Assembly (NCBI RefSeq): GCF_015548375.1
Contig: NZ_JADMWW010000006.1
Coordinates: 1-64,000 of the forward strand
Source: Collinsella aerofaciens
GTDB taxonomy: Bacteria > Actinomycetota > Coriobacteriia > Coriobacteriales > Coriobacteriaceae
DNA length: 64,000 bases
Reading direction: 5' to 3'
The notes under the pieces: model-generated
Databases searched by the model: none
Told to the model about the DNA's origin: nothing
What the model saw: the letters and a program-made list of their open reading frames with translations, nothing else
Translations under genes and position numbers: made by a program
In this document: positions 1 through 64,000 of the stretch, in pieces
Layout of the letters: each line of letters starts with the position of its first letter
Numbering within the stretch: position 1 is the stretch's first letter

Positions 1-74
1 GCCACGGCGTCCTGCGCCTGGTCGCCGCGGCCGAAGCGCTTGGTGAGCCCGCGCGTCTCGAGCATGTAACCCAT
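1..74 (-). CDS. ABC transporter ATP-binding protein, N-terminal fragment (runs off the window)
   Basis: Only about 24 codons are present, read leftward from an ATG at 74. The start of the protein contains the pattern LETRGLTKRFGRG, the usual first strand of an ABC ATPase ahead of the Walker A loop, which lies outside the window. A purine-rich AGAAAGGA lies about seven bases upstream of the ATG. A second in-frame ATG at 65 is possible. The gene is divergent from the truncated TetR gene at 270, the common layout of a drug or metabolite exporter and its repressor. The substrate cannot be told. Confidence 0.7.
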   Translation of the reverse strand, partial: MGYMLETRGLTKRFGRGDQAQDAV

Positions 75-95
75 GGGCTTATCCTTTCTCTTCCG

Positions 96-128
96 GGCGC
101 GCGGGCCGAGTCGCCGTGCCCGCGCGCC
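96..128. repeat. GC-rich hairpin in the leader of the ABC gene
   Basis: Perfect 11-bp inverted repeat (GGCGCGCGGGC / GCCCGCGCGCC) around an 11-nt loop, just upstream of the leftward ABC gene. It could be a leader structure or part of a promoter-region attenuator. No T-run follows on either strand. Confidence 0.5.
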
Positions 129-240
129 TTACCTTTCGGGTTCAACATCCATGGTGGGGCGCGTTTCTAACGAAGCCGTAACGGCCGTTGGGCTCTTTTG
201 GCGCCAGCCAATCTCGACCCGCACGCCACTCATGGTATGT

Positions 241-252
241 TTATCGCGATAA
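241..252. promoter_or_regulatory. probable TetR operator palindrome
   Basis: The 12-bp perfect palindrome TTATCGCGATAA lies 17 bp before the GTG start of the TetR fragment and within the divergent region shared with the ABC gene. Position and symmetry fit an autoregulatory TetR operator. Function is inferred. Confidence 0.45.
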
Positions 253-269
253 CAAGGACGGAGGTGCTC

Positions 270-371
270 GTGGCACGCAATAAGTACCCGGAGGAGACGG
301 TCGAGAAGATTCTCGACGTTGCCGAGCGGCTCCTCGTGGAGCGCGGCTACGAGCACACCACGATGATCTGA
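270..371 (+). pseudogene. TetR-family regulator, N-terminal remnant
   Basis: A GTG start with a good GGAGG site five bases upstream opens a 33-codon frame containing EETVEKILDVAERLLVERGY, the first helix and turn of a TetR DNA-binding domain. It then reads HTTMI and stops at TGA, where a normal protein would continue with the recognition helix. The sequence after about position 366 belongs to a different gene family (HsdS), so the regulator was cut by recombination or deletion. The product cannot bind DNA. It is divergent from the ABC ATPase at the left edge, which may therefore be derepressed. Confidence 0.7.
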
Positions 372-552
372 AGAGCAATACGCTAAATCGAAAAAGGTAA
401 TCGAAGCCGCGCCTGTGGACTTATCGAGGGTCGAGATTCCCGCCCCATCCATCGGCACCCAGCAGAAGGTCGTCGACATCCTCGACCGCTTCGGCACCCT
501 AACCAAATCGCTCACCGACGGTAGGATAAACCCCCATGAATATATGAATTGA
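370..552 (+). pseudogene. type I restriction specificity subunit (HsdS) fragment
   Basis: The +1 frame from 370 to the TGA at 552 encodes a stretch with the pattern RVEIPAPSIGTQQKVVDILD followed by RFGTLTKSLTDG. This is the conserved region of type I HsdS subunits: proline-rich IP-P, then QQKIV-ILD-F at the start of a central or C-terminal conserved helix. There is no start codon, no DNA-recognition domain of normal size and no HsdM or HsdR nearby. It begins exactly where the TetR remnant ends, in another frame. After SLTDG the sequence stops matching the family and ends in nine unrelated residues. A dead fragment, probably left by shuffling of phase-variable hsdS alleles. Confidence 0.65.
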
Positions 553-651
553 CCTGCTGACTCCAATGAAGATTGGAGGGTAACTGCCAGGGGTGACGGC
601 CCAGCGAGTGTTATTTTGCGAGCTATGCGCATTGAAAGCGACCTTTCGTGG

Positions 652-806
652 TATAAACTACTTGCCGGAAGCCGCGGCTTTCAGAGTACGGCTTACGTGT
701 ACGTTTAACCTCCGTGGGCGACGGGGTGCCGCAAGGCGTAGAATATCGCCCACCTGTAGGGGCCTGCAGCGATGCGGGCCCCGCTTCGTATGAGGGGGCG
801 TAACCG
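652..806 (+). ncRNA. structured leader upstream of the ToxN-like gene, candidate RNA antitoxin
   Basis: A TATAAA box at 652-657 could start a transcript near 665. Before the next start codon the RNA contains an 8-bp perfect stem (GTGGGCGA at 714-721 with TCGCCCAC at 746-753) and a second hairpin (GGGGCC at 759-764 with GGCCCC at 777-782, GCGA-type loop). Type III toxin-antitoxin loci have a promoter, an RNA antitoxin, a leaky hairpin and then the toxin gene, which is the order seen here. Clear tandem repeats, the other hallmark, are not obvious: only a weak similarity between segments near 664 and 728. Plausible but unproven. Confidence 0.35.
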
Positions 807-1256
807 ATGAAGATCGTATCCATCTCCCAGGACTTCTTCGACCTCGTCGATGGCGACCGTGAGCTCATGCTTAAGCACAATCGCCCCTGCATCGTGGTGG
901 TGAGGCTGCGTTTCCGCGGAAAGCGCAGGGACTTCGCCGTGCCGCTGCGTTCCAACATCGCCCCTAACGTGCCCAAAGACCAGTACTTTGCGTTGCCACC
1001 CCGCCCCACGACGCGCCCCGGCTGCCGCCACGGCATCCACTACATCAAGATGTTCCCCATAACCAAGGCCTACCAGCGCCGCTTCAGGACCGAGGGCTCG
1101 GCCTACTACGAGACGCTCCAGCGCATCATCGATGGCAACACCAAACGCATTGTCTCCGAATGCCAGGCGTACCTTGACCTCTATGAGCGCGAGGGAAGGT
1201 CCTGCTTTGCCGTCGACATCGATCGCATCGTGGGCCTGCTGGAAGGCGAGAAGTAG
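807..1256 (+). CDS. ToxN/TenpN-like protein, putative type III toxin endoribonuclease
   Basis: A 149-residue basic protein starting at ATG 807, with GAGGGGG nine bases upstream. The N-terminus MKIVSISQDFFDLV, a conserved beta region with DFAVPLRSNI (about residues 42-51), then HGIHYIKMFPI (about 76-86) and a helical C-terminal half match the layout of the ToxN/AbiQ/CptN/TenpN fold, where a PLRS-type strand and a GLDY/KAV-type strand frame the active site. Length fits the family (about 150-180 residues). It follows a double-hairpin leader and ends in a strong terminator, so it is a self-contained unit inside a region of broken defence genes. If the assignment is right it cuts RNA and is held inactive by the upstream RNA. 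I cannot exclude an unrelated family of unknown function. Confidence 0.5.
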   Translation: MKIVSISQDFFDLVDGDRELMLKHNRPCIVVVRLRFRGKRRDFAVPLRSNIAPNVPKDQYFALPPRPTTRPGCRHGIHYIKMFPITKAYQRRFRTEGSAYYETLQRIIDGNTKRIVSECQAYLDLYEREGRSCFAVDIDRIVGLLEGEK

Positions 1257-1280
1257 GGCACCTCGGCTCAGTCTCGAGCC

Positions 1281-1303
1281 ATGCGGAGTCGCTCCGCATT
1301 TTT
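1281..1303 (+). terminator. intrinsic terminator
   Basis: Perfect 8-bp stem ATGCGGAG / CTCCGCAT with a TCG loop followed directly by a T-run, 25 bp after the ToxN-like gene. Textbook intrinsic terminator. Confidence 0.85.
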
Positions 1304-1464
1304 GAACGCCGCGTGTGCGTCCTAAATACTTGAGAAACAAGCTGTGAAGTGCGGTGGCGCGCCCGTGCCCGTGCATAGCCGTCACCATCAGCGTCTACGC
1401 GGTGTCGGCTTCAAGTGGAACTGGCGCCGCTGCTGTATATGGTTTGCCTTGCTGCAAATGGCAA

Positions 1465-1884
1465 TCAATGCCCACGATGCTTCTGCTTGCGCTTCAGCTT
1501 TCGCTGCTCGAAGCGCGCATCAGCCTCTTCCGCGCGGCGTCGGCTTCTTGCATGAGCTGACTCCTGTTTCATCGCTTCTCTCTGTGCTGCGAGCGCCTGC
1601 TGCGCCTTGGTGCTCATCGCGGGCCGCTTAAGGGCTTTCGCCGCCTCACGGGCGCGCCGCTTGGGGTTCTTCGCGGGCTTGTTTGTTTCAATGGCCTTGT
1701 CGCCGAAGAACGAGAGCTTCTCCCATTCGCTTGTAACGAATCGCAGGATCTCCTCATCGGACGGCTCCGCGCCGAAGACGATGCGGGCGACGCCGTACTT
1801 TCCGCCCTCGACGTGCTCCGCCAGCCCGACCCAGAATTGACCGTCGTGATATACGGTCAGGGTGGACGACACGCTGATCTGCAT
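1465..1884 (-). CDS. yjdF: YjdF family protein (DUF2992)
   Basis: 139 residues from ATG 1884. The start is fixed by AAAGGAGG nine bases upstream; the open frame continues further but without a better site. An N-terminal beta domain (STLTVYHDGQFWVGLAEH, then ARIVFGAEPSDEEIL) is followed by a long lysine/arginine-rich helix (PKRRAREAAKALKR, STKAQQALAAQREAMKQE) ending KHRGH. This is the YjdF layout, including the conserved FGAEP and STKAQQAL motifs. The biochemical role of YjdF is unknown. In other Gram-positives its mRNA is controlled by the yjdF riboswitch, which senses azaaromatic compounds, so a role in coping with aromatic heterocycles is suspected. It stands alone. Confidence 0.88.
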   Translation of the reverse strand: MQISVSSTLTVYHDGQFWVGLAEHVEGGKYGVARIVFGAEPSDEEILRFVTSEWEKLSFFGDKAIETNKPAKNPKRRAREAAKALKRPAMSTKAQQALAAQREAMKQESAHARSRRRAEEADARFEQRKLKRKQKHRGH

Positions 1885-1899
1885 GGCTGGTTCCTCCTT

Positions 1900-2010
1900 T
1901 ATGTAGATGACCATGCAGAGAAGGGACAACCAAGGAGGCAGGTTACTGATGCGGACTCCCGCACGCCCACGACTACCCGACGGGGACTGTGTTTTCATCT
2001 CTGATGCCCG
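1900..2010 (-). promoter_or_regulatory. candidate yjdF-motif riboswitch leader
   Basis: About 110 nt upstream of yjdF lack a good gene and can fold into several small helices: CATC-aga-GATG, TGCGG-gagt-CCGCA and AACC/GGTT, with unpaired purine stretches such as GATGAAAACACAG. A structured leader just before yjdF is what the yjdF riboswitch class predicts, and the last helix lies close to the ribosome site. I recognise this by context more than by consensus. Confidence 0.42.
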
Positions 2011-2096
2011 CATTGTAGCACGCGCGGATGCGCCCTTCATCGCTGCCGACATGACGTGGCTGGGATTCGTTCCTCGACACATCCTTTTGTATATTG

Positions 2097-2147
2097 CCTT
2101 CCCGGTTTCGAAACTATAAATCAATTCGAGTTTCGAAACCGGGAAGG
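2097..2147. repeat. 19-bp perfect inverted repeat containing TTTCGAAA palindromes
   Basis: Arms at 2097-2115 and 2129-2147 are perfect reverse complements (CCTTCCCGGTTTCGAAACT and its complement) around a 13-nt AT-rich loop. Each arm carries the self-palindrome GTTTCGAAAC, so the site may be a double operator and not only a hairpin. It lies between the yjdF leader and the ATPase remnant at 2169. Confidence 0.8.
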
Positions 2148-2168
2148 AGAGCGTATGTGAGAGGCGAT

Positions 2169-2351
2169 ATGAGCATCAACTTGATGCTTGAGGGGGAGCT
2201 CGCGTCGCTTCTGCCCATCGGGGACGTGTTCCCGAAGGTCCTCATCTCCCGCATAGGGCATGAGACCTGTACCCGGGAAGGCGTACTCGTGCTGGACCTC
2301 GCGCGGTGCTGCTCGGTGAGCAGGGGTTCTGAACACTGCGTAGGGATATAG
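2169..2351 (+). pseudogene. C-terminal remnant of an ATPase (DUF4143-type)
   Basis: From ATG 2169 a 60-codon frame reads MSINLMLEGELASLLPIGD, then FPKVLISRIGHETCTREGV and LVLDLARC. The pattern of a short helix, PK-hydrophobic-ISR, then REGV-VLDL matches the end of bacterial AAA ATPases with a C-terminal nuclease-like DUF4143 domain. The ATPase part is absent and the last residues drift off the family. A start codon and a GAGAGG site survive near the inverted repeat at 2097, which suggests that a promoter with operator was joined to the tail of the gene by an internal deletion. Confidence 0.42.
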
Positions 2352-2497
2352 CGCGACAGGGGGGTGCAGCACCGTTTGCGCCTTGTCTAGAGAACACGAA
2401 CAAGAGATGTGGCCTGCAGACGACTGAATAGCTCCATCCGTTTTGGTTACAACAAAATGTGTGCCGCGCGCCTGTGGCATGAGGGAGGGAGATTTCT

Positions 2498-3028
2498 ATG
2501 AATATCGTTGTATTGAGTGGTAGCCCGCGCAGGGGCGCCAATACCGACACCATGGTCGAGGCGTTTGCCGAGACCGCGCGTGAGGGCGGCAATACGGTCG
2601 AGGTCGTCCGTGTTGCCAGCAAGAAAATCGGTGGTTGCCTGGGGTGTCAGTATTGCTTCGCCCACGAGGGCACTTGCGTGCAGAAGGATGACATGGTCGA
2701 CGTGATCGAGTCGCTGAAAGGCGCCGATATGGTTGTCTTCGCTTCGCCTATCTACTGGTTTGATATCACTGCGCAGGAGAAGGCCGCCATCGACCGCCTG
2801 TACGCCTTCGGTGCTACAGGCTTCCCGTTCACCAAGACGGCCCTTTTGCTCGATAGCCACAGCGAGGGCGTCTATGATGCGGCGATTGCTATGTACAGGG
2901 CCACATGCGCGTACTGCAAGTGGGAGGACCAGGGCATTGTCACCATCAGCGGCATGACCGAGCGCGACAGCATGGCATCGTCGCCCAAGTTGGAAGGGGT
3001 GCGAGAGCTCGCCCGCAAGCTCGCCTAA
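2498..3028 (+). CDS. flavodoxin-family NAD(P)H-dependent oxidoreductase
   Basis: 176 residues from ATG 2498, with GGGAGGGAG upstream. It begins MNIVVLSGSPRRGANTD, the FMN-phosphate loop of the NADPH-dependent FMN reductase / iron-sulfur flavoprotein family. CLGCQYC (Cys47, 50, 53) with Cys60 follows, and then FASPIYWFDIT, the second flavin loop. The cysteine group resembles that of iron-sulfur flavoproteins, although many members with a similar group carry only FMN. Likely a cytosolic reductase acting on quinones, nitro compounds or disulfides; the real substrate is unknown. It forms a single-gene unit. Confidence 0.85.
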   Translation: MNIVVLSGSPRRGANTDTMVEAFAETAREGGNTVEVVRVASKKIGGCLGCQYCFAHEGTCVQKDDMVDVIESLKGADMVVFASPIYWFDITAQEKAAIDRLYAFGATGFPFTKTALLLDSHSEGVYDAAIAMYRATCAYCKWEDQGIVTISGMTERDSMASSPKLEGVRELARKLA

Positions 3029-3041
3029 GGACAAGAGGGGC

Positions 3042-3106
3042 GCATGGCAATCAGCACTAGCGGAAATGCTTGCTGCCCTTACCAGGAGGAATGCTGATTG
3101 CCATGC
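3042..3106. repeat. 15-bp inverted repeat downstream of the flavoprotein gene
   Basis: GCATGGCAATCAGCA (3042-3056) and its exact complement (3092-3106) flank 35 nt. Fourteen bases after the stop codon of the flavoprotein, it could be a 3' hairpin or a tiny decayed mobile element. There is no T-run for an intrinsic terminator. Confidence 0.7.
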
Positions 3107-3136
3107 AACGATGCTCCCGCGGACAATTCCGGTGTG

Positions 3137-3604
3137 CTAAAACGCCTTCTCGTTCAAGAATTCTCTGAACGCGGGGATGTCGAAGCCGACGAGGCCACGC
3201 CCACGTTCCCCGATAACGCCGTCCTCGAGGAGGCGGCGTTTGTATTGGCTTGCGTAGTTGCTGGCGACGCCCATGCGTTTGGCTATCTCCGAGATCCTGC
3301 TGGGGCCAGAATCGGGCAGCATCGCGAGCAAAAACTCAATGTCTTTATCGGAAAGCTCTCGATAGGTCGTTTCGAGAGAAGCCCGATGCCATGCTTCTCG
3401 AGTTGCCTGAAGATGCCATTCATGCACGTGCGCCAGTTGCCCTGGGCTTCTTGAACATATGTCCAATCGATGCCCACTGGACCAATTTGAACGCCGTTCA
3501 TGCGCGCGTGAGACTGTGAAAGGTAGCTATCTGCCGCTTCTTTGGTTCGCTCGATAATATCTTCGAGCATGCCTGGCATGGCGGAGCCATTTGCTGTACT
3601 CCAT
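3137..3604 (-). pseudogene. decayed ATP-binding protein with C-terminal winged helix
   Basis: Read leftward. A good ribosome site (AAAGGAG) and ATG 3604 (MEYSKW) survive. Within a few codons the frame changes to one reading MPGMLEDIIERTKEAAD and QEAQGNWRTCMNGIF, then LEKHGIGLL. At about 3372-3390 it switches to a third frame with TTYRELSDKDIEFLLAMLP and RMGVASNYASQYKRRLLEDG up to the stop at 3137. The last part is the winged-helix tail also seen at the end of the intact ATPase at 60113 (ASKYRASLIRERVIE there). The Walker A domain and much of the centre are deleted. The gene cannot be functional. Confidence 0.7.
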
Positions 3605-3611
3605 GGTGGCT

Positions 3612-3665
3612 CCTTTGCAAGTTTTGCTAATTTTTGCATCTTTTGCTAACTTTTGCGAGTTTTGC
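3612..3665 (-). repeat. six ~10-bp phased repeats (TTAGCAAAA-like) before the ATPase pseudogene
   Basis: On the plus strand TTTTGC (first copy CTTTGC) starts at 3612, 3622, 3632, 3641, 3651 and 3660, a 9-10 bp period. Three copies extend to TTTTGCTAA. Read on the minus strand, the array ends next to the ribosome site of the pseudogene at 3604. A helically phased array in this place is expected for a cooperative DNA-binding site, probably autoregulatory. It resembles the array before the ATPase at 60113 in architecture but not in sequence. Confidence 0.75.
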
Positions 3666-3731
3666 TAACGGCTTAGGACGGTGCGGGAAGCCCCCGTATC
3701 GTCGACATTTCCGAGGATGACCTCCGCAACG

Positions 3732-3774
3732 AGCGGGGCCCGGGGCGCGATATTGCTGCGCTCCGGGCCCCGCT
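3732..3774 (-). terminator. strong GC hairpin after the topoisomerase operon
   Basis: Twelve-bp perfect stem AGCGGGGCCCGG / CCGGGCCCCGCT 34 bp beyond the stop codon of the parC-like gene. No T-run follows on the minus strand, so it may be a 3'-end stabiliser or a factor-aided terminator. Confidence 0.55.
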
Positions 3775-3807
3775 GCTTTGTAAAACCATGGCGGTTCTGC
3801 CGTCGTC

Positions 3808-6048
3808 CTAATCAAACAAACTCGGCATGTCGTTTTCTTTCATGAGGGCACCGGCTGAGGGGAGGCTCTGCGCGGTGAACTTCTCGGCCGAGACGCCGGC
3901 GCCAAGGATCTCTTCGGTTGTGCCGACGGTGGTGACCGAGCGGCCCTTCTTGGCGGTAAAGGCCTGGACGCCCTGCGTGTTGGTAGTCGTCTTGGTCTTG
4001 AGCAACGACGTGTTGAAGTTCATCAAACGATAGTCGCTCGAGACCAGTGCGATGTCGCGGTCTTCCTTGAGCACCTGGGCATACAGCAGCTTGCTGCCGC
4101 CGTAGATAGCGTTCTTGAGGCGCTTGCGGTTGGTCTTGGTGACGTATCCAGAAAGTGCGACACGCACCACGCGGCCGTTCTCAAAGACAAACAGCACGTC
4201 GGCCTTATAGTCCTCGGGGTCGATGACCCAGATGACGCTCTCGTCGGGTTCCATCTCAAGATCGGTCGGCAGGTACGAGCCCAGCTGGGCCGACTTGGTG
4301 TCCTCAAACGCCGCAACCTTGCATTTGTACACCTGGCTCTTGTTGGTAAAGACCAGCAGCTCGTGGGTGTTGGAGGACGGGAACTCGATAAAGGGTTTGT
4401 CGCCGTCCTTGTACTTGAGCGTGGTCGCCTTCTTGAGCACGCGGTCCGTCATCTTCTTAAGGTAGCCATCGCGCGAGAGCATGATGGTCACCGGGTACTC
4501 CTCGACCTCGGGCTCCAAGCTTACCTCGATAACCTCATGGGGCTCGATCCTGCCCGTGCGACGCGGCATCACATATTTCTTGTTGACCGCGGCCAGCTCG
4601 TCGCTGATGACCTTCTTGATGTTCTCCTCGCTGGAGAGGATCTCCTCAAGCTCGGCAATCTCGCTCTCAAGCTTGGCGATGTCCTTGGTGCGGTTGAGGA
4701 TGTACTCTTCGTTAATGTTGCGGAGCTTGAGCTCGGCAACAAACTCGGCCTGGGTCTCGTCGATGTCGAAGCCGCGCATAAGGTTGGGCACGACCTCGGC
4801 CTCGAGCTTGGTGCCACGGATGATGGCGATGGCCTTGTCGATGTCGAGCAAGATTGCCTCGAGGCCGTACAGCAGGTGCAGGCGCTCGGACTTTTTGCCC
4901 AGGTCAAAGTTAATGCGGCGACGCGTGGACTCAATTCGCCATTTGACCCACTCGTGCAGAATCTGGCGCACGCCCATAACACGGGGATAGCCGTCGACGA
5001 GCACGTTGAAGTTGCACGAGAACGAATCCTGCAGCGTGGTCGAGCGATAGAGCTTGGCCATGAGCTTGTCGGGGTCGACGCCGCGCTTAAGGTCGATGGC
5101 GATGCGCAAGCCCGAGAGGTCGGTTTCGTCGCGGATGTCAGCAATCTCCTTGACCTTGCCCTCCTTGGAGAGCTTGACGATGCGCTCGATGATGACATCG
5201 GTCTTGGTGGTGTAGGGAATCTCGTAGACCTCGATAATGCGCTCTTCGGGAATCCAGCGCCAGCGGGAGCGGATCTGGAAGCTGCCAAGGCCGGTCTCGA
5301 TAATCTTTTCCATCTCCTCGCGGCGGTAGATGATCTCGCCGCCGGTCGAGAAGTCGGGCATGGGCATGTACTCGAGCAGATCGCAGTCGGGATCCTTGAG
5401 GTAATGCATCGTGGCAGTACAGACCTCGTTGAGGTTGAAACCGCAGATGTCGGACGCCATAGCGACGCCGATGCCCTTGTTGGCCGAGACAAGGATGTTG
5501 GGAAACGTGGTGGGCAGCAGGCGCGGCTCCTTCATGGCGCCGTCGTAGCTGTCGACGAAGTCGACCGGATCCTTGTCGATGTCCTTGAAGATCTCGGCGC
5601 TGATGGGGGAGAGCTTGGCCTCGGTATAACGCGAGGCGGCGTAGCTTAGATCGCCCGAATAGTACTTGCCAAAGTTGCCCTTCGACTCCACGAAGGGGGC
5701 GAGCAACGCCTCGTTGCCGGTTGCCAGACGCACCATCGTCTCGTAGATCGCGGCATCGCCGTGCGGGTTGAGCTTCATGGTCTGGCCCACGATGTTGGCG
5801 CTCTTCTGGCGCTCGCCCTTGAGCAGACCCATCTTGTACATGGTGTAGAGCAGCTTGCGGTGCGAGGGCTTAAAGCCGTCGATCTCGGGGAATGCACGCG
5901 AGACGTTGACGCTCATGGCGTAGGGCATGTAGTTGACCTCGAGCGTCTGCGTGATCGGCTGGTCGGTGACCTCGGAGTGCAGGCCGATGACGTTCTCGGC
6001 GTTGACCTGCTTTTTCTTTGGCTGGTTCTTCGTCTTCTTCTTTGCCAC
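3808..6048 (-). CDS. type IIA topoisomerase subunit A (ParC/GyrA-like)
   Basis: 746 residues. After a basic head the family core starts at IGLHSEVTDQPITQTLE. The winged helix contains DGFKPSHRKLLYTMY and the catalytic loop SYAASRYTEAKLSP, which places the DNA-attacking tyrosine at Tyr141. A long coiled coil follows (about residues 400-480) and then a beta-pinwheel-like C-terminal half. The protein breaks and reseals DNA in the complex with the ParE-like partner encoded 45 bp upstream. The length and the shortened C-terminal domain fit the topoisomerase IV-like branch more than classical gyrase. Whether it relaxes, decatenates or supercoils cannot be told from sequence. The usual gyrA/gyrB pair is presumably elsewhere. 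Confidence 0.9.
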   Translation of the reverse strand: MAKKKTKNQPKKKQVNAENVIGLHSEVTDQPITQTLEVNYMPYAMSVNVSRAFPEIDGFKPSHRKLLYTMYKMGLLKGERQKSANIVGQTMKLNPHGDAAIYETMVRLATGNEALLAPFVESKGNFGKYYSGDLSYAASRYTEAKLSPISAEIFKDIDKDPVDFVDSYDGAMKEPRLLPTTFPNILVSANKGIGVAMASDICGFNLNEVCTATMHYLKDPDCDLLEYMPMPDFSTGGEIIYRREEMEKIIETGLGSFQIRSRWRWIPEERIIEVYEIPYTTKTDVIIERIVKLSKEGKVKEIADIRDETDLSGLRIAIDLKRGVDPDKLMAKLYRSTTLQDSFSCNFNVLVDGYPRVMGVRQILHEWVKWRIESTRRRINFDLGKKSERLHLLYGLEAILLDIDKAIAIIRGTKLEAEVVPNLMRGFDIDETQAEFVAELKLRNINEEYILNRTKDIAKLESEIAELEEILSSEENIKKVISDELAAVNKKYVMPRRTGRIEPHEVIEVSLEPEVEEYPVTIMLSRDGYLKKMTDRVLKKATTLKYKDGDKPFIEFPSSNTHELLVFTNKSQVYKCKVAAFEDTKSAQLGSYLPTDLEMEPDESVIWVIDPEDYKADVLFVFENGRVVRVALSGYVTKTNRKRLKNAIYGGSKLLYAQVLKEDRDIALVSSDYRLMNFNTSLLKTKTTTNTQGVQAFTAKKGRSVTTVGTTEEILGAGVSAEKFTAQSLPSAGALMKENDMPSLFD

Positions 6049-6093
6049 GATTTCCTCTTGAACTTCTTATGGGCCGTCGTTATCGATTTGCTG

Positions 6094-8091
6094 CTATTGC
6101 AGGTCCAGCTGGTCCAGATATTCCTTGCCGTGCTCGGAGATATGGCGCTTGCGGCCCGCTTCGTCGTTGCCCAGCAACAGGTTAAACATGGTCTCCATCT
6201 TGGTGACGTCCTCGGGCTCCACCTTGATCAGGCGACGCGTCTCGGGGTTCATGGTGGTGAGCCACATCATGTCCGGATCGTTCTCACCAAGACCCTTGGA
6301 GCGGTTGATGGAGCACTTTTGGTCGCCAATCTCCTTAAGGATGCCGTTCTTTTCGAGCTCGGTGTAGGCAAAGTAGGTCTTTTCTTTGCAGTTGATCTCG
6401 TAGAGCGGCGACTCGGCGATATACACGTAGCCCTCGTCGATAAGTGTGGGCACCAGGCGGTAGAGCATGGTGAGCACGAGCGTGCGGATGTGATAACCGT
6501 CGACATCGGCGTCCGTACAGATGATGACCTTGTTCCAGTTGAGGTTGTCCAGGTCGAAGGCGCCAAGGTTCTTGATGCGCTTGTCTTTGATCTCCACGCC
6601 ACAGCCCAGCACGCGCATGAGGTCCATGATGATGTCGGACTTAAAGATGCGCGGATAGTCCTCCTTTAGGCAGTTGAGGATCTTGCCGCGGACGGGCATG
6701 ACACCCTGGAACTCGGCATCGCGCGAGGTGCGAATGGCGCCTGCTGCCGAGTCGCCCTCTACGATGTAGATCTCGCGGCGGCTCTTGTCCTTGGAGCGGC
6801 AGTCGATGAACTTCTGCACGCGGTTGGCCATGTCGGTCTTCTGCTGTAGGTTGGTCTTGATGCTCTGACGCGTCTTCTCGGCGTTCTCGCGCGAACGCTT
6901 GTTGATGAGCACCTGCTCCATGATCTTATTGGCGGCGTCTTTGTTCTCGATCAGGTAGGTCGAGAGGCGCTCCTTAAAGAAGGCCGTCATGGCCTGCTGG
7001 ATAAAGCGGTTGTTGATGGCCTTCTTGGTCTGGTTCTCGTAGGACGTCTGGGTGGAGAAGCAGTTGGTCACCAGCACCAGGCAGTCCTGGACGTCTTGCC
7101 ACTTAATGCCGCTCTCGTTTTTGTTGTACTTGCCCTGTTGCTTGATGTAGGCATCGATGGCGCTGGTCAGAGCGCTGCGGGCCGCCTTCTCGGGCGAACC
7201 GCCGTTCTCGAGCCACGATGAGTTGTGGTAGTACTCCTGCATCATGAAGGTGCGCGAGAAGCACATGCACGCGGTGATCTTGACGTTGTAGTCGGGCAGG
7301 TCCTCGCGGTCGCGACCGCGACGGTCGGCCTCGATAAAGAAGGGCTCGGTAAGGTAGTCGGTACCGACCTTCTCGAGCACGTAGTCCTCGATGCCCTTGG
7401 GATAGCAAAAATCCTCTTCGGTAAACTCGCCATCGTCGCCCTCAATGCGCAGGCGGAAGGTCACGTTGGCGTTGACCACGGCCTGGCGGCGCATGGTCTC
7501 GCGATACCAATCGTGGGGGATGCTAATGGAGGTAAAAACCTCAAGATCGGGACGCCACTTGATGGTGGTGCCGGTGCGTTCCTCGTCGCTGGGCTCAATC
7601 TCGAGTGCCTTCTTTTTGGCGCCGACGACCTTGCCCTTTTTAAAGTGCAGGGAGTACTTGTTGCCGTCGCGCCAGACGGTGACGTCCATGTACTCGGAGG
7701 CGTACTGGGTCGCGCATGAACCCAGGCCGTTGGTACCGAGCGAGAAGTCGTAGTCGCCGCCCTGGTTGTTGTTGTACTTGCCGCCGGCGTAGAGCTCGCA
7801 AAAGACGAGCTCCCAGTTAAAGCGCTTCTCGGAAGGGTTCCAGTCGAGCGGGCAGCCGCGGCCGTTGTCCTCTACCTGAATGGAGCCATCGCGAAAGGCG
7901 GTAAGGGTGATGAGCTTGCCGTAGCCCTGGCGCGCCTCGTCAACGGCGTTGGACAGGATCTCGAAGGCGGCATGCGCGCAACCGTCGAGTCCGTCCGAGC
8001 CAAAGATAACGGCGGGGCGCAGACGTACGCGCTCCTCGTCCTTGAGCTGGCGGATACTGTCGTTACCATAGTTTGCGGTGTTTTTTGCCAT
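6094..8091 (-). CDS. type IIA topoisomerase subunit B (ParE/GyrB-like ATPase)
   Basis: 665 residues. The GHKL ATPase fold shows SNAVDEA (catalytic Glu52), EDNGRG (Asp75) and GTNGLGS. It is followed by the transducer domain and a TOPRIM domain with EGDSAAG and TDADVDGYHIR, the metal-binding acidic residues for DNA cleavage. The start RLRPAVIFGSDGLDGC differs from the RPGMYIG of standard GyrB, which marks the divergent clostridial/actinobacterial ParE-like branch. It is first in a two-gene operon with the subunit A gene. ATP hydrolysis by this subunit drives strand passage. The fully divergent promoter region lies at 8092 and beyond. Confidence 0.92.
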   Translation of the reverse strand: MAKNTANYGNDSIRQLKDEERVRLRPAVIFGSDGLDGCAHAAFEILSNAVDEARQGYGKLITLTAFRDGSIQVEDNGRGCPLDWNPSEKRFNWELVFCELYAGGKYNNNQGGDYDFSLGTNGLGSCATQYASEYMDVTVWRDGNKYSLHFKKGKVVGAKKKALEIEPSDEERTGTTIKWRPDLEVFTSISIPHDWYRETMRRQAVVNANVTFRLRIEGDDGEFTEEDFCYPKGIEDYVLEKVGTDYLTEPFFIEADRRGRDREDLPDYNVKITACMCFSRTFMMQEYYHNSSWLENGGSPEKAARSALTSAIDAYIKQQGKYNKNESGIKWQDVQDCLVLVTNCFSTQTSYENQTKKAINNRFIQQAMTAFFKERLSTYLIENKDAANKIMEQVLINKRSRENAEKTRQSIKTNLQQKTDMANRVQKFIDCRSKDKSRREIYIVEGDSAAGAIRTSRDAEFQGVMPVRGKILNCLKEDYPRIFKSDIIMDLMRVLGCGVEIKDKRIKNLGAFDLDNLNWNKVIICTDADVDGYHIRTLVLTMLYRLVPTLIDEGYVYIAESPLYEINCKEKTYFAYTELEKNGILKEIGDQKCSINRSKGLGENDPDMMWLTTMNPETRRLIKVEPEDVTKMETMFNLLLGNDEAGRKRHISEHGKEYLDQLDLQ

Positions 8092-8276
8092 ACTCGCTCT
8101 CTCGGTGCTCCTTTGCTGCGTTTAAGTCATATAGATAGTCAAGGTAGCATAGCCCAGCCCGTGGGCGATTCCACCCAACACGAAATCCATCGAACAATCG
8201 TTCGAGCTTAGGCTGAAAAGAGCTCACTCGCACAAAACCGAGTCGGTTTTGTCCGAGTAAGTTTGAAGACGGCCGA

Positions 8277-8393
8277 ATGTGTCTTGCTGCGTTTGCGGTT
8301 GGATACGTTGTCGAAGACGTGTCGTGCGGATTGTTGGCGAAAAGACGCCGTGCCAAGCTCGAGGCAGAACTCAACTCCTCTGACGACATCTAA
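8277..8393 (+). CDS. possible small protein (38 codons)
   Basis: In the 391-bp gap between the topoisomerase operon and the surface-protein gene, an ATG at 8277 opens a frame encoding MCLAAFAVGYVVEDV and a basic RRRAKLEAELN tail, ending right before a strong hairpin at 8399. The composition (short hydrophobic segment, then charged helix) is protein-like. The ribosome site is weak and the frame is also open for 20 codons upstream without an ATG. Nothing else was recognised in this gap. Treat as speculative. Confidence 0.28.
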   Translation: MCLAAFAVGYVVEDVSCGLLAKRRRAKLEAELNSSDDI

Positions 8394-8398
8394 TGCGT

Positions 8399-8434
8399 AA
8401 TGGGCTGGCTCTGGGTATCCAGAACCAGCCCATT
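8399..8434. terminator. bidirectional terminator-like hairpin
   Basis: AATGGGCTGG (8399-8408) pairs with CCAGCCCATT (8425-8434), and an inner TCTGG-gtat-CCAGA helix continues the stem. It lies about 50 bp beyond the stop of the leftward surface-protein gene and next to the stop of the small rightward frame. Short T/A runs flank it on both sides. Confidence 0.65.
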
Positions 8435-8482
8435 TGATGTTCGATGAGCCGAGTCGGCGTCTCTCGCAAAGGTAACTGAGAG

Positions 8483-11400
8483 CTAGTGAGGCTTATCAGA
8501 ATTGACCTCATTGGCGGTGTCTTTTTCGAGCGCCGTGCGGCGGGCACTGTAGGCGACGAGGCCGGCGCCTGCCGCGGTGAGTGCTGCTGCGGCTGCCGTA
8601 AGGGGAGCGTTGACGTCGCCCGTGCCCGCAAGCGCGCCCGCTTTTCCGGAGCGCTTGTTATTGCCGTGATCCTTGCCACTGCTGGAGCTGCTTCCGCCGG
8701 AGCCGCCGCCCTTGTCAGTACCGCCGCCACTCGAGCCGCCACCGCCGTCCGCCGTCATCGGTGCATCGTGAAGTCCTGTCGTATCCGCGCTGTCGTATAC
8801 GCCGACCTGAACTACTGAGCGCTCGCATGCCGCGTCGGGCACATGGAGCTCGTGCAGCACGGCACCCAGCGCCGAGTTTGCGCCCGGTCGAATTTCCTCG
8901 AGCGTTACGGGATCGAGCGCCACCAGATTACGCGCCTTCGCATACAGCGTTACGCGTTTGCCCACTTCGTCGCTCCAACTCTCGGGGATAGCGAAGCTCA
9001 TGCGGAACTGTGCCGTGCAACCCGGTGCCAGCACGGCGTTGCCACTGTCGGCTACCAGCGGGTGCGTTGCAAAAGGTGTGCCCAGCGTTTCGAGCGCGTA
9101 CTTCACGTGTGCCATGTCGTTGACCGAAGCGTCCTCGGCAAGCTCTGGATCGTAGATCGATGCCATGCGTGTGTTCGCTCCGAACCCGATGGATGCGCTG
9201 GAGAACGGCTGGCTGGAGCCCTCTCGGTACAGATCGATTGTGCCGGCGGTCAGCAAGGTGTTGCCGTCGTTTCGCACCGTGACCATGAAGGATTCGCCTG
9301 CTGCTCCGGGCACCACCGCGCCCGAGGTAGCGACTGCGCCCGTCGGAGTGGCACACGCCACCAAGGGCACTTCGATGCCGTGTAGTTCTGCCTCGCTCTT
9401 CTCCGCGCTCACAATGTGCGTGGCGAGCGCGGAGAGCATGCTCCCCGACGTCAAAAATGTCGTTATCTGATCGACGGGATGGTCCAGCTCGCACATCACG
9501 AACGGCTCCGTAAACAGATCGCCTGCCAAGGTGCTGGCGAAGATGCGGAAGTGCTTGCCCATCACTGCTACCGGGTTGCCTTCTTCGTCGTAGGTTTGCC
9601 CCACCTTGCCATCGGTGTTCTCTACATAGAGCACGCACCTGCCGTTGTTGCTTACGCTAAACGATGCCGGGCCACAGCCTGCGGCACCCACGGGCTGCGT
9701 TGCAAATGCCGATGCGCCTCGCGTCCAAGTAATATGCTGCAGTTGCTCGTTGACGGTAGCCAAAAAGCCCGTGTGCTGCGGCCACGGCACCGCGTGGGGT
9801 ACTGTGGCATCTGGCGACATAACGCCCCAGCTCGCAATGGACTGGCCGATCACGGCGTACGATGCACAGCCACAACCGCCTGCGGTCTCGTATGCAATGG
9901 GCACCACCATTTTGCCGTTGATATTCTCGGGAGCGCCGAGCTCGATGCTCGACGGTGCCTGCGGAAAGCGGAGGACCTGACGGAACGTGAGACTGTCGCC
10001 CGAAACGTCCGACCACAGGGTAAAGCACTCCAGCGCAACCTCAGCCTCGCTGCCGAGCGCCTTTTCCGCGGTGGTTCCGCGGCGGTGGAGGTAGGCACCC
10101 GACAGGCGCCCGTCGACCAGCGTCTTGCCCACCGTGATACGCGGGCACTGCAGACAATGGTAGCCATCCTCTTGTAGGCGGCCGCGCGAGATGCTGCGCC
10201 ATGACGTGTGCGATACCACGCGGGTCTCGTCATTACTTATGCGCAGACGCACAACGGACAGTATGCCGGCTGTGCTTGCCGTATCGAAAAGGGTGTCGTC
10301 GCCGTCACGCCGCTCGCCCGAGACCAGCAACACGTAGGCGTCCTGGTTTCCTCTTCCGTCCGTATATTCCACCACGTCGAAGTCGTAATCGTATATGCCG
10401 TCGCGTTCCACGTCGCCCTCACCAAACCCAAGGGGAAAGTCCACGGGCATGGGGGCGGACCACGTGCCGTTTGCCTTTGTGTGCACCACCAGACGCGAGC
10501 GGCCATTGTCGCCGTAGCGCACCGAGGCGATGCGGAACAGGCATTCTACGCCGGCGATAATCGTCAGCTTCATGTGGGCTTCGCTGAGCACGCCAGTAAA
10601 CAGCACGTTGTCGCTCGAGGGCTTGATGCCGCCACGCTCGTCCTCCGATACACCAGCAGAATTGGCGTTGGGGTCCGCAACGGCGTCCTTCGTCTGCCCG
10701 ATATGGGTGTACGCATACATCGGCGCGGCGTTTTCGTCGTTCTCTATCAGTGCGTGGACGAAATGCTCGATCTGTCCCGTGTCGTCGCTCTCCGCATCCG
10801 CCTCGAGCTCAATGCGCGTGACCGACCGGTCCCAATCGCGTACGGTAGGCTCGACATTCCTTGCAGTGGCCTTAACCTCAGCGCGTGCGAGTAGCTCGGC
10901 GTTGGTGACGATGGTGGCCGATGCGATAAATTGCGGCACGCCGCCCGCCTCGATGTTGCCGGGCATGCCGAAGCGGGCATCCAACGTGTAAGGCGTATCT
11001 CCACCCAATGCGAGCTCAGAGCGCTGGAGCACATACTGGTTGCCATTGTTCACCGACATATTCCACGAATCGAGGAGTGTGGGCCACGACCCCGACCAAG
11101 CCTTGGTGGTCCACTTGAACATTACGAACTGGAGTATCACATCGACATCGACGTCTGCACCCACGCGCAGCCGCGGAAGCTGGTGCCCGTCCGCCTTCTC
11201 GTACCCAATGAACAGGGTGAGGGATGCGGCGCCACGCACGGCAGACGAAGCGACGCCTGCAACGCCGGCGCCAAAGGTGACGGCAAGCCCGATCTGGATA
11301 GTGAATGAGCCCGACGTGTTGGAATAGTCGAGCGAAATGTTCTTGAAAAACGCCGCGCCGCCGCCGTGCGTGTGGGCACCCACGGCGAGCGCCAGTTTTG

Positions 11401-12850
11401 CCAGCACCCAGGGGTTGACGTTTAGGAAAAACGGCACCGGTCCTAGGGTAAACTGCTCGGTCCAATTGAGGTCGGTTCTTACTTGGAAGAGTGCCTTAAT
11501 ATTGCCGTATGCGGGGTCGTTGTTGCTGCCCCAGGTTTTGCCCACCCAATCGTAGGCGAGCGAGCCGTACAGCTGTGTGGCGATATCCATCGTGAACAGC
11601 GGCGTGCAATGGTGGTGAAGGAGCTTAGTGTTTCTTGGATCGGTGCCCGAACCGGCACTCATACTCTTGTACTGATTCCACTTCCCCTCCATCTCGTCGA
11701 GGTAGCGGTTTGCCTGCTTGGCGCCCGACTCGCGCGGCGATTTCTTCCAGTACTCTGGATCCGGATTGCCTGAATCGTTCATGTAGCCGACCGGTTTGTA
11801 TCCTCCGCCAAACAGCACGTACCCGGCAAAAGAGAAATCGAACAAAATGGGGAACGAGGGCATCCAGCACGTGAACTTGTTGCCGCCAATGCCGGGAAAC
11901 GCCGCGGGGAAATCAAACGGAGTAATCTCTTGGTCCATGGTAGTGGGGACGATAGTGGTCGATCCGGATTCCGCCTTTGCGGCCGGCGCGGTGACAACGG
12001 CCATGGGGGATGAGAGCGTGTAGGTTTTGCCCTGATAGTCGAGGCCAAAGCGCAGCTTGCATCCTTCCTCCAGAAGGTTTGACGCTGCATCGAGGAACGT
12101 GTCTTCGAGCGTGAACGTCGCCAGATTATCCGAACCCGATGCGCTGGCCTTGACTTGGCCAATTTGCGTGACGGTTTCGGGCGAGCTACCCGTGGCGGGC
12201 ATTACCTTGTTGATGCACAGCGTTGCCTGTCCACCCTGTGGCAGATGTGCCTGCACGGTAAAGGCGTGCGTATCGGGCTGTTCGTTTGCCGTGTCGTCCT
12301 TCGGCAATGTCATGAACGTAGCGTCGGCGTACTGGATGTCCCATTCGTCGAACGTGAGCTGTCGAAAGTACGGCTTGCCGTCAGAAAGCGGACGCGTTGG
12401 CGCGGTTATGGCGGTGCCACCCTGGATACGCGCGAGGGGAATCTCGACATCGCGGTAGCCTGCCATGCTAATGGAGATGCCGCCGTTAAAATCGTACGCG
12501 TCGAGAAGCGTTGTCTCGTCCACGTAGCCTTCCGAAAGCGGCGCGACCTCAAAGATGGCCGTGCCTTCGTCATCGGTCGTGGCGGTGAGCTGCTTGCCTG
12601 CGGCATAGCGCGATGTGAGCGTGACCTGGGCACCCGTGATGGGCGTATTCTTGTTGGCGACGTCGACCACGACCACACCAAACATGGTGCGCGAGAGAAC
12701 GAGCACCCTGAAAGGGTCTTTTTCGTCGGCATAGGCTTCGGTGGGCGCGAACGGCAATATGAAGGCGTTTGCGCTTCCCGGCACGCGCGGCAACATAATG
12801 CTCGCCAGCGAGGACGCTCCGGCAACAAGTAACGAACGGCGATCAAGCAT
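8483..12850 (-). CDS. giant Tat-exported, LAxTG-anchored cell-surface protein
   Basis: 1455 residues from ATG 12850, chosen because GGGAG sits six bases upstream and a signal peptide starts there; the open frame extends 32 codons further. The start MLDRRSLLVAGASSLAS has a twin-arginine pattern and ends near SANA. Residues about 57-110 form a carboxypeptidase-regulatory/CNA-B-like beta domain. The middle is a long secreted region rich in Ser, Thr, Gly and Asp with no family I recognise. The C-terminus has a Gly/Ser linker, the sortase motif LAGTG at 1407, a hydrophobic helix and a charged tail. It is probably exported folded, then covalently joined to the wall. A LuxR-type gene lies directly upstream on the same strand. 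Ligand or enzymatic role unknown. Confidence 0.75.
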   Translation of the reverse strand: MLDRRSLLVAGASSLASIMLPRVPGSANAFILPFAPTEAYADEKDPFRVLVLSRTMFGVVVVDVANKNTPITGAQVTLTSRYAAGKQLTATTDDEGTAIFEVAPLSEGYVDETTLLDAYDFNGGISISMAGYRDVEIPLARIQGGTAITAPTRPLSDGKPYFRQLTFDEWDIQYADATFMTLPKDDTANEQPDTHAFTVQAHLPQGGQATLCINKVMPATGSSPETVTQIGQVKASASGSDNLATFTLEDTFLDAASNLLEEGCKLRFGLDYQGKTYTLSSPMAVVTAPAAKAESGSTTIVPTTMDQEITPFDFPAAFPGIGGNKFTCWMPSFPILFDFSFAGYVLFGGGYKPVGYMNDSGNPDPEYWKKSPRESGAKQANRYLDEMEGKWNQYKSMSAGSGTDPRNTKLLHHHCTPLFTMDIATQLYGSLAYDWVGKTWGSNNDPAYGNIKALFQVRTDLNWTEQFTLGPVPFFLNVNPWVLAKLALAVGAHTHGGGAAFFKNISLDYSNTSGSFTIQIGLAVTFGAGVAGVASSAVRGAASLTLFIGYEKADGHQLPRLRVGADVDVDVILQFVMFKWTTKAWSGSWPTLLDSWNMSVNNGNQYVLQRSELALGGDTPYTLDARFGMPGNIEAGGVPQFIASATIVTNAELLARAEVKATARNVEPTVRDWDRSVTRIELEADAESDDTGQIEHFVHALIENDENAAPMYAYTHIGQTKDAVADPNANSAGVSEDERGGIKPSSDNVLFTGVLSEAHMKLTIIAGVECLFRIASVRYGDNGRSRLVVHTKANGTWSAPMPVDFPLGFGEGDVERDGIYDYDFDVVEYTDGRGNQDAYVLLVSGERRDGDDTLFDTASTAGILSVVRLRISNDETRVVSHTSWRSISRGRLQEDGYHCLQCPRITVGKTLVDGRLSGAYLHRRGTTAEKALGSEAEVALECFTLWSDVSGDSLTFRQVLRFPQAPSSIELGAPENINGKMVVPIAYETAGGCGCASYAVIGQSIASWGVMSPDATVPHAVPWPQHTGFLATVNEQLQHITWTRGASAFATQPVGAAGCGPASFSVSNNGRCVLYVENTDGKVGQTYDEEGNPVAVMGKHFRIFASTLAGDLFTEPFVMCELDHPVDQITTFLTSGSMLSALATHIVSAEKSEAELHGIEVPLVACATPTGAVATSGAVVPGAAGESFMVTVRNDGNTLLTAGTIDLYREGSSQPFSSASIGFGANTRMASIYDPELAEDASVNDMAHVKYALETLGTPFATHPLVADSGNAVLAPGCTAQFRMSFAIPESWSDEVGKRVTLYAKARNLVALDPVTLEEIRPGANSALGAVLHELHVPDAACERSVVQVGVYDSADTTGLHDAPMTADGGGGSSGGGTDKGGGSGGSSSSSGKDHGNNKRSGKAGALAGTGDVNAPLTAAAAALTAAGAGLVAYSARRTALEKDTANEVNSDKPH

Positions 12851-12956
12851 CTTTGGCTCCCATCCCGCAGGTATCGGTGGAAATAATCCAATTTTGCGAG
12901 AGGGCGCTACGTGGCGGTAGTGCCGTTCGATGGCCAAAATGTCCAATTTGAGCGTG

Positions 12957-12986
12957 CGAAAGCGCCAGGACCCCGGAGCGCTTTCG
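12957..12986 (-). terminator. hairpin between luxR-type gene and surface-protein gene
   Basis: Nine-bp perfect stem CGAAAGCGC / GCGCTTTCG with a GC-rich 12-nt loop, 20 bp after the LuxR stop codon. Without a T-run it may act as a partial terminator or processing site separating expression of the two genes. Confidence 0.5.
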
Positions 12987-13006
12987 ATACGACGGGCAGT
13001 CTGCCG

Positions 13007-14011
13007 CTAACGCAACATATGCGCGACCAACTCGGCGCGAGTTCCGATACCAAGTTTGGCATACACTCCTGATAGGCGGTTTTTGACGGTGCCCGGCGAT
13101 ACTCCCATATGGCGTGCGATTTCGGCGTTGGTCCATCCACGACAGGCGAGCATGGCCATGGTGAATTCCGTGGTCGTTAAATCGTCGGCCACGTCCTCGC
13201 CCGAATCGGGGTTGTGGATGCGCCGCCAGCCGTAGCTGAATCGATACGTAATCTCGATGATGCGTGCGAAATCGTCAGGGTATTGCGATTTTAGGCATGC
13301 CTCGATGAGTCCCTGCAAAAGGCCGTGGTGCTCGCCAATGAGCTCGATAAGGCCGTCGGGACGCGCAATGTTCCAAGCAACTCCGAAGTGTGCCTTTGCG
13401 GCGTCGATGTCCTTGAGGCTCATGCATGCCATAGAAGCCGACAAGTGCAGGAATAGCTCCGAGATGGGATAGCTTCCCTGTTTCATGATCAGGGCGTTTT
13501 CTGCCATGCCCAGACTGCGGCCATATTCGCCGCGCAGGTACAGGGCGTGCGCCATCACGTAGCTGGCGAACAGGCGCAGGCCTTCGGGCAGATGCGCCGC
13601 AAGCGGATAAAACTCTTCGGCGGAATACGGGGAAGGCAAGTGCAGCAGGACGCTCGCGGCCGAGGCGAACAGGATATGCGTGGCGTGGACGGCGGGCGAC
13701 TCCTCGTCGGTTGGCATATCGAGGATGCCAGCAAGGCACCGGCGGGCGTCGGGGATACGGTTGAGCGACAGGCTGGCATATCCGCAGATAAAGCATGCGG
13801 AATAGCGCAGTGTGGGATCGGTGGCGTCAAGATAGGGGCGCGCCGTCTTGGCAGCGAGGGCGGCCTGTCCGCGAAAGTACAGAGCTTCTGCCGTGGCAAT
13901 GGCGCGCGAATCGGGGTCGGAAATGCCTGCAACCGCAGCGTCAATCTGCCCCGGCACAAAGGCGGTGCACATCAACGGCATGGGAACGCGTGGGTAGCCA
14001 TCGCAGTCCAT
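13007..14011 (-). CDS. LuxR-family transcriptional regulator
   Basis: 334 residues from ATG 14011, preferred because GGGAG lies nine bases upstream; an ATG nine codons earlier has no such site. The last 56 residues are a LuxR/GerE helix-turn-helix: TEFTMAMLACRGWTNAEIAR, then GVSPGTVKNRLSGVYAKLGI. The first 270 residues are mostly alpha-helical with repeat-like leucine/alanine pairs, like a TPR-type signal-integrating region, and show no receiver aspartate, so it is not a standard response regulator. It precedes the surface-protein gene on the same strand and probably controls it. The inducer is unknown. Confidence 0.82.
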   Translation of the reverse strand: MDCDGYPRVPMPLMCTAFVPGQIDAAVAGISDPDSRAIATAEALYFRGQAALAAKTARPYLDATDPTLRYSACFICGYASLSLNRIPDARRCLAGILDMPTDEESPAVHATHILFASAASVLLHLPSPYSAEEFYPLAAHLPEGLRLFASYVMAHALYLRGEYGRSLGMAENALIMKQGSYPISELFLHLSASMACMSLKDIDAAKAHFGVAWNIARPDGLIELIGEHHGLLQGLIEACLKSQYPDDFARIIEITYRFSYGWRRIHNPDSGEDVADDLTTTEFTMAMLACRGWTNAEIARHMGVSPGTVKNRLSGVYAKLGIGTRAELVAHMLR

Positions 14012-14078
14012 CTTCCATCTCCCATCAGGTGGCAACAATGCAGCAATTGTACTCCTGTTGCTCGGGACCCCTTTCGTT

Positions 14079-15230
14079 TTACTGTTCGGTTAACGCTGCG
14101 GATCGTTTTGGAAGGCTTGCGAGCATGGTAGTCCCGTTCTCGGAACTTGCTTCGACCTCTACAGCGCCACCGTGAAGCGCTGCAATCTCCCAAACGAGCG
14201 CTAGTCCGAGTCCTGCGCCGCCGTATGCCCTGCTGCGGGATTTATCCAGGCGAAAGAACGGTTGGAAGATGCTCTCACGGTACTGCTTGGGTATTCCCGG
14301 GCCCTGGTCCTCGACTCGCAGGAACACATGGCTGTCGTTGTCGCGGATGGAGACGTTGACAGTCGAGCCGGTGCGGCTGTAACGGATGGCATTTTCGACC
14401 AGGTTAAACACCAGCCGATAGAGGAGCGTGTCGCTCCCGATTACTAAAGCGTCTCCAGCACAATTGAGGGCTATGCCCTTATTTTCGGCAAGTGGCGCAA
14501 GGTCGGTGAGGACCTCTTCGGACAAAGGACCAAGTTCCACATCGTCCTCGCAAGGGACGCTGCGGAGCTCACTCATCTCGAGCAATACCTTGGCCATTCG
14601 AGACATGCGCTCGGTTTGTTCTTGTAGCAGGCCGAGCAGCTCGGCTGTTTCGGGTTGCAAACCGGAGTGCTCGGAGATGAATAGTTCAATCTGTGCTTGC
14701 ATAAGGGCGAGCGGGGTGCGCAGCTCGTGTGCGGCGTTGCCGGTAAACTGACGCTGTGCAGAGAATCCTTCGCCAAGACGAGTGATCATGTCGTTGAAAG
14801 AGGCGCTGCATCGTTGTAGCTCGGTGGGCACATCTTCATTGAGTCTGATTTCGCTTAGGTTGTCAGGCTGCACACGCTCAACCTGCGCTGCAAAAGCCCG
14901 TAGCGGTTTGAGTGCACGGCCGCTCACAAAGTATGCCAGCGCGCCGCCAAGGAGTGTAACTCCAGCCGTGATGTACCAGGCTGTCGTGCCAAAAGACTCC
15001 TGTGCGTCGTTTACGGCGATCGTGACCTCGTCATCGAGGCTCCCCTTCGTTGGGTCGAACGCCTGGGGCGAGTCTTCGCCGGTTGCGTTAAGGGCCGAGA
15101 TGTCACTGCCGATGGCGTCCATGTAGCGCATGCCCGTATAGCCGACCAGGCAGTTCGTCAGCACGCACGCCGCACACGTCAGCAGCGCCGTCATGATCGT
15201 TATGCGCCATTGCAGCGAAAGCCTTTTCAT
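14079..15230 (-). CDS. two-component sensor histidine kinase
   Basis: 383 residues. One membrane helix at about 9-32, a short outside loop (to about 83), a second helix at 84-104, a HAMP linker, then the phosphoacceptor box with NAAHELRTPLA (His168) and a HATPase domain with NLVENAIRYS, EDQGPGIP and GGAGLGLALV. Its start overlaps the response regulator stop by four bases (ATGA), so the two are co-translated. It senses something at or in the membrane and phosphorylates the partner at 15227. The divergently transcribed redox operon at 15992 is a candidate target. Signal unknown. Confidence 0.92.
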   Translation of the reverse strand: MKRLSLQWRITIMTALLTCAACVLTNCLVGYTGMRYMDAIGSDISALNATGEDSPQAFDPTKGSLDDEVTIAVNDAQESFGTTAWYITAGVTLLGGALAYFVSGRALKPLRAFAAQVERVQPDNLSEIRLNEDVPTELQRCSASFNDMITRLGEGFSAQRQFTGNAAHELRTPLALMQAQIELFISEHSGLQPETAELLGLLQEQTERMSRMAKVLLEMSELRSVPCEDDVELGPLSEEVLTDLAPLAENKGIALNCAGDALVIGSDTLLYRLVFNLVENAIRYSRTGSTVNVSIRDNDSHVFLRVEDQGPGIPKQYRESIFQPFFRLDKSRSRAYGGAGLGLALVWEIAALHGGAVEVEASSENGTTMLASLPKRSAALTEQ

Positions 15231-15901
15231 TCGCTATCCTCCATAACGTAGCCCTCTCCAATCCGATTGCGAATCGGGTCGTATCCCAAAGCGCTGCGCA
15301 ACTTTTTTCGGAGCGACGAGATGTGAACGCGGGTTGCGTTGCTAAAACAGTTCACGGTGCTATCCCAAACGTGCTCGATAAGCTCCTCTTGGTTTACCGG
15401 TCGCCCCTGATTAAGCATCAGGTATTCCAAGATTCCCGTTTCCTTGCGTGTAAGAGATAAGGCCTCGCTGCCCACGGAAGCGATGCGCGCCTTGGTGTAA
15501 AAGCTGAGTTTTCCGCAGGTTAATACTATGTCGCTTTGTGCGAAGCGCCTGAGGGTAAGGCTGCGGATCCTTGCTGCAAGTTCGTCCAGATGAAACGGCT
15601 TGGTGAGGTAATCGTTGGCGCCGGCATCGAGTCCGTCGACTTTATCGGATACTTCGCCACGCGCGGACAGAATCAGTACCTTGGTCTCGCAATCGGTTTT
15701 CCTAAGTTCCCTGAGCACGGTCATGCCATCGATACGGGGAAGGTTGAGGTCGAGTACCACGAGGTCAAAGACTTCGACGCCCAGCAGGTCGAGCGCCTCC
15801 TGTCCGTCGTGACAGCAGTCGACGCTGTACGCCAAGTTTCGCAAGCTGCGCGCGATTGCATCGCACAGTGCTCGCTCGTCTTCGACGATCAAAATACGCA
15901 T
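15227..15901 (-). CDS. OmpR/PhoB-type response regulator
   Basis: 224 residues from ATG 15901, preferred over an ATG six codons upstream because AAGGAG is correctly placed. The receiver domain has acidic residues in VEDE, phosphorylated Asp51 in VVLDLNLPRIDG, Thr/Ser at LSA and Lys101 in TKPFH. The C-terminal winged helix carries LTRKETGILEYLML and the recognition helix RVHISSLRKKL. First gene of the RR-HK operon, and it faces the CXXC miniprotein operon across about 90 bp. Confidence 0.93.
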   Translation of the reverse strand: MRILIVEDERALCDAIARSLRNLAYSVDCCHDGQEALDLLGVEVFDLVVLDLNLPRIDGMTVLRELRKTDCETKVLILSARGEVSDKVDGLDAGANDYLTKPFHLDELAARIRSLTLRRFAQSDIVLTCGKLSFYTKARIASVGSEALSLTRKETGILEYLMLNQGRPVNQEELIEHVWDSTVNCFSNATRVHISSLRKKLRSALGYDPIRNRIGEGYVMEDSE

Positions 15902-15991
15902 AACAGTCTCCTTGCACATTCCAAATCGCGCTTAACACGGATTTTATAGTCGATATGGTCCAATGGTCGCGTAACGAAAGGAGTGGTCGAG

Positions 15992-16138
15992 TTGTTCAAA
16001 GCGGTAAAACCCGTGGTACAGGTCGCTTTGTTGATCGTCGGAATTGCCATGGTGTGCTTTGGTGTTATGCGTGGCGAGGCGGATGCCGTGCTGGCCAAAG
16101 CGATTAGGCTGTGCTTGGAGTGTATCGGAATTGGATAA
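15992..16138 (+). CDS. CD1871A-type CXXC miniprotein
   Basis: 48 codons, starting at TTG 15992, eight bases after AAAGGAG. A GTG at 15983 overlaps the ribosome site and is less likely. One membrane helix (about residues 8-26) is followed by VMRGEADAVLAKAIRLCLECIGIG with a CLEC motif (Cys41, Cys44) at the very end. This is the CD1871A family, small membrane proteins found next to membrane 4Fe-4S proteins and TlpA-like thioredoxins, exactly the neighbours here. The stop overlaps the next gene by eight bases. A role in passing electrons or binding metal at the membrane is likely; no reaction is known. Confidence 0.85.
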   Translation: MFKAVKPVVQVALLIVGIAMVCFGVMRGEADAVLAKAIRLCLECIGIG

Positions 16139-17033
16139 AAGAGAAAACACTGCGTCGCATGTTTTGGCCCGATTTCGCGGATTCATTCAGGCGGCGGCGA
16201 CGCTGGTCACCAATATTCACCTGCCAAACTTTGCCAAAGGAAGCATCTATCAGGGCGCGGGAAAAACAGTCTGCGTACCTGGACTTAACTGCTATTCGTG
16301 CCCCGCGGCATCGGGTGCGTGCCCCATCGGGTCGTTCCAGTCGGTGGTAGGTTCATCCAAGTTCAACTTTTCTTACTATGTTACCGGTACGCTCATTTTG
16401 CTCGGCGTGCTGCTGGGACGCTTTGTATGCGGCTTTCTGTGCCCGTTTGGCTGGCTGCAGGAGCTGCTTCATAAGATTCCCGGCAAAAAGTTCTCCACGA
16501 AAAAGCTCAAGCCGCTCACGTACATCAAGTACGTCGTGCTGCTGTTTGCCGTGGTGCTGCTGCCCGTCTTGGTGGTTAACGACGTGGGCATGGGCGACCC
16601 GTTCTTTTGTAAGTACATCTGTCCACAGGGTGTGCTCGAGGGCGCCATTCCGCTGGCCATTGCCAATGCCGGCATTCGATCTGCGCTGGGGCAGCTCTTT
16701 ACTTGGAAACTTGCCGTTCTCATTGCCGTGGTAGTGCTGAGCGTTTTGTTCTACCGCCCCTTCTGCAAATGGATTTGCCCACTCGGCGCATTCTATGCGC
16801 TCATGAATAGGGTGTCCTTGTTGGGGATTCAGGTTGACGCGTGCAAATGTGTCTCGTGCGGCAAGTGCTCAAAGGTTTGTCAGATGGACGTTGATGAGGT
16901 CCGCGCGCCCAATCATGCCGAATGTATCCGGTGCGGAAAGTGCATCGGGGCCTGTCCTGTCGATGCCATCAGCTATCGCTATGGCCTGGATGTGTCGGCG
17001 GAAAAGCTTCCCTTGACCGCTGATAAAAAGTAA
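16131..17033 (+). CDS. membrane 4Fe-4S binding protein (NapH/YccM-like)
   Basis: 300 residues, start taken at TTG 16131, which overlaps the stop of the CXXC gene. An ATG far upstream would run through that gene. The N-terminal part has CYSCPAASGACPIG, then membrane helices with GRFVCGFLCPFGWLQELLH, CKYICPQGVLEG and CKWICPLGAFYALMN, the CPxG signatures of NapH/YccM/CcoG relatives. Two ferredoxin motifs close the protein: CVSCGKCSKVCQMDVDEV and CIRCGKCIGACPVDAIS. It should take electrons from the cytoplasm to the outer membrane face. With the thioredoxin-like lipoprotein downstream it may power reduction of extracellular disulfides or peroxides. Confidence 0.88.
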   Translation: MDKRENTASHVLARFRGFIQAAATLVTNIHLPNFAKGSIYQGAGKTVCVPGLNCYSCPAASGACPIGSFQSVVGSSKFNFSYYVTGTLILLGVLLGRFVCGFLCPFGWLQELLHKIPGKKFSTKKLKPLTYIKYVVLLFAVVLLPVLVVNDVGMGDPFFCKYICPQGVLEGAIPLAIANAGIRSALGQLFTWKLAVLIAVVVLSVLFYRPFCKWICPLGAFYALMNRVSLLGIQVDACKCVSCGKCSKVCQMDVDEVRAPNHAECIRCGKCIGACPVDAISYRYGLDVSAEKLPLTADKK

Positions 17034-17062
17034 ACAAGCTTCGACAAAACGGAGGAATGACT

Positions 17063-18034
17063 ATGAAGCTTTCTAAGATTGCGGCCCTGTTTATGGTGCC
17101 GGTATTGGCCTTGTGCCTTGTGGCATGTTCGGCGCCCGGTGGCAATGCGAGCGAATCTGCGAGCTCCGATCCTAAGATCGCAGAACTCACTGCGCAGAAG
17201 CCGGCCAATGCCGACGAGGCCGCCGAGTTGTATGCAAAACTCATGCAGAAGGAGAACGAGATCTTTTCGAGTGATAACGCGCTGTGGGAAAAGGTATTTA
17301 ATGCGGCAAATAAAGACTCGGCAATGATTGAGGACGGCAGCAATTACGGCGATTTTCTGCTCAAGACCATCGACGGCGCCAAGGATGAGTTCACGGCGGA
17401 TGAGCTTAAGACACTCAAGGCCGGTGCACAGCAGATCAAGGAGATCGAGGACAAGCTCGAGAGCCTGGAGAAGGAGTTCCCCGGCTGTGGAAGCACGCCG
17501 AGTGCAGGCGAGAGCGTCGACGCTTCGACCGCTGGCATGACGGCTGGTGCCAATGCTTCGAGCGAGGCGACGAAGTTCCCCAGCTTTACGGGCAAGGACC
17601 TGGATGGCAACGACGTGAACAGCGACGAGCTGTTCTCTAAGAACAAGGTCACCGTCATGAACTTCTGGTTCACCACTTGCAAGCCGTGCGTGGGTGAGTT
17701 GGGCGACCTTGAGGACCTGAATAAGGAGCTTGCCAAGAAGGGCGGCCAGGTCGCGGGCGTCAATTCCTTTACGCTCGATGGCAACAAGGGCGAGATTGCA
17801 GATGCCAAGGACGTACTGAGCAAGAAGGGCGTGACATATAAGAACATCTGGTTCAAGTCGGATAGCGAGGCCGGTAAGTTTACGTCAAATTTGTTCTCGT
17901 TCCCGACAACGTATGTCATCGATCAGAATGGCAACATCGTAGGGGAGCCCATCGTGGGCGCCATCAGCTCCGCTGAGCAGCGCGCAGCGCTCGACAAGCT
18001 TATCGACCAGGCGATTGCGAATAGCGAGCAGTAG
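17063..18034 (+). CDS. TlpA/ResA-like thioredoxin lipoprotein
   Basis: 323 residues from ATG 17063. The ATG two codons earlier sits too close to GGAGGA. Signal peptide with lipobox LVAC (Cys22) anchors it outside. Residues about 30-145 are helical and charged, unlike standard TlpA. A thioredoxin fold follows with NFWFTTCKPCVGEL (Cys206, Cys209) and the cis-proline segment FSFPTTYVID. Third gene of the operon with the CXXC miniprotein and 4Fe-4S membrane protein; it is the obvious electron acceptor outside the membrane. The extra N-terminal helical domain is unusual and may hold the partner or substrate. Confidence 0.9.
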   Translation: MKLSKIAALFMVPVLALCLVACSAPGGNASESASSDPKIAELTAQKPANADEAAELYAKLMQKENEIFSSDNALWEKVFNAANKDSAMIEDGSNYGDFLLKTIDGAKDEFTADELKTLKAGAQQIKEIEDKLESLEKEFPGCGSTPSAGESVDASTAGMTAGANASSEATKFPSFTGKDLDGNDVNSDELFSKNKVTVMNFWFTTCKPCVGELGDLEDLNKELAKKGGQVAGVNSFTLDGNKGEIADAKDVLSKKGVTYKNIWFKSDSEAGKFTSNLFSFPTTYVIDQNGNIVGEPIVGAISSAEQRAALDKLIDQAIANSEQ

Positions 18035-18113
18035 AAAACGCGTAAAGCATGGCGATGATCGTGCACCGCTGTGCGAAGTAGTCCGCTACCTTTCAAGATA
18101 AGCTCCACCATAT

Positions 18114-18141
18114 AGAGGTCCCGCTCGGGACCTCTTCTTTT
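18114..18141 (+). terminator. intrinsic terminator
   Basis: Ten-bp perfect stem AGAGGTCCCG / CGGGACCTCT with a two-base loop followed by TCTTTT, ending the redox operon. Confidence 0.88.
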
Positions 18142-18287
18142 GGGCGCCGTCCCGTTCGTTTTTTGGCGCGGTTTGTTACATTCCTCACTGGCGTCGGCAA
18201 AAAATGGGGATAGAGTAGGACAAAAGCGTCGAATACGAACGGCGGAGGAGAGCGGGCAGGGTGCCTGTGCAGGAGAGGTTGCCGTCC

Positions 18288-21200
18288 ATGCTGGAGCTCA
18301 AAGGTATTTGCAAAAGGTACGTTACGCAGTCGTTTACGCAGGTAGCGCTCGACAGCGTGAGCCTGTCTTTTCGCGATAACGAGTTCGTGGCCATTCTGGG
18401 ACCTTCGGGGTCGGGCAAAACTACGATGCTCAACGTTATCGGTGGGCTCGATCATTTCGATTCTGGCGACCTGCTGATCGACGGTATTTCGACCAAAGAC
18501 TTTCACGATCGCGATTGGGATGCCTACCGCAACAACCGCATCGGCTTTGTGTTCCAAAGCTATAACCTCATTCCGCATCAGACCATTTTGGAAAACGTGG
18601 AGCTGGCGCTCACGCTCACGGGCGTGGGGCATGCCGAGCGTCGCCAGCGTGCGCGCGAGGCGTTGGAGAAAGTCGGCTTGGGCGAGCACGTTAACAAGCG
18701 CCCGAGCCAGCTATCGGGCGGGCAGATGCAGCGCGTGGCCATTGCCCGCGCCCTGATCAATGACCCTGAGATCGTCCTTGCCGACGAGCCGACTGGCGCT
18801 TTGGATTCAACGACATCCGTGCAGGTTATGGATTTGCTCAAAGAAGTTGCGCGCGACCGTCTGGTCATCATGGTCACGCACAATCCCGACCTGGCATACC
18901 AATACGCCACGCGCATCGTCAACCTGGCGGACGGCAAGATCACCGATGATTCCGATCCTTTCGATGTCGCTGACGCCACGCGCCGCGAGGCCAAGCCTAC
19001 GCGCAAAACCTCGATGAGCTTTGTGACGGCGCTGGGGCTTTCTGCCCGAAACCTCATGACCAAGAAGGGCCGCACGGCCATGACGGCCTTTGCGGGCTCG
19101 ATTGGCATTATCGGTATCGCGGCGATTCTGGCGCTGTCCAACGGCGTAAACGGCTACATCAAAAAGGTCGAGGAGGATACGCTCTCGAGCTACCCACTCA
19201 CCATTTCCAAGCAGGATTACGACCTGTCGTCCATGATGGGCGGACAGGGGGCTGCGGATGATGACTCGCCTGAAAACGTGGATTCGTCCGACGACAGTGC
19301 CGAAACCGATAAGATTCCCGTGGTCACGGCCGTAAAGGATATGTTTGCGAGCGTTAAGTCCAACGACATGACGAGCTTTAAGGCATGGCTTGACGACGGC
19401 GGCGACGGTATCGACAAAGAGGTCAACGCCATTCAGTACGGCTACGGTGTATCGCCGGTTGTCTATCGTGCCGGCAAGGGCGATGAGAAGCCCGTTCGGC
19501 TTGTTCCCAACGCAATGACCGAGGCTATGAGCGGAGGCGCGAGTTCGGCGGCAACGGTGAGCATGGAATCCATGGGAACCTCGGTCTTTAACGAGATGAT
19601 TGACGACCAGAGCCTGCTCGACAGCCAGTACGATGTCGTCGCCGGTCATTGGCCCACGTCTGCCAACGAAGCCGTGATGGTGCTTTCGAGCCGCGGTACG
19701 GTGGGCGACTATACGCTCTACAGCATCGGTGCGCTGGATATCGATGAGCTCAACGATCTGGTAAACAGTGCCATGACGGCCGACGGTGGGGTCAAAGCAC
19801 CCGAGACCGGCACCGACTTTACCTACGACGATGCGCTGTCCACGACGTTTAAGGTGCTGTCGCCGGCCGATGCCTATCGCAAAAACGAAGAGACCGGCAT
19901 GTGGACCGACATGTCTGGTGACGCCGACTTTATGGCCGCCAAGGTTGCCGATGGCATCGACGTACACATCGTGGGTGTGGTGCGCCCTAACGAGACGGCC
20001 AATGCGAGTGCGTTGTCTCCGGGCATTGCCTATACACATGCGCTGACTCGCCAGCTTATGGAGCGCGCCGCCGATTCGCAGATTGTGCGGGAGCAACTCG
20101 CCCACCCCGAGACGGATGTCTTTACGGGCAAAACCTTCGACGAACTGCAAGGCGAGGCCAAACAAGGCGTGGATCTGGGCAGCATGTTCAGTGTGGACGA
20201 GGCGGCGCTCAAGAGCGCGTTCTCGTTCGATACCTCCGTGCTCTCGGGTGTTGCCGGCGGTATGGACCCGTCGTGTCTTGACTTGTCCGAGCTGGACATT
20301 GACCTTTCGGGCGTAGGGAAGGATATCGACTTCAGCGACATCATGTCTAAGGCGCCAGCCCCCGATTTCTCGGGTGTCTTCGATGGGTTGGAGCTTACAC
20401 CCGAGCAGATGCAGCAAGTGGGGGCGCTCGCCAACCAACTGTTCACGGGCTTTATGCAGTCGGAACAGTTTAAGGCGCTGACGCCCGAAGATCTTAAGGA
20501 CGCGTCAAAGCTTGCCGCCGCGTTCTCGACGTATCTTGAGAGTGATACGGCAGCCCAGCAAATCCTGGCTCAGCTCAAGGCACTCGGCGGCGATGCCCTG
20601 GCCGAGCGCCTGCAGCAGGCGATGACCGACTATGTACAAAAGCAGCTGGCTCCGTATCTGCAGCAGGCTCTGGATCAGATGATGAAGTCGATCAGCGACC
20701 AGATTGCGACGACGGTGTCAACTCAGCTCAAGGCAGGCGCGGCAGGGCTCATGGGCCAGATGGCGACGCAGATGTCATCGAGTTTTGCCAACCTGGCGAG
20801 CGCTATGCGTGTGGATGCGAGCGCCTTTGCCCGCGCCATCCACTTCAACATGGACGCCGAGGACCTGAGTTCGCTTATGATGAGTTATGCCAAGGCATCG
20901 CAGCTTACCTATGACAACAACCTGACCACACTGGGTTATGCGGACGAGGCAGACCCCATCTCGGTCAAGATTTTCCCGCGCGACTTTGAGGCGAAGGAGC
21001 GCGTGCTCGACCATATCGATGCGTATAACAAGCAGGTCAAAGCTGCTGGCCACGATGAGCAGGCGATTTCGTACACCGACTATATGGGAATCATTATGGG
21101 CTCGGTGACCGACATTGTGAATACCATCAGCTTGGTGCTCATCGCATTCGTGAGCATCAGCCTAGTGGTGAGCTCCATTATGATCGGCATCATCACCTAC

Positions 21201-21527
21201 ATCAGCGTGCTGGAGCGCAAAAAGGAGATTGGCATCCTGCGCGCGATCGGCGCGTCGAAGCGCAACGTGGCCAACGTATTCAATGCCGAGACCTTTATCG
21301 AGGGCCTCATCGCCGGCGTCTTTGCCATTGTCGTCGTGGTGCTCGTGAGCTTTCCGGTTAATACCTGGGCGCTTGCGGCCAAACAGGTGCCCAATCTGAT
21401 GAGCCTGCCCGTGCAGGATGCGCTGGTGCTCATCGCAATTTCAGTGCTGCTGACGGTCGTTGCCGGCCTGCTGCCGGCCCGCAGCGCATCCAAGAAGGAC
21501 CCCGTCGAAGCCCTGCGCTCCGAATAA
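18288..21527 (+). CDS. MacB-like ABC transporter: ATPase fused to FtsX-type permease with huge outside domain
   Basis: 1079 residues from ATG 18288 (AGGAGAGG upstream). The ATPase has Walker [10 protein letters not shown] (38-46), signature LSGGQMQRV (142-150) and Walker [13 protein letters not shown]. After a linker comes a first membrane helix (about 265-290), then roughly 640 residues outside the cell, then three C-terminal helices with [20 protein letters not shown], the FtsX domain. MacB relatives use the ATPase stroke to pull the outside domain and move peptides, drugs or lipoproteins, or to signal. The outside part here is far larger than in MacB and contains repeated amphipathic helices. 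It may be an Actinobacteria-type peptide or cell-wall exporter; no regulator or partner is next to it. Confidence 0.88.
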
Positions 21528-21558
21528 TGTGACAAAGGGACAGTCCCTTTGTCACATT
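21526..21558. repeat. REP-like palindrome, TGTGACA type
   Basis: AATGTGACAAAGGGAC and its exact complement are separated by one base. The first two bases are the end of the preceding stop codon. The same unit recurs at 27711, 28024, 60013 and 63741, and the GGGAC/GTCCC core recurs with other outer arms. Confidence 0.9.
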
Positions 21559-21651
21559 GAGACCCTTGCGAAAACGGGGTCTAATTACCGTTCGGCAGGT
21601 TAAGAACTCCCTCTCCCCGCTTAATGCTTGACGAAGAGTCCTCTGGTTTAT

Positions 21652-21669
21652 ATACCTATCGGTAGGCAT
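21652..21669. promoter_or_regulatory. TetR operator before the frameshifted OFA transporter
   Basis: ATACCTATC-GGTAGGCAT is symmetric at 14 of 18 positions. It shares the half-site CGGTAGGYAT with two sites in the divergent region at 23776-23843 next to the TetR gene, so it is the probable binding site of that regulator. Confidence 0.6.
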
Positions 21670-21702
21670 ATAGGATGTATTGTCGATAGAAATGGAGCAA
21701 CC

Positions 21703-22982
21703 ATGACTCTCACCACACCAGCCAAAAAAGATTGTCTCCGTGAAAGCGGCGCATTTGCTTGGGTCGTCGTTATTGCGCTCGGCTTAATGTCCGCCGGAAC
21801 AACTGGCACATATAGCATTATTGCCGGCTCATTCGTTGCTCCAGTATGTGAAGATCTGGGCTTTGACTACACTTCTTTTTCTTTCTATTTCACCGCGATT
21901 CTTCTTGGCCTTGCGCTTGGGCTTCCGCTTTTGAGTCGCTTCATTCCAAAAGTAATCGGCAAACCATGGCATATTTGCATTGAACTCGTCCTTATTGCCG
22001 CCGGCGCCGCAATGGCGTTCTACACCGAGGTCTGGATGTTCACCGTCTCCGCCGCAGTGATCGGCATCTGCTTTTCGTTTACAACGGGCGTCTGCATGTC
22101 CGATGTCATTGACCAATGGTTCAGCAAATCGCCCGGTCTCGCCATCGGCCTCGCTTGGGGCGTTAATTCTCTCTGCACGCTGTTATTGAGTCCTGTCATT
22201 ACGCTGGTCATCGAGCAGCAAGGCTGGCGTACGGGATACATCGTGCTTGCGGCCGTTTCTGCAGCTATGATTTTGCCTGCAAGCGCATTTATCATTCGCC
22301 TTAACCCCTCTGATCGCAATATGCTTCCGTACGGAGAGACCGCCTCCGAAACCCATGAGAGCTGCAGCGCCGATGAGCAGGAAGATGTCCTTTCGGGCAT
22401 GGCACTCCGCGATGCCGCGAAAACGCCGTCTTTTTTCTCTGTGTCCTCTTGCTTTGCGTGGCGCAGCTCACCTGCTGCATGAACCAGCTGTTTCCAACCT
22501 ATGCAAGCGAGGTCGGTTTCAATCCTATCGTAGGAAGCTTAATGGTCTCGGCAGCTTCACTCTCCGATATCTTCCTAAATCCCTTCGTGGGCAAAACATG
22601 CGACAAGCTTGGCGCTATTAAAGCAACGGTCGCATGGACAGGTGTCAGCATTCTTTCATTCCTGCTTCTTATCATTGGCGGAAGCAATGAGACCGTTTCC
22701 ATCATTGCAGCTGGTGTAAACGATGTCATGTTCGCCATCGTTGGAACCGCAATGCCGATGCTTCTCCTCTCGCTCTTTGGATCACGCGATTTTGGAAGGA
22801 TCTATTCGATCGTTTGCTCAGCGGGCTATGTCGTCGGTGCTTTTGGAATGCCGGTCATGATGAAGGTTTACGGCATGGCAGGGTCATTCCAGGGAGTATT
22901 TATCTTCTGCATTGCCTGCAACCTTATGATTGCTGCGTTTGCTATCGTTTCCGGCTTTCTCAATAAGGCTGCTGAAAAGTAA
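21703..22982 (+). pseudogene. OFA-family MFS transporter, broken by a one-base deletion in a T-run
   Basis: Starts at ATG 21703 (GGAG upstream). The first 12-helix half matches its paralogue at 26361 closely (ALGLMSAGTTGTYS, FYTEVWMF, CMSDVIDQWFSKS). At 22431-22436 there is a run of six T. If it were seven, the frame would continue PSFFLCVLLLCVAQLTCC, matching the paralogue's PAFFFCIGFLCLVQLTCC. As written, translation runs off into unrelated residues and stops at 22482. The second half continues intact in the other frame to 22982. Either a real null allele, a slipped-strand phase switch, or a sequencing error. Oxalate/formate-antiporter relatives exchange organic anions or related small metabolites. 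Confidence 0.85.
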
Positions 22983-23016
22983 TAAGCGCCGATTGCACCG
23001 GCATAGATTGCCACGC

Positions 23017-23060
23017 AACAGGGGTCGACTCCAAGCCAGATTGGAGTCGACCCCTGTTTT
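23017..23060. terminator. strong terminator between convergent genes
   Basis: Eighteen-bp perfect stem starting AACAGGGGTCGACTCCAA, six-base loop, then T-run. It closes the frameshifted transporter gene and also lies just past the 3' end of the leftward TetR gene. Confidence 0.85.
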
Positions 23061-23119
23061 CGTTTTAAAGGTTGCCCGCAGGCACCATGGGCGCCAACAT
23101 GCGCTTCAGCTTGGCTGGT

Positions 23120-23698
23120 CTATTTGAACATAAGCTCGACTATTCCCGCCCAAACCGCTTTCTCATCAATATCCTCACCTTGAGCGACCGTATTGCTTGC
23201 TCCCTCCAGAACGGTATAAAGAATTTGTACGTAGAGCATTACGTCGGCGCTATCGGAAAACGCGCCAATCTCTACACCATGAAGAAGGATGTCTTTAAGC
23301 GCATCCATGGTTCGTTTGGTCGCCGTCGCTTGACGTTCCTGAACTGCAGGAATTCGATTTGCTTGAACGCTAACCTCGGCCAGCACGCGCCGGCGCTTTT
23401 CATCGCTTCGATAGCCACCTATAACTGAATTGCCGAGCTCGATAAGCGCGGCCTTGAACCCGTCCCTATCGACTATTAGCGAGTAGTCGCGCTGATAGTC
23501 AATGGTCGGAAACATGCTGTCCAAGAGCGTAGTGAAAATCTCCTCTTTTGAGGGAAAGTAGTAGTACACCGACGGCTTGGATATACCGACAAAGTCGCAA
23601 ATCTTTCCGATAGACGCTTTGTCATAACCGACTTCTGCCACAAGATCGTACATTGCGTCCAATATTTTTTTTCTTGTGCTCACGCTGCATTTCTCCAT
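23120..23698 (-). CDS. TetR-family regulator of the deiminase/transporter locus
   Basis: 192 residues. The DNA-binding head has TRKKILDAMYDLVAEVGYDK, GKICDFVGISKPSVYYYFPS and KEEIFTTLL, a complete TetR helix-turn-helix. The C-terminal ligand domain is of common length and has no family-specific motif. It is divergent from the agmatine deiminase gene, and the space between holds two sites with the half-site ACGGTAKGTAT; a third lies before the upstream transporter. It most likely represses itself, the deiminase operon and the first transporter, and is released by the pathway substrate. Confidence 0.9.
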   Translation of the reverse strand: MEKCSVSTRKKILDAMYDLVAEVGYDKASIGKICDFVGISKPSVYYYFPSKEEIFTTLLDSMFPTIDYQRDYSLIVDRDGFKAALIELGNSVIGGYRSDEKRRRVLAEVSVQANRIPAVQERQATATKRTMDALKDILLHGVEIGAFSDSADVMLYVQILYTVLEGASNTVAQGEDIDEKAVWAGIVELMFK

Positions 23699-23775
23699 TG
23701 CAAATCACTTCCGCACTACCAACATTATTAAGGATGGCAACGGAACATCAATTCGTGTCCAAACATGACCACTAT

Positions 23776-23795
23776 ATACGGCGAACGGTATGTAT
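23776..23795. promoter_or_regulatory. TetR operator, site 1 of the divergent region
   Basis: ATACGGCGAACGGTATGTAT contains the half-site CGGTATGTAT and an opposed ATACGG. It lies between the divergent TetR and deiminase genes. Confidence 0.5.
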
Positions 23796-23826
23796 CAGTA
23801 GGCGAGCGGCAATTATTCAAAATTAT

Positions 23827-23843
23827 CTACCGAACGGTAGGTA
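23827..23843. promoter_or_regulatory. TetR operator, site 2 of the divergent region
   Basis: CTACCGAACGGTAG is symmetric except for its two centre bases and extends to CGGTAGGTAT, the same half-site as at 21660. It sits 80 bp before the deiminase start, in promoter position. Confidence 0.65.
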
Positions 23844-23922
23844 TAGTAGTACTATAGCAGGTGAAACCCCGCTATTGTCGCGGCCGGACAGCATCGCGGG
23901 AAACCCGACGGAAGGACCAACC

Positions 23923-25161
23923 ATGTACGAGAACTATCGTATGCCGGGCGAGTTCGAGAAGCGCTCCAACGTCTATGTGACATGGCTTCCCGATTACATC
24001 CGTGCAGAGGGCTACGATAACCGCCAGCCCTGCGTTGACGTGATCAAGGCTCTGCTCGAGTATGGCGACGTTACGGTCAACCTCAATTGCGGCACCCCCG
24101 GCTCCTATGAGGAGGCTTGCTCGCGCCTGAAGGAGGAGGGGGTTGATCTCGATCGCATCGAGATCACGCAGTTCGAAGACTCCAACTTCTATGTCCGCGA
24201 CAACGGTCCCAGCATCATGGTCGACGACAAGGGCCATTCTTATATGGTCAACCCCGCTTGGACCTATTACGGCGTGTGGGACAAGAACTCCCCGGAGTGC
24301 CAGTCCGCACGTAAGGCAGCCGTTCACATGGCGGTTGCGCTCGGTTGCTTCGATATCGTCAATTCCGAAATGGTTTCGGAGGGCGGCGACCGCGAGTTTG
24401 ACGGTCACGGCACTCTGATCGCCATCGAGGACACGGAATGCCGCAAGCGTAATCCCGAGTTCACGAAAGAGGAAATAGAGGCCGAGTATAAGCGCATCTA
24501 CAACCTCAACAAGGTTATCTGGCTTCCGCAGCCTATGCTCGAGGACGACGACTATCGACTGGGCATCCTCGACGAGAAGGAAGACGGAACTCCCGTCTTT
24601 GGCATGAGCTTTGCAGCTCACATTGATGAGATGTGTCGCTTTATCACTCCGAACAAGATTCTTCTTGCCGAGGTGTCCGATGAAGAGGCAGCCTCGAGCA
24701 AGGCTGGAGCAGAGTCTCGTCGCCGCATTGAGGCAGCCTACGAGATCCTGAGCAACGAAACGGACTGGGAGGGCAAGCCCTTCGAGATCGTTCGTATGCC
24801 CACCGCCGAGCCTATTGAAGTCGTTATCGCCCCTGGCGATGAAGATTACGAGCTCTATAAGGGCTTCATCGACGAAATGGGCGGCAAGTTTATGGATGGC
24901 ACCCCCTGGCCCGAGGGCCCCGTCCACTTCTACGCCGCAGCGAGCTACTGCAACTTCCTGATTTGCAACGGCGTCGTTCTTGGCCAGCGTTATTACCACG
25001 AGGGCATGAGCGAGGTCGTGAAAGAGAAGGATGAGCAGGCCAAGGCAGTTCTTGAGAGCTGCTTCCCCGATCGCAAGGTCATCATGATTGATTCCCTCGC
25101 GCTTAACCTGTCCGGCGGCGGCGTGCACTGCTGGACTAAGGACGTGGCGGCCAGTCGTTAG
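23923..25161 (+). CDS. aguA: agmatine deiminase family protein
   Basis: 412 residues from ATG 23923 (GGAAGGA upstream); the longer open frame crosses the operator region. Guanidine-modifying pentein fold with RDNGPSIM (92-99), EGGDREFDGHGT (153-164) and the nucleophile in GGGVHCWT (Cys403) close to the end, where agmatine deiminases have GGGNIHC. The reaction would be agmatine to N-carbamoylputrescine plus ammonia. A residue change around the active-site loop (VH for IH, WTKD after Cys) and 412 rather than about 370 residues leave room for a different guanidino substrate. First gene of an operon with a carbamoyltransferase and an OFA transporter. Confidence 0.82.
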   Translation: MYENYRMPGEFEKRSNVYVTWLPDYIRAEGYDNRQPCVDVIKALLEYGDVTVNLNCGTPGSYEEACSRLKEEGVDLDRIEITQFEDSNFYVRDNGPSIMVDDKGHSYMVNPAWTYYGVWDKNSPECQSARKAAVHMAVALGCFDIVNSEMVSEGGDREFDGHGTLIAIEDTECRKRNPEFTKEEIEAEYKRIYNLNKVIWLPQPMLEDDDYRLGILDEKEDGTPVFGMSFAAHIDEMCRFITPNKILLAEVSDEEAASSKAGAESRRRIEAAYEILSNETDWEGKPFEIVRMPTAEPIEVVIAPGDEDYELYKGFIDEMGGKFMDGTPWPEGPVHFYAAASYCNFLICNGVVLGQRYYHEGMSEVVKEKDEQAKAVLESCFPDRKVIMIDSLALNLSGGGVHCWTKDVAASR

Positions 25162-25284
25162 TGAGCCTTAGAGCCTGCGCTCTTTGGCTTAGGCGCCACA
25201 TGTACCGCTCCCCGAGGGATATCCGTGTTTTCCTCGGGGACACATTCACCAATAATTTTGATAATAATTCGAAAGGAAATAGGC

Positions 25285-26349
25285 ATGAACAACAGCCTCC
25301 GCGGTCGCGACTACATCAACATCCATGATCTCTCCTCCGAGGATTTCCGCTATCTCATCGATCTTGCCTGGAACCTTAAGGCTCAGAAGAAGTCTGGTGT
25401 CGACCAGCGCTACTTCCCCGGCAAAAACGTCCTCGCCAACTTTGAGTGGGGCTCGACCCGTACTCGTTGCGCATTCGAGACCTCCTGCAACGATTTGGGC
25501 ATGGGCTTCACTTATCTGACCAACTCCCACATGGGTGACTGCGAGACCGTCAAGGACGCCATGCGCGTCTTTAACGGCATGTATGATCTCATCGTCTATC
25601 GCGCACAGAAGGACGAGCAGTTCCTCTATGACGTCGCCGACCTGGTTGACATCCCGGTCATCAATGCCCTTACTCTCGGCGATCACCCGACTCAGATGCT
25701 CGCTGACGCTCTTACGATGGAAGAGCAATGGGGCGGTTTGCGTACGAGCCGCGGCAAGAAGATGGCTTTCGTTGGCAACTGCGCCGGCGCCCCGGTGTGG
25801 TATGGCCGTCTGTGCGCTATGCTCGACATGGACTTCCTCGCCATCGGCCCCGACGACCTCCGTCATCAGATGTGCAAGGAAATGATCGAAGAGGTGGAGG
25901 CCTGCTACGCCAAGTACGCTCCCAATAGGACCTTTACCATCACCTCTGACCTCGATGCCCTGGATGGCGTTGACGTTATCGTTACCGAGGAGTGGCGCTA
26001 CATCAACCCCGAGTGCGGCGAAGAGGTTCTGGATCCCGACGACTACAACTCCTGGCTGGGCGATGCCGAGTCTTTGTACCCCTATCGCGTCACCAGCGAG
26101 CTGTGCAAGCGCACCAACAATCCCGACATCTTCTGCATGCATGAGCTTCCCTCTGTCCATAACGCAGATCACCGTGTCGGCAAAATGCTCCTCGACCAGT
26201 GCAAGAACGACCTCCATCGCGAAATCATCACCGAGGGCTTTGAGATTGCCGACGAGTGCTTTGAGGCCAACGTTTCGGTCATCTTCCGTGAGGCAGAGAA
26301 CCGTCAGCACACCATCAAGGCCGTTATGTGTGCCCTTCTGGGTCTCTAG
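25285..26349 (+). CDS. aspartate/ornithine carbamoyltransferase family protein with unusual active site
   Basis: 354 residues from ATG 25285 (GAAAGGAAAT upstream). The carbamoyl-phosphate site is normal: STRTR (57-61) and HPTQ (134-137). The second-substrate motif HCLP of ornithine and putrescine carbamoyltransferases is HELP (286-289), so the cysteine that contacts the amino substrate is a glutamate, and the SMG-loop region near 250 is also different. By context it should phosphorolyse the product of the deiminase (carbamoylputrescine or similar) to carbamoyl phosphate plus an amine. The substrate may not be putrescine. It is 123 bp after the deiminase gene and 11 bp before the transporter. 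Confidence 0.8.
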   Translation: MNNSLRGRDYINIHDLSSEDFRYLIDLAWNLKAQKKSGVDQRYFPGKNVLANFEWGSTRTRCAFETSCNDLGMGFTYLTNSHMGDCETVKDAMRVFNGMYDLIVYRAQKDEQFLYDVADLVDIPVINALTLGDHPTQMLADALTMEEQWGGLRTSRGKKMAFVGNCAGAPVWYGRLCAMLDMDFLAIGPDDLRHQMCKEMIEEVEACYAKYAPNRTFTITSDLDALDGVDVIVTEEWRYINPECGEEVLDPDDYNSWLGDAESLYPYRVTSELCKRTNNPDIFCMHELPSVHNADHRVGKMLLDQCKNDLHREIITEGFEIADECFEANVSVIFREAENRQHTIKAVMCALLGL

Positions 26350-26360
26350 GAGCTGTATCA

Positions 26361-27626
26361 ATGGAAAATGCAAAGTTAAAGAGCAGCAAGGTTTACGCAT
26401 GGGTTCTCGTAATCGCGCTCGGCCTTATGTCTGCCGGCACGACCGGATCCTATAGCGTCATCGCGGGCTCCTTCGTCGCACCCGTGTGCGAGGAGTTCGG
26501 GTTTGACTATTCCATCTTCTCGTATTACTTCACCGCAACGCTCATTGGTCTTGCGGCAGCTCTTCCGTTTGTCGGAAAACTCATTCCCAAGGTCGTTGGC
26601 AAGGTTTGGCTCCCCGTTGTCGAGCTTATTTTGCTTGCTGCCGGCGCAGGCATGGCCTTCTACACCGAAGTCTGGATGTTCATCGCCGCTGGCGCCCTGA
26701 TTGGCGTTTGCTTCGCCTTCACCACCGGCGTCGCCATGTCCGACGTTATTGACCAGTGGTTCAAAAAATCTGGTGGCCTGGCAATCGGTCTCGCTTGGGC
26801 AGTGAACTCGATTTACATGCTCATCATGAGCCCCGTCATCACCTCTGTCATCGAGGCCGCTGGCTGGAGGACTGGCTATCTGGTGCTCGCTGGCGTCTCC
26901 GCCGTGCTCATTCTCCCCGCTTCCGTCCTGATTATTCGCTATAAGCCTCAGGACAAGGGCATGCTGCCCTATGGCTACGTCGAGGGCGAGACGGTCACCG
27001 AGACCGAGGAGACGACCGAGGATAGCACGCGTGGCGTTAGCTATGCGCGCGCCATTAAGTCGCCTGCCTTCTTCTTCTGCATCGGCTTCCTCTGTCTCGT
27101 TCAGCTCACTTGCTGCATGAACCAGCTCTTCCCGACGTATGCTTCCGAGGTTGGTTTTAGCCCCATGGTGGGCGGCTTCATGGTATCCGCTGCATCGCTC
27201 TTCGATCTGTTCCTCAATCCGATCGTCGGCACCACTTGCGATAGGTTCGGCAGCACGAAGGCCATTCTGGGCTGGCTCGCTGTCTCCATCCTCTCCTTTG
27301 TCATGCTCATGATGAGCAGCGGCAACTCGACGCTCAGCATCCTCGCAGCAGGCGTGAACGACGTAATGTACGTCATCGCTGGCACTGCCCTGACCGTTTT
27401 GGTTATGGATGTCTTTGGCTCCCGCGATTTCGGTCGCATCTTCGCGCTGATCTGCTCCGTGGGCTATATCGTCGGCGCCTTTGGCATGCCCGTTATGATG
27501 AAGGTCTATGAGCTTGTCGGCTCCTTCCAGGGCGTCTTCATCTTCTGCATCGCATGCAACGTTATTATCGGCCTGTTCTTGCTGCTGGCAAAAAAGACTG
27601 GTAAGAACCTCTCCTGGGACGAATAG
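26361..27626 (+). CDS. OFA-family MFS transporter
   Basis: 421 residues, twelve membrane helices in two halves, from ATG 26361 (AGGAG eight bases upstream, overlapping the previous stop). It shows the N-terminal ALGLMSAGTTGSYSVIAGSF, the loop MSDVIDQWFKKSGGLAIGLA and the second-half QLTCCMNQLFPTYASEVGF. The family contains the oxalate/formate antiporter and many uncharacterised exchangers. Third gene of the deiminase operon, so it probably imports the substrate or exchanges it for the amine product. A frameshifted paralogue lies at 21703. Confidence 0.88.
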   Translation: MENAKLKSSKVYAWVLVIALGLMSAGTTGSYSVIAGSFVAPVCEEFGFDYSIFSYYFTATLIGLAAALPFVGKLIPKVVGKVWLPVVELILLAAGAGMAFYTEVWMFIAAGALIGVCFAFTTGVAMSDVIDQWFKKSGGLAIGLAWAVNSIYMLIMSPVITSVIEAAGWRTGYLVLAGVSAVLILPASVLIIRYKPQDKGMLPYGYVEGETVTETEETTEDSTRGVSYARAIKSPAFFFCIGFLCLVQLTCCMNQLFPTYASEVGFSPMVGGFMVSAASLFDLFLNPIVGTTCDRFGSTKAILGWLAVSILSFVMLMMSSGNSTLSILAAGVNDVMYVIAGTALTVLVMDVFGSRDFGRIFALICSVGYIVGAFGMPVMMKVYELVGSFQGVFIFCIACNVIIGLFLLLAKKTGKNLSWDE

Positions 27627-27676
27627 TTCGATTCGTCTTAGACATACGCTGTAGGGCTTAACCTGCAGCCGCTTTG

Positions 27677-27705
27677 GGGCATCGACTAACATCGGTGCCC
27701 TTTTT
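27677..27705 (+). terminator. intrinsic terminator of the deiminase operon
   Basis: GGGCATCG / CGGTGCCC stem (one G-U pair) followed by TTTTT. Confidence 0.8.
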
Positions 27706-27710
27706 CATCG

Positions 27711-27743
27711 AATGTGACAAAGGAGCAGCCACTTTGTCACATT
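27711..27743. repeat. REP-like palindrome, TGTGACA type
   Basis: AATGTGACAAAG and CTTTGTCACATT flank a nine-base centre in which the usual GGGAC/GTCCC core is partly degenerate. Directly follows the terminator of the deiminase operon. Confidence 0.85.
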
Positions 27744-27758
27744 GAGTGGCATGTAAAT

Positions 27759-27941
27759 CGAGGTCTAATACTTTTCCGAGAAGTGAACGGCCATACTTGG
27801 ACCTCCGAAGCATCGACATTTTTAGACGTCAAACCCGCAGGATTTGGCTGGCAAAACCGCAGGAAATTGCATCTCGAAAGTGCCGATGCTTCGGGGGCCC
27901 GTTTTCACTCGTTCACTTCTCGGGAAAAGTATTAAACCTCG
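27759..27941. repeat. 183-bp long-stem hairpin element
   Basis: Outer arms 27759-27789 and 27910-27941 pair over about 31 bases with one bulge and one transition. An inner 11-bp stem (CCGAAGCATCG at 27805-27815 with its complement at 27884-27894) carries an apical 68-nt region. No convincing frame lies inside. With the REP copies on either side this accounts for most of the 448-bp gap between the transporter and the Dus gene. It could be a small non-autonomous mobile element or a structured RNA. Confidence 0.8.
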
Positions 27942-28023
27942 TTGTATGGGGTGCGGCTGGAGGGTGGTCATCGTTCAGTAGCTACCTCTTCCTTGTGAAT
28001 CGCCTGAAGCGCAAGGCATAATG

Positions 28024-28056
28024 CATGTGACAAAGGGACGGCCCCTTTGTTGTGTT
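28024..28056. repeat. REP-like palindrome, degenerate TGTGACA type
   Basis: CATGTGACAAAGGGAC pairs imperfectly with CCCCTTTGTTGTGTTG. Located 19 bp before the Dus start codon, within its leader. Confidence 0.75.
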
Positions 28057-28074
28057 GATATGAGAGAAGAGTAG

Positions 28075-29028
28075 ATGATCCTTTCGCTGGCCCCTATGGA
28101 GGGGATTACCGGGCATGTGTTCCGTCGCGTGCATGCGGAGTGCTTCGGTGCGCTCGATTGCTATTACACGCCGTTTTTGCCGCCGCCGCGGGTGGGAAAC
28201 CGCTTTGGCGGCAAGGCGTTTAAGGAGATCGATCCTGCCAATAACCAGGGGCTCAACGTGGTGCCTCAGCTGATGTCCAAGAACGCGGACGAGTTTGTGT
28301 GGGCGGCACAGGTGCTCGCCGACATGGGCTACCGCGAGGTCAATCTCAACTTGGGTTGCCCTTCGGGAACGGTTGTCGCCAAGGGCAAGGGCTCGGGTTT
28401 CTTGCGCAATCTCGACGAGCTCGAGGCGTTCTTAAGCGATGTGTGCGAGCGGTCGCCGTTGCCGGTGTCGGTAAAGACCAGGCTGGGGCTGGAGAATGAC
28501 GACGAATACGAGCGCGTGCTCGATCTGTATTGCCGCATGCCGTTGGCAGAGCTGATCGTGCATCCGCGCGTACAGAAGGACCGCTATACGGGCTTGCCGC
28601 GCAAAGAGTTTTATGGCGAGACGCTGGAGCGTGCGCCGTTCCCCGTGGCCTATAACGGTGACATTTTTGATCTTGAGGATATGGACGCGCTGGTGGAGGC
28701 CTATCCCGGCACGCGCCATGTGATGTTGGGGCGTGGCCTGCTCGCGAACCCCGCTCTGGCTCGCATGGTCAAGGGCGGCCCTGCTGCAACGGCTGCTGAG
28801 CTGCAGCGCTTCCACGACACGCTGTTTGCGGCATATGCAGAAGAGATTGGCGGCAATGCGGTCTTCCGCATGAAGGAGTGGTGGTTCTACGCCAAGTGCG
28901 CTTTCGCTGATCCCGCTACCGTCCACAAGATCGTACGCAAGACCAAAAAGGTCGACGAATACCGCGCTGCCGTCGAGCGCGTCTTTCGTGAACAGCCGCT
29001 TGCACCCACAGCTCGCTTCCACGGCTAA
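28075..29028 (+). CDS. dus: tRNA-dihydrouridine synthase
   Basis: 317 residues from ATG 28075. TIM-barrel flavoprotein with LAPMEGITGHVFRR at the FMN site, catalytic Cys95 in NLNLGCPSGTVVAKGKGSG, and HPRVQKDRYTG with YNGDIF for FMN phosphate contacts, followed by the helical tRNA-binding tail. It reduces uridines in the D-loop of tRNA with NADPH. Which position it modifies cannot be assigned. Single-gene unit between palindromic elements. Confidence 0.93.
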   Translation: MILSLAPMEGITGHVFRRVHAECFGALDCYYTPFLPPPRVGNRFGGKAFKEIDPANNQGLNVVPQLMSKNADEFVWAAQVLADMGYREVNLNLGCPSGTVVAKGKGSGFLRNLDELEAFLSDVCERSPLPVSVKTRLGLENDDEYERVLDLYCRMPLAELIVHPRVQKDRYTGLPRKEFYGETLERAPFPVAYNGDIFDLEDMDALVEAYPGTRHVMLGRGLLANPALARMVKGGPAATAAELQRFHDTLFAAYAEEIGGNAVFRMKEWWFYAKCAFADPATVHKIVRKTKKVDEYRAAVERVFREQPLAPTARFHG

Positions 29029-29029
29029 C

Positions 29030-29085
29030 TAGTCATCGGGGGCGTTCTTTAACGACTGGTCATTTAAGGACGTCCCCAACGACTA
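29030..29085. repeat. REP-like hairpin, CTAGTCAT type
   Basis: TAGTCATCGGGGGCGTTCTT pairs with AAGGACGTCCCCAACGACTA with several wobble pairs. It starts two bases after the Dus stop codon. A related unit lies at 54270. The core again contains GGAC/GTCC. Confidence 0.75.
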
Positions 29086-29093
29086 TGTAGCAA

Positions 29094-29158
29094 AAACATG
29101 TACACCAGCATCCAAAGATGTCGAAAAATGTCGACTTTGGATGCTGGTGTACATGTTT
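29094..29158. repeat. stem-loop element, copy A
   Basis: Perfect 24-bp arms (AAACATGTACACCAGC... and complement) around a 17-nt loop ATGTCGAAAAATGTCGA. The same unit recurs at 30168-30233 in the same orientation. The loop heptamer ATGTCGA also forms the palindrome before the antitoxin gene at 29462. Confidence 0.9.
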
Positions 29159-29179
29159 GGGTCCGACGGGGGAGCGGGC

Positions 29180-29446
29180 CTAGGCAATCAGTGCATCAAG
29201 TGTAATGAGCTCTCTGAGCCGCTCCGTGCGTGTTTGCCCATGGCGTTTGGCTTTTTCGTCAAACGCCTCAAGAATCGATTCGCCCACACGTGCTGATATA
29301 ACGACGCTCGGCTCATCGGAGGTTGGTGGCCTTCCCAACTTGATGGTGTGACCTTTCGGCCACTCATCTTTTTCGTAGGCTTCCGCGGCTTTCTTCAACT
29401 CTCCGGGAGCAAACCCCATCATCTTTTCGAGCTGCTTAGCATCCAT
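29180..29446 (-). CDS. ribbon-helix-helix (CopG/BrnA-like) antitoxin-type protein, orphan
   Basis: 88 residues from ATG 29446 with AGGAGG four bases upstream; the frame is open further up but crosses the operator. A helical head (MDAKQLEKMMGFAPGELKKA) is followed by a KLGRPP strand and a C-terminal RHH unit, SVVISARVGESILEAFDEKA then RHGQTRTERLREL. RHH antitoxins repress their own operon. No toxin gene is on either side, so it is an orphan or its partner was lost. It sits between the two copies of the stem-loop element, which share the heptamer ATGTCGA with its probable operator. Confidence 0.72.
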   Translation of the reverse strand: MDAKQLEKMMGFAPGELKKAAEAYEKDEWPKGHTIKLGRPPTSDEPSVVISARVGESILEAFDEKAKRHGQTRTERLRELITLDALIA

Positions 29447-29461
29447 GGCGCCTCCTATCGA

Positions 29462-29476
29462 TCGACATAATGTCGA
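29462..29476 (-). promoter_or_regulatory. palindromic operator of the RHH gene
   Basis: TCGACATAATGTCGA, a 15-bp palindrome, lies 16 bp before the start codon of the leftward RHH gene. Just upstream on that strand are AT-rich promoter-like sequences including TTGTATACAA. Confidence 0.6.
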
Positions 29477-29722
29477 GCGCCGGTTCTCGGATTCTCTTTT
29501 TGTATACAATTTTGTAGACAAAAATACAAGCAGTTCATCGGGCTAATTAGCTTGTTTTGACCTGCCTGTTCGATAGGAAATGAGCATTGACGGCTTCGAT
29601 ACTCCTTTGCTTTTTAGCTTGGAATTTGGATGCTCATTGAACTTCCGGAGGGGAGCCCTTTATTAAGCTATTGAGATTCTGGGCAGGAGCTCTCACTGGT
29701 CTTCGGTAATGGGGCCAGCTTA

Positions 29723-29747
29723 ATTCGCGACACAGTGTGTCGCGAAT
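29723..29747. repeat. 25-bp palindrome ATTCGCGACACA-G-TGTGTCGCGAAT
   Basis: Perfect 12-bp arms and a single central base. No T-run. Could be an operator or recombination site; no neighbouring gene explains it. Confidence 0.75.
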
Positions 29748-29848
29748 GGGAGTAGTCGTTAGGTGTCCTTCATCAATGGCTACTCATATAAGAACGTTCA
29801 AGTGTCGGATTTTGTCATTTAGTGTCGCTCTCAGCGACTATTCTGGAG

Positions 29849-30072
29849 GGTCAAAAAAGGGCAAATATGAGTACTGTTGCCATTATGGTTGCATTTATTT
29901 GCTATAAATTGTAGCTCCTGATGAGATTTGTTCCCATTAAGAGCTACTTTTATTGAACATATGAGGAGAAATAACGTCGTCTGCGGACGAGTGGAACGTT
30001 GAATAGTTCCTGAAGTGATCAAAATCGCTGCTACTAAACAGGTAGCAGTACTCATATTTGCCCTTTTTGACC
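29849..30072. repeat. 27-28-bp inverted repeat flanking ~170 bp
   Basis: The left arm (29849-29876) and right arm (30046-30072) are reverse complements except for one extra A. The segment between them could be inverted by a recombinase, or the arms may be an inverted duplication of a coding scrap (KKGKYEYC is encoded in both). Confidence 0.75.
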
Positions 30073-30167
30073 ACAGCCCTCTCGGAAACCTTTCCAGAGG
30101 CGTCAAACAGCCATAATCCAAAGGTCTCCTCAAACAATTAGCCGGCCAAGAGCGTCCATGACTACCA

Positions 30168-30233
30168 AAAAGCTGTACGCCAGCATCCAAAGATGTCGAA
30201 AAATGTCGACTTTGGATGCTGGTGTACATGTTT
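30168..30233. repeat. stem-loop element, copy B
   Basis: Identical to copy A at 29094 from CCAGCATCC through the loop to the end of the right arm and GGGTC. The left arm has point changes (AGCTGTACG for ACATGTACA) that are not compensated on the right. Confidence 0.88.
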
Positions 30234-30275
30234 GGGTCGTATGGGTTGGGGCCCTGGACGGACAGAGCGTGCGTA

Positions 30276-30521
30276 CTAGAGCAGGTTTTCCTGCACCCAC
30301 GCGATGATGTCGCTCGATTCGTAGAGTGGTTTGCCGTCGATGAACAGGCAGGGAACCTGGCGTTTTCCGCCGACGGCGATGAGTGTCTGTTCGGCATCGG
30401 AATCGGTCGAGATATTGCGCTCGGGAATGGTCACGCCGTTATCGGCCAAAAAGTGCTTGACCTTTAAGCAATACGGGCAGCCGGTCATAACGTACAGCGC
30501 GAGCTCGTGATTAGTAGCCAT
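30276..30521 (-). CDS. glutaredoxin
   Basis: 81 residues. Thioredoxin-fold protein with redox motif CPYC (Cys15, Cys18), the cis-proline segment RQVPCLFIDG and the C-terminal ESSDIIAWVQE. It reduces protein or low-molecular disulfides in the cytoplasm and could equally serve a NrdH- or mycoredoxin-like role, because glutathione is often absent in this lineage. Single-gene unit, 52 bp after the regulator gene at 30574 on the same strand. Confidence 0.9.
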   Translation of the reverse strand: MATNHELALYVMTGCPYCLKVKHFLADNGVTIPERNISTDSDAEQTLIAVGGKRQVPCLFIDGKPLYESSDIIAWVQENLL

Positions 30522-30573
30522 AGGTCTCCAATCGGTTGAGGTTTTGTTTTTAAATACCCAAAGCCGCCGCGGT

Positions 30574-31401
30574 CTATGCGCGCGTCAACGAAGACTCGAT
30601 GGCCTGGACCAGAAACGCCGTGGCTCCGGTGGCGCAGGGCTTGTCGTAGTAGTCAACAAAGCGCTGGTCGGCAAGATAACCGTGGGCGAGGCCCAGGTAC
30701 GCCTCGTCTTGGGGCTCGCATCCCCAGTTGAGAGCAATCCAGCGACGATGCATCGCGACAAGCTTACGAGCCTCGTTGCTCTCTGGGTCGCCAATGCCCA
30801 TGGCAATTGAGAGCTGGCCCAGAATAGCGCGTTCAAGTTCCTTCATGTCGTTCCATGTCTCGGGGTCCATGTCCAGCAACGCTTCGTTTGCTGCATCGAT
30901 AGCCTCATCGCCGTAGCGCGCCCGCGCCTCGGCACCGTAGCGCGCCTCGTTTTCCTGCATGGTGCGCCAGCGCTCCAGTTGCGGCAGGACGGCGCCCATG
31001 AGCGAGACGGCTTCGTCGAGCGACATGCCGGTGTTTTGTGCCAGGCGCGGGGCACAATCCTCAATCATTGCCTCCATGGTGGTGTCATAGGTGTACTTGC
31101 CGTGGTCGTAGCACCACTTGCAGTAATGATCGGTCGCGGTGCCCGTGGCATCGGTGCCGCAGTCGTCGGGCGTGAGTATCATGCCGCAGCTCTGGCAATA
31201 GTGCTCAGGCATTTCGAGCAGGTGGGACAGCGGTTCTCCGGTTACGGCGGCGATGAGCTTCATCATGTCGATGCCCGGTGTGACCTCGCCGCGCTCCCAC
31301 CGGCTGATGGCCTGGCGTGTGACGAAGAGCTTAGCGGCAAGCTGCTCTTGGGTAAGGTGATGGGCGCGACGGACAGCAATGAGCTTTTCTGCAAAGGCCA
31401 T
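30574..31401 (-). CDS. XRE regulator with zinc ribbon and TipAS ligand domain
   Basis: 275 residues. Domains in order: XRE helix-turn-helix (residues about 5-60; LTQEQLAAKLFVTRQAISRW), a zinc ribbon with Cys69, Cys72, Cys94 and Cys97 (YCQSCGM, HYCKWCY), and a C-terminal helical TipAS-like domain (about 120-270) with ALLDMDPETWNDM, VAMHRRWI and the globin-like tail. TipAS domains bind cyclic thiopeptide-type antibiotics. Replacing the usual MerR head with an XRE head is known in several Gram-positives. The regulator is likely a drug sensor; the target is not evident. It is divergent from trmO. Confidence 0.83.
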   Translation of the reverse strand: MAFAEKLIAVRRAHHLTQEQLAAKLFVTRQAISRWERGEVTPGIDMMKLIAAVTGEPLSHLLEMPEHYCQSCGMILTPDDCGTDATGTATDHYCKWCYDHGKYTYDTTMEAMIEDCAPRLAQNTGMSLDEAVSLMGAVLPQLERWRTMQENEARYGAEARARYGDEAIDAANEALLDMDPETWNDMKELERAILGQLSIAMGIGDPESNEARKLVAMHRRWIALNWGCEPQDEAYLGLAHGYLADQRFVDYYDKPCATGATAFLVQAIESSLTRA

Positions 31402-31529
31402 AGCGGCTCCTTTCTGCTGGTTGATGGCTTAAGCATACGCGGCGGCAGGCGCCCTTCCAAGCAACCGTTGGTTGCACGACGGGGGACCGCGGCGAAGAAT
31501 TGCGCGCAACGCCCCACGCCTCCATGCCG

Positions 31530-31535
31530 TACAAT
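31530..31535 (+). promoter_or_regulatory. -10 box of a probable leaderless trmO transcript
   Basis: TACAAT lies seven bases before ATG 31543, and no ribosome site precedes that codon. This spacing is what is expected if transcription begins at the A of the start codon. Confidence 0.5.
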
Positions 31536-31542
31536 GACCGGC

Positions 31543-32280
31543 ATGGAACCTATCGCACGCATACATACCGACCTGCCGCAGAAGTTCGGCATTCCGCGCA
31601 ACAGCTTTTTGGCGCCCCATCTGCAGGGACGAATCTTTTTTGAGCCGGAATTTGCCTCCAATGCAGCGGTTGAGGGCCTGGACTCCTTCTCTCACCTGTG
31701 GCTGCTGTGGCGCTTCGAAAACGGAACGCCCGGCGGCACGGCTAAGGATATTGCCGTCGACGCTAAAACGCAGGACAGGTCCGGCACCAACGCAAAATGG
31801 TCGAAAACCGTGCGCCCGCCGCGTCTGGGCGGAGCCGAACGTGTGGGAGTGTTTGCCACGCGCAGTCCGTTTCGCCCTAATCCCATCGGGCTCACCTGCG
31901 TCAAGCTTGATCGTGTCGAGCTCACCGACGATGGCCCCATCATCCATGTGTTGGGGGCCGACCTGCGCGACGGTACGCCCATCTACGACATCAAGCCCTA
32001 CATTCCGTTTGCGGACTGCCACCCGGATGCGACCGGAGGCTGGATCGAGGATGCTCCGTGGCAAGAGCTCGATGTTGAGTTTCCGCAAGCACTGCAGGAT
32101 ATGGTCCCGCCCGCAAAGCTCCTCGGCTTGGTCGAGGTCCTTCGCCAAGACCCGCGCCGCGCGGGCAGCAAGCACGAGCCACACCGCGTCTATCATCTGG
32201 CTTACGCCGGGCTCGACATATCGTTTACGGTCGATGAAACCCAGCTAACCGTAGTTGCCGTCAACGACGCGCAAGACTAA
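31543..32280 (+). CDS. trmO: tRNA (N6-threonylcarbamoyladenosine37-N6)-methyltransferase TrmO
   Basis: 245 residues from ATG 31543; an ATG three codons earlier is possible. The TrmO/TsaA beta-barrel shows SHLWLLWRF, RVGVFATRSPFRPNPIGL (the SAM loop) and GADLRDGTPIYDIKPYIP. It methylates t6A37 in threonine tRNA using SAM. There is no recognisable ribosome site, but a -10 box stands seven bases before the ATG, so the mRNA may be leaderless. Divergent from the TipAS regulator gene and followed by the malY-like gene on the same strand. Confidence 0.92.
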   Translation: MEPIARIHTDLPQKFGIPRNSFLAPHLQGRIFFEPEFASNAAVEGLDSFSHLWLLWRFENGTPGGTAKDIAVDAKTQDRSGTNAKWSKTVRPPRLGGAERVGVFATRSPFRPNPIGLTCVKLDRVELTDDGPIIHVLGADLRDGTPIYDIKPYIPFADCHPDATGGWIEDAPWQELDVEFPQALQDMVPPAKLLGLVEVLRQDPRRAGSKHEPHRVYHLAYAGLDISFTVDETQLTVVAVNDAQD

Positions 32281-32392
32281 CCAGCCATTCGTCCGCACCC
32301 GTCAAATTAAGCGCCAAACCCCGCGCCAAAACCGCCCACGCTGGTGGACAATAACGCCTACCAAAACAATCAACTTTGCACGGGAGTCCAGC

Positions 32393-33607
32393 ATGAAATA
32401 CGACTTCACTTCAATCATCGACCGCCACGGCATGGACGCCATCGCCGTTGACTCTTGGGGTGAGATCCCCGGTATGGCCCCGAACGCACCCGACGAGGGC
32501 TTCGACCGCATTCCCATGTGGGTGGCCGACATGAACTTTGCAACGGTGCCCACGGTCCAGGAACACATCATTCAGCGCGCCCAGCACCCCATGTTTGGCT
32601 ATTTCAATCCGCGCTCCGAGTATTTCGACCGCATCATCGAATGGCAGAGCCGCCGCAATGGCGTCGAGGGCCTGCGCCCTGAACATATCGGTTACGAAAA
32701 CGGCGTGCTGGGCGGTGTCGTGTCGACGCTGCGCGCGTATGTCCAGCCGGGCGATGCGGTGCTGGTCCACAGCCCCACCTACATCGGCTTTACCAAGTCC
32801 ATTGAGGCCGCGGGCTATCGTATTGTCCATAGCCCGCTTAAGCTCGACGATCAGGGCGTGTGGCGCATGGACTTTGAGGACATGGAGTGCAAACTCGCCC
32901 AAAACCACATCCATGCCGCGGTGTTCTGCTCGCCGCACAATCCCTGCGGCCGCGTATGGGAGCGCGACGAAATCGAGCGCGCCATGGACATCTATCGCCA
33001 GCACGATTGCGTGGTGATATCGGACGAGATTTGGTCCGATATCATCCTGCCGGGGCACAAGCACATCCCGACGCAGTCGGTGAGCGAGGATGCCCGCATG
33101 CGCACGGTTGCCCTCTATGCGCCGAGCAAGACGTTTAACCTGGCGGGCCTTGTCGGCAGCTACCACATTGTCTACAACGAGACGCTGCGTGACCGCATCT
33201 GCGCCGTGTCCAACAAGACCCACTACAACGAGATGAATGTCCTCTCCATGCATGCGCTTATCGGTGCCTACCAGCCGCAGGGCTACGAGTGGGTGGACGA
33301 GCTCAACCAGGTGCTTGCCGGCAATATCGAGTACTTCTGCGATTACGTGGACGGGCATTTTGAGGGCGTGTCCTATTCGCGTCCGCAGGGCACGTACATG
33401 GTGTTTCTGGACTGCACCGAGTGGTGTCGCGAGCATGGCCGCGATATTCAGTGGCTGCTCGACGAGGGGGCGCGCGTGGGCGTGGGATATCAGGACGGCC
33501 GCCCGTTCCACGGGCCCTGCCACATTCGCGTGAATCTGGCGCTGCCGCTTTCGCGCGTAAAGGAAGCGTGCGACCGCCTGGACCGCTACGTTTTTAATGC
33601 ACGGTAA
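32393..33607 (+). CDS. PatB/MalY-type cystathionine beta-lyase / aminotransferase
   Basis: 404 residues from ATG 32393 (CGGGAG upstream). Fold-type I PLP enzyme. RIPMWVADMNFATVP is at the N-terminus, FCSPHNPCGRVW contacts the cofactor, VISDEIWSDI holds the pyridine aspartate, and Lys246 in YAPSKTFNLAGL binds PLP. A C-terminal FRVN-like arginine segment is present (CHIRVNLALP). MalY/PatB enzymes cleave cystathionine or cysteine to give homocysteine or H2S; C-S lyase activity is the usual result in gut bacteria. Stands alone after trmO with a 112-bp gap. Confidence 0.92.
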   Translation: MKYDFTSIIDRHGMDAIAVDSWGEIPGMAPNAPDEGFDRIPMWVADMNFATVPTVQEHIIQRAQHPMFGYFNPRSEYFDRIIEWQSRRNGVEGLRPEHIGYENGVLGGVVSTLRAYVQPGDAVLVHSPTYIGFTKSIEAAGYRIVHSPLKLDDQGVWRMDFEDMECKLAQNHIHAAVFCSPHNPCGRVWERDEIERAMDIYRQHDCVVISDEIWSDIILPGHKHIPTQSVSEDARMRTVALYAPSKTFNLAGLVGSYHIVYNETLRDRICAVSNKTHYNEMNVLSMHALIGAYQPQGYEWVDELNQVLAGNIEYFCDYVDGHFEGVSYSRPQGTYMVFLDCTEWCREHGRDIQWLLDEGARVGVGYQDGRPFHGPCHIRVNLALPLSRVKEACDRLDRYVFNAR

Positions 33608-33622
33608 GTGAGCACTGCATGC

Positions 33623-33654
33623 GGGGCCTTCTGCCAAGTCGGCTGGAAGGCCCC
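33623..33654 (+). terminator. terminator-like hairpin after the lyase gene
   Basis: GGGGCCTTC / GAAGGCCCC perfect nine-bp stem, extended on both ends, 15 bp beyond the stop codon. No T-run. Confidence 0.6.
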
Positions 33655-33751
33655 ACATGGTAAAACGTCTGTAGCCATTGGGCACTCGTGTGGTTTTGTT
33701 TGCTATTATCTTTAACCATTTCAGTCTGTAAACAGGATCGTATGGAGCTCG

Positions 33752-34621
33752 ATGAAAAGGTCCCGTCGCTCGGTTGCCATTTCGTTGTTTGTTGCGCTTG
33801 CGGTAGCGTGCGCCTTTGTCGTAGCGATAGCCGGCTGTTCCGGGTCGAATGGCAGAGCCTCGACGTCTGCATTAGAAGGCCTGGATGCCTCGCAGGCCAA
33901 AGACGACAACCTTAAGACGCTCAACGTCGGCAGCGACCTCTATCCACCGTTTGTGTATACCGACGAGTACGGCGATATCGTTGGCCTGGATGTCGAGATA
34001 TTGACCGAGGCTTTGACTCGCATTGGTTACAAGCCAAAATACCAGCTGATCGTTTGGGAAAAGAAGAAGGAGCTGCTGGCGAGCGGCGAACTCGATTGTG
34101 TCATGGGCAGCTTTAGTATGACGGGTCGCGAAAACGAATATCGTTGGGCCGGCCCGTACCTTGCGAGCCGCCAGGTGGTCGCGGTCGATCCCCAGAGCGA
34201 TATCTACACGCTTGCCGATCTTGAGGATAAGATCGTGGCGGTTCAGTCCACCACCAAGCCCGAGGACATTTTGCTCAATCGCATAAATGAAAACGTTCCG
34301 CAGATCAAAGAGCTCTACTGCTTTTCGGACCGCTCATACCTGAACCCGGCGCTCGTCGAGGGTCTGGTCGACGCCATCGCCGCGCATGAGTCTTCGCTGC
34401 TCACCTACGAAAAAGACTATGGTGTGACGTATCGAATTTTGGATGAGCCGCTGCTTGAGGTTGGTTTGGGTACCGCTTTCGATATCAACGATACGCGCGG
34501 CATCGACGTTAAGCTCACCCATGCCTACCAGGAAATGCTAGCCGACGGCACCATGAAACGCCTGGTGTCAAAGTACTTTGATGACCCTTCGCCCTTTTTG
34601 AATATAGAGGGCCTGTCATGA
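33752..34621 (+). CDS. solute-binding (family 3) lipoprotein, partner of a hybrid kinase
   Basis: 289 residues from ATG 33752 (GGAG upstream). Signal peptide with lipobox IAGC (Cys29) puts it on the outer membrane face. The type II binding fold has LNVGSDLYPPFVY, DVEILTEALTRIGY, GELDCVMGSFSMT and VEGLVDAIAAHESSL, as in amino-acid-binding proteins. No permease or ATPase is next to it. The stop codon overlaps the start of the histidine kinase at 34618 (ATGA), so it most likely presents a ligand to that kinase and does not feed a transporter. A fused version of the same idea is the kinase at 37402. Confidence 0.88.
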   Translation: MKRSRRSVAISLFVALAVACAFVVAIAGCSGSNGRASTSALEGLDASQAKDDNLKTLNVGSDLYPPFVYTDEYGDIVGLDVEILTEALTRIGYKPKYQLIVWEKKKELLASGELDCVMGSFSMTGRENEYRWAGPYLASRQVVAVDPQSDIYTLADLEDKIVAVQSTTKPEDILLNRINENVPQIKELYCFSDRSYLNPALVEGLVDAIAAHESSLLTYEKDYGVTYRILDEPLLEVGLGTAFDINDTRGIDVKLTHAYQEMLADGTMKRLVSKYFDDPSPFLNIEGLS

Positions 34622-36810
34622 TCGGTGCACCCGACCACGCCGTAGAGAAGCGGGGCAATCGTTCGGCAGGGGCATGGTTCCTTGTCGCCCTGCTGGGGAT
34701 AGCGCTCTCGGTTGTTGCCGGTATGATGAGCTACGGCTACACGACAGCTCAGGCCGAGCAGCGCTTTGCCGACGTTGTCGATTACGTGGCGACGCAGAGC
34801 CTTTCCTACGATGCATTCAATAGCGCCTATACGACCAAAAACCTGATTCGCGTTATGGAGATCGCCGGAGAGACAGCGCGCGATATGGAGCGCGACGGTT
34901 CGGTGGATAACGCCATGCTGGAGCAATATGCCGACCAGTTCAACGTGAGCGCACTGATCGTGACGGACGCATCGGGCAATTTGGTGTCCGAGTCCTCGAC
35001 GGATGGCGTGGGCTACGAGTCGCTCGCTACGTATCTCAAGGAAGTACCCGTGCTGGAGGTGGCAGCCCATCCGCTTAAGTCCTATACCGCCCGCATCACG
35101 CTTGCGGATGATTCGGTCGCAGACATTGGCTGCGTAACCCGGCGGGATGACGAGGGCATCGTTGTTGCGGTAAGGCATCAGAGCGCGAAGGCAGTTGCAA
35201 GCAATACGCTCAAACTGCAGAGCCTGCTCGGTGGTTATGAGACCATCGACAGTGGCAATATCGTGATCGAAAGCGATGGCAAGGTCGTTGCGACCAATGT
35301 CGTTGAACCCACCATATTGGGCGTATTCGATCTGCCTGCAACGGATGTCTTTATTGTCGACGGTATTAAGGATCGATGCCTGCCCGGCAAAGTCCGACTG
35401 GTCAACGCCAACGGCGAGTGGTATTTGGGCACATTTGGAAAAGCGCGCGGGTTCTACGTGTACACCTATGCCTCGGCGCGGCGCTACTTTGAGGTCGTCG
35501 CGGCTGTTGCTGCCGGCGTGCTGGTGCTCTACGGCGGTGTTATAGCCGTTGTTGTGATGGCGCGCCGCCGCGCTGATCGTCGACGTTTGACGGACTTGCT
35601 GCAGCAGGAGCGCGACTATGGTGACAGGCTGGCTAAGGCAGCGCGTGAGGCCTCGTCTGCCAACTCGGCAAAGACGGAGTTTCTACGTCGCATGAGCCAC
35701 GATCTGCGCACGCCCATCAACGGCATTCGCGGCATGGTCGAGGTCGGCGATGCCAATGCGGACGATCTGCAAAAGCAGACCGAGTGCCGCTCAAAAATCT
35801 GGACGGCATCGGGACTGCTGCTCGACCTTGCCAACGAGGCGCTCGATATGAGTCGCCTGGAGAGCGGGCAGATTGACTTGGAACTCGTGCCCGCAAATTT
35901 GGTGGCCCTCAATCGCGAGGTGTGCGATATTCTGGAGCGCCAGGCCGAGGAGCGTCTGGTGACAATTATCTGCGACCAGCAGACGCTTAATCATCCCTAT
36001 GCACGGGTGAGCGTGACGCATCTCAAGCGCTTATTGGTCAACATTGCCGGTAATGCCGTCAAGTACAACCGCCGGGGCGGCTATGTTCGTCTGGTGTGTC
36101 GCGAGGTGGAGTCGGTGGATGGCGTCCCCGTCTATGAATACACGATCGCCGACAACGGCATTGGCATGAGCGAGGAGTTCCAACAACACCTCTACGAGCC
36201 GTTTTGCCGCGAGGAGCAGCAAGTGGAGGGCGCTTCATCGGGAACTGGCCTGGGCGCGCCTATTGCCAAACAGTTGGTCGAGCTTATGGGCGGAACCATG
36301 AGCTTTACGAGTGTCTTGGGGCAGGGGACGACGTTTATCATCCGCCTGCCGTTCGAGAAGTGCGACCGCTCCGAGATTCCTCAGGCAGTTCGCGTAGATG
36401 CGGGCGACGGCGATGCGCTCCAGGGCCTGCGCGTTTTGCTCGTAGAGGATAACGATCTGAATGCCGAGATCGCGCAGTTTACGCTCAGCCGTGCCGGTGC
36501 CATCGTGACGCATGCTAAGGATGGTGAGTCTGCCGTTGAGGCGTTTGCCGCGAGCGCACCGCACGAGTGCGACGTGGTGCTGATGGACATCATGATGCCC
36601 GGTATCGATGGCCTTGAGGCCACGCGTCGAATTCGAGCACTCGATCGCGAGGATGCCGCGACCACGCCGATTATCGCCGTGAGCGCCAACGCCTTTGCCG
36701 ACGACCGCAGGCTTTCGCGTGAGGCAGGCATGGACGCGCACCTGAGTAAACCCGTGAGCTCGCAAGAGCTCGTCGAGGCGCTAGCGCACATCGCCGCCGA
36801 CGCTTCATAA
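34618..36810 (+). CDS. hybrid sensor histidine kinase with receiver domain
   Basis: 730 residues. Membrane helix at about 20-42, an outside sensor domain of about 240 residues (dCACHE/PAS-like beta pattern), a second helix at 292-318, HisKA with SHDLRTPING (His361), HATPase with NIAGNAVKYN, ADNGIGMS and SSGTGLGAPIAKQL, and a receiver with phosphorylated Asp657 in DVVLMDIMMPGIDG. There is no HPt and no DNA-binding output, so a separate phosphotransfer partner or regulated protein must exist elsewhere. Translationally coupled to the binding lipoprotein at 33752. Ends in a strong terminator. Confidence 0.9.
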   Translation: MIGAPDHAVEKRGNRSAGAWFLVALLGIALSVVAGMMSYGYTTAQAEQRFADVVDYVATQSLSYDAFNSAYTTKNLIRVMEIAGETARDMERDGSVDNAMLEQYADQFNVSALIVTDASGNLVSESSTDGVGYESLATYLKEVPVLEVAAHPLKSYTARITLADDSVADIGCVTRRDDEGIVVAVRHQSAKAVASNTLKLQSLLGGYETIDSGNIVIESDGKVVATNVVEPTILGVFDLPATDVFIVDGIKDRCLPGKVRLVNANGEWYLGTFGKARGFYVYTYASARRYFEVVAAVAAGVLVLYGGVIAVVVMARRRADRRRLTDLLQQERDYGDRLAKAAREASSANSAKTEFLRRMSHDLRTPINGIRGMVEVGDANADDLQKQTECRSKIWTASGLLLDLANEALDMSRLESGQIDLELVPANLVALNREVCDILERQAEERLVTIICDQQTLNHPYARVSVTHLKRLLVNIAGNAVKYNRRGGYVRLVCREVESVDGVPVYEYTIADNGIGMSEEFQQHLYEPFCREEQQVEGASSGTGLGAPIAKQLVELMGGTMSFTSVLGQGTTFIIRLPFEKCDRSEIPQAVRVDAGDGDALQGLRVLLVEDNDLNAEIAQFTLSRAGAIVTHAKDGESAVEAFAASAPHECDVVLMDIMMPGIDGLEATRRIRALDREDAATTPIIAVSANAFADDRRLSREAGMDAHLSKPVSSQELVEALAHIAADAS

Positions 36811-36814
36811 GCAT

Positions 36815-36850
36815 ATGGCCCGGTTCCAAGGTGGGTTGGAACCGGGCCAT
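36815..36850. terminator. strong hairpin between convergent genes
   Basis: Fifteen-bp perfect stem ATGGCCCGGTTCCAA / TTGGAACCGGGCCAT with a six-base loop, T-rich on the right. It serves the kinase gene and probably the leftward flavoprotein gene. Confidence 0.82.
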
Positions 36851-36879
36851 ATTGTTATTGATGAGGCCTGCTGAGGGGC

Positions 36880-37359
36880 TTACTTTTCTTGAATCTGCTT
36901 GCCGCAAAGATGCTCAATCGAAATCTCGTAGAGCTGGACGCCCTTGATGTCCTTGGCGATTTCCTCTTCGACTTCTTCGGCAGAAGGGTAGTACTTAAGG
37001 GCGAGCTGGCGGACTTTGTCCTCGATAAACGCGGGGGTGTCATTCGCCAGGCGACAACGGCCAAAGACGACGGTGCTCATAACGTAGGGAGCCCAGTCAC
37101 CGTCCTGGTACCACTCGTTGCCGTATACGGTAAAGCAGACCTTGTCATCGCGCTTGAGTGCGTCGACCTTGTGGCCGGCTTTGGCGCCATGGAAATAGAT
37201 CTTGTCGTGCTCGGCGTCAAAGAAGTAGTTGACGGGAATGGCGTACGGGTAGCCATCGTCGCCGTTGACGGCAAAGACGCCGCGCTTGCAGGTGGCGAGC
37301 AGTTTGCGCGCTTCCTCGTCGGTGATAGCGCGTTTCTTTCGACGTAAGGGCCTAAACAT
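36880..37359 (-). CDS. NimA-like pyridoxamine 5'-phosphate oxidase family protein
   Basis: 159 residues from ATG 37359 (AGAAAGGAAG upstream; the earlier ATG has no site). Split-barrel FMN protein: TCKRGVFAVNGDDGYPYAIP and NYFFDAEHDKIYFHGAKAGH are the typical first half, followed by VCFTVYG and a helical tail. Proteins of this type include nitroimidazole-inactivating NimA, although most members are uncharacterised flavoproteins. The head is very basic (RPLRRKKR). Between two hybrid kinase genes, but no link is evident. Confidence 0.85.
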   Translation of the reverse strand: MFRPLRRKKRAITDEEARKLLATCKRGVFAVNGDDGYPYAIPVNYFFDAEHDKIYFHGAKAGHKVDALKRDDKVCFTVYGNEWYQDGDWAPYVMSTVVFGRCRLANDTPAFIEDKVRQLALKYYPSAEEVEEEIAKDIKGVQLYEISIEHLCGKQIQEK

Positions 37360-37401
37360 CGTTGGCTTCCTTTCTGGTCGTGCGTAGTGGTTGAGCACAA
37401 A

Positions 37402-40206
37402 CTATAGCGAAATGGATCCGTTTTTCTTGATGCGGGCGAGTATGTTTTTGAGCTTGTTAAAGTCGAGCGGTTTGGACAGATGGGCGTTCATGCCGGCATC
37501 GTGTGCCGCCTTGGCGTCCTCGGCAAAGGCATTGGCGGTGAGCGCGATGATGGGGATATCGGCTGCATCGACCTTCTCGCTCAGACGAATCGCGCGGGTT
37601 GCCTCATAGCCGTCCATGTCCGGCATCATAATGTCCATCAGGATCGCATCGAAGCTGCCGGCGGGATGCGACAGGTACAGATCGACGACCTCGTTGCCGT
37701 TGGCGGCGCGGGTGACCACGACGCCCTCGGATTCTAGCAGCGTCTGGGCAATCTCGGCATTCAATTCGTTGTCTTCGGCGAGCAGCACGTTCATGTCGGT
37801 GAGCGAGCAGTCAGGCGCACTCTCAACCGTATTCGCCCGCGCCTGGGGATTCTCGTCGATATCGAGCGGAATCTCCACGTAGAACGAGGTGCCCACATGG
37901 AGCTCACTGGTGACTTCGATGGTGCCGCCCATCAGTTCAATAAGCGACTTGACGATTGGCATGCCCATGCCGGTTCCTTGGAACCTGCTGCGCGCATCGT
38001 CGCCTTCTTGGGCAAACGGCTCATAGATATGCTTTAAAAACTTGGGAGTCATGCCAATGCCGGTATCCGAAACGCTAAAGCAAAAGAGCGCGCGCCCGTT
38101 ATCGAGTGGCTTGGTCTTTGAACTAAAGGTGACGGAGCCGCCGTGCTTGTTGTACTTAATGCTGTTGTCTAACAGGTTGATCATGATCTGTCGGATATGG
38201 GTGGGACTGCCGATCATGTATGGCCCCGTGGCGTACGGCAGGCTATTGTCCTGCATGGTGATGCCGTTACTGGACGCGCGGAGCTTGCACAGAACCAGCG
38301 TATTGTCACAGAGCTCTTTGAGGTTAAAAGGCGCATGTTCCAGTGTTAGCTTGCGGTCTTCGATTTTGCCCATCTCGAGGATGTCGTTGATCAACGAGAG
38401 CAGGTGATTGGCGGCAACGCGCGCCTTGGCACGGCTCTCGCGGGCGACCTTGATATCGCCTTCCTTCAATTCCTCAATCTCGATAAGGCCCAGGATACCG
38501 TTGAGCGGCGTACGGATGTCGTGGCTCATGCGCGTGAGGAATGCCGTCTTAGCGGCGTTGGCAGCGTCGGCTTTTTTGCGCTCGGTTCGAGCGCGCACGA
38601 GCGCCCAGATGAGCAGGACGATGCCGACCGACAACATACCGATGAGGGTAGCGGCAATGGCGGTGCGGTTGCGAAAAAGGAATTGAAGCGTGTCTGATTC
38701 CTGGGTCGTGTACGACATGGAGGAGTAACTGCTTGCAGAGAGCGATTCTCCGGCATTGACGATCCCCTTGTTGATGATTCCCAGCAGCTCGGGCTTTCCG
38801 CGCGAAATCCAGCACGAGAGCTCACAGGTGTCAGGGAGCTCGATCGTCTCGTAGTCCTTGAGATCATGACGGTCACCGATAGTTTTTACACGTGAACTGG
38901 GAGCGAGGATGCAGCGCGCCGTTCCCTTCCTGAGGGCGTCGAACACTTCATTGTCGGATTGGTATTCGGTCACGGTCGCTGTGGGGAACAGATTTTCAAG
39001 TGCATTTTTGTTGACAAACGATGATTTGGTACAGGCGATGTTCTGAAGGTCTTTGTTCAGGTCGCTGCCGGTGTGGATGGCGGTGAGGGATATGGTCTCC
39101 AACGATACCGACTGCGCAACGCCTGTTTGCTCGGCAAACCAGTAATCTCGGTATACCGGCAGCGCAACGTCTATGCTTCCCTTTGACAGGGCCTTTGACA
39201 TCATCTTGTAGCTATCAAAGGGGACGGTTTTGACCGTAATGCCAAATTTATCGTGCAGCGTCGTCGCAAGCGATGCGAGCGAGCCTTTCATTTCGCCGTT
39301 TTCGTCTTCGTTGCAGTAGGGGAGTTTGCCCGTAATGTAGCCGAGCGTGATGGTGTTGCCATTTGCTTTGAGCCAGGAACGTTCGGGGCCGTTGAGCGAT
39401 GATGAACCGCCGTTTTGGGCCGAGTAGTTAGATTTGACTTCGTCGATATAGCGTGGGTTGACGCGGGCGATTGCCGACATGGCGGCATTGATGTCGTCCA
39501 TCAGGTCGGGGCGGCTTTTGGGGACGGCAAAATAGTAGTCGCTCGAACCAATGTAGAACATGGGGGAGGCATTGGGCGACGAGATTGTGTCGTTCATGAT
39601 GACGGCATCGACTTCGTCGTTTGCGAGCGCGTCAAAGAGATCGGATCCTCCGTCATACTCCTTGTATGTGCAGGCGATTCCTTCGCTGGCGAGCCATTGC
39701 TGGCCAACGAAGGTTTGCATGACGTCGGGGTTGCAACCGATAGTGAGACCCTGGAGTGCTTGAGGGTCACCCTTTGCAAGGTCGTCACGGTCGGGCCTGG
39801 CGTAGATGTAGTAGCGCTCGGTGCCCTCGGGGTTCGAGGAAAAGAGCAGCTTTTGGGCACGTTCCTCGGAGTAGGAGATGTTGGGCATGAGGTCGATCTC
39901 GCCTGCCTCGAGCATGTCCATAAGCTCGGTGAAGGTGCCGGAGACGTATTCGTACCGCCAGCCGGACGTGTAGTACGACAGGGTCTGGAGGTACTCGTAA
40001 CCCCATCCCGAGAGACGCTCGCCGGGGGTGCCGTCCTGGAAGCCTTCGTTGTTGACGAGCCAACCAACGCGGACCGTCTTGACTGGCTGACTAGAGTCAG
40101 CGGCAAAAGCTTGGACAGGCGCGACGGTGCTCAGTACGGCGAGCGCGGTAAGCGCGACGGCCAGGGTGCGATATATAACTGAACGAAGGACAGTGGCAGC
40201 TCTCAC
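37402..40206 (-). CDS. hybrid histidine kinase with two fused solute-binding domains
   Basis: 934 residues, start taken as GTG 40206, six bases after AGGA; a TTG two codons earlier is possible. Signal/anchor helix (about 1-35), two outside binding domains of family 3 (about 43-260 and 280-510; VRVGWLVNNEGFQDG, TLGYITGKLPYCNEDENG), a membrane helix (about 520-540), HisKA with SHDIRTPLNG (His562), HATPase with NLLDNSIKYN and SDTGIGMT, and a receiver with Asp858 in ILMDIMMPDMDG. EvgS-like layout. It reads small molecules directly and, like the kinase at 34618, has no HPt or output domain. Confidence 0.9.
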   Translation of the reverse strand: MRAATVLRSVIYRTLAVALTALAVLSTVAPVQAFAADSSQPVKTVRVGWLVNNEGFQDGTPGERLSGWGYEYLQTLSYYTSGWRYEYVSGTFTELMDMLEAGEIDLMPNISYSEERAQKLLFSSNPEGTERYYIYARPDRDDLAKGDPQALQGLTIGCNPDVMQTFVGQQWLASEGIACTYKEYDGGSDLFDALANDEVDAVIMNDTISSPNASPMFYIGSSDYYFAVPKSRPDLMDDINAAMSAIARVNPRYIDEVKSNYSAQNGGSSSLNGPERSWLKANGNTITLGYITGKLPYCNEDENGEMKGSLASLATTLHDKFGITVKTVPFDSYKMMSKALSKGSIDVALPVYRDYWFAEQTGVAQSVSLETISLTAIHTGSDLNKDLQNIACTKSSFVNKNALENLFPTATVTEYQSDNEVFDALRKGTARCILAPSSRVKTIGDRHDLKDYETIELPDTCELSCWISRGKPELLGIINKGIVNAGESLSASSYSSMSYTTQESDTLQFLFRNRTAIAATLIGMLSVGIVLLIWALVRARTERKKADAANAAKTAFLTRMSHDIRTPLNGILGLIEIEELKEGDIKVARESRAKARVAANHLLSLINDILEMGKIEDRKLTLEHAPFNLKELCDNTLVLCKLRASSNGITMQDNSLPYATGPYMIGSPTHIRQIMINLLDNSIKYNKHGGSVTFSSKTKPLDNGRALFCFSVSDTGIGMTPKFLKHIYEPFAQEGDDARSRFQGTGMGMPIVKSLIELMGGTIEVTSELHVGTSFYVEIPLDIDENPQARANTVESAPDCSLTDMNVLLAEDNELNAEIAQTLLESEGVVVTRAANGNEVVDLYLSHPAGSFDAILMDIMMPDMDGYEATRAIRLSEKVDAADIPIIALTANAFAEDAKAAHDAGMNAHLSKPLDFNKLKNILARIKKNGSISL

Positions 40207-40293
40207 ATGCAATCCTAACGAATCGAGACATTACCGCATAAGGATACCAGCTCAGCCTGCCCAGTCGGCAGCCGCACAGCTAAACGCTCCCGC

Positions 40294-40351
40294 CCGGCAG
40301 TTGGGGACAGTCCCTTTCTGCCGGCACAAAAGGAACGTCCCTAGCTGCCGG
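40294..40351. repeat. two abutting REP-like palindromes, CCGGCAG type
   Basis: CCGGCAG ... GGGGACAGTCCC ... CTGCCGG (40294-40324) shares its last CCGG with a second unit CCGGCA ... GGAACGTCCC ... TGCCGG. The core is the same GGGAC/GTCCC as the TGTGACA-type units but the outer arms differ. Confidence 0.8.
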
Positions 40352-40404
40352 TTGTGGGACAATACCGAGCGAACGTGATTGGGCGTCTGGGAAAAGGGGT
40401 CGCG

Positions 40405-40830
40405 ATGAACAGGTTGAGGACGCTTTCCGACGTACTGCGACAGGCTGGCTTTGCACGCATCACGGGTCTGTTTCTTATCTTTTACCTGCTGTGCTCGACG
40501 GCTGTCTGGCTGTCCGAGCCCACGACCCTCACGTTTGGCGATGGTCTCTGGTTTAGCTTTGAGACGGTCTCGACGATCGGCTTTGGCGACATTCCGGCCG
40601 AGACACCGGTTGCCCGCGCCATTACCGTCATTCTGAGCATCATCAGCATCTTCTACATCGCCATGCTCACGGGCGTGGCGGTGAACTACTGCAATACGCT
40701 TATCAAGCTGCGCCAAAAGGACACCATGGCGCGCTTTATGGACGATCTTGAGCATTTGGAAGAGCTCGATCGTGACGAGCTCGCCGATCTTTCGCGTCGC
40801 GTGCGCGAGTATCGTCGACGCCAGCGCTAA
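40405..40830 (+). CDS. two-helix potassium channel protein
   Basis: 141 residues from ATG 40405 (AAAAGGGG upstream). Helix (about 19-37), pore loop with the selectivity filter TIGFGD (57-62), second helix (about 70-92), then a charged coiled tail (MARFMDDLEHLEELDRDELA) and no RCK or cyclic-nucleotide domain. Ion_trans_2-type subunits form tetramers in the membrane. The filter has Phe where KcsA has Tyr, which still selects K+. Followed 36 bp later by the LOG gene on the same strand. Confidence 0.88.
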   Translation: MNRLRTLSDVLRQAGFARITGLFLIFYLLCSTAVWLSEPTTLTFGDGLWFSFETVSTIGFGDIPAETPVARAITVILSIISIFYIAMLTGVAVNYCNTLIKLRQKDTMARFMDDLEHLEELDRDELADLSRRVREYRRRQR

Positions 40831-40866
40831 GACGAACGTCGTGCGCCACAACAAGGGGGACCAAAT

Positions 40867-41400
40867 ATGAATATCACCGTGTATCTGGGTGCCAGTGCCG
40901 GCAATGATCCGGCGTTTCTGCCCGCGGTGCAGGAGCTGGGCAACTGGATTGGCGCCAACGGACACGCGTTGGTATACGGCGGGTCCAAATCGGGCCTGAT
41001 GGGTGCGCTCGCCGATAGCGTGCTCGATGCTGGCGGACACGTGACGGGTGTTGAGCCGAGCTTTTTTATCGAGGCCGAGTTTCAACATGACGGTATCGAC
41101 GACCTCATCGTGACGAGTGATATGGCCGAGCGCAAAGCCAAGATGATTGAGCTCGGCGATGCGTTCATCGCCTTTCCCGGTGGGACGGGCACGCTCGAGG
41201 AGATTGCCGAGGTCATGTCCGCGGTGTCGTTGGGGCACCTGAGTGCTCCGTGCATCCTGTATAACCTGGACGGTTACTACAACGACCTCAAGGCGCTGCT
41301 CGGGCACATGATTGATAAAGGGCTTTCGAGCCCGAGGCGCCAGCACGGCATCTACTTTGCCGACGATTTGCGTGAGATTGCCTCGATTATCAACGGATAA
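40867..41400 (+). CDS. LOG family protein (nucleoside monophosphate phosphoribohydrolase-like)
   Basis: 177 residues. Rossmann fold with YGGSKSGLMGALAD (37-50) and the family signature PGGTGTLEEIAEV (104-116). LOG proteins release the base from nucleoside 5'-monophosphates; bacterial members were long misannotated as lysine decarboxylases. Physiological role in gut Actinobacteria unknown. Possibly co-transcribed with the K+ channel gene. Confidence 0.92.
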   Translation: MNITVYLGASAGNDPAFLPAVQELGNWIGANGHALVYGGSKSGLMGALADSVLDAGGHVTGVEPSFFIEAEFQHDGIDDLIVTSDMAERKAKMIELGDAFIAFPGGTGTLEEIAEVMSAVSLGHLSAPCILYNLDGYYNDLKALLGHMIDKGLSSPRRQHGIYFADDLREIASIING

Positions 41401-41525
41401 GTCTTGAGCCTGCTCCACTATGACTCCCAATGGTGCCGTTTGCGGCGCAGGTGGTTGGCTCGTTCGGGCAACGCGCGCTCTACAATAAAATGTATCTATG
41501 TCGACTTTGACCGCGGGAGGACCCG

Positions 41526-42830
41526 ATGGATAACCTTGCCAAACCCACAAACCGCGCGCTGTTTTTGGTCAGCGTTGCTGTGACCGGTGCACTCGCGGGT
41601 GCTGCAGTCTGGCTATTCTTCTTTGCGATGGAGCACGGCATCGACTATCTATGGACTGAGATCCCGCACGCACTGGGCGTCGCTTCGCCCGAGCTCGCCA
41701 GCGGCCCGTTTGGCTTTTTGCCGTACCCGTTTTTCGTTTGCCTGTTGGGCGGCTTGGTGATTGGCCTATACGAAAAGATGACGGGCATCAAGACCGATGA
41801 CCTCAACCAGGTGATGGCAAAGGTTAAGCAAGACGGGCGCTACCCGTACGACAACCTGGGCAAGCTTTCGCTCGCGGCATTGCTGCCGCTGCTGTTTGGT
41901 GGAAGTATTGGACCGGAGGCCGGCCTGACCGGCGTCATCGCGGGTCTGTGCAGCTGGGTCGGCGATCGCATGCGTCGCTTTGGCGCCGAGTTTAGGGAGC
42001 TCACGCTGCTGGGCACCCAGGCTGCTCTGACGGCGCTCTTTACCGCGCCCGTGTTTGGCTTTGTGGCGCCGCTTGCCGGAAGTGCTGACGGCCAGGGTGC
42101 CGGCGATGGTGAGGATTCCGAATCCGGTGAGATCACCATCAGGCTGCCCAAGGCGCAAAAGACCGTGGTTTACGGCATCGCGATTGCTGGCGGCCTGGGC
42201 ACCTACCTGCTGCTCGGCCAGCTCATGGGCGGCGGCATGGGTATGCCGAGGTTCGAGGCTGCCGTGGTGGGCAATCTGGAGCTTATCTGGCTCATCCCTC
42301 TGTCGCTGATCGGAACAATCTGCGGCTGGCTGTACTTTGTCTCTGAGCACGCGAGCGAAGCGCTTGCTCATGCAATAGGGGCGCGCCCTGTCGTCAAAGC
42401 CATGCTGGCCGGTCTGGCGCTCGCCATCTGCGGCACGGTCCTGCCCTACACCATGTTTGCCGGCGAGACCCAGGCCGACGTGCTCATGGAGACCTATCTG
42501 ACCATCCCCGCCGGCGTGCTTATCGCGACCGGTCTTGTTAAGGCCATGCTGACGCCCGCCCTCATCAACCTTGGTTGGCGCGGCGGTCACTTCTTCCCGG
42601 TTATCTTCTCGGGTGTGAGCCTGGGCTATGGCCTTGCTATCCTCACCGGCGCCGATCCGGTCTTTTGCGTCGCCGTCTGCACGGCATCGACGATGGGCGC
42701 CGTCATGCGCCAGCCGGTCATGGTCGTGGGCCTGCTGCTCATGTGCTTCCCACTCAAGGGTATCGTCTGCATGATCATCGCCGCCGTTATCGCCGCCGGC
42801 ATTCCGCTGCCCAAGCCGCTGCGCAAGTAG
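41526..42830 (+). CDS. ClC-family chloride channel/transporter
   Basis: 434 residues, GGGAGGA upstream. About ten membrane helices; the first chloride-binding loop is GGSIGPEAG (125-133), where classical ClC has GREGP, and the second region has GWRGGHFFPVIFSG. The external gating glutamate position is shifted (Glu131 after GP), which is common in this bacterial branch and makes the channel/exchanger mode unclear. No fluoride riboswitch is seen upstream, so a fluoride-exporter role is not supported. No CBS domain follows. It ends 36 bp before the EFR1 gene. Confidence 0.85.
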   Translation: MDNLAKPTNRALFLVSVAVTGALAGAAVWLFFFAMEHGIDYLWTEIPHALGVASPELASGPFGFLPYPFFVCLLGGLVIGLYEKMTGIKTDDLNQVMAKVKQDGRYPYDNLGKLSLAALLPLLFGGSIGPEAGLTGVIAGLCSWVGDRMRRFGAEFRELTLLGTQAALTALFTAPVFGFVAPLAGSADGQGAGDGEDSESGEITIRLPKAQKTVVYGIAIAGGLGTYLLLGQLMGGGMGMPRFEAAVVGNLELIWLIPLSLIGTICGWLYFVSEHASEALAHAIGARPVVKAMLAGLALAICGTVLPYTMFAGETQADVLMETYLTIPAGVLIATGLVKAMLTPALINLGWRGGHFFPVIFSGVSLGYGLAILTGADPVFCVAVCTASTMGAVMRQPVMVVGLLLMCFPLKGIVCMIIAAVIAAGIPLPKPLRK

Positions 42831-42865
42831 CGCGGTTTTTCACGAGTCAATTCCAGGGGTACGAG

Positions 42866-43657
42866 ATGATCCTGTACTTTAGCGCGACAGGGAACAGCGA
42901 GCATGTGGCGCGTCGCATTGCAGCGGCGACAAGCGACAAAGTTATGTCGATTGAGCGCTTTGATGCCGAGATCCTTCACCTTGCTGTGATGGAAGGCCCC
43001 TGTCGGCTGGGGTTTGTCGCCCCGGTATACGCCTGGGGCTTGCCGACGCCAATGATCGAGTTTTTGAAGACTGTCGACCTATCGGTTGCTGCCGGCACAA
43101 AGGGCGGCGAGCGCCCCTATACGTTCTATGTCTCGACATATGGTTCGACGACCGGGCAATCGGCCAAGTTCGCCCGCGATCTGCTACACGAGCGTGGGCT
43201 CGAGTTAGATGCGGCGATGAGCGTCAAGATGCCCGATACCTGGACGCCTGTTTTCGACCTGTCTGACCCTCAAAAGGTTGAGGGTATCAATAGAGCTGCC
43301 GAGGCGCAAATTGATGCCGTGATCGAGGCGGTGCGGGCACGCCGCACGGGCAACATGATGCGCCATCGCGTGCCTCTGTTTGCATCGTGCGCGTATCACG
43401 CAATTGGGCTGCCGCGCATGCAACAGACGAGCAAGTTTGCCGTCGATGCCGATCGCTGCATCGGCTGCGGCCTGTGTGCCAAGCGCTGCCCCATGGCGGC
43501 GATTGAGATGCGCGACGGCCTTCCCGTCTGGACAAAGCCGGAGTGCGCAGCCTGCCTTCGTTGCCTGCATTGTTGTCCCAAATTTGCCATCTCGCACGGT
43601 GAGCGCACGGCATCCCACGGTCAGTACAGGCATCCCAAGCCAGGTGTGAGGATGTAG
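42866..43657 (+). CDS. EFR1 family ferrodoxin: flavodoxin domain plus two 4Fe-4S clusters
   Basis: 263 residues from ATG 42866 (AGGGG upstream). The N-terminal flavodoxin half opens MILYFSATGNSEHVARRI (FMN phosphate loop) and has APVYAWGLPTPM and STYGSTTGQS. The C-terminal part carries two ferredoxin motifs, CIGCGLCAKRCP and CAACLRCLHCCP, joined through MAAIEMRDGL. EFR1-type proteins are thought to move electrons between a flavin and low-potential iron-sulfur partners in anaerobes; the partner is not known. Single gene after the ClC gene. Confidence 0.9.
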   Translation: MILYFSATGNSEHVARRIAAATSDKVMSIERFDAEILHLAVMEGPCRLGFVAPVYAWGLPTPMIEFLKTVDLSVAAGTKGGERPYTFYVSTYGSTTGQSAKFARDLLHERGLELDAAMSVKMPDTWTPVFDLSDPQKVEGINRAAEAQIDAVIEAVRARRTGNMMRHRVPLFASCAYHAIGLPRMQQTSKFAVDADRCIGCGLCAKRCPMAAIEMRDGLPVWTKPECAACLRCLHCCPKFAISHGERTASHGQYRHPKPGVRM

Positions 43658-43672
43658 CGGCTGCTGGCCGCG

Positions 43673-44548
43673 CTACTTCCAAACTGCGAGCGCGGCGGTG
43701 CCCAGTACGATGAGGGCGAGACCGATGACGCTGTGTCGTGAGAGTTTTTCGTTGAATGTCAGGCGCGCAAATAGTACTGATACGACAATCGATAGTTTGT
43801 CGATCTGCACCACGACGCTCACCTGGCCTGTGGCGATGGCGTAGTAATAGAGCAGCCACGATGCTCCGGTCGCGATGCCCGATGTTGCGAGAAATGTGAG
43901 TTCGCGCCGGTCAGCGTGCGCGACCTGATCCAGTTTTCCCTTGGCTGCCACGATCGCCCATGCCATAACCAGTACCACGCAGGTGCGGATTGCCGTGGCC
44001 AGGTTTGACTCGACGCCTTCGATGCCAACCTTGGCAAGGATGGACGTGAGCGCCGCGAACACGGCAGCGCCGAGGGCGTAAGCGAGCCAGGTCCGGTCTT
44101 GCTGCTGCTCGGGTCCGGCAGACTGCTTCTTCTCGATCATTAAAAACGTGCCGAGGGTGATGACAGCGGTTCCCACGAGCTTAACCGCAAGGTTGCTCGT
44201 CTCGCCAAAAAGCACGATGGCGATCAGTGCGGCGAGTACGGTGCTCATCTTGTCGACCGGTACGACCTTATTGACGTCTCCGATGCCCAGCGCCTTAAAG
44301 TAACAGATCCACGAAGCGCCGGTAGCGAGTCCCGAGAGGACGAGAAAGAGCCAAGATCTGGGTTCGATGCTGCCGATGGTTCCAATGGATCCAGAAATGC
44401 CCGCCATTGCCCAGGCGAAAACGAGCACCACGCAGGTGCGAATGGCCGTCGCGACATCGGAGTCGGTCTGCTTGATGCCGCATTTGGCCAGGACAGATGT
44501 GACGCCGGCAAAGAAAGCCGACACAAATGCTGCTGCGACCCACGACAC
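43673..44548 (-). CDS. EamA/DMT-family exporter
   Basis: 291 residues from GTG 44548, ten bases after GGAGG. Ten membrane helices in two EamA repeats; the repeats resemble each other (TSVLAKCGIKQTDSDVATAI and TSILAKVGIEGVESNLATAI), including RTCVVLV, so the internal duplication is unusually well preserved. Acts in the membrane, probably exporting amino acids or other small metabolites; substrate unknown. Convergent with the EFR1 gene. Confidence 0.88.
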   Translation of the reverse strand: MSWVAAAFVSAFFAGVTSVLAKCGIKQTDSDVATAIRTCVVLVFAWAMAGISGSIGTIGSIEPRSWLFLVLSGLATGASWICYFKALGIGDVNKVVPVDKMSTVLAALIAIVLFGETSNLAVKLVGTAVITLGTFLMIEKKQSAGPEQQQDRTWLAYALGAAVFAALTSILAKVGIEGVESNLATAIRTCVVLVMAWAIVAAKGKLDQVAHADRRELTFLATSGIATGASWLLYYYAIATGQVSVVVQIDKLSIVVSVLFARLTFNEKLSRHSVIGLALIVLGTAALAVWK

Positions 44549-44616
44549 GGGTTGAGCGCCTCCTCAAAAAAGACCACGCCAGATCTATGGCGCATGTCCA
44601 ATGATACCGCGCTTGC

Positions 44617-45324
44617 CTATAGGTTGCGTGCCCAGTAGACCTTGGTGCTGATGGCGCAGCTGACAGCGCCAAGGACGACCGTTGCCAGCGCGGCAATTCC
44701 TGCGCACAGGAAGCCAAGAACGGAAGGATCGGGATTCGCCCCGGCAATCATCGACATGAGATGGTTGCTGATGGGGTTGAATGAGTTTAGCGTGACCATG
44801 ATAAGGCACATGTATAGGGCGTATAGACCAACGGATAGGCGTTGCGCCTTCATGTGTTCAAATCGAAAGAACAGAGGCAGTACCAAAAACACCGCCATGA
44901 GGGAGAAAAGCATCGATATTGCCGAGGCGATTGCGGTCTCAAAGACGGTCTCTCCCGTGGAGGGGATACCCACGCTGTTTAAGATCGGGATGGCGACGAT
45001 ACTCAACAGCACGGCCGCGCACGTCATGATGACCGAGAAAATAGTGATGCACAGGTAGCGTGCGCTGACGATGTCTTTGCGTGAGATGGGCAGCGTTGCC
45101 CGATAGCGCTCCCATCCGTTTTGGTTGTCGAGCCCGGCCAGCGACGTCATGGCCATGATAGGCGACATGGCACTGATCGCGAAGGCGCCGGCGGCGCTCA
45201 TATCGGAATCACCATTCGATGCCCTGACGGCGGTCAGCACGACGAAGATGAACAGGCCGACACCTGCGATGCTCGGGACGAGCGTGCGAACGATGGCAAG
45301 CTCGGACATAATGGCGCGTTTCAT
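44617..45324 (-). CDS. ABC-2 type permease
   Basis: 235 residues with six hydrophobic segments. It begins MKRAIMSELAIVRTLV, and GWERYRATLPISRKDIVSARYL after the second helix is the ABC2_membrane family signature. Its start overlaps the ATPase stop by four bases. With that ATPase and the GntR repressor upstream it forms a YtrA-like operon, usually for cell-envelope stress or peptide-antibiotic export. Confidence 0.88.
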   Translation of the reverse strand: MKRAIMSELAIVRTLVPSIAGVGLFIFVVLTAVRASNGDSDMSAAGAFAISAMSPIMAMTSLAGLDNQNGWERYRATLPISRKDIVSARYLCITIFSVIMTCAAVLLSIVAIPILNSVGIPSTGETVFETAIASAISMLFSLMAVFLVLPLFFRFEHMKAQRLSVGLYALYMCLIMVTLNSFNPISNHLMSMIAGANPDPSVLGFLCAGIAALATVVLGAVSCAISTKVYWARNL

Positions 45325-46202
45325 TTCAAAGCCCCTTTCAGCATGAAGCGAAGATAGTCATCAATGGTTGCCCGATCGCAGGGAATCTCGGGGAAGGCCT
45401 CGAGCACTTCGCGGTGGTTGGACACGAGCACGTCCACGCTGTAGGCGTGGCGGGCGGCGCGGGTGCCTTCGACGCAAGCCATGAGCTCGGCGGCCTGTGC
45501 CTGGGTGCAGTGGGCGATGCCGGCGCGGTCGGTAATGTCCTCGCGTGGCAGGTCAAACACAATCGAGCCGTTATCGATGCAGATGACGCGGTCGGCAGCA
45601 CGATCGAGATCAGACGTAATGTGGCTCGAGAGCAGCACGCTGCGCTGGCCGTCGGCGACAAAGGCGAGCAGCTCATCGAGCAGTTCCTCGCGTGCCATGG
45701 GATCGAGGCCCGCGGTGGCTTCGTCCAAAACGAGCAGCTTGGCATTGTGGCTGAGTGCACAGGCAAGCTGCAGTTTCATGCCCATGCCGCGGGAGAGGCC
45801 CTTGACCTTTGTCTTGGGATCGAGGCCAAATCGGTTGATGAATCCGGCGAACGTTTCGCGGTCCCACGTGGGGTACGCCGGGCCTACGAGCGACTCGACC
45901 TGGCCCACCTTGAGCGTGGAGGGGAAGGGGCACGTGTCCAGGACAAGACCGACGCGGGAGCGTAGATGGCGCTGCGTTTCATCGGGCGCGTCGGCGCCAC
46001 AGCGCTGCCCAAACAGGCGTACCTCGCCGGCATCGAGCTTGATAAGCCCGAGCGCGGCGCGAATGGTCGTTGTCTTGCCGGCACCGTTAGCGCCCACAAA
46101 GCCAACAATCTGGCCGGGCTCCACGGCGAGCGTGACATCACGCAGCGAAAAACGGTCGCTCACGCGGCGTGAGACACCTTTGAGTTCTAACAAGTTTTGC
46201 AT
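45321..46202 (-). CDS. ABC transporter ATP-binding protein
   Basis: 293 residues from ATG 46202 (AAAGG upstream; the longer open frame passes through the GntR gene). Walker A GANGAGKTTTI, a signature region with GLSRGMGMKLQLACAL (SRGM in place of SGGQ) and Walker B LLVLDEATAGLDP, followed by LSSHITSDLDRAADRV. The modified signature is typical of the YtrB-like group. Middle gene of the GntR-ATPase-permease operon. Confidence 0.92.
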   Translation of the reverse strand: MQNLLELKGVSRRVSDRFSLRDVTLAVEPGQIVGFVGANGAGKTTTIRAALGLIKLDAGEVRLFGQRCGADAPDETQRHLRSRVGLVLDTCPFPSTLKVGQVESLVGPAYPTWDRETFAGFINRFGLDPKTKVKGLSRGMGMKLQLACALSHNAKLLVLDEATAGLDPMAREELLDELLAFVADGQRSVLLSSHITSDLDRAADRVICIDNGSIVFDLPREDITDRAGIAHCTQAQAAELMACVEGTRAARHAYSVDVLVSNHREVLEAFPEIPCDRATIDDYLRFMLKGALK

Positions 46203-46225
46203 GGTATAGCCTTTCTTGCAGATGG

Positions 46226-46606
46226 CTACTGCATGGTTTCGGGGGCTACCAGGTCGAGCATCTCGTGCAGTTTGTCGCGCGTGACGCCCAGGGCTTCGGC
46301 TTGTTCTGCCGCCTGCGTAAGCAGCTCTTCGATATGGCAGAGCTGGTTTTCGCGCAAGAGCTCTTGGTTGCCCTCGGCGACAAAACAGCCCTTGCCCTGC
46401 ACGGTGCAGATAAACCCGAGCTGCTCCAGATCGGCGTAGGCGCGCTTGGTGGTGATGACGCTCACGCCCAGGTCGCTCGCGAGTGCGCGGATGCTGGGGA
46501 GTTTGGCTCCCGCGGCGAGCGTGCCCGAAAGGATTTGAGCTTTGACCTGCGAGGATATCTGCTCGTAGATGGGCTTGTCGCTCGAATTGGATAGGATAAT
46601 GTCCAC
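46226..46606 (-). CDS. GntR-family (YtrA subfamily) repressor
   Basis: 126 residues. Winged helix with PIYEQISSQVKAQILSG, KLPSIRALASDLGVSVITTK and RAYADLEQLGFI, then a short helical tail as in YtrA, too small to bind a large ligand. First gene of the operon with the ATPase and permease. An inverted repeat GTGTATATA...TATATACAC stands in the promoter region, so the operon is probably autoregulated. Confidence 0.92.
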   Translation of the reverse strand: MDIILSNSSDKPIYEQISSQVKAQILSGTLAAGAKLPSIRALASDLGVSVITTKRAYADLEQLGFICTVQGKGCFVAEGNQELLRENQLCHIEELLTQAAEQAEALGVTRDKLHEMLDLVAPETMQ

Positions 46607-46633
46607 AGCGGCTCCTTAGCTGTTGGGCTACAC

Positions 46634-46667
46634 GTGTATATAACCGGTAAGCACAGTATATATACAC
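46634..46667 (-). promoter_or_regulatory. inverted-repeat operator of the GntR operon
   Basis: GTGTATATA (46634-46642) and TATATACAC (46659-46667) are perfect reverse complements, 16 bp apart, 28 bp before the GntR start. This fits a YtrA-type operator overlapping an AT-rich promoter. Confidence 0.65.
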
Positions 46668-46821
46668 TATGCACAGTTATGCAAGAGGCAAATGCTGATT
46701 GGGCCAGCTACCCAGGCCCCAACTGATGAATTTGTCCTGATAGGCGCTCTAGAGCGAGGTTTCGCGGCTACAATAATGCGGTTACAACGACGTAATGCAC
46801 TCAATGCAAGAAAGGATCCGC

Positions 46822-48435
<1,614 letters not shown>

Positions 48436-48535
48436 CGCATCGGTGCGGTGGCCCTGCGGGGCTGCCGCGCCGTTTGCTTGCCTTATGCCGTGTGAGCGGC
48501 TATTATACTCACCGTCGTCTCAAGACCGGGGCGTC

Positions 48536-48585
48536 CGAGCAGTTCGGGTCCGATATCCTGCTCGTTAAACCTAAAACCAAAGGAG
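48536..48585 (+). promoter_or_regulatory. preQ1-I riboswitch candidate
   Basis: A TATTATACT promoter element near 48511 starts a leader in which CGAGCAG (48536-48542) pairs with CTGCTCG (48558-48564), closing a 15-nt loop that starts TTC, followed by the A-rich tail TTAAACCTAAAACC and then AAAGGAG. In preQ1-I riboswitches the loop pairs with the tail next to the ribosome site; here GGT of the loop can pair with ACC of the tail, in place of the usual UAG/CUA. Control would be at translation of the queuosine-precursor transporter. Structure is seen; ligand inferred from class and gene. Confidence 0.62.
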
Positions 48586-48591
48586 TACATA

Positions 48592-49314
48592 ATGATCAAG
48601 AAGGTCATGGAGGACTACAAGGTCCTGTTGCGGAGCATTCCCGCGGCAACGGTTTCGCTGTTTTTCGTGAGCGTCATCATGATGAACCTGCTGGCCAACA
48701 AAGAGCTCATCAGCCTGCCGTATCTGGCGCTCGACTGTGGCTTTGTGGTGAGCTGGGTTTCGTTTTTGTGCCAGGACATGATCTGCAAGCGCTTTGGCGC
48801 CAAGGCATCCATCAAAATCTCTATCCTCGCGCTGCTGGTCAACCTGGCCGTGAGTCTGTGCTTTTGGGCATGCTCGCTCACGCCCGGCATGTGGGGCGCC
48901 TACTACGACACGGGCATGATCGAGGTCAACACTGCCCTTAACGCCACCATCGGCGGCACTTGGTACGTGGTGCTGGGCTCTTCGCTGGCAATGCTCGTTT
49001 CTGCCGTGGTTAACTCCACGCTCAACCAGTCGCTCGGCCGCATGCTCAAAAAGAATAATTTTGCGAGCTTTGCCTTTCGCTCCTATGTGTCCACGGGCAT
49101 TGGCCAGTTTATCGACAACTTGGTCTTTGCCATTGTGGTGAGCCACACGTTCTTTGGTTGGACCTGGGTGCAGGTCCTTATGTGCTCGCTGACCGGTGCT
49201 GTTGCCGAGCTGCTGTGCGAGGTCTTCTTGAGCCCCGTGGGCTACAAGGTCGTGCGCGGCTGGGAGCGCGAGAATGTGGGCTCCGAGTACCTCGAGCGTC
49301 ACGCAACCGCCTAA
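48592..49314 (+). CDS. queuosine precursor transporter (VUT/QPTR family)
   Basis: 240 residues, six membrane helices, AAAGGAG upstream. The family motif STGIGQFIDNLVFAIV at about 163-178 and GAVAELLCEVFLSPVGYKV near the end identify the QPTR/YhhQ group, which imports preQ0/preQ1 or queuine for tRNA modification. The 5' leader looks like a preQ1-I riboswitch, supporting the assignment. Followed closely by the SDR gene (10 bp), so the two may be one transcript, though no link of the SDR to queuosine is known. Confidence 0.88.
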   Translation: MIKKVMEDYKVLLRSIPAATVSLFFVSVIMMNLLANKELISLPYLALDCGFVVSWVSFLCQDMICKRFGAKASIKISILALLVNLAVSLCFWACSLTPGMWGAYYDTGMIEVNTALNATIGGTWYVVLGSSLAMLVSAVVNSTLNQSLGRMLKKNNFASFAFRSYVSTGIGQFIDNLVFAIVVSHTFFGWTWVQVLMCSLTGAVAELLCEVFLSPVGYKVVRGWERENVGSEYLERHATA

Positions 49315-49323
49315 GGAGCAAGT

Positions 49324-50004
49324 ATGCGGGTTTTGATCACGGGCGCTTCGGGCGGTATCGGAGCCGCGTGCGTGCAGCGCTTTTTGGATGAGGGCCACGA
49401 GGTCGTGGGCTTTGATCTGCTGTCGCCGGCGATCGAACACGAGCGCTACCGCCATCTGATCGTTGATGTCCGCGAGCCGGACTCGTTTCCAAGCGACCTT
49501 GAGCCCCAGGTGATCGTGAACGTTGCCGGTACGCAGGATTCGGCCGACGACATCGCCGCCAACCTGTATGGCACCATCAACGTGACCGAGCGCTACGCCT
49601 TTGCGGGGGAGGGGCTTGCTGCCAAGCCGGCATCGGCTATCAAATCCGTGGTCAATGTGGGGTCGGCGAGCGGGCATACGGGATCGGAGTTTCCCGACTA
49701 TGCCGCCAGCAAGGGCGGCGTTATCGCCTACACCAAGAACCTTGCAAACCGTCTGGCGCCGCAGGCTATCGCCAACAGTGTGGACCCGGGTGGCGTTATC
49801 ACGCCGCTCAACCGTTGCGTGATGGAAGACGAACACCTGTGGAACCAGATTATGGAGCTCACGCCGCTTAAACGCTGGGCTACCGCCCAAGAGATCGCCG
49901 AGTGGATCTACTTTGTGGGCGTGACCAACCGGTTTATGACCGGACAGAGTCTGTTGATCGATGGCGGCGAGGCCGGCCGCACACAATTTATTTGGCCCGA
50001 ATAG
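49324..50004 (+). CDS. SDR family oxidoreductase
   Basis: 226 residues. Rossmann fold with GASGGIGAAC, NVAGTQ, Ser/Tyr/Lys catalytic residues in NVGSASG and YAASKGG, and a C-terminal TGQSLLIDGGEA. NAD(P)-dependent dehydrogenase of a small-molecule alcohol or ketone; substrate not evident. Ten bp after the queuosine transporter gene and ended by a strong terminator. Confidence 0.9.
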   Translation: MRVLITGASGGIGAACVQRFLDEGHEVVGFDLLSPAIEHERYRHLIVDVREPDSFPSDLEPQVIVNVAGTQDSADDIAANLYGTINVTERYAFAGEGLAAKPASAIKSVVNVGSASGHTGSEFPDYAASKGGVIAYTKNLANRLAPQAIANSVDPGGVITPLNRCVMEDEHLWNQIMELTPLKRWATAQEIAEWIYFVGVTNRFMTGQSLLIDGGEAGRTQFIWPE

Positions 50005-50005
50005 G

Positions 50006-50043
50006 AAACGCGCCCGATGGAAAGCCGTCGGGCGCGTTTTTGA
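50006..50043 (+). terminator. intrinsic terminator
   Basis: AAACGCGCCCGA / TCGGGCGCGTTT stem with T-run, directly at the SDR stop codon. Also suited to end the leftward ung transcript. Confidence 0.9.
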
Positions 50044-50054
50044 TGTATCGATTT

Positions 50055-50780
50055 TTAGCCGAGGCAAGTCCAGTCGACGGGGGTCGAGCCGTGCTGTTCG
50101 AGTAGCCGATTGGCAGCAGAGAAGGGGCGCGACCCCATAAAGGCGGGGAGTTCTGCCGTGGCACGGTTGGCCGAAAGCGGCGAGGGGTGCGTGGATGCCA
50201 GGCAGAACTTGCCGGTTGCCTTGCCCGCGCCGGTCGCGGCGAGCTTACCATCGACCATCTGCTGGGCAAAGCGGCCCCATGCCAAAAAGACGACCGGTTG
50301 GGGCAGCTGACAGCAGCGTTCGATAATGTAGTCGGTGAGCGTGCTCCAGCCCAGTTTGGCGTGCGAGTTCGCGGCATGCTCGCGCACGGTGAGCGTAGTG
50401 TTGAGGAGCAGGACGCCCTGTTGTGCCCAGGGGGTCAGGTCTCCCGTGGCGGGAATGGGGCAGCCCAGATCGGCTTTGAGTTCCTTATAGATGTTGCGCA
50501 GACTCGGCGGCAACTTGGTTTGCGTCGCGGGGACCGAGAACGACAACCCCATGGCCTGGTTGGGTCCGTGATAAGGGTCTTGACCCAAGATGACAACTTT
50601 GACCTGGTCGGCCGGCGTGTAGGCGAGGGCATTGAGGATGTCGTCTTGTGCCGGGTAGATGGTTTGCTTGGCACGCAAAAGGGCGATGCGCTCGAGCAGC
50701 CGGTTCGTAGTTTCACGTACCGGCCGCGGCGCATCGCCCAACCAAGTTGCTATGTTGCGGTCGCGGGTTGCGGTGTCCAT
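50055..50780 (-). CDS. ung: uracil-DNA glycosylase, family 1
   Basis: 241 residues. Water-activating loop GQDPYHGP (Asp68, His71), [13 protein letters not shown] and the minor-groove loop STHPSPLSA, all standard for UNG. It removes uracil from DNA in base-excision repair. Length fits the family. Single gene, convergent with the SDR gene. Confidence 0.95.
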
Positions 50781-50867
50781 GGGGCTCCTTTATGGCAGAT
50801 GCTCTGTTGACATCTATTGTAAAGGCGTCTGGAGATCTTTATGCCGCGGCTGCATAAGGAGTGGGGT

Positions 50868-51770
50868 CTACGAGACGTGCTCGGGCGCTCCTGCCATGCG
50901 GGCCTGTCCATGTGCACGAAGGCGCGGAAGCTCGACGGTTGCCGCCATGACGCCGGTGAGGATGAGGGCGGCGCCAAAGAAGGCGATGGGACTCAGGACC
51001 TCGCCGACCAGGAAGAACGAGAAGACGGCGGAGCAGACCGGCTCGAGCGAGAAGGCGAAGCCGGTAGTCTCGGCGGGCACGTGGGGCTGCACGAGCGTCT
51101 GGGTGATAAAGCCGTAGGCAGAGCAGATGAGTGCGAGGGCAACGACGACCACGATCTCGCTGGGCGTACTGGGAAGCGTGAAGCCGCCAAAGGTGAATGC
51201 GGCGATGCCCGAGAACAAGCCGCCAAAGCCCAGCTGCCAAACGCCCAGAGCAAGCGGATCGACTTCTTCGACAAACCGCTTGGCGACAATGATGTGTCCA
51301 GCGTAGATAAAGGCGGAGAGCAGCATGATGAGCGCGCCCGGGTTCAGGCTGGTAAAGTCGGCGCCCGAGAGCAGCAGCATGCCGCAGGTGACGATGGCCG
51401 TGCCGATGAGCACCTTGCGCTCGGGGGCGCGACGCAGCAGGGCGGCGTTGGCAAACGGCACGATCACGACCGTCAGGCTCTGCAAAAAGCCGGCGGTGGA
51501 GGCGGAGGTGAGGCTGGAGCCCAGGCACATGCAGGTGAGCTCGGTTGCCATAATGGCGCCGATGATGGCGGCGCGGACCATAAGGTTACGGTTGATGCGC
51601 AACGCGTGCTTGTGGAAGAGCAGCAGGCAAGCCGCAAAGGCGATGATGCAGCGCAGCGCGACGATGCTCGTGGCGTTCATGCTGTCCATGCCGATCTTCA
51701 TAAGGGGATACGAAAAGCCCCATGCGACGGGAACGGAAAATGAGAGCGCGATTGCTTTTTTGCGATCCAT
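50868..51770 (-). CDS. EamA/DMT-family exporter
   Basis: 300 residues, ten membrane helices in two EamA halves (GFSYPLMKIGMDSMN, TELTCMCLGSSLTSAS in the first; SPTEIV-like loop and FITQTLVQPHVPAET in the second). Metabolite exporter of unknown substrate. Divergent from the LysR regulator at 51929 with 158 bp between them, the usual arrangement of a LysR-controlled exporter. Confidence 0.88.
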   Translation of the reverse strand: MDRKKAIALSFSVPVAWGFSYPLMKIGMDSMNATSIVALRCIIAFAACLLLFHKHALRINRNLMVRAAIIGAIMATELTCMCLGSSLTSASTAGFLQSLTVVIVPFANAALLRRAPERKVLIGTAIVTCGMLLLSGADFTSLNPGALIMLLSAFIYAGHIIVAKRFVEEVDPLALGVWQLGFGGLFSGIAAFTFGGFTLPSTPSEIVVVVALALICSAYGFITQTLVQPHVPAETTGFAFSLEPVCSAVFSFFLVGEVLSPIAFFGAALILTGVMAATVELPRLRAHGQARMAGAPEHVS

Positions 51771-51928
51771 GGGACTCCTTTTGTTACAGAACGGTTTCGC
51801 AAAAAGGATTCTGCTCCCAGATGTGGATGTAGTAAAGCGAATGTATCTTCAGTATGATTAAGAAATGCTAATGTTGACAGAAAAAGCCCTGGCAAAACGT
51901 TTTACGGCAACATCGATGGGGAGGCACG

Positions 51929-52795
51929 ATGGCATCGCGGTATCAGATTGTATGTATGGTGGTCGATTGCGGCAGTCTGAAACGTGCGGCGGACGAGCTG
52001 GGCTATACGCAAAGTGCGGTGAGCCAGGCCGTCAAGGCGCTCGAGCGCGAGCTGGGTACCACGCTTATCGAGCGCGGTAAGCAGGGTGTGTCGCTTACGC
52101 GCGATGGCAAGCAGTATCTGCCGTATCTGCGACAGATCGTAACTGCTGAGGCCGAGCTTGAGGGCAAACGTCAGGAGTTGCTGGGACTCTCCTCGACTGA
52201 TATTCGTATCGCGACGTTTACCAACGTGAGTCGTACCGTGCTGCCGCGTGTGATCCGCGACTTTGGTGCGCTGCACCCGGGCGTACGCTTTACCCTCAAG
52301 CAGGGCGATTACACGCGCAACGCTCAATGGGTGCACGATGGCGTGGTTGACTTTTGCTTTACGGCGCGCGGGTTTACCGCTGGGCTCGAGAAGCGCGTGG
52401 TCTATCACGACGAGTTGGTGGCATTGTTGCCGACCGCGCATCCGCTGACGGCAAAGGAAAAGGTGACACTTGCCGACCTGGCGTCCGAGCCGTTTGTGCT
52501 GCTGGATGAGGGCGAACAGAGCCTGGTGCTCGATGCATTCGCGGCGCATGGGCTGTCGCCACACGTGACGAGTGAGGTAACCGACGACTACACAATCATG
52601 GCGATGGTCGAGGAAGGCCTGGGCGTGAGTATGCTTTATCGCCGTACCGTTGAGGGCGTGCAAGCCGATATCCGTGTGCGGCCTATCGTGCATGCCCCCT
52701 CGCGCGACGTGGTGGCCGCCTGGCGCAGCTGGGACACCATGCCCATCGCCACGAGGCGCTTTATCGACTATATGAGCTCGCATATTGTCAATTAA
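51929..52795 (+). CDS. LysR-family transcriptional regulator
   Basis: 288 residues from ATG 51929 (GGGGAGG upstream). The N-terminal winged helix has GSLKRAADELGYTQSAVSQA and VKALERELGTTLIERG, followed by the two-lobe inducer-binding domain (about 90-288). Divergent from the DMT exporter, which it probably controls in response to the exported compound. Confidence 0.92.
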   Translation: MASRYQIVCMVVDCGSLKRAADELGYTQSAVSQAVKALERELGTTLIERGKQGVSLTRDGKQYLPYLRQIVTAEAELEGKRQELLGLSSTDIRIATFTNVSRTVLPRVIRDFGALHPGVRFTLKQGDYTRNAQWVHDGVVDFCFTARGFTAGLEKRVVYHDELVALLPTAHPLTAKEKVTLADLASEPFVLLDEGEQSLVLDAFAAHGLSPHVTSEVTDDYTIMAMVEEGLGVSMLYRRTVEGVQADIRVRPIVHAPSRDVVAAWRSWDTMPIATRRFIDYMSSHIVN

Positions 52796-52822
52796 TGACT
52801 GGCGTGGCGTTGAGTGCGGTGT

Positions 52823-54205
52823 TTAGCGGGCTGTCGCTTTGGCTTGGGCGGCGCGATAGGTGCGTGCCGGGTGGCAGAGTAATACCGCCACGACCATAAA
52901 GAACGCCGTGGTGCCCAGGCTGATGGGGTAGACCATCATGATGTTCGCAAAGGTGCGGAAGTGCGGGAACACGCAGAACACCCAATAGAAGCGGATGCCG
53001 CAGACACAGATCATGGTGATGAGGGCGGGCATGAGCGAGATACCAAAGCCGCGCAGGTAGCCGGACATGTTTTCGTAGAACATGCTAAAGGCGTACGCCG
53101 GGAAAATCGAGCACACGCGGATATAGCCGATCGAGACGATGTTGGGATCGCTGTTGAACAGCGACAAGATCTCGCGTCCCAGGCCGACAATAACGATAAT
53201 CGTGGTGAGGGCAACGATACCGCCTTCGACCAGGCAGACCTTAAGCGTTTTGGTGCAGCGGTCGATCTGGCGAGCACCGTGGTTTTGTCCCACAAAGGTG
53301 GTGCAGGCCTGGCTAAAGCTGTTGAGCAGGTTGTAGCACACGTACTCTAGGCTCATGGCGGCGCTCGATGCCGCCATGACCTCTGTGCCCAGGCTGTTGA
53401 TGGCGGACTGGATGATGATGTTGGCGACGGCAAAGACGGCGCTTTGGATGCCGGCGGGCAGGCCGATCTTGACGATGCGCTTGAGGGCGACGGGGTCGAT
53501 AGCCAGGTCGCGTGGGGTGACGCGGACGACGGAGTCGGTCTTGAGCAGGCGGATAAAGAGTGTAGCGGCGCTGACGGTGTAGGCGATGGCGGTGGCGATG
53601 GCGACGCCAGCGACGCCCCAGTGGAGTATGGGGACAAAGATGAGGTCCAGGCCAATGTTGAGGACGGTGGACACAGCAAGCGCCTGCAGCGGCATGCGGG
53701 CGATGCCGACGGAGCGGAAAATCGCGGCCTCAAAGTTGTAGAGCAAGATCGAGGGCAGGCTGAGCAAAAAGATGCGCAGGTAGAGCGAAGCGAGCGGCAT
53801 GGTTTCGGCGGGAACATTGAGCGCGGCGAGCATGGGCTCGGCAAAGATCTCGCCCAGCGCGATGACGACAAAGCCCACGAGCGCCATTAAAATTGAGGTA
53901 TGGACGGCGCGTTTGACCATGTTCTGATCGTTGCGGCCGATAGCGTTGGCGATGACCACGTTGGAGCCAAGCGACATGCCAATAAACAGGTTGAGCATAA
54001 GACTGGTAAGCGGAACATTGGAGCCGACCGCCGCCATGGCGAGGGTTCCCTGGTCGCCCGAGAAGTTACCGATGATGACCGTGGCGATGAGGTTCGACAG
54101 CTGCTCCAAGATGCTCGTGGCGGCCACGGGGAAGGCGAATAGGGGAATATTGCGCCACAGCGAGCCGGTGGTCATGTCAATGTGCTTAGATGCGGTATCA
54201 GCCAT
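52823..54205 (-). CDS. MATE-family efflux transporter
   Basis: 460 residues with twelve membrane helices in two halves. It begins with the family pattern GSLWRNIPLFAFPVAATSILEQ, and the conserved MSLGSNVVIANAIGRND lies after helix 2. NorM/MepA-like proteins export cationic drugs with Na+ or H+. Convergent with the LysR gene with only 27 bp between the stops. Confidence 0.9.
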   Translation of the reverse strand: MADTASKHIDMTTGSLWRNIPLFAFPVAATSILEQLSNLIATVIIGNFSGDQGTLAMAAVGSNVPLTSLMLNLFIGMSLGSNVVIANAIGRNDQNMVKRAVHTSILMALVGFVVIALGEIFAEPMLAALNVPAETMPLASLYLRIFLLSLPSILLYNFEAAIFRSVGIARMPLQALAVSTVLNIGLDLIFVPILHWGVAGVAIATAIAYTVSAATLFIRLLKTDSVVRVTPRDLAIDPVALKRIVKIGLPAGIQSAVFAVANIIIQSAINSLGTEVMAASSAAMSLEYVCYNLLNSFSQACTTFVGQNHGARQIDRCTKTLKVCLVEGGIVALTTIIVIVGLGREILSLFNSDPNIVSIGYIRVCSIFPAYAFSMFYENMSGYLRGFGISLMPALITMICVCGIRFYWVFCVFPHFRTFANIMMVYPISLGTTAFFMVVAVLLCHPARTYRAAQAKATAR

Positions 54206-54269
54206 ACGCTCTCAATCTCTAACATGCTCTTTCGTGCTTATTTGCGCAGATGATGATACTCCTAATCGA

Positions 54270-54300
54270 CTAGTCATTCAAGAACGTCCCCAATGACTAG
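54270..54300. repeat. REP-like hairpin, CTAGTCATT type
   Basis: CTAGTCATT (54270-54278) and AATGACTAG (54292-54300) flank CAAGAACGTCCCC. Related to the unit after the Dus gene at 29030, which shares the segment ACGTCCCCAAYGACTA. Confidence 0.75.
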
Positions 54301-54356
54301 GTGGGGAAGGCGTGCGACAATGGTGAGCGTTGTGTTGTTCGCGCTAAGGAGTTGCC

Positions 54357-55172
54357 ATGTTGTTGTGTCCCGTTTGCCATGAGCCGTTGGTGGACGATGA
54401 GCGCGGTGCTGCGTGCGCGGGCGGACACCGGTTTGACCGTGCTCGCGAGGGCTATCTATATCTGCTGCGCTCGTCCAAGAGCGGCGACTCCATGGGCGAT
54501 CCCAAGTCACAGGCGCGCAGTCGTCGTGACTTTCTGAACCGCGGATACTATGCGCCGTTGCGCGATGCGATGGTCGAGTTGGTGCGCAAGCAGGTGTCTG
54601 GGCGTGCCACGTCTACGAATGGCCCCATGACGCTGCTCGACATTTGCTGCGGCGAGGGCTATTACACGAGTGCCATGGGCGCGGTGCCGGGCGTGGATGC
54701 CTACGGTTTCGACCTGGGCAAGGAGATGGTACGCCTGGCTGCCAAGCGCGGCGATGCGACCTACTTCGTGGCCAACATGAAGGACATCCCCGTGGCCGAT
54801 GGCGCCTTCGATATGGTGACCGAGCTCTTTGCTCCCTTTAACGAGCGCGAGTTTGCCCGCGTGCTGGCGCCCGAGGGCTCGCTTTACACCGTGGTGCCGG
54901 GCGCCCGTCATCTCTTTGGTCTCAAGGAGGTACTCTACGACACGCCGTACCTTAACGATGAGAAGCTGCCGAAGACCACCGAGCTCGAGTTAGTCGGAAC
55001 GCAGCGGGTGTCTGCGAACATTACGCTCCAGACGCAGGCCGACATTGAGGCGGTGTTCCAGATGACGCCGTACTACTACCGCACGCGCCCTGCCGACAAA
55101 GAGCGACTGGCAAACCTCGATACCCTTCAGACCGACATCGACTTCATCATCGCCGAGTACCGTCACAGCTAA
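54357..55172 (+). CDS. rlmA: 23S rRNA (guanine-N1)-methyltransferase, RlmA-type
   Basis: 271 residues. Zinc site Cys4, Cys7, Cys20, His24 followed by FDRAREGYLYLL, DFLNRGYYAPLRD, the SAM motif LLDICCGEGYYTSA and NMKDIPVADGAFDMV. This is the RlmA/TlrB layout: methylation of a guanine (745 or 748) in helix 35 of 23S rRNA. RlmA-II paralogues give tylosin/mycinamicin resistance; which of the two positions is modified is not visible. Followed directly by a REP-like unit that begins inside the stop region. Confidence 0.9.
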   Translation: MLLCPVCHEPLVDDERGAACAGGHRFDRAREGYLYLLRSSKSGDSMGDPKSQARSRRDFLNRGYYAPLRDAMVELVRKQVSGRATSTNGPMTLLDICCGEGYYTSAMGAVPGVDAYGFDLGKEMVRLAAKRGDATYFVANMKDIPVADGAFDMVTELFAPFNEREFARVLAPEGSLYTVVPGARHLFGLKEVLYDTPYLNDEKLPKTTELELVGTQRVSANITLQTQADIEAVFQMTPYYYRTRPADKERLANLDTLQTDIDFIIAEYRHS

Positions 55173-55173
55173 C

Positions 55174-55210
55174 AACCTGCCAAAAAGGGACAGGTTTATT
55201 TTGGCAGGTT
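55174..55210. repeat. REP-like unit, CCTGCCAAA type
   Basis: AACCTGCCAAAA and TTTTGGCAGGTT flank a GGGACAGG core. Starts one base after the rlmA stop codon. Confidence 0.8.
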
Positions 55211-55227
55211 TTATCTGGGCAAACGTA

Positions 55228-55264
55228 AAGGGCCGACCGCGGAGATGCGCGATCGGCCCTTTTT
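55228..55264. terminator. intrinsic terminator
   Basis: AAGGGCCGA-cCGC / GCG-atCGGCCCTT stem and TTTTT on the right; the complementary A-run on the left makes it usable in both directions between convergent genes. Confidence 0.82.
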
Positions 55265-55300
55265 AGTTGCTTGGCTGCAGAGCTTATGAGAAGCGAGCGC

Positions 55301-55702
55301 TTACAGGCGGTCCTTGTTCTCGGCCTTAACGGCGTGCGCCTGCTGAACAAAGAACAGGTCGTACACCACGATGACAAAGGCGACGATATTGACGGAGCTG
55401 CCGCCGAGCGCGGGAAGCGTGAGCGCGGCCTGGAGGAGCGTGGCTGCCGCGGCGACGATGCCGAGCTTAAACGCGCCATCCACCTGCGAAGGCTTGTTGG
55501 CGCCCTTGATACCCGCAACACCTGCGGCAAGGTCGACAAGGCCCTTGGCGACCAGCACGACCGCGGCGAGCATGGCGTTCGACCCGTACGTGGAATCGAG
55601 GTTGCCAGTCGCGATGCCGGCGATTCCAATGACGAGACTGGCGATGCCCAGAACAAAATAAATCAGGGCAAGGATTTTGAGTGTCTTGCGAGCGGCGCTC
55701 AT
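55301..55702 (-). CDS. small integral membrane protein, unknown
   Basis: 133 residues from ATG 55702 (AAAGGA six bases upstream; the long open frame before it is not coding). Four membrane helices: LIYFVLGIASLVIGIAGIAT, AAVVLVAKGLVDLAAGVAGI, FKLGIVAAAATLLQAALTLP and VNIVAFVIVVYDLFFVQ, with short polar loops. No known family recognised, no catalytic motif. Divergent from the 46-codon membrane protein at 55935. Confidence 0.75.
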   Translation of the reverse strand: MSAARKTLKILALIYFVLGIASLVIGIAGIATGNLDSTYGSNAMLAAVVLVAKGLVDLAAGVAGIKGANKPSQVDGAFKLGIVAAAATLLQAALTLPALGGSSVNIVAFVIVVYDLFFVQQAHAVKAENKDRL

Positions 55703-55934
55703 AGCTGGTCCTTTCGATGCGGGCGCGGAGAATCTGTCGCACCCAGGTTGCGGCACATATCGTGAAGCACATTGTAGTTCAACGGGGCGATGCATGCGTT
55801 TGAAAGCGTTTCTTGCCCGTACGGTCCAACCTTTCAAAAAGGAAAGCTGGACGTAAGCCAAATCGATGGCAGCTCATGTGCGGCGCTGAGATGATGAGGC
55901 CGTAACAAGGAGTTGGTCTCAAGGAGGAGCCATG

Positions 55935-56075
55935 ATGTACGGAGCAGGGCAAGTGCGTGAGCCGCGATCGTTGGGAAGGCGCATGAGTGATTCTGTGATC
56001 GCTGCCGTGTGCACGGGATTGATGGCGGTGCTTTGCATTGGGATGCTGTGGGCCATGTCGCATGTGGGACAATAG
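55935..56075 (+). CDS. 46-residue single-helix membrane protein, unknown
   Basis: A strong AAGGAGG stands seven bases before ATG 55935 (and four before the ATG at 55932). The product begins MYGAGQVREPRSLGRRMSDS, then one hydrophobic helix (VIAAVCTGLMAVLCIGMLWAM) and a short SHVGQ tail, the layout of small bitopic proteins (basic inside head). Codon use fits the genome. It lies 63 bp before the RsmJ gene and may share its transcript. Function unknown. Confidence 0.68.
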   Translation: MYGAGQVREPRSLGRRMSDSVIAAVCTGLMAVLCIGMLWAMSHVGQ

Positions 56076-56138
56076 CGGACGGTTGGGTGCCGGCATAAAC
56101 GGCGCTCACGTATTCGTTTTGCTTGTTAAGGAGTACCC

Positions 56139-56843
56139 ATGGGCGTCGTCGATCCCTTTTCTGTTGCTCGGGCCGCGGGGCTTGAGCTGACCGGGAAGCC
56201 CGAGGGCCTCACGCTCACCGACGGCACGATGGAGCTGCGTGCCGATTTTGGCCGCATGCTTCCACGGCTCAAGCAGGGCCGTCTGCAGCAAGAGCTGTTG
56301 GTGAAGGCTGCGCGCGCAAAAGGCATCGAGAGCCCATGGGCGATTGACGCCACGGCAGGCTTTGGCGAGGATTCGCTGCTGCTGGCGGCCGCGGGCTTTA
56401 CCGTCGATCTGTATGAGCAGGATTGCGTGATCGCGGCGCTCCTCAAGGATGCCCTGGATCGCGCGGCAGATGATCCGGCGCTTGTGGCTGCCGTGTCGCG
56501 CATGCGCTTACATGCGGGCGAGGATAGCATTGCCGGCCTTCGCCATACAGCTGAGCTGATCGGGCAGGGCGAGCTCACCGCTCCTGACGTGGTGTATCTG
56601 GACCCCATGTTTCCCGGACGCACCAAGAGCGCGGCGGTTAAAAAGAAGTTCCAACTCTTGCATCATCTGGAACAGCCGTGCGCCGATGAGGAGACGTTGG
56701 TCGAAGCTGCGCTTGCGGTGCACCCGCGCAAGGTCGTTATCAAGCGACCGGTGAAGGGGCCACTGCTTGCCGGCGTTAAGCCGAGCTATCAACTTGCGGG
56801 CAAGGCCGTTCGTTACGATGTTTTGGTGCCGCCGCGCCCGTAG
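56139..56843 (+). CDS. rsmJ: RsmJ-type 16S rRNA (guanine1516-N2)-methyltransferase
   Basis: 234 residues, AAGGAG upstream. The SAM pocket is AIDATAGFGEDSLLLAAAG, the catalytic segment VVYLDPMFPGRTKSAAVKK, the conserved DP-FP variant of RsmJ, and the end has RKVVIKRPVKG. It should methylate the exocyclic amine of G1516 in helix 45 of 16S rRNA. Follows the small membrane protein; the next gene is convergent. Confidence 0.87.
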   Translation: MGVVDPFSVARAAGLELTGKPEGLTLTDGTMELRADFGRMLPRLKQGRLQQELLVKAARAKGIESPWAIDATAGFGEDSLLLAAAGFTVDLYEQDCVIAALLKDALDRAADDPALVAAVSRMRLHAGEDSIAGLRHTAELIGQGELTAPDVVYLDPMFPGRTKSAAVKKKFQLLHHLEQPCADEETLVEAALAVHPRKVVIKRPVKGPLLAGVKPSYQLAGKAVRYDVLVPPRP

Positions 56844-56891
56844 CTTGCGTGCGATGGCTGGCGCTCCGTCAATGCCGTGCCGATGCGGCGC

Positions 56892-57194
56892 CTATTTCCA
56901 AGGGTGCGACGTCAGGTGCCATCCACCGCAGTATTCGCATTTGTAGCAGGCCAAACCGCGCCGCCCGCGGTTTTCGCAGTCGGCCATAACGGCCTCGGCC
57001 TCGGCGCGCGTGTCGTAACGGTTTTTGCGCTCGCACGACTTGTAGCGCCAGGCCTCATCGCGCTCGGCGTCCAGGGCGTCGCGGCGCTCGTCCTCGCGTG
57101 CAAACAGGTCGCTCATATCGCCGCCGGTGGCAGTGCTCAAAAACTCGCTTTTTGCTTTTGACCAGGCGGCTCGCTTTTTGCTCCCCATCTGCAT
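56892..57194 (-). CDS. hypothetical protein with C-terminal zinc-ribbon-like motif
   Basis: 100 residues from ATG 57194 (GGAGAGG upstream). Basic N-terminal helix (MGSKKRAAWSKAKSEFL), a long charged helix (REDERRDALDAERDEAWRYK), then KSCERKNRYDTRAEAEAVMA and CYKCEYCGGWHLTSH at the end. The CxxC-xx-C-xx-WHLT tail resembles a small nucleic-acid-binding motif found in many short actinobacterial and phage proteins. No function known. Divergent from the acetyltransferase gene. Confidence 0.72.
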   Translation of the reverse strand: MQMGSKKRAAWSKAKSEFLSTATGGDMSDLFAREDERRDALDAERDEAWRYKSCERKNRYDTRAEAEAVMADCENRGRRGLACYKCEYCGGWHLTSHPWK

Positions 57195-57262
57195 CGCGCC
57201 CCTCTCCAAACGTTGGTATCATTGCTCAATCAAAGTGATACCAATAAACGTGAGGTCGCCGC

Positions 57263-57754
57263 GTGATGATCAGAAAAACCCTCGATACCGACATTCCCGC
57301 TGTCATGGCTATCTATGACGCGGCCCGCGCCTTTATGCGCGCGCATGGCAACGCCACACAGTGGCCCGAGGGCACGCCTTCTGCCGAGCAACTGGCTGCC
57401 GATATCGCCGCCGGTGGCAGCTATGTGTGCGAAGTCGATGGCCGCGTGGTGGCGACGTTTGCCTTTTTGCCGGGCCCGGACGAGTGCTATGACGTAATTG
57501 AGGATGGTCAATGGCGCAGCGACACTCCGTACGCCGTGCTGCACCGTGTGGCGTCCGATGGCACCGTGCACGGTATCGCGGCTGCGATGTTTGCCTTTGC
57601 CAAGGAGCGTGCCGATCACCTGCGCATCGACACGCATCAGGACAACCTGCCCATGCAGGGCGCGAGTATTAAGGCGGGGTTCGAGCGTGCCGGCGTCGTG
57701 TATGTGTCGGACGGCACGCCGCGTGTTGCGTTCGACTGGCTGCGTGAGGCGTAA
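57263..57754 (+). CDS. GNAT-family N-acetyltransferase
   Basis: 163 residues from ATG 57263 (GAGG upstream). MIRKTLDTDIPAVMAIYDAA is the typical first strand and helix, FAFLPGPDECYDVIEDGQW the central beta region, and HQDNLPMQGASIKAGFERAG the acetyl-CoA and C-terminal motif. Substrate unknown. Single gene. Confidence 0.88.
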   Translation: MMIRKTLDTDIPAVMAIYDAARAFMRAHGNATQWPEGTPSAEQLAADIAAGGSYVCEVDGRVVATFAFLPGPDECYDVIEDGQWRSDTPYAVLHRVASDGTVHGIAAAMFAFAKERADHLRIDTHQDNLPMQGASIKAGFERAGVVYVSDGTPRVAFDWLREA

Positions 57755-57782
57755 GAGTAGGGGCACGTGTCAACAATTCGCA

Positions 57783-57820
57783 CGAACGAAAATGGTCCCG
57801 GGTGGGGCCATTTTCGTTCG
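57783..57820. terminator. perfect 13-bp hairpin after the GNAT gene
   Basis: CGAACGAAAATGG / CCATTTTCGTTCG, 12-nt loop TCCCGGGTGGGG. Downstream of the GNAT stop; the segment to 58015 holds no gene and a second partial copy of CGAAAAT. Confidence 0.65.
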
Positions 57821-58015
57821 CTGCGCTGATTTGCAAGCCGGCTTTCGCAAGGCGCGAACCTACGAAAATCGCCGCGCGGCAACGCAGGGCGATGAGCTTG
57901 GTCGGGGGATAGGGCCCGCTTCGCCCGCCGGCTCGTAAATTGTATCATCCAGTGTGGAACGAGGACGCCCGTTGCCGCGTGCGATGGGCTTGTAGCTTGT
58001 AATAAGAGGAGAGCC

Positions 58016-60019
58016 ATGTCGAAGCAGGCAGTCGTTGGAATCTTGGCGCATGTCGATGCCGGCAAGACCACGTTGGCCGAGGCCATGTTGTTCAACGTGG
58101 GTCGCATTCGCAAGCGCGGCCGCGTGGACGATGGCGATTCGCATCTGGACACTAACGCGATCGAGCGCGAGCGCGGCATTACGATCTTCTCGTCGCAGGC
58201 CGTGCTCGACCACGGCGATACCCACGTCATGCTTGTGGATGCGCCCGGCCACGTCGATTTTTCGGCCGAGGCGGAGCGCACGCTGCGCGCGCTCGACTAT
58301 GCGATTTTGGTTGTGGGTGCCAACGACGGCGTGCAGGGGCACACCGAAACCCTGTGGCGCCTGCTTGCGCGCTATGACATTCCGACGTTCATCTTTATCA
58401 ACAAAATCGATTTGGAGAATCCCGGCCGCGATGTTTTGCTGGCACAGCTTGGGCAACGTCTTTCCGAGGGCTGCCTGGATGCCAGCGAACTGTTGGTGGG
58501 TGGTGCCGTTCAGGAGGACGCTGCTGCGTTGGACGAGGCGGCGCTCGAGGAGTTTCTCGACGCAGGGGAGCTTTCGACTGCCACGCTTTCGCGGCTGGTC
58601 GCAGAGCGAAAGTTGTTTCCCTGCTTTGCGGGCTCGGCGCTCAAGGACCAGGGTGTGGCAGAGCTACTCGACGGCATATGCGCTTTGATGCGCGAGCGAA
58701 CATGGCCCCAGGAGTTCGCCGCGCGAGTCTACCGCGTGAGTCGTGGAGACCGTGGCGAGCGTCTTGCCTGGGTCAAGGTGACGGGCGGTGTACTGCGTGC
58801 AAAGCAAGTTGTCGAGGGATGCTCTGGCGCCTCCACTTGGGAGCAAAAGATCGACCAGGTGCGCATCTATAACGGCGAGAAGTATGAGCTTGCCCAAGAA
58901 GTTGCTGCTGGCGGTATTTGTGCCGTGACGGGCCTTGCGCACGTTCGCCCAGGGGATGCCTTGGGGGCGGAGCCCGTGGGCGATGCGCCTGTCATCGCTC
59001 CGGTCCTCACCTATACGGTGCTTCCGGGCGAACACGATGTCCACGCGGTGTTCAAAGCACTGACAGAGTTGGCGGACGAAGATCCCATGCTCGGCGTAAG
59101 CTGGAACACTCATCTTGAGCAGATTCATTTACAGCTGATGGGCGCCGTGCAACTCGAGGTCGTGCAGCGGGTGTTGGCCGATCGCTTTGGCCTTTCGGTT
59201 GCGTTTGAGTCTGGCGGCATTCTCTATAAGGAGACTATTTCGCAGCCGGTCGAGGGCGTGGGCCATTTTGAGCCGCTGCGCCACTATGCCGAGGTACATC
59301 TGCGCCTGGAGCCGTTGCCAGCGGGTTCGGGCGTGCAGTTTGGCACCGTGACCTCGACCGACGAACTCGATCTTAACTGGCAGCGTTTGGCACTCACCAA
59401 CGCCATGGAGCGCGATCACCTGGGCGCGCTGACCGGCTCGCCCATCACCGATGTGTGCATTACGCTCACGGGCGGCCGTGCGCATGCCAAACACACCGAG
59501 GGCGGCGATTTTCGCCAGGCCACGTACCGCGCGATTCGCCAGGGGCTCATGCAGGCGCGTGAGGCTGGCGCGGCGGTGCTGTTGGAGCCGTGGTATCGCT
59601 TTGAGCTCGAGGTGCCGGGGGAGTGCGTGGGCCGGGCACTCTCGGATGCCACGCGCATGGGTGCCGAGTACGAGCCGCCGACGATGGCGGGAGACCGGGC
59701 GAAGCTTGTGGGTCGCGTGCCGGCATCTGAGGTGCAGGATTACGCGCTGGAGGTGGCCGCCTATACGAGTGGTCGTGGGCATCTGTACCTAGAGTTCGCC
59801 GGCTATGCGGCTTGCCATGATGCCGAGCGCGTCATCGAGACGGCCGCCTATGAGCCCGAGGCCGATCTGCCCAACACGCCCGATTCGATCTTTTGCTCCC
59901 ACGGCGCCGGTTACACGGTCAAATGGTACGACGTCCCCGAGGCAGCCCACGTAAAGGTCGATCCCTCCACCTTCCGCCCCTGGCGAGCAGCAGACGCCGA
60001 GTTTTTCGGCCACATGTGA
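58016..60019 (+). CDS. TetM-like translational GTPase (ribosomal protection protein-like)
   Basis: 667 residues. GTPase domain with GILAHVDAGKTT (8-19), ERGITIFSSQ, DAPGHVDFSAE and NKID, then EF-G-like domains II-V with QLMGAVQLEVVQRVLADRFG and CSHGAGYTVKWYD near the end, matching Tet(M)/Tet(W) proteins. The tip loop and overall divergence suggest a chromosomal relative, not a mobile tet gene; no mobile element flanks it. It may act on stalled ribosomes; resistance cannot be assumed. The TGA stop is formed within a REP-like palindrome. Confidence 0.85.
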   Translation: MSKQAVVGILAHVDAGKTTLAEAMLFNVGRIRKRGRVDDGDSHLDTNAIERERGITIFSSQAVLDHGDTHVMLVDAPGHVDFSAEAERTLRALDYAILVVGANDGVQGHTETLWRLLARYDIPTFIFINKIDLENPGRDVLLAQLGQRLSEGCLDASELLVGGAVQEDAAALDEAALEEFLDAGELSTATLSRLVAERKLFPCFAGSALKDQGVAELLDGICALMRERTWPQEFAARVYRVSRGDRGERLAWVKVTGGVLRAKQVVEGCSGASTWEQKIDQVRIYNGEKYELAQEVAAGGICAVTGLAHVRPGDALGAEPVGDAPVIAPVLTYTVLPGEHDVHAVFKALTELADEDPMLGVSWNTHLEQIHLQLMGAVQLEVVQRVLADRFGLSVAFESGGILYKETISQPVEGVGHFEPLRHYAEVHLRLEPLPAGSGVQFGTVTSTDELDLNWQRLALTNAMERDHLGALTGSPITDVCITLTGGRAHAKHTEGGDFRQATYRAIRQGLMQAREAGAAVLLEPWYRFELEVPGECVGRALSDATRMGAEYEPPTMAGDRAKLVGRVPASEVQDYALEVAAYTSGRGHLYLEFAGYAACHDAERVIETAAYEPEADLPNTPDSIFCSHGAGYTVKWYDVPEAAHVKVDPSTFRPWRAADAEFFGHM

Positions 60020-60046
60020 CAGAGGGGCAGCCCCTTTGGCAGATTC
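60013..60046. repeat. REP-like palindrome, TGTGACA type, supplying a stop codon
   Basis: CATGTGACAGAGGGGC pairs imperfectly with the following CCCCTTTGGCAGATT. The TGA at 60017-60019 that ends the upstream GTPase is within the left arm. Confidence 0.75.
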
Positions 60047-60050
60047 AGTT

Positions 60051-60080
60051 GGTATAACTCGGTATAAGTTGGTATAACTA
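60051..60080 (+). repeat. three 10-bp phased direct repeats (GGTATAA)
   Basis: GGTATAACTC, GGTATAAGTT and GGTATAACTA follow each other at an exact 10-bp spacing, 33 bp before the ATPase gene at 60113. Repeats on one helix face are a usual regulator-binding array. The AT-rich units could also contain the promoter. Confidence 0.8.
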
Positions 60081-60112
60081 TTACCAGGGTTTGCCAATCC
60101 GAGGAGGCCGAC

Positions 60113-61231
60113 ATGAATCCAAATCCCTTTAAGCCAACGGCAGGCAAGCGGCCTCCGATGCTCATTGGTCGCGAGTCGGTCATCGAAGATTTCGAGGAAG
60201 GGCTCGATAACGGCGCCGGAGCGCCGGGCAGGCTCATGCTCATTACGGGAAACCGCGGCTGCGGCAAGACAGTTCTCCTGCGGGAGCTGCAACGTCTGGC
60301 CAGCGAGCGCGGATGGGCGGTTGTCTCCGATTCCGCTTCGCTTGGCTTATGCGACCGCTTGGCCGACGCGCTTCGCTCGAATAAACCCGTTGTGACGTCA
60401 ATGGAGTTCGGTCCTTCGTTTGGCCGGATGTCGGTCGAGGCGGCGCGAGCAAAGGGCGAGACGTTGCGAGGGCTGGTCAACGAGCGCCTTAAGAAGCTCG
60501 GTCCAGGCAAGGGCATACTGTTTGCGATTGACGAGGCGCAATCGGCGTCTATCGAGGAACTGGCGGCTCTTGCCGTTCTCTATCAGCAGGTGCTCGGAGA
60601 CCAGGATGCCACGGGATTACCCGATAGCGACCAGCGCGGTCTTGCGCTGGTTTTTGCCGGCTTGCCCAGTATGGTTGACGATCTGCTCGAAGAGCCGAGC
60701 GTGACGTTTTTGCGCCGCGCCCAGCAGCGTACGCTGGGGGCGATATCTTTGCCCAAGGTGCGCGATTCATATATCCAGACGGTCAAAGACGCTGGTCTTT
60801 ACGTTGACGCGGAGACGGCGGACCTTGCGGCACGCAAGAGCATGGGGCATCCCTATATGGTTCAGCTGGTGGGATATTACATGTGGCGGTCTGCTGTCCG
60901 GCGTGGCTCGCAGGTCATCGAAAGGCGCGATGTCGAGGATGGCCATGCGGATGCCGTCTCCGAGTTCTACGAAGCGGTTGACGCGCCCCTGTATTACGGG
61001 CTGCGCAGTCCACAGCGCCTCTTTATCGAGGCCATGGCGGTTGACGAGGACAAACCGACGCGCATGGCGGATATCATTGAGCGCTGCGAGCGTACCCAGA
61101 GCTGGGCGAGTAAATATCGAGCAAGCCTGATTCGCGAGCGCGTCATCGAAGCTGCCGGATACGGCCTCGTCCGGTTTACCGTGCCCATGCTGGGCGCGTA
61201 CATTCGCGATCGAGTTTTATGGCATGAGTAG
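60113..61231 (+). CDS. AAA-type ATP-binding protein with C-terminal winged helix
   Basis: 372 residues, GGAGG upstream. P-loop GNRGCGKT (46-53), Walker B GILFAIDEAQ (Asp140, Glu141), a sensor region VFAGLPS, and a C-terminal winged-helix (about 305-360; RMADIIERCERTQSWASKYR, then ASLIRERVIE). An Orc/Cdc6-like or archaeal-ATPase-type fold; such proteins in gut Actinobacteria have no assigned role. Its gene overlaps the UvrA-like gene by eight bases and follows 10-bp phased repeats. A decayed relative lies at 3137. Confidence 0.82.
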   Translation: MNPNPFKPTAGKRPPMLIGRESVIEDFEEGLDNGAGAPGRLMLITGNRGCGKTVLLRELQRLASERGWAVVSDSASLGLCDRLADALRSNKPVVTSMEFGPSFGRMSVEAARAKGETLRGLVNERLKKLGPGKGILFAIDEAQSASIEELAALAVLYQQVLGDQDATGLPDSDQRGLALVFAGLPSMVDDLLEEPSVTFLRRAQQRTLGAISLPKVRDSYIQTVKDAGLYVDAETADLAARKSMGHPYMVQLVGYYMWRSAVRRGSQVIERRDVEDGHADAVSEFYEAVDAPLYYGLRSPQRLFIEAMAVDEDKPTRMADIIERCERTQSWASKYRASLIRERVIEAAGYGLVRFTVPMLGAYIRDRVLWHE

Positions 61232-63737
61232 GGTGATAAAGGTGACGGAACAGAAGATGAGCCCGCAGGCTATCGAAGTGCGTGGCGCACGTGTACACAA
61301 CCTCAAGGACATCGATATCGATATTCCGCTGGGAAAGCTCGTGGGTATTGCCGGCGTGTCGGGCTCGGGCAAGAGTTCGCTGGCGCTGGGGGTTCTTTAT
61401 GCTGAGGGCTCGCGTCGCTACTTGGAAGCACTCAGCACCTATACTCGACGTCGCCTGACGCAGGCCGAACACGCCCAGGTGGACGAGGTACTGCACGTGC
61501 CGGCGGCGCTCGCATTGCATCAGCGCCCCAGCGTGCCGGGCGTGCGTTCCACCTTTGGCACCATGACCGAGCTCAACAACAGCCTGCGTCTGCTCTTTAG
61601 CCGCTGTGCCCATCACGTGTGCCCGCATTGCGGGGCGCGTGTGGAGCCGAGCCTTAATGTGGCTGCGGGCCTGTCGCTCACGTGCCCCGCATGCGGCCGC
61701 GAGTTCTACGCGCCGGGTGCCGAGGACCTTGCCTTTAACAGCGGCGGCGCGTGCTCTACCTGCGGCGGCACTGGTGTCATGCGCGAGGTGGACGAGGCGA
61801 GCCTGGTGCCCGACGAGTCAAAGACCATCAACGAAGGCGCGGTGCTTCCCTGGGGTACGCTCATGTGGGATCTGATGAAGCAGGTGGCCGGCGAGATGGG
61901 CGTGCGCACCGACGTGCCGTTTAACCAGCTCACGCCTCAAGAGCGCGACATCGTGTTTCATGGTCCGGCGGTTAAGAAGCACATCCTCTACGTGCCCAAA
62001 AACGGCGAGGGCGCTACGCCACTCGACTTTACCTATTACAACGCCGTCTATACCGTCGAGAATGCGCTCGCCAAGGTCAAGGACGATAAGGGCTTAAAAC
62101 GCGTTGCGCGCTTTTTGCGCGAGGGGCCATGCCGTGACTGCGGCGGCACGCGTCTCTCTGAGGCCGCACGCCAGCCCCAGGTGCGCGGTATCAATCTGGC
62201 ACAGGCCGCGGCCATGACGCTTGGTGATGCGGTTGAGTGGGTGCGCGAGGTGCCCGCATCCTTGCCGACCGAGATGCAGCCCATGGCGACGGATATCTGC
62301 GATTCGTTTTTGGGTGCGGCCCGTCGCCTGGTCGATTTGGGCCTCGATTATCTTTCGCTCGATCGCGCCGGTGCCACGCTTTCCACGGGTGAGCGCCAGC
62401 GCGTGCAACTCGCCCGCGTGGTGCGCAACCGATCGACGGGCGTGCTCTATGTGCTGGACGAGCCCTCGATTGGCTTGCATCCTGCCAATGTCGACGGCCT
62501 GGTAGGCGTGATGCGAGATCTGGTGGATGACGGTAACACCGTGGTTGTTGTCGACCACGATACGCGCGTACTGGCGGATGCCGACTATCTGGTCGAGATG
62601 GGTCCCGTTGCCGGAGCAGGCGGCGGCAATGTGATCGCCGCTGGTACGGTAGACGAGGTCGAGCAATCGCAGGGCAGTCGCATCGCGCCGTTTTTGCGCT
62701 CAGAGTCCAAGCGCTTGCGTCCGCAGGTGACTGATGAGGAAATGTTCGACCAGGGCCATATCCGCATGGCAACCGAGGCCATCCATACCGTCAAACCGCT
62801 CGAAGTCGATATCCCGCGCGGCCGCCTTGTCGCGGTGACGGGCGTTTCGGGTTCGGGCAAGACGACGTTGGTGCTCGAGACGCTCATCCCGGCGCTCAAG
62901 GCGCAGGCAGCCGGCGAACGCTTGCCGGGGCACGTGCGTTGGGTCGATGCCGAGGGCATTGCCCGTGCCAACCTGATTGACGCCACGCCCATCGGTGCCA
63001 ACGTGCGCTCGACGGTAGCGACCTATGCCGACATCCATGATGAGCTGCGCCGCGCCTTCGCCCGTACGCCCGAAGCCAAGGCAGCCGGCTACAAGGCAGG
63101 TGCCTTTAGCTACAACACTGGCACTCTGCGCTGCCCTACGTGCGATGGCACGGGCTCGATATCGCTCGACGTGCAGTTTCTGCCCGACGTCGAGATCGTC
63201 TGCCCAGCGTGTCGCGGTTCGCGTTATGCAGACACGGCTTCGCATATCCATCGCGAGGGCAAGGACGGGAGCCTGCTTACGTTGCCGCAGCTCATGGACA
63301 TGAGTGTGGACGAGGCCATCGACGCCACACTGGGACTCAAGAAAGTCCAGGCGCGCTTGCAGACCTTGCACGACCTGGGCTTGGGTTATCTCACGCTCGG
63401 TGAGCCCACGCCGGCGCTCTCGGGCGGCGAGGCGCAGCGTCTTAAGCTTGCGAGCGAGATGGGACGCGTGCAGGACGATGCCGTATTCGTGTTCGACGAG
63501 CCTACGATCGGCCTACATCCGCTCGATGTTCAGGTGCTGCTGAGTGTGTTCGACGGCCTTGTTGCCAAGGGCGCCACGGTTATCGTGATCGAACACGATC
63601 TCGACCTTATCCGTAACGCCGATTATGTGATCGACATGGGCCCGGGCGGTGGCGACGCCGGCGGGCAAATCGTCTGCGCCGGCACGCCGGCGGATATCGT
63701 CGCTTGCTCCAAGAGCATTACCGGTCGCTACCTATAA
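61224..63737 (+). CDS. UvrA2-like ABC ATPase (class lacking the UvrB-binding domain)
   Basis: 837 residues as taken from ATG 61224; other starts at GTG 61239 and ATG 61257 are possible, none with a clear ribosome site. Two UvrA ABC modules: Walker A GVSGSGKSS and GVSGSGKTT, zinc fingers CPHCGARV/CPACGREF and CPTCDGTG/CPACRGS, signatures LSTGERQRVQLAR and LSGGEAQRLKLAS, and Walker B VLDEPSIGLHP. Shorter than UvrA (about 940) by loss of the UvrB-binding region. UvrA2 proteins are linked to resistance to DNA-damaging drugs or antibiotics. Overlap with the ATPase gene suggests a joint transcript. Confidence 0.88.
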   Translation: MSRVIKVTEQKMSPQAIEVRGARVHNLKDIDIDIPLGKLVGIAGVSGSGKSSLALGVLYAEGSRRYLEALSTYTRRRLTQAEHAQVDEVLHVPAALALHQRPSVPGVRSTFGTMTELNNSLRLLFSRCAHHVCPHCGARVEPSLNVAAGLSLTCPACGREFYAPGAEDLAFNSGGACSTCGGTGVMREVDEASLVPDESKTINEGAVLPWGTLMWDLMKQVAGEMGVRTDVPFNQLTPQERDIVFHGPAVKKHILYVPKNGEGATPLDFTYYNAVYTVENALAKVKDDKGLKRVARFLREGPCRDCGGTRLSEAARQPQVRGINLAQAAAMTLGDAVEWVREVPASLPTEMQPMATDICDSFLGAARRLVDLGLDYLSLDRAGATLSTGERQRVQLARVVRNRSTGVLYVLDEPSIGLHPANVDGLVGVMRDLVDDGNTVVVVDHDTRVLADADYLVEMGPVAGAGGGNVIAAGTVDEVEQSQGSRIAPFLRSESKRLRPQVTDEEMFDQGHIRMATEAIHTVKPLEVDIPRGRLVAVTGVSGSGKTTLVLETLIPALKAQAAGERLPGHVRWVDAEGIARANLIDATPIGANVRSTVATYADIHDELRRAFARTPEAKAAGYKAGAFSYNTGTLRCPTCDGTGSISLDVQFLPDVEIVCPACRGSRYADTASHIHREGKDGSLLTLPQLMDMSVDEAIDATLGLKKVQARLQTLHDLGLGYLTLGEPTPALSGGEAQRLKLASEMGRVQDDAVFVFDEPTIGLHPLDVQVLLSVFDGLVAKGATVIVIEHDLDLIRNADYVIDMGPGGGDAGGQIVCAGTPADIVACSKSITGRYL

Positions 63738-63740
63738 CCG

Positions 63741-63774
63741 AATGTGATAAAGGGACTGTCCCTTTGTTACATTC
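63741..63774. repeat. REP-like palindrome, TGTGATA type
   Basis: AATGTGATAAAGGGAC and GTCCCTTTGTTACATT, one-base centre T. Three bases past the UvrA2 stop. The stop codon of the leftward TrmL-like gene is read from its right arm. Confidence 0.85.
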
Positions 63775-64000
63775 CCGGAAAGCCTGTTTGGCGCAGGGCC
63801 TCGTAGAGGACGATGGCGGCGCTGTTGGAGAGGTTGAGTGCACTGATGCGGTAGTCGTCCGGGTTGACGAAGTTGCCGCAGATGTCCTGTTGAAGGATGG
63901 CCTCGTGGCTGTCCTCGGTATGCCCGAGTGATTCCTCGTGGGCTTCCCATGCCTCGGCGTTATCGAGTGAGTCACAATCGCGCAGCATCGGGATGCGCTC
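63767..64000 (-). CDS. TrmL-like tRNA 2'-O-methyltransferase, C-terminal part (runs off the window)
   Basis: 78 codons are present. The SPOUT knot end shows ERIPM and, after an insertion of about 45 residues, LNLSNSAAIVLYEALRQTG. In TrmL the pattern is IPM followed closely by RSLNLSNSVA, so the acidic insertion (LDNAEAWEAHEESLGHTEDS) between the two is unusual. The stop lies in the REP-like palindrome at 63741. TrmL methylates the ribose of the wobble base of leucine tRNAs. Most of the gene is outside the window. Confidence 0.78.
   Translation of the reverse strand, partial: ERIPMLRDCDSLDNAEAWEAHEESLGHTEDSHEAILQQDICGNFVNPDDYRISALNLSNSAAIVLYEALRQTGFPGM

Follow-up and report, generated by a model that had tools for sequence, protein, structure and literature searches.

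A palindromic repeat borders variable gene islands in the Collinsella aerofaciens group

P1, a 65-bp hairpin of the common human gut commensal Collinsella aerofaciens, borders small loci at which strains appear to swap gene islands, and it may serve as a portable homology anchor for these islands, a reading to which we give a probability of roughly one half. Comparison among strains revealed a series of alleles with several different cargos, apparently recent exchange of tracts, and P1 at the points where synteny breaks. P1 probably anchors recombination at exchange loci resembling 'minimal mobile elements'. If it does, a search of a few fixed sites marked by the hairpin could reveal the islands particular to each strain, and one could test directly whether modules can be exchanged under the guidance of a palindrome alone.

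The analysed stretch of DNA (64,000 nucleotides, contig NZ_JADMWW010000006.1; hereafter the window) carries two P1 copies. The left copy (29094-29158, plus strand) has perfect 24-bp stem arms and a 17-nt loop, and the right copy (30169-30233, plus strand) forms 21 of 24 pairs, with mismatches near the stem base. Together they are direct repeats with 92% identity over 83 nt and a start-to-start distance of 1075. Folded as single-stranded DNA, they reached -30.0 kcal/mol (left, z -11.0) and -24.3 kcal/mol (right, z -8.9), and no shuffled sequence folded as well as either. A sequence-only reading of this region had described two stem-loops of the same orientation around an orphan ribbon-helix-helix (RHH) gene and an AT-richer region; coordinates, repeat orientation and the GC content of the enclosed interval (48%) agree with that description. 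The heptamer ATGTCGA indeed starts twice in each loop, at 29118 and 29128 on the left and at 30193 and 30203 on the right. In the predicted fold, most of the 17-nt 'loop' is taken up by an extra stem of 5 bp (GTCGA/TCGAC) that follows a 3-nt bulge, and part of the second heptamer is therefore paired. The conserved flanks are dus, encoding a tRNA dihydrouridine synthase (28075-29028, plus strand), and a glutaredoxin-like gene, grx (30276-30521, minus strand). Directly after dus lies P2 (29030-29085), a second palindrome that is unrelated to P1 and is present also in alleles without P1.

P1 is best read as a lineage-restricted palindromic repeat of the C. aerofaciens group. Of 43 Collinsella genomes, 22 gave matches, and 8 of these 22 have no RHH gene; the sample comprised one genome per species, and contig breaks close to P1 cut several of the loci short. 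A profile search recovered 87 copies in the fetched loci, and these occupy four chromosomal sites whose positions are nearly fixed across species: dus-grx (locus A), the interval separating a tRNA from the gene of a TRIC-type membrane protein (locus B), the interval between divergent PHP and larC-like genes (locus C) and the region upstream of pgsA (locus D). The neighbouring genes are divergent at two loci and convergent at dus-grx. With a covariance model we obtained 12 both-strand matches in the window's own genome, corresponding to about 6 copies; the 21 remaining members of the genus gave none. The model also detected relatives of the hairpin in another genus of the same family, in two genomes (L388, L389), where the best match in each has the outer arms of P1 (AAACRTGTAC/GTACAYGTTT) and a different inner stem. 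The single weak match in a third genome, from yet another genus, looks like a chance hairpin, and 400 kb of genome G058, searched for the P1 relatives of another genus, held no copy. An apparent third P1 in one genome (G005) proved to be an assembly-gap artefact with runs of N. There was no phage match to P1, the sole match in the plasmid collection was a Collinsella record of 900 kb, and of six pattern matches in viral contigs, four were copies of a single coding-like sequence; neither these nor the remaining two are P1-type hairpins. We found no description of P1 in the literature searched, which was covered in part.

The allele series is clearest at locus A. Four alleles (L259, L262, L263, L272) have no P1, and P2 runs almost straight into the grx end; others (L059/L260 and L062/L269) have one P1 and no cargo. 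The usual state is two P1 copies around differing cargo, either RHH modules of 0.5-5 kb or, in L054, a Macro/radical-SAM island, while L051 carries a Macro/radical-SAM island followed by an RHH module between two P1 copies. The RHH island of L057/G020 has the left P1 alone, and two hairpins are therefore not essential. The suggestion that the hairpins are termini of a mobile unit marked by the RHH protein thus holds in outline for the variable unit between them, and relatives that lack the segment and retain one copy were found as anticipated (L059, L062), beside others with none. The 'marked by RHH' part is unsupported, since other cargo occupies the space between the same hairpins. The island of the window itself is best explained as a decayed toxin-antitoxin-like module, in which the antitoxin was kept, the toxin deleted, and the large nuclease-like gene of other strains is missing.

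Several comparisons point to exchange of whole tracts. The window and L257 share 99.6-100% identity across the tract that runs from P2 to the grx end, hairpins included (the right hairpin of L257 reads 81% because of an assembly gap there), versus 94.8% in the adjoining 3' half of dus and 92.2% in grx. The nearest relative of the window, 99% identical in dus and the neighbouring HTH gene, lacks the entire island. L047 and L049 are 100% identical from P2 through the RHH gene and divergent beyond it, and L302 and L270 have an identical right hairpin although both its flanks differ. Such mosaics suggest recombination at P1-bordered islands. On a tree of dus and the HTH gene from 17 strains, most forks of which are weakly supported, as recombining DNA gives, we counted 6 changes of cargo state versus 6.06 with shuffled labels; by this comparison, the turnover of cargo shows no correlation with the flanking-gene tree. 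We detected no homogenisation between the hairpins of a strain: left and right copies differed by 7.3 positions within and 7.6 between strains (p 0.22). Hairpins of one strain are hence no closer than those of different strains, and recent left-right exchange is not demonstrated.

The other loci vary in related ways. At locus B, 9 genomes have a P1-cargo-P1 arrangement with the cargo, a 335-aa nuclease-like protein with a sub-threshold REase_MTES_1575 match, found in both orientations, and 4 genomes have one P1 and no cargo. Among the 9 other genomes examined there, 8 are without P1 and have a common junction, GGTTCC joined to ATGTTTGG, with one-base variants before the join, while the region read from the ninth (G032) stopped short of it. 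This empty junction contains no target-site duplication, and because all empty alleles have the same one, a single gain or loss suffices. At locus C, P1 is nearly constant and the intergenic flanks occur in several unalignable versions; at locus D it persists beside at least five different neighbours. Both are places where P1 borders variable flanks with no P1-P1 pair.

We infer that strains would take up islands as DNA from one another and that general recombination would swap them, with the flanking genes, P1 and P2 providing the homology. Recombination through P1/P2 would make P1 a portable homology anchor. A search of the islands for a recombinase found none. The flanking genes alone could supply all the homology that island exchange needs.

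This arrangement resembles the minimal mobile elements of Neisseria, in which strains carry different whole-gene cassettes, incorporated by homologous recombination, between the same two conserved genes (PMC3082526). Likewise, the dus-grx interval is empty in some strains and in others contains an RHH module or a Macro/radical-SAM island. Recombination in the flanks would fit the mosaic identity and the independence of cargo from the flank tree, both known from sequence comparison. In contrast to those elements, P1 is a dedicated palindrome at the cassette ends that recurs at several loci. The P1 system may thus work like a 'minimal mobile element with a palindromic border'. From REP sequences, MITEs and attC sites alike, P1 departs in at least one tested feature.

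Among the alternatives, a selfish palindrome is the most durable, though we consider it rather unlikely: P1 would be a REP- or MITE-like repeat, moved in trans by a transposase and piling up at permissive intergenic hotspots, with the islands independent of it. REP and BIME sequences are short intergenic palindromes with preserved pairing, usually present in more than 100 copies, with a GT(A/G)G head and a RAYT gene flanked by the repeat (PMC2817692). P1 is also short, intergenic, palindromic and preserved in its pairing, but the window's genome has no more than about 6 copies of it, its alignment shows no GT(A/G)G head, its stem is longer and no RAYT gene flanks it. With MITEs and Correia-type repeats it shares small size, lack of coding capacity, inverted ends and presence or absence at fixed sites; unlike them, it has no target-site duplication at TRIC-tRNA and is almost confined to its four loci. 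Near-precise presence or absence at TRIC-tRNA would suit a mobile palindrome, as would the hairpins of the other genus with the same outer arms and Y1 transposase-type genes in 36 of 42 genomes. However, no P1- or P2-like hairpin was seen near 26 such genes, and a Y1/RAYT transposase was rejected as the mover of P1 for want of association at these loci. The near fixation of P1 sites across species and the single junction of all empty TRIC-tRNA alleles, for which one gain or loss is enough, likewise count against this reading.

That P1 is instead a regulatory hairpin of RNA or DNA (a terminator, a processing site or a protein-binding site) at each locus, unrelated to exchange, seems improbable. 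Stem pairing is evidently maintained: across 60 distinct copies 91% of pairs are kept, and doubly changed cells number 73 versus 31 in shuffles, with 0 of 500 shuffles as high. Loci without cargo also retain P1, which speaks for this role. Gene conversion from arm to arm could equally maintain the pairing, however, so its conservation does not prove a role as RNA or single strand. Neither copy in the window was among the terminator-like sites called by a GC-rich stem and a T run, no Rfam family reached its gathering score for P1 (sub-threshold matches were to eukaryotic miRNA models only), and the gene setting, divergent at two loci and convergent at dus-grx, also counts against this role.

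We hold it still more doubtful that P1, folded as a single strand, is where a site-specific cassette system of the integron-like or Xer-like kind recombines. Integron attC sites are imperfect hairpins between modules and carry R''/R' boxes (RYYYAAC and GTTRRRY). P1 too is an imperfect hairpin between modules; arrays of 0, 1 or 2 modules parted by hairpins (L051, L054), the two orientations of the TRIC-tRNA cargo and compensatory changes that keep the pairing would all suit such a system. Yet the boxes are present in 0 of 66 P1 copies, the islands contain neither an integron integrase nor any other recombinase, and the exchange tracts, far larger than one cassette, cover the island from end to end together with P2, a pattern expected of general recombination. 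A related proposal is a long shot: P1 would be the hairpin recognised by a site-specific cassette system of Coriobacteriaceae so far undescribed, and this system would insert, invert and excise small modules of the toxin-antitoxin, nuclease and ADP-ribose (Macro)/radical-SAM kinds at a small number of fixed docks on the chromosome.

Least credible, to the point of near dismissal, is the idea put forward in the sequence-only reading that P1 serves the enclosed RHH protein as a decoy or nucleation site. It drew on the heptamer common to the P1 loop and the proposed operator TCGACATAATGTCGA (29462-29476), a palindrome carrying ATGTCGA on both strands, and all 14 genomes with an RHH orthologue have it at locus A, adjoining a P1. 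Against it, RHH genes occur in 14 and P1 in 22 of the 43 genomes, a survey that rules out co-occurrence; the P1 genomes lacking RHH largely supply the case, an element without the gene, that tells against such a role, and the TRIC-tRNA hairpins keep the same loop with no RHH gene nearby. The heptamer is enriched across the whole window (31 occurrences versus 9 expected), so its presence in both loop and operator is weaker evidence than it first appeared. Nor is the operator conserved: TCGACATAATGTCGA occupies the position at which longer alleles have the end of the toxin gene. Of the 10 alleles lacking the toxin, 4 have the palindrome in perfect form, and none of the four with toxin sequence upstream has it. 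A different inverted repeat, TTTTTGTATACA...TGTAGACAAAAA (29497-29524), is found upstream of RHH in 14 of 14 alleles and is more likely the candidate promoter/operator region. P1 therefore appears unrelated to the RHH gene that it encloses, and the heptamer match is best read as coincidence.

The RHH gene itself (29180-29446, minus strand) encodes a CopG/RHH_1 domain (Pfam E 3e-5, a match that passes the gathering cut-off) and most likely is the surviving antitoxin of a pair that lost its toxin gene. The window has no adjacent toxin gene. On the minus strand of the longer alleles L050, L051 and L057, a protein of about 430 aa is followed by a 100-aa toxin-like ORF and then by RHH. A homologue of this ORF (39% identity over 70 residues) directly precedes a CopG RHH gene on the Bifidobacterium plasmid pBBKW-2, a pair of the same order, although the antitoxins are weakly alike (34% over 35 residues) and the window allele, unlike the plasmid, has no toxin gene. 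The occurrence of the pair in both settings suggests that the window retains an antitoxin left behind after deletion of its partner. The AlphaFold model of the toxin-like ORF was too poor to use (pLDDT 46). The protein of about 430 aa, encoded between RHH and grx, is possibly a defence gene of the island; it weakly matches the candidate defence family PDC-S02 and a protein from Collinsella that carries the annotation PDDEXK nuclease.

Other mobile sequences were observed in and around the islands. Genes with a Y1-transposase domain (RAYT-like; L188, L190 and orthologues) are present in most Collinsella genomes, with no P1- or P2-type hairpins nearby. A MITE-like element of about 224 bp with imperfect 47-nt terminal inverted repeats lies inside the window island (29849-30072) and, among the matches listed in the fetched sequences, was found at this locus only. 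In L053, an insertion-sequence-like element (7137-8641) splits the right P1; CCAAAGATG stands on either side of the element and looks like a target duplication of 9 bp. P2 (TAGTCATCGGGGACGTTCTTTAACGACTAGTCATTTAAGAACGTCCCCGATGACTA) has whole or half copies at about two dozen places in the window's genome, and an IS110-family element sits at the same position of its stem in at least four places (L050:7362 and 12307, L213:1104, L268:6994). Some insertion sequences prefer palindromes as targets, and the IS110-family insertions in P2 are in line with that.
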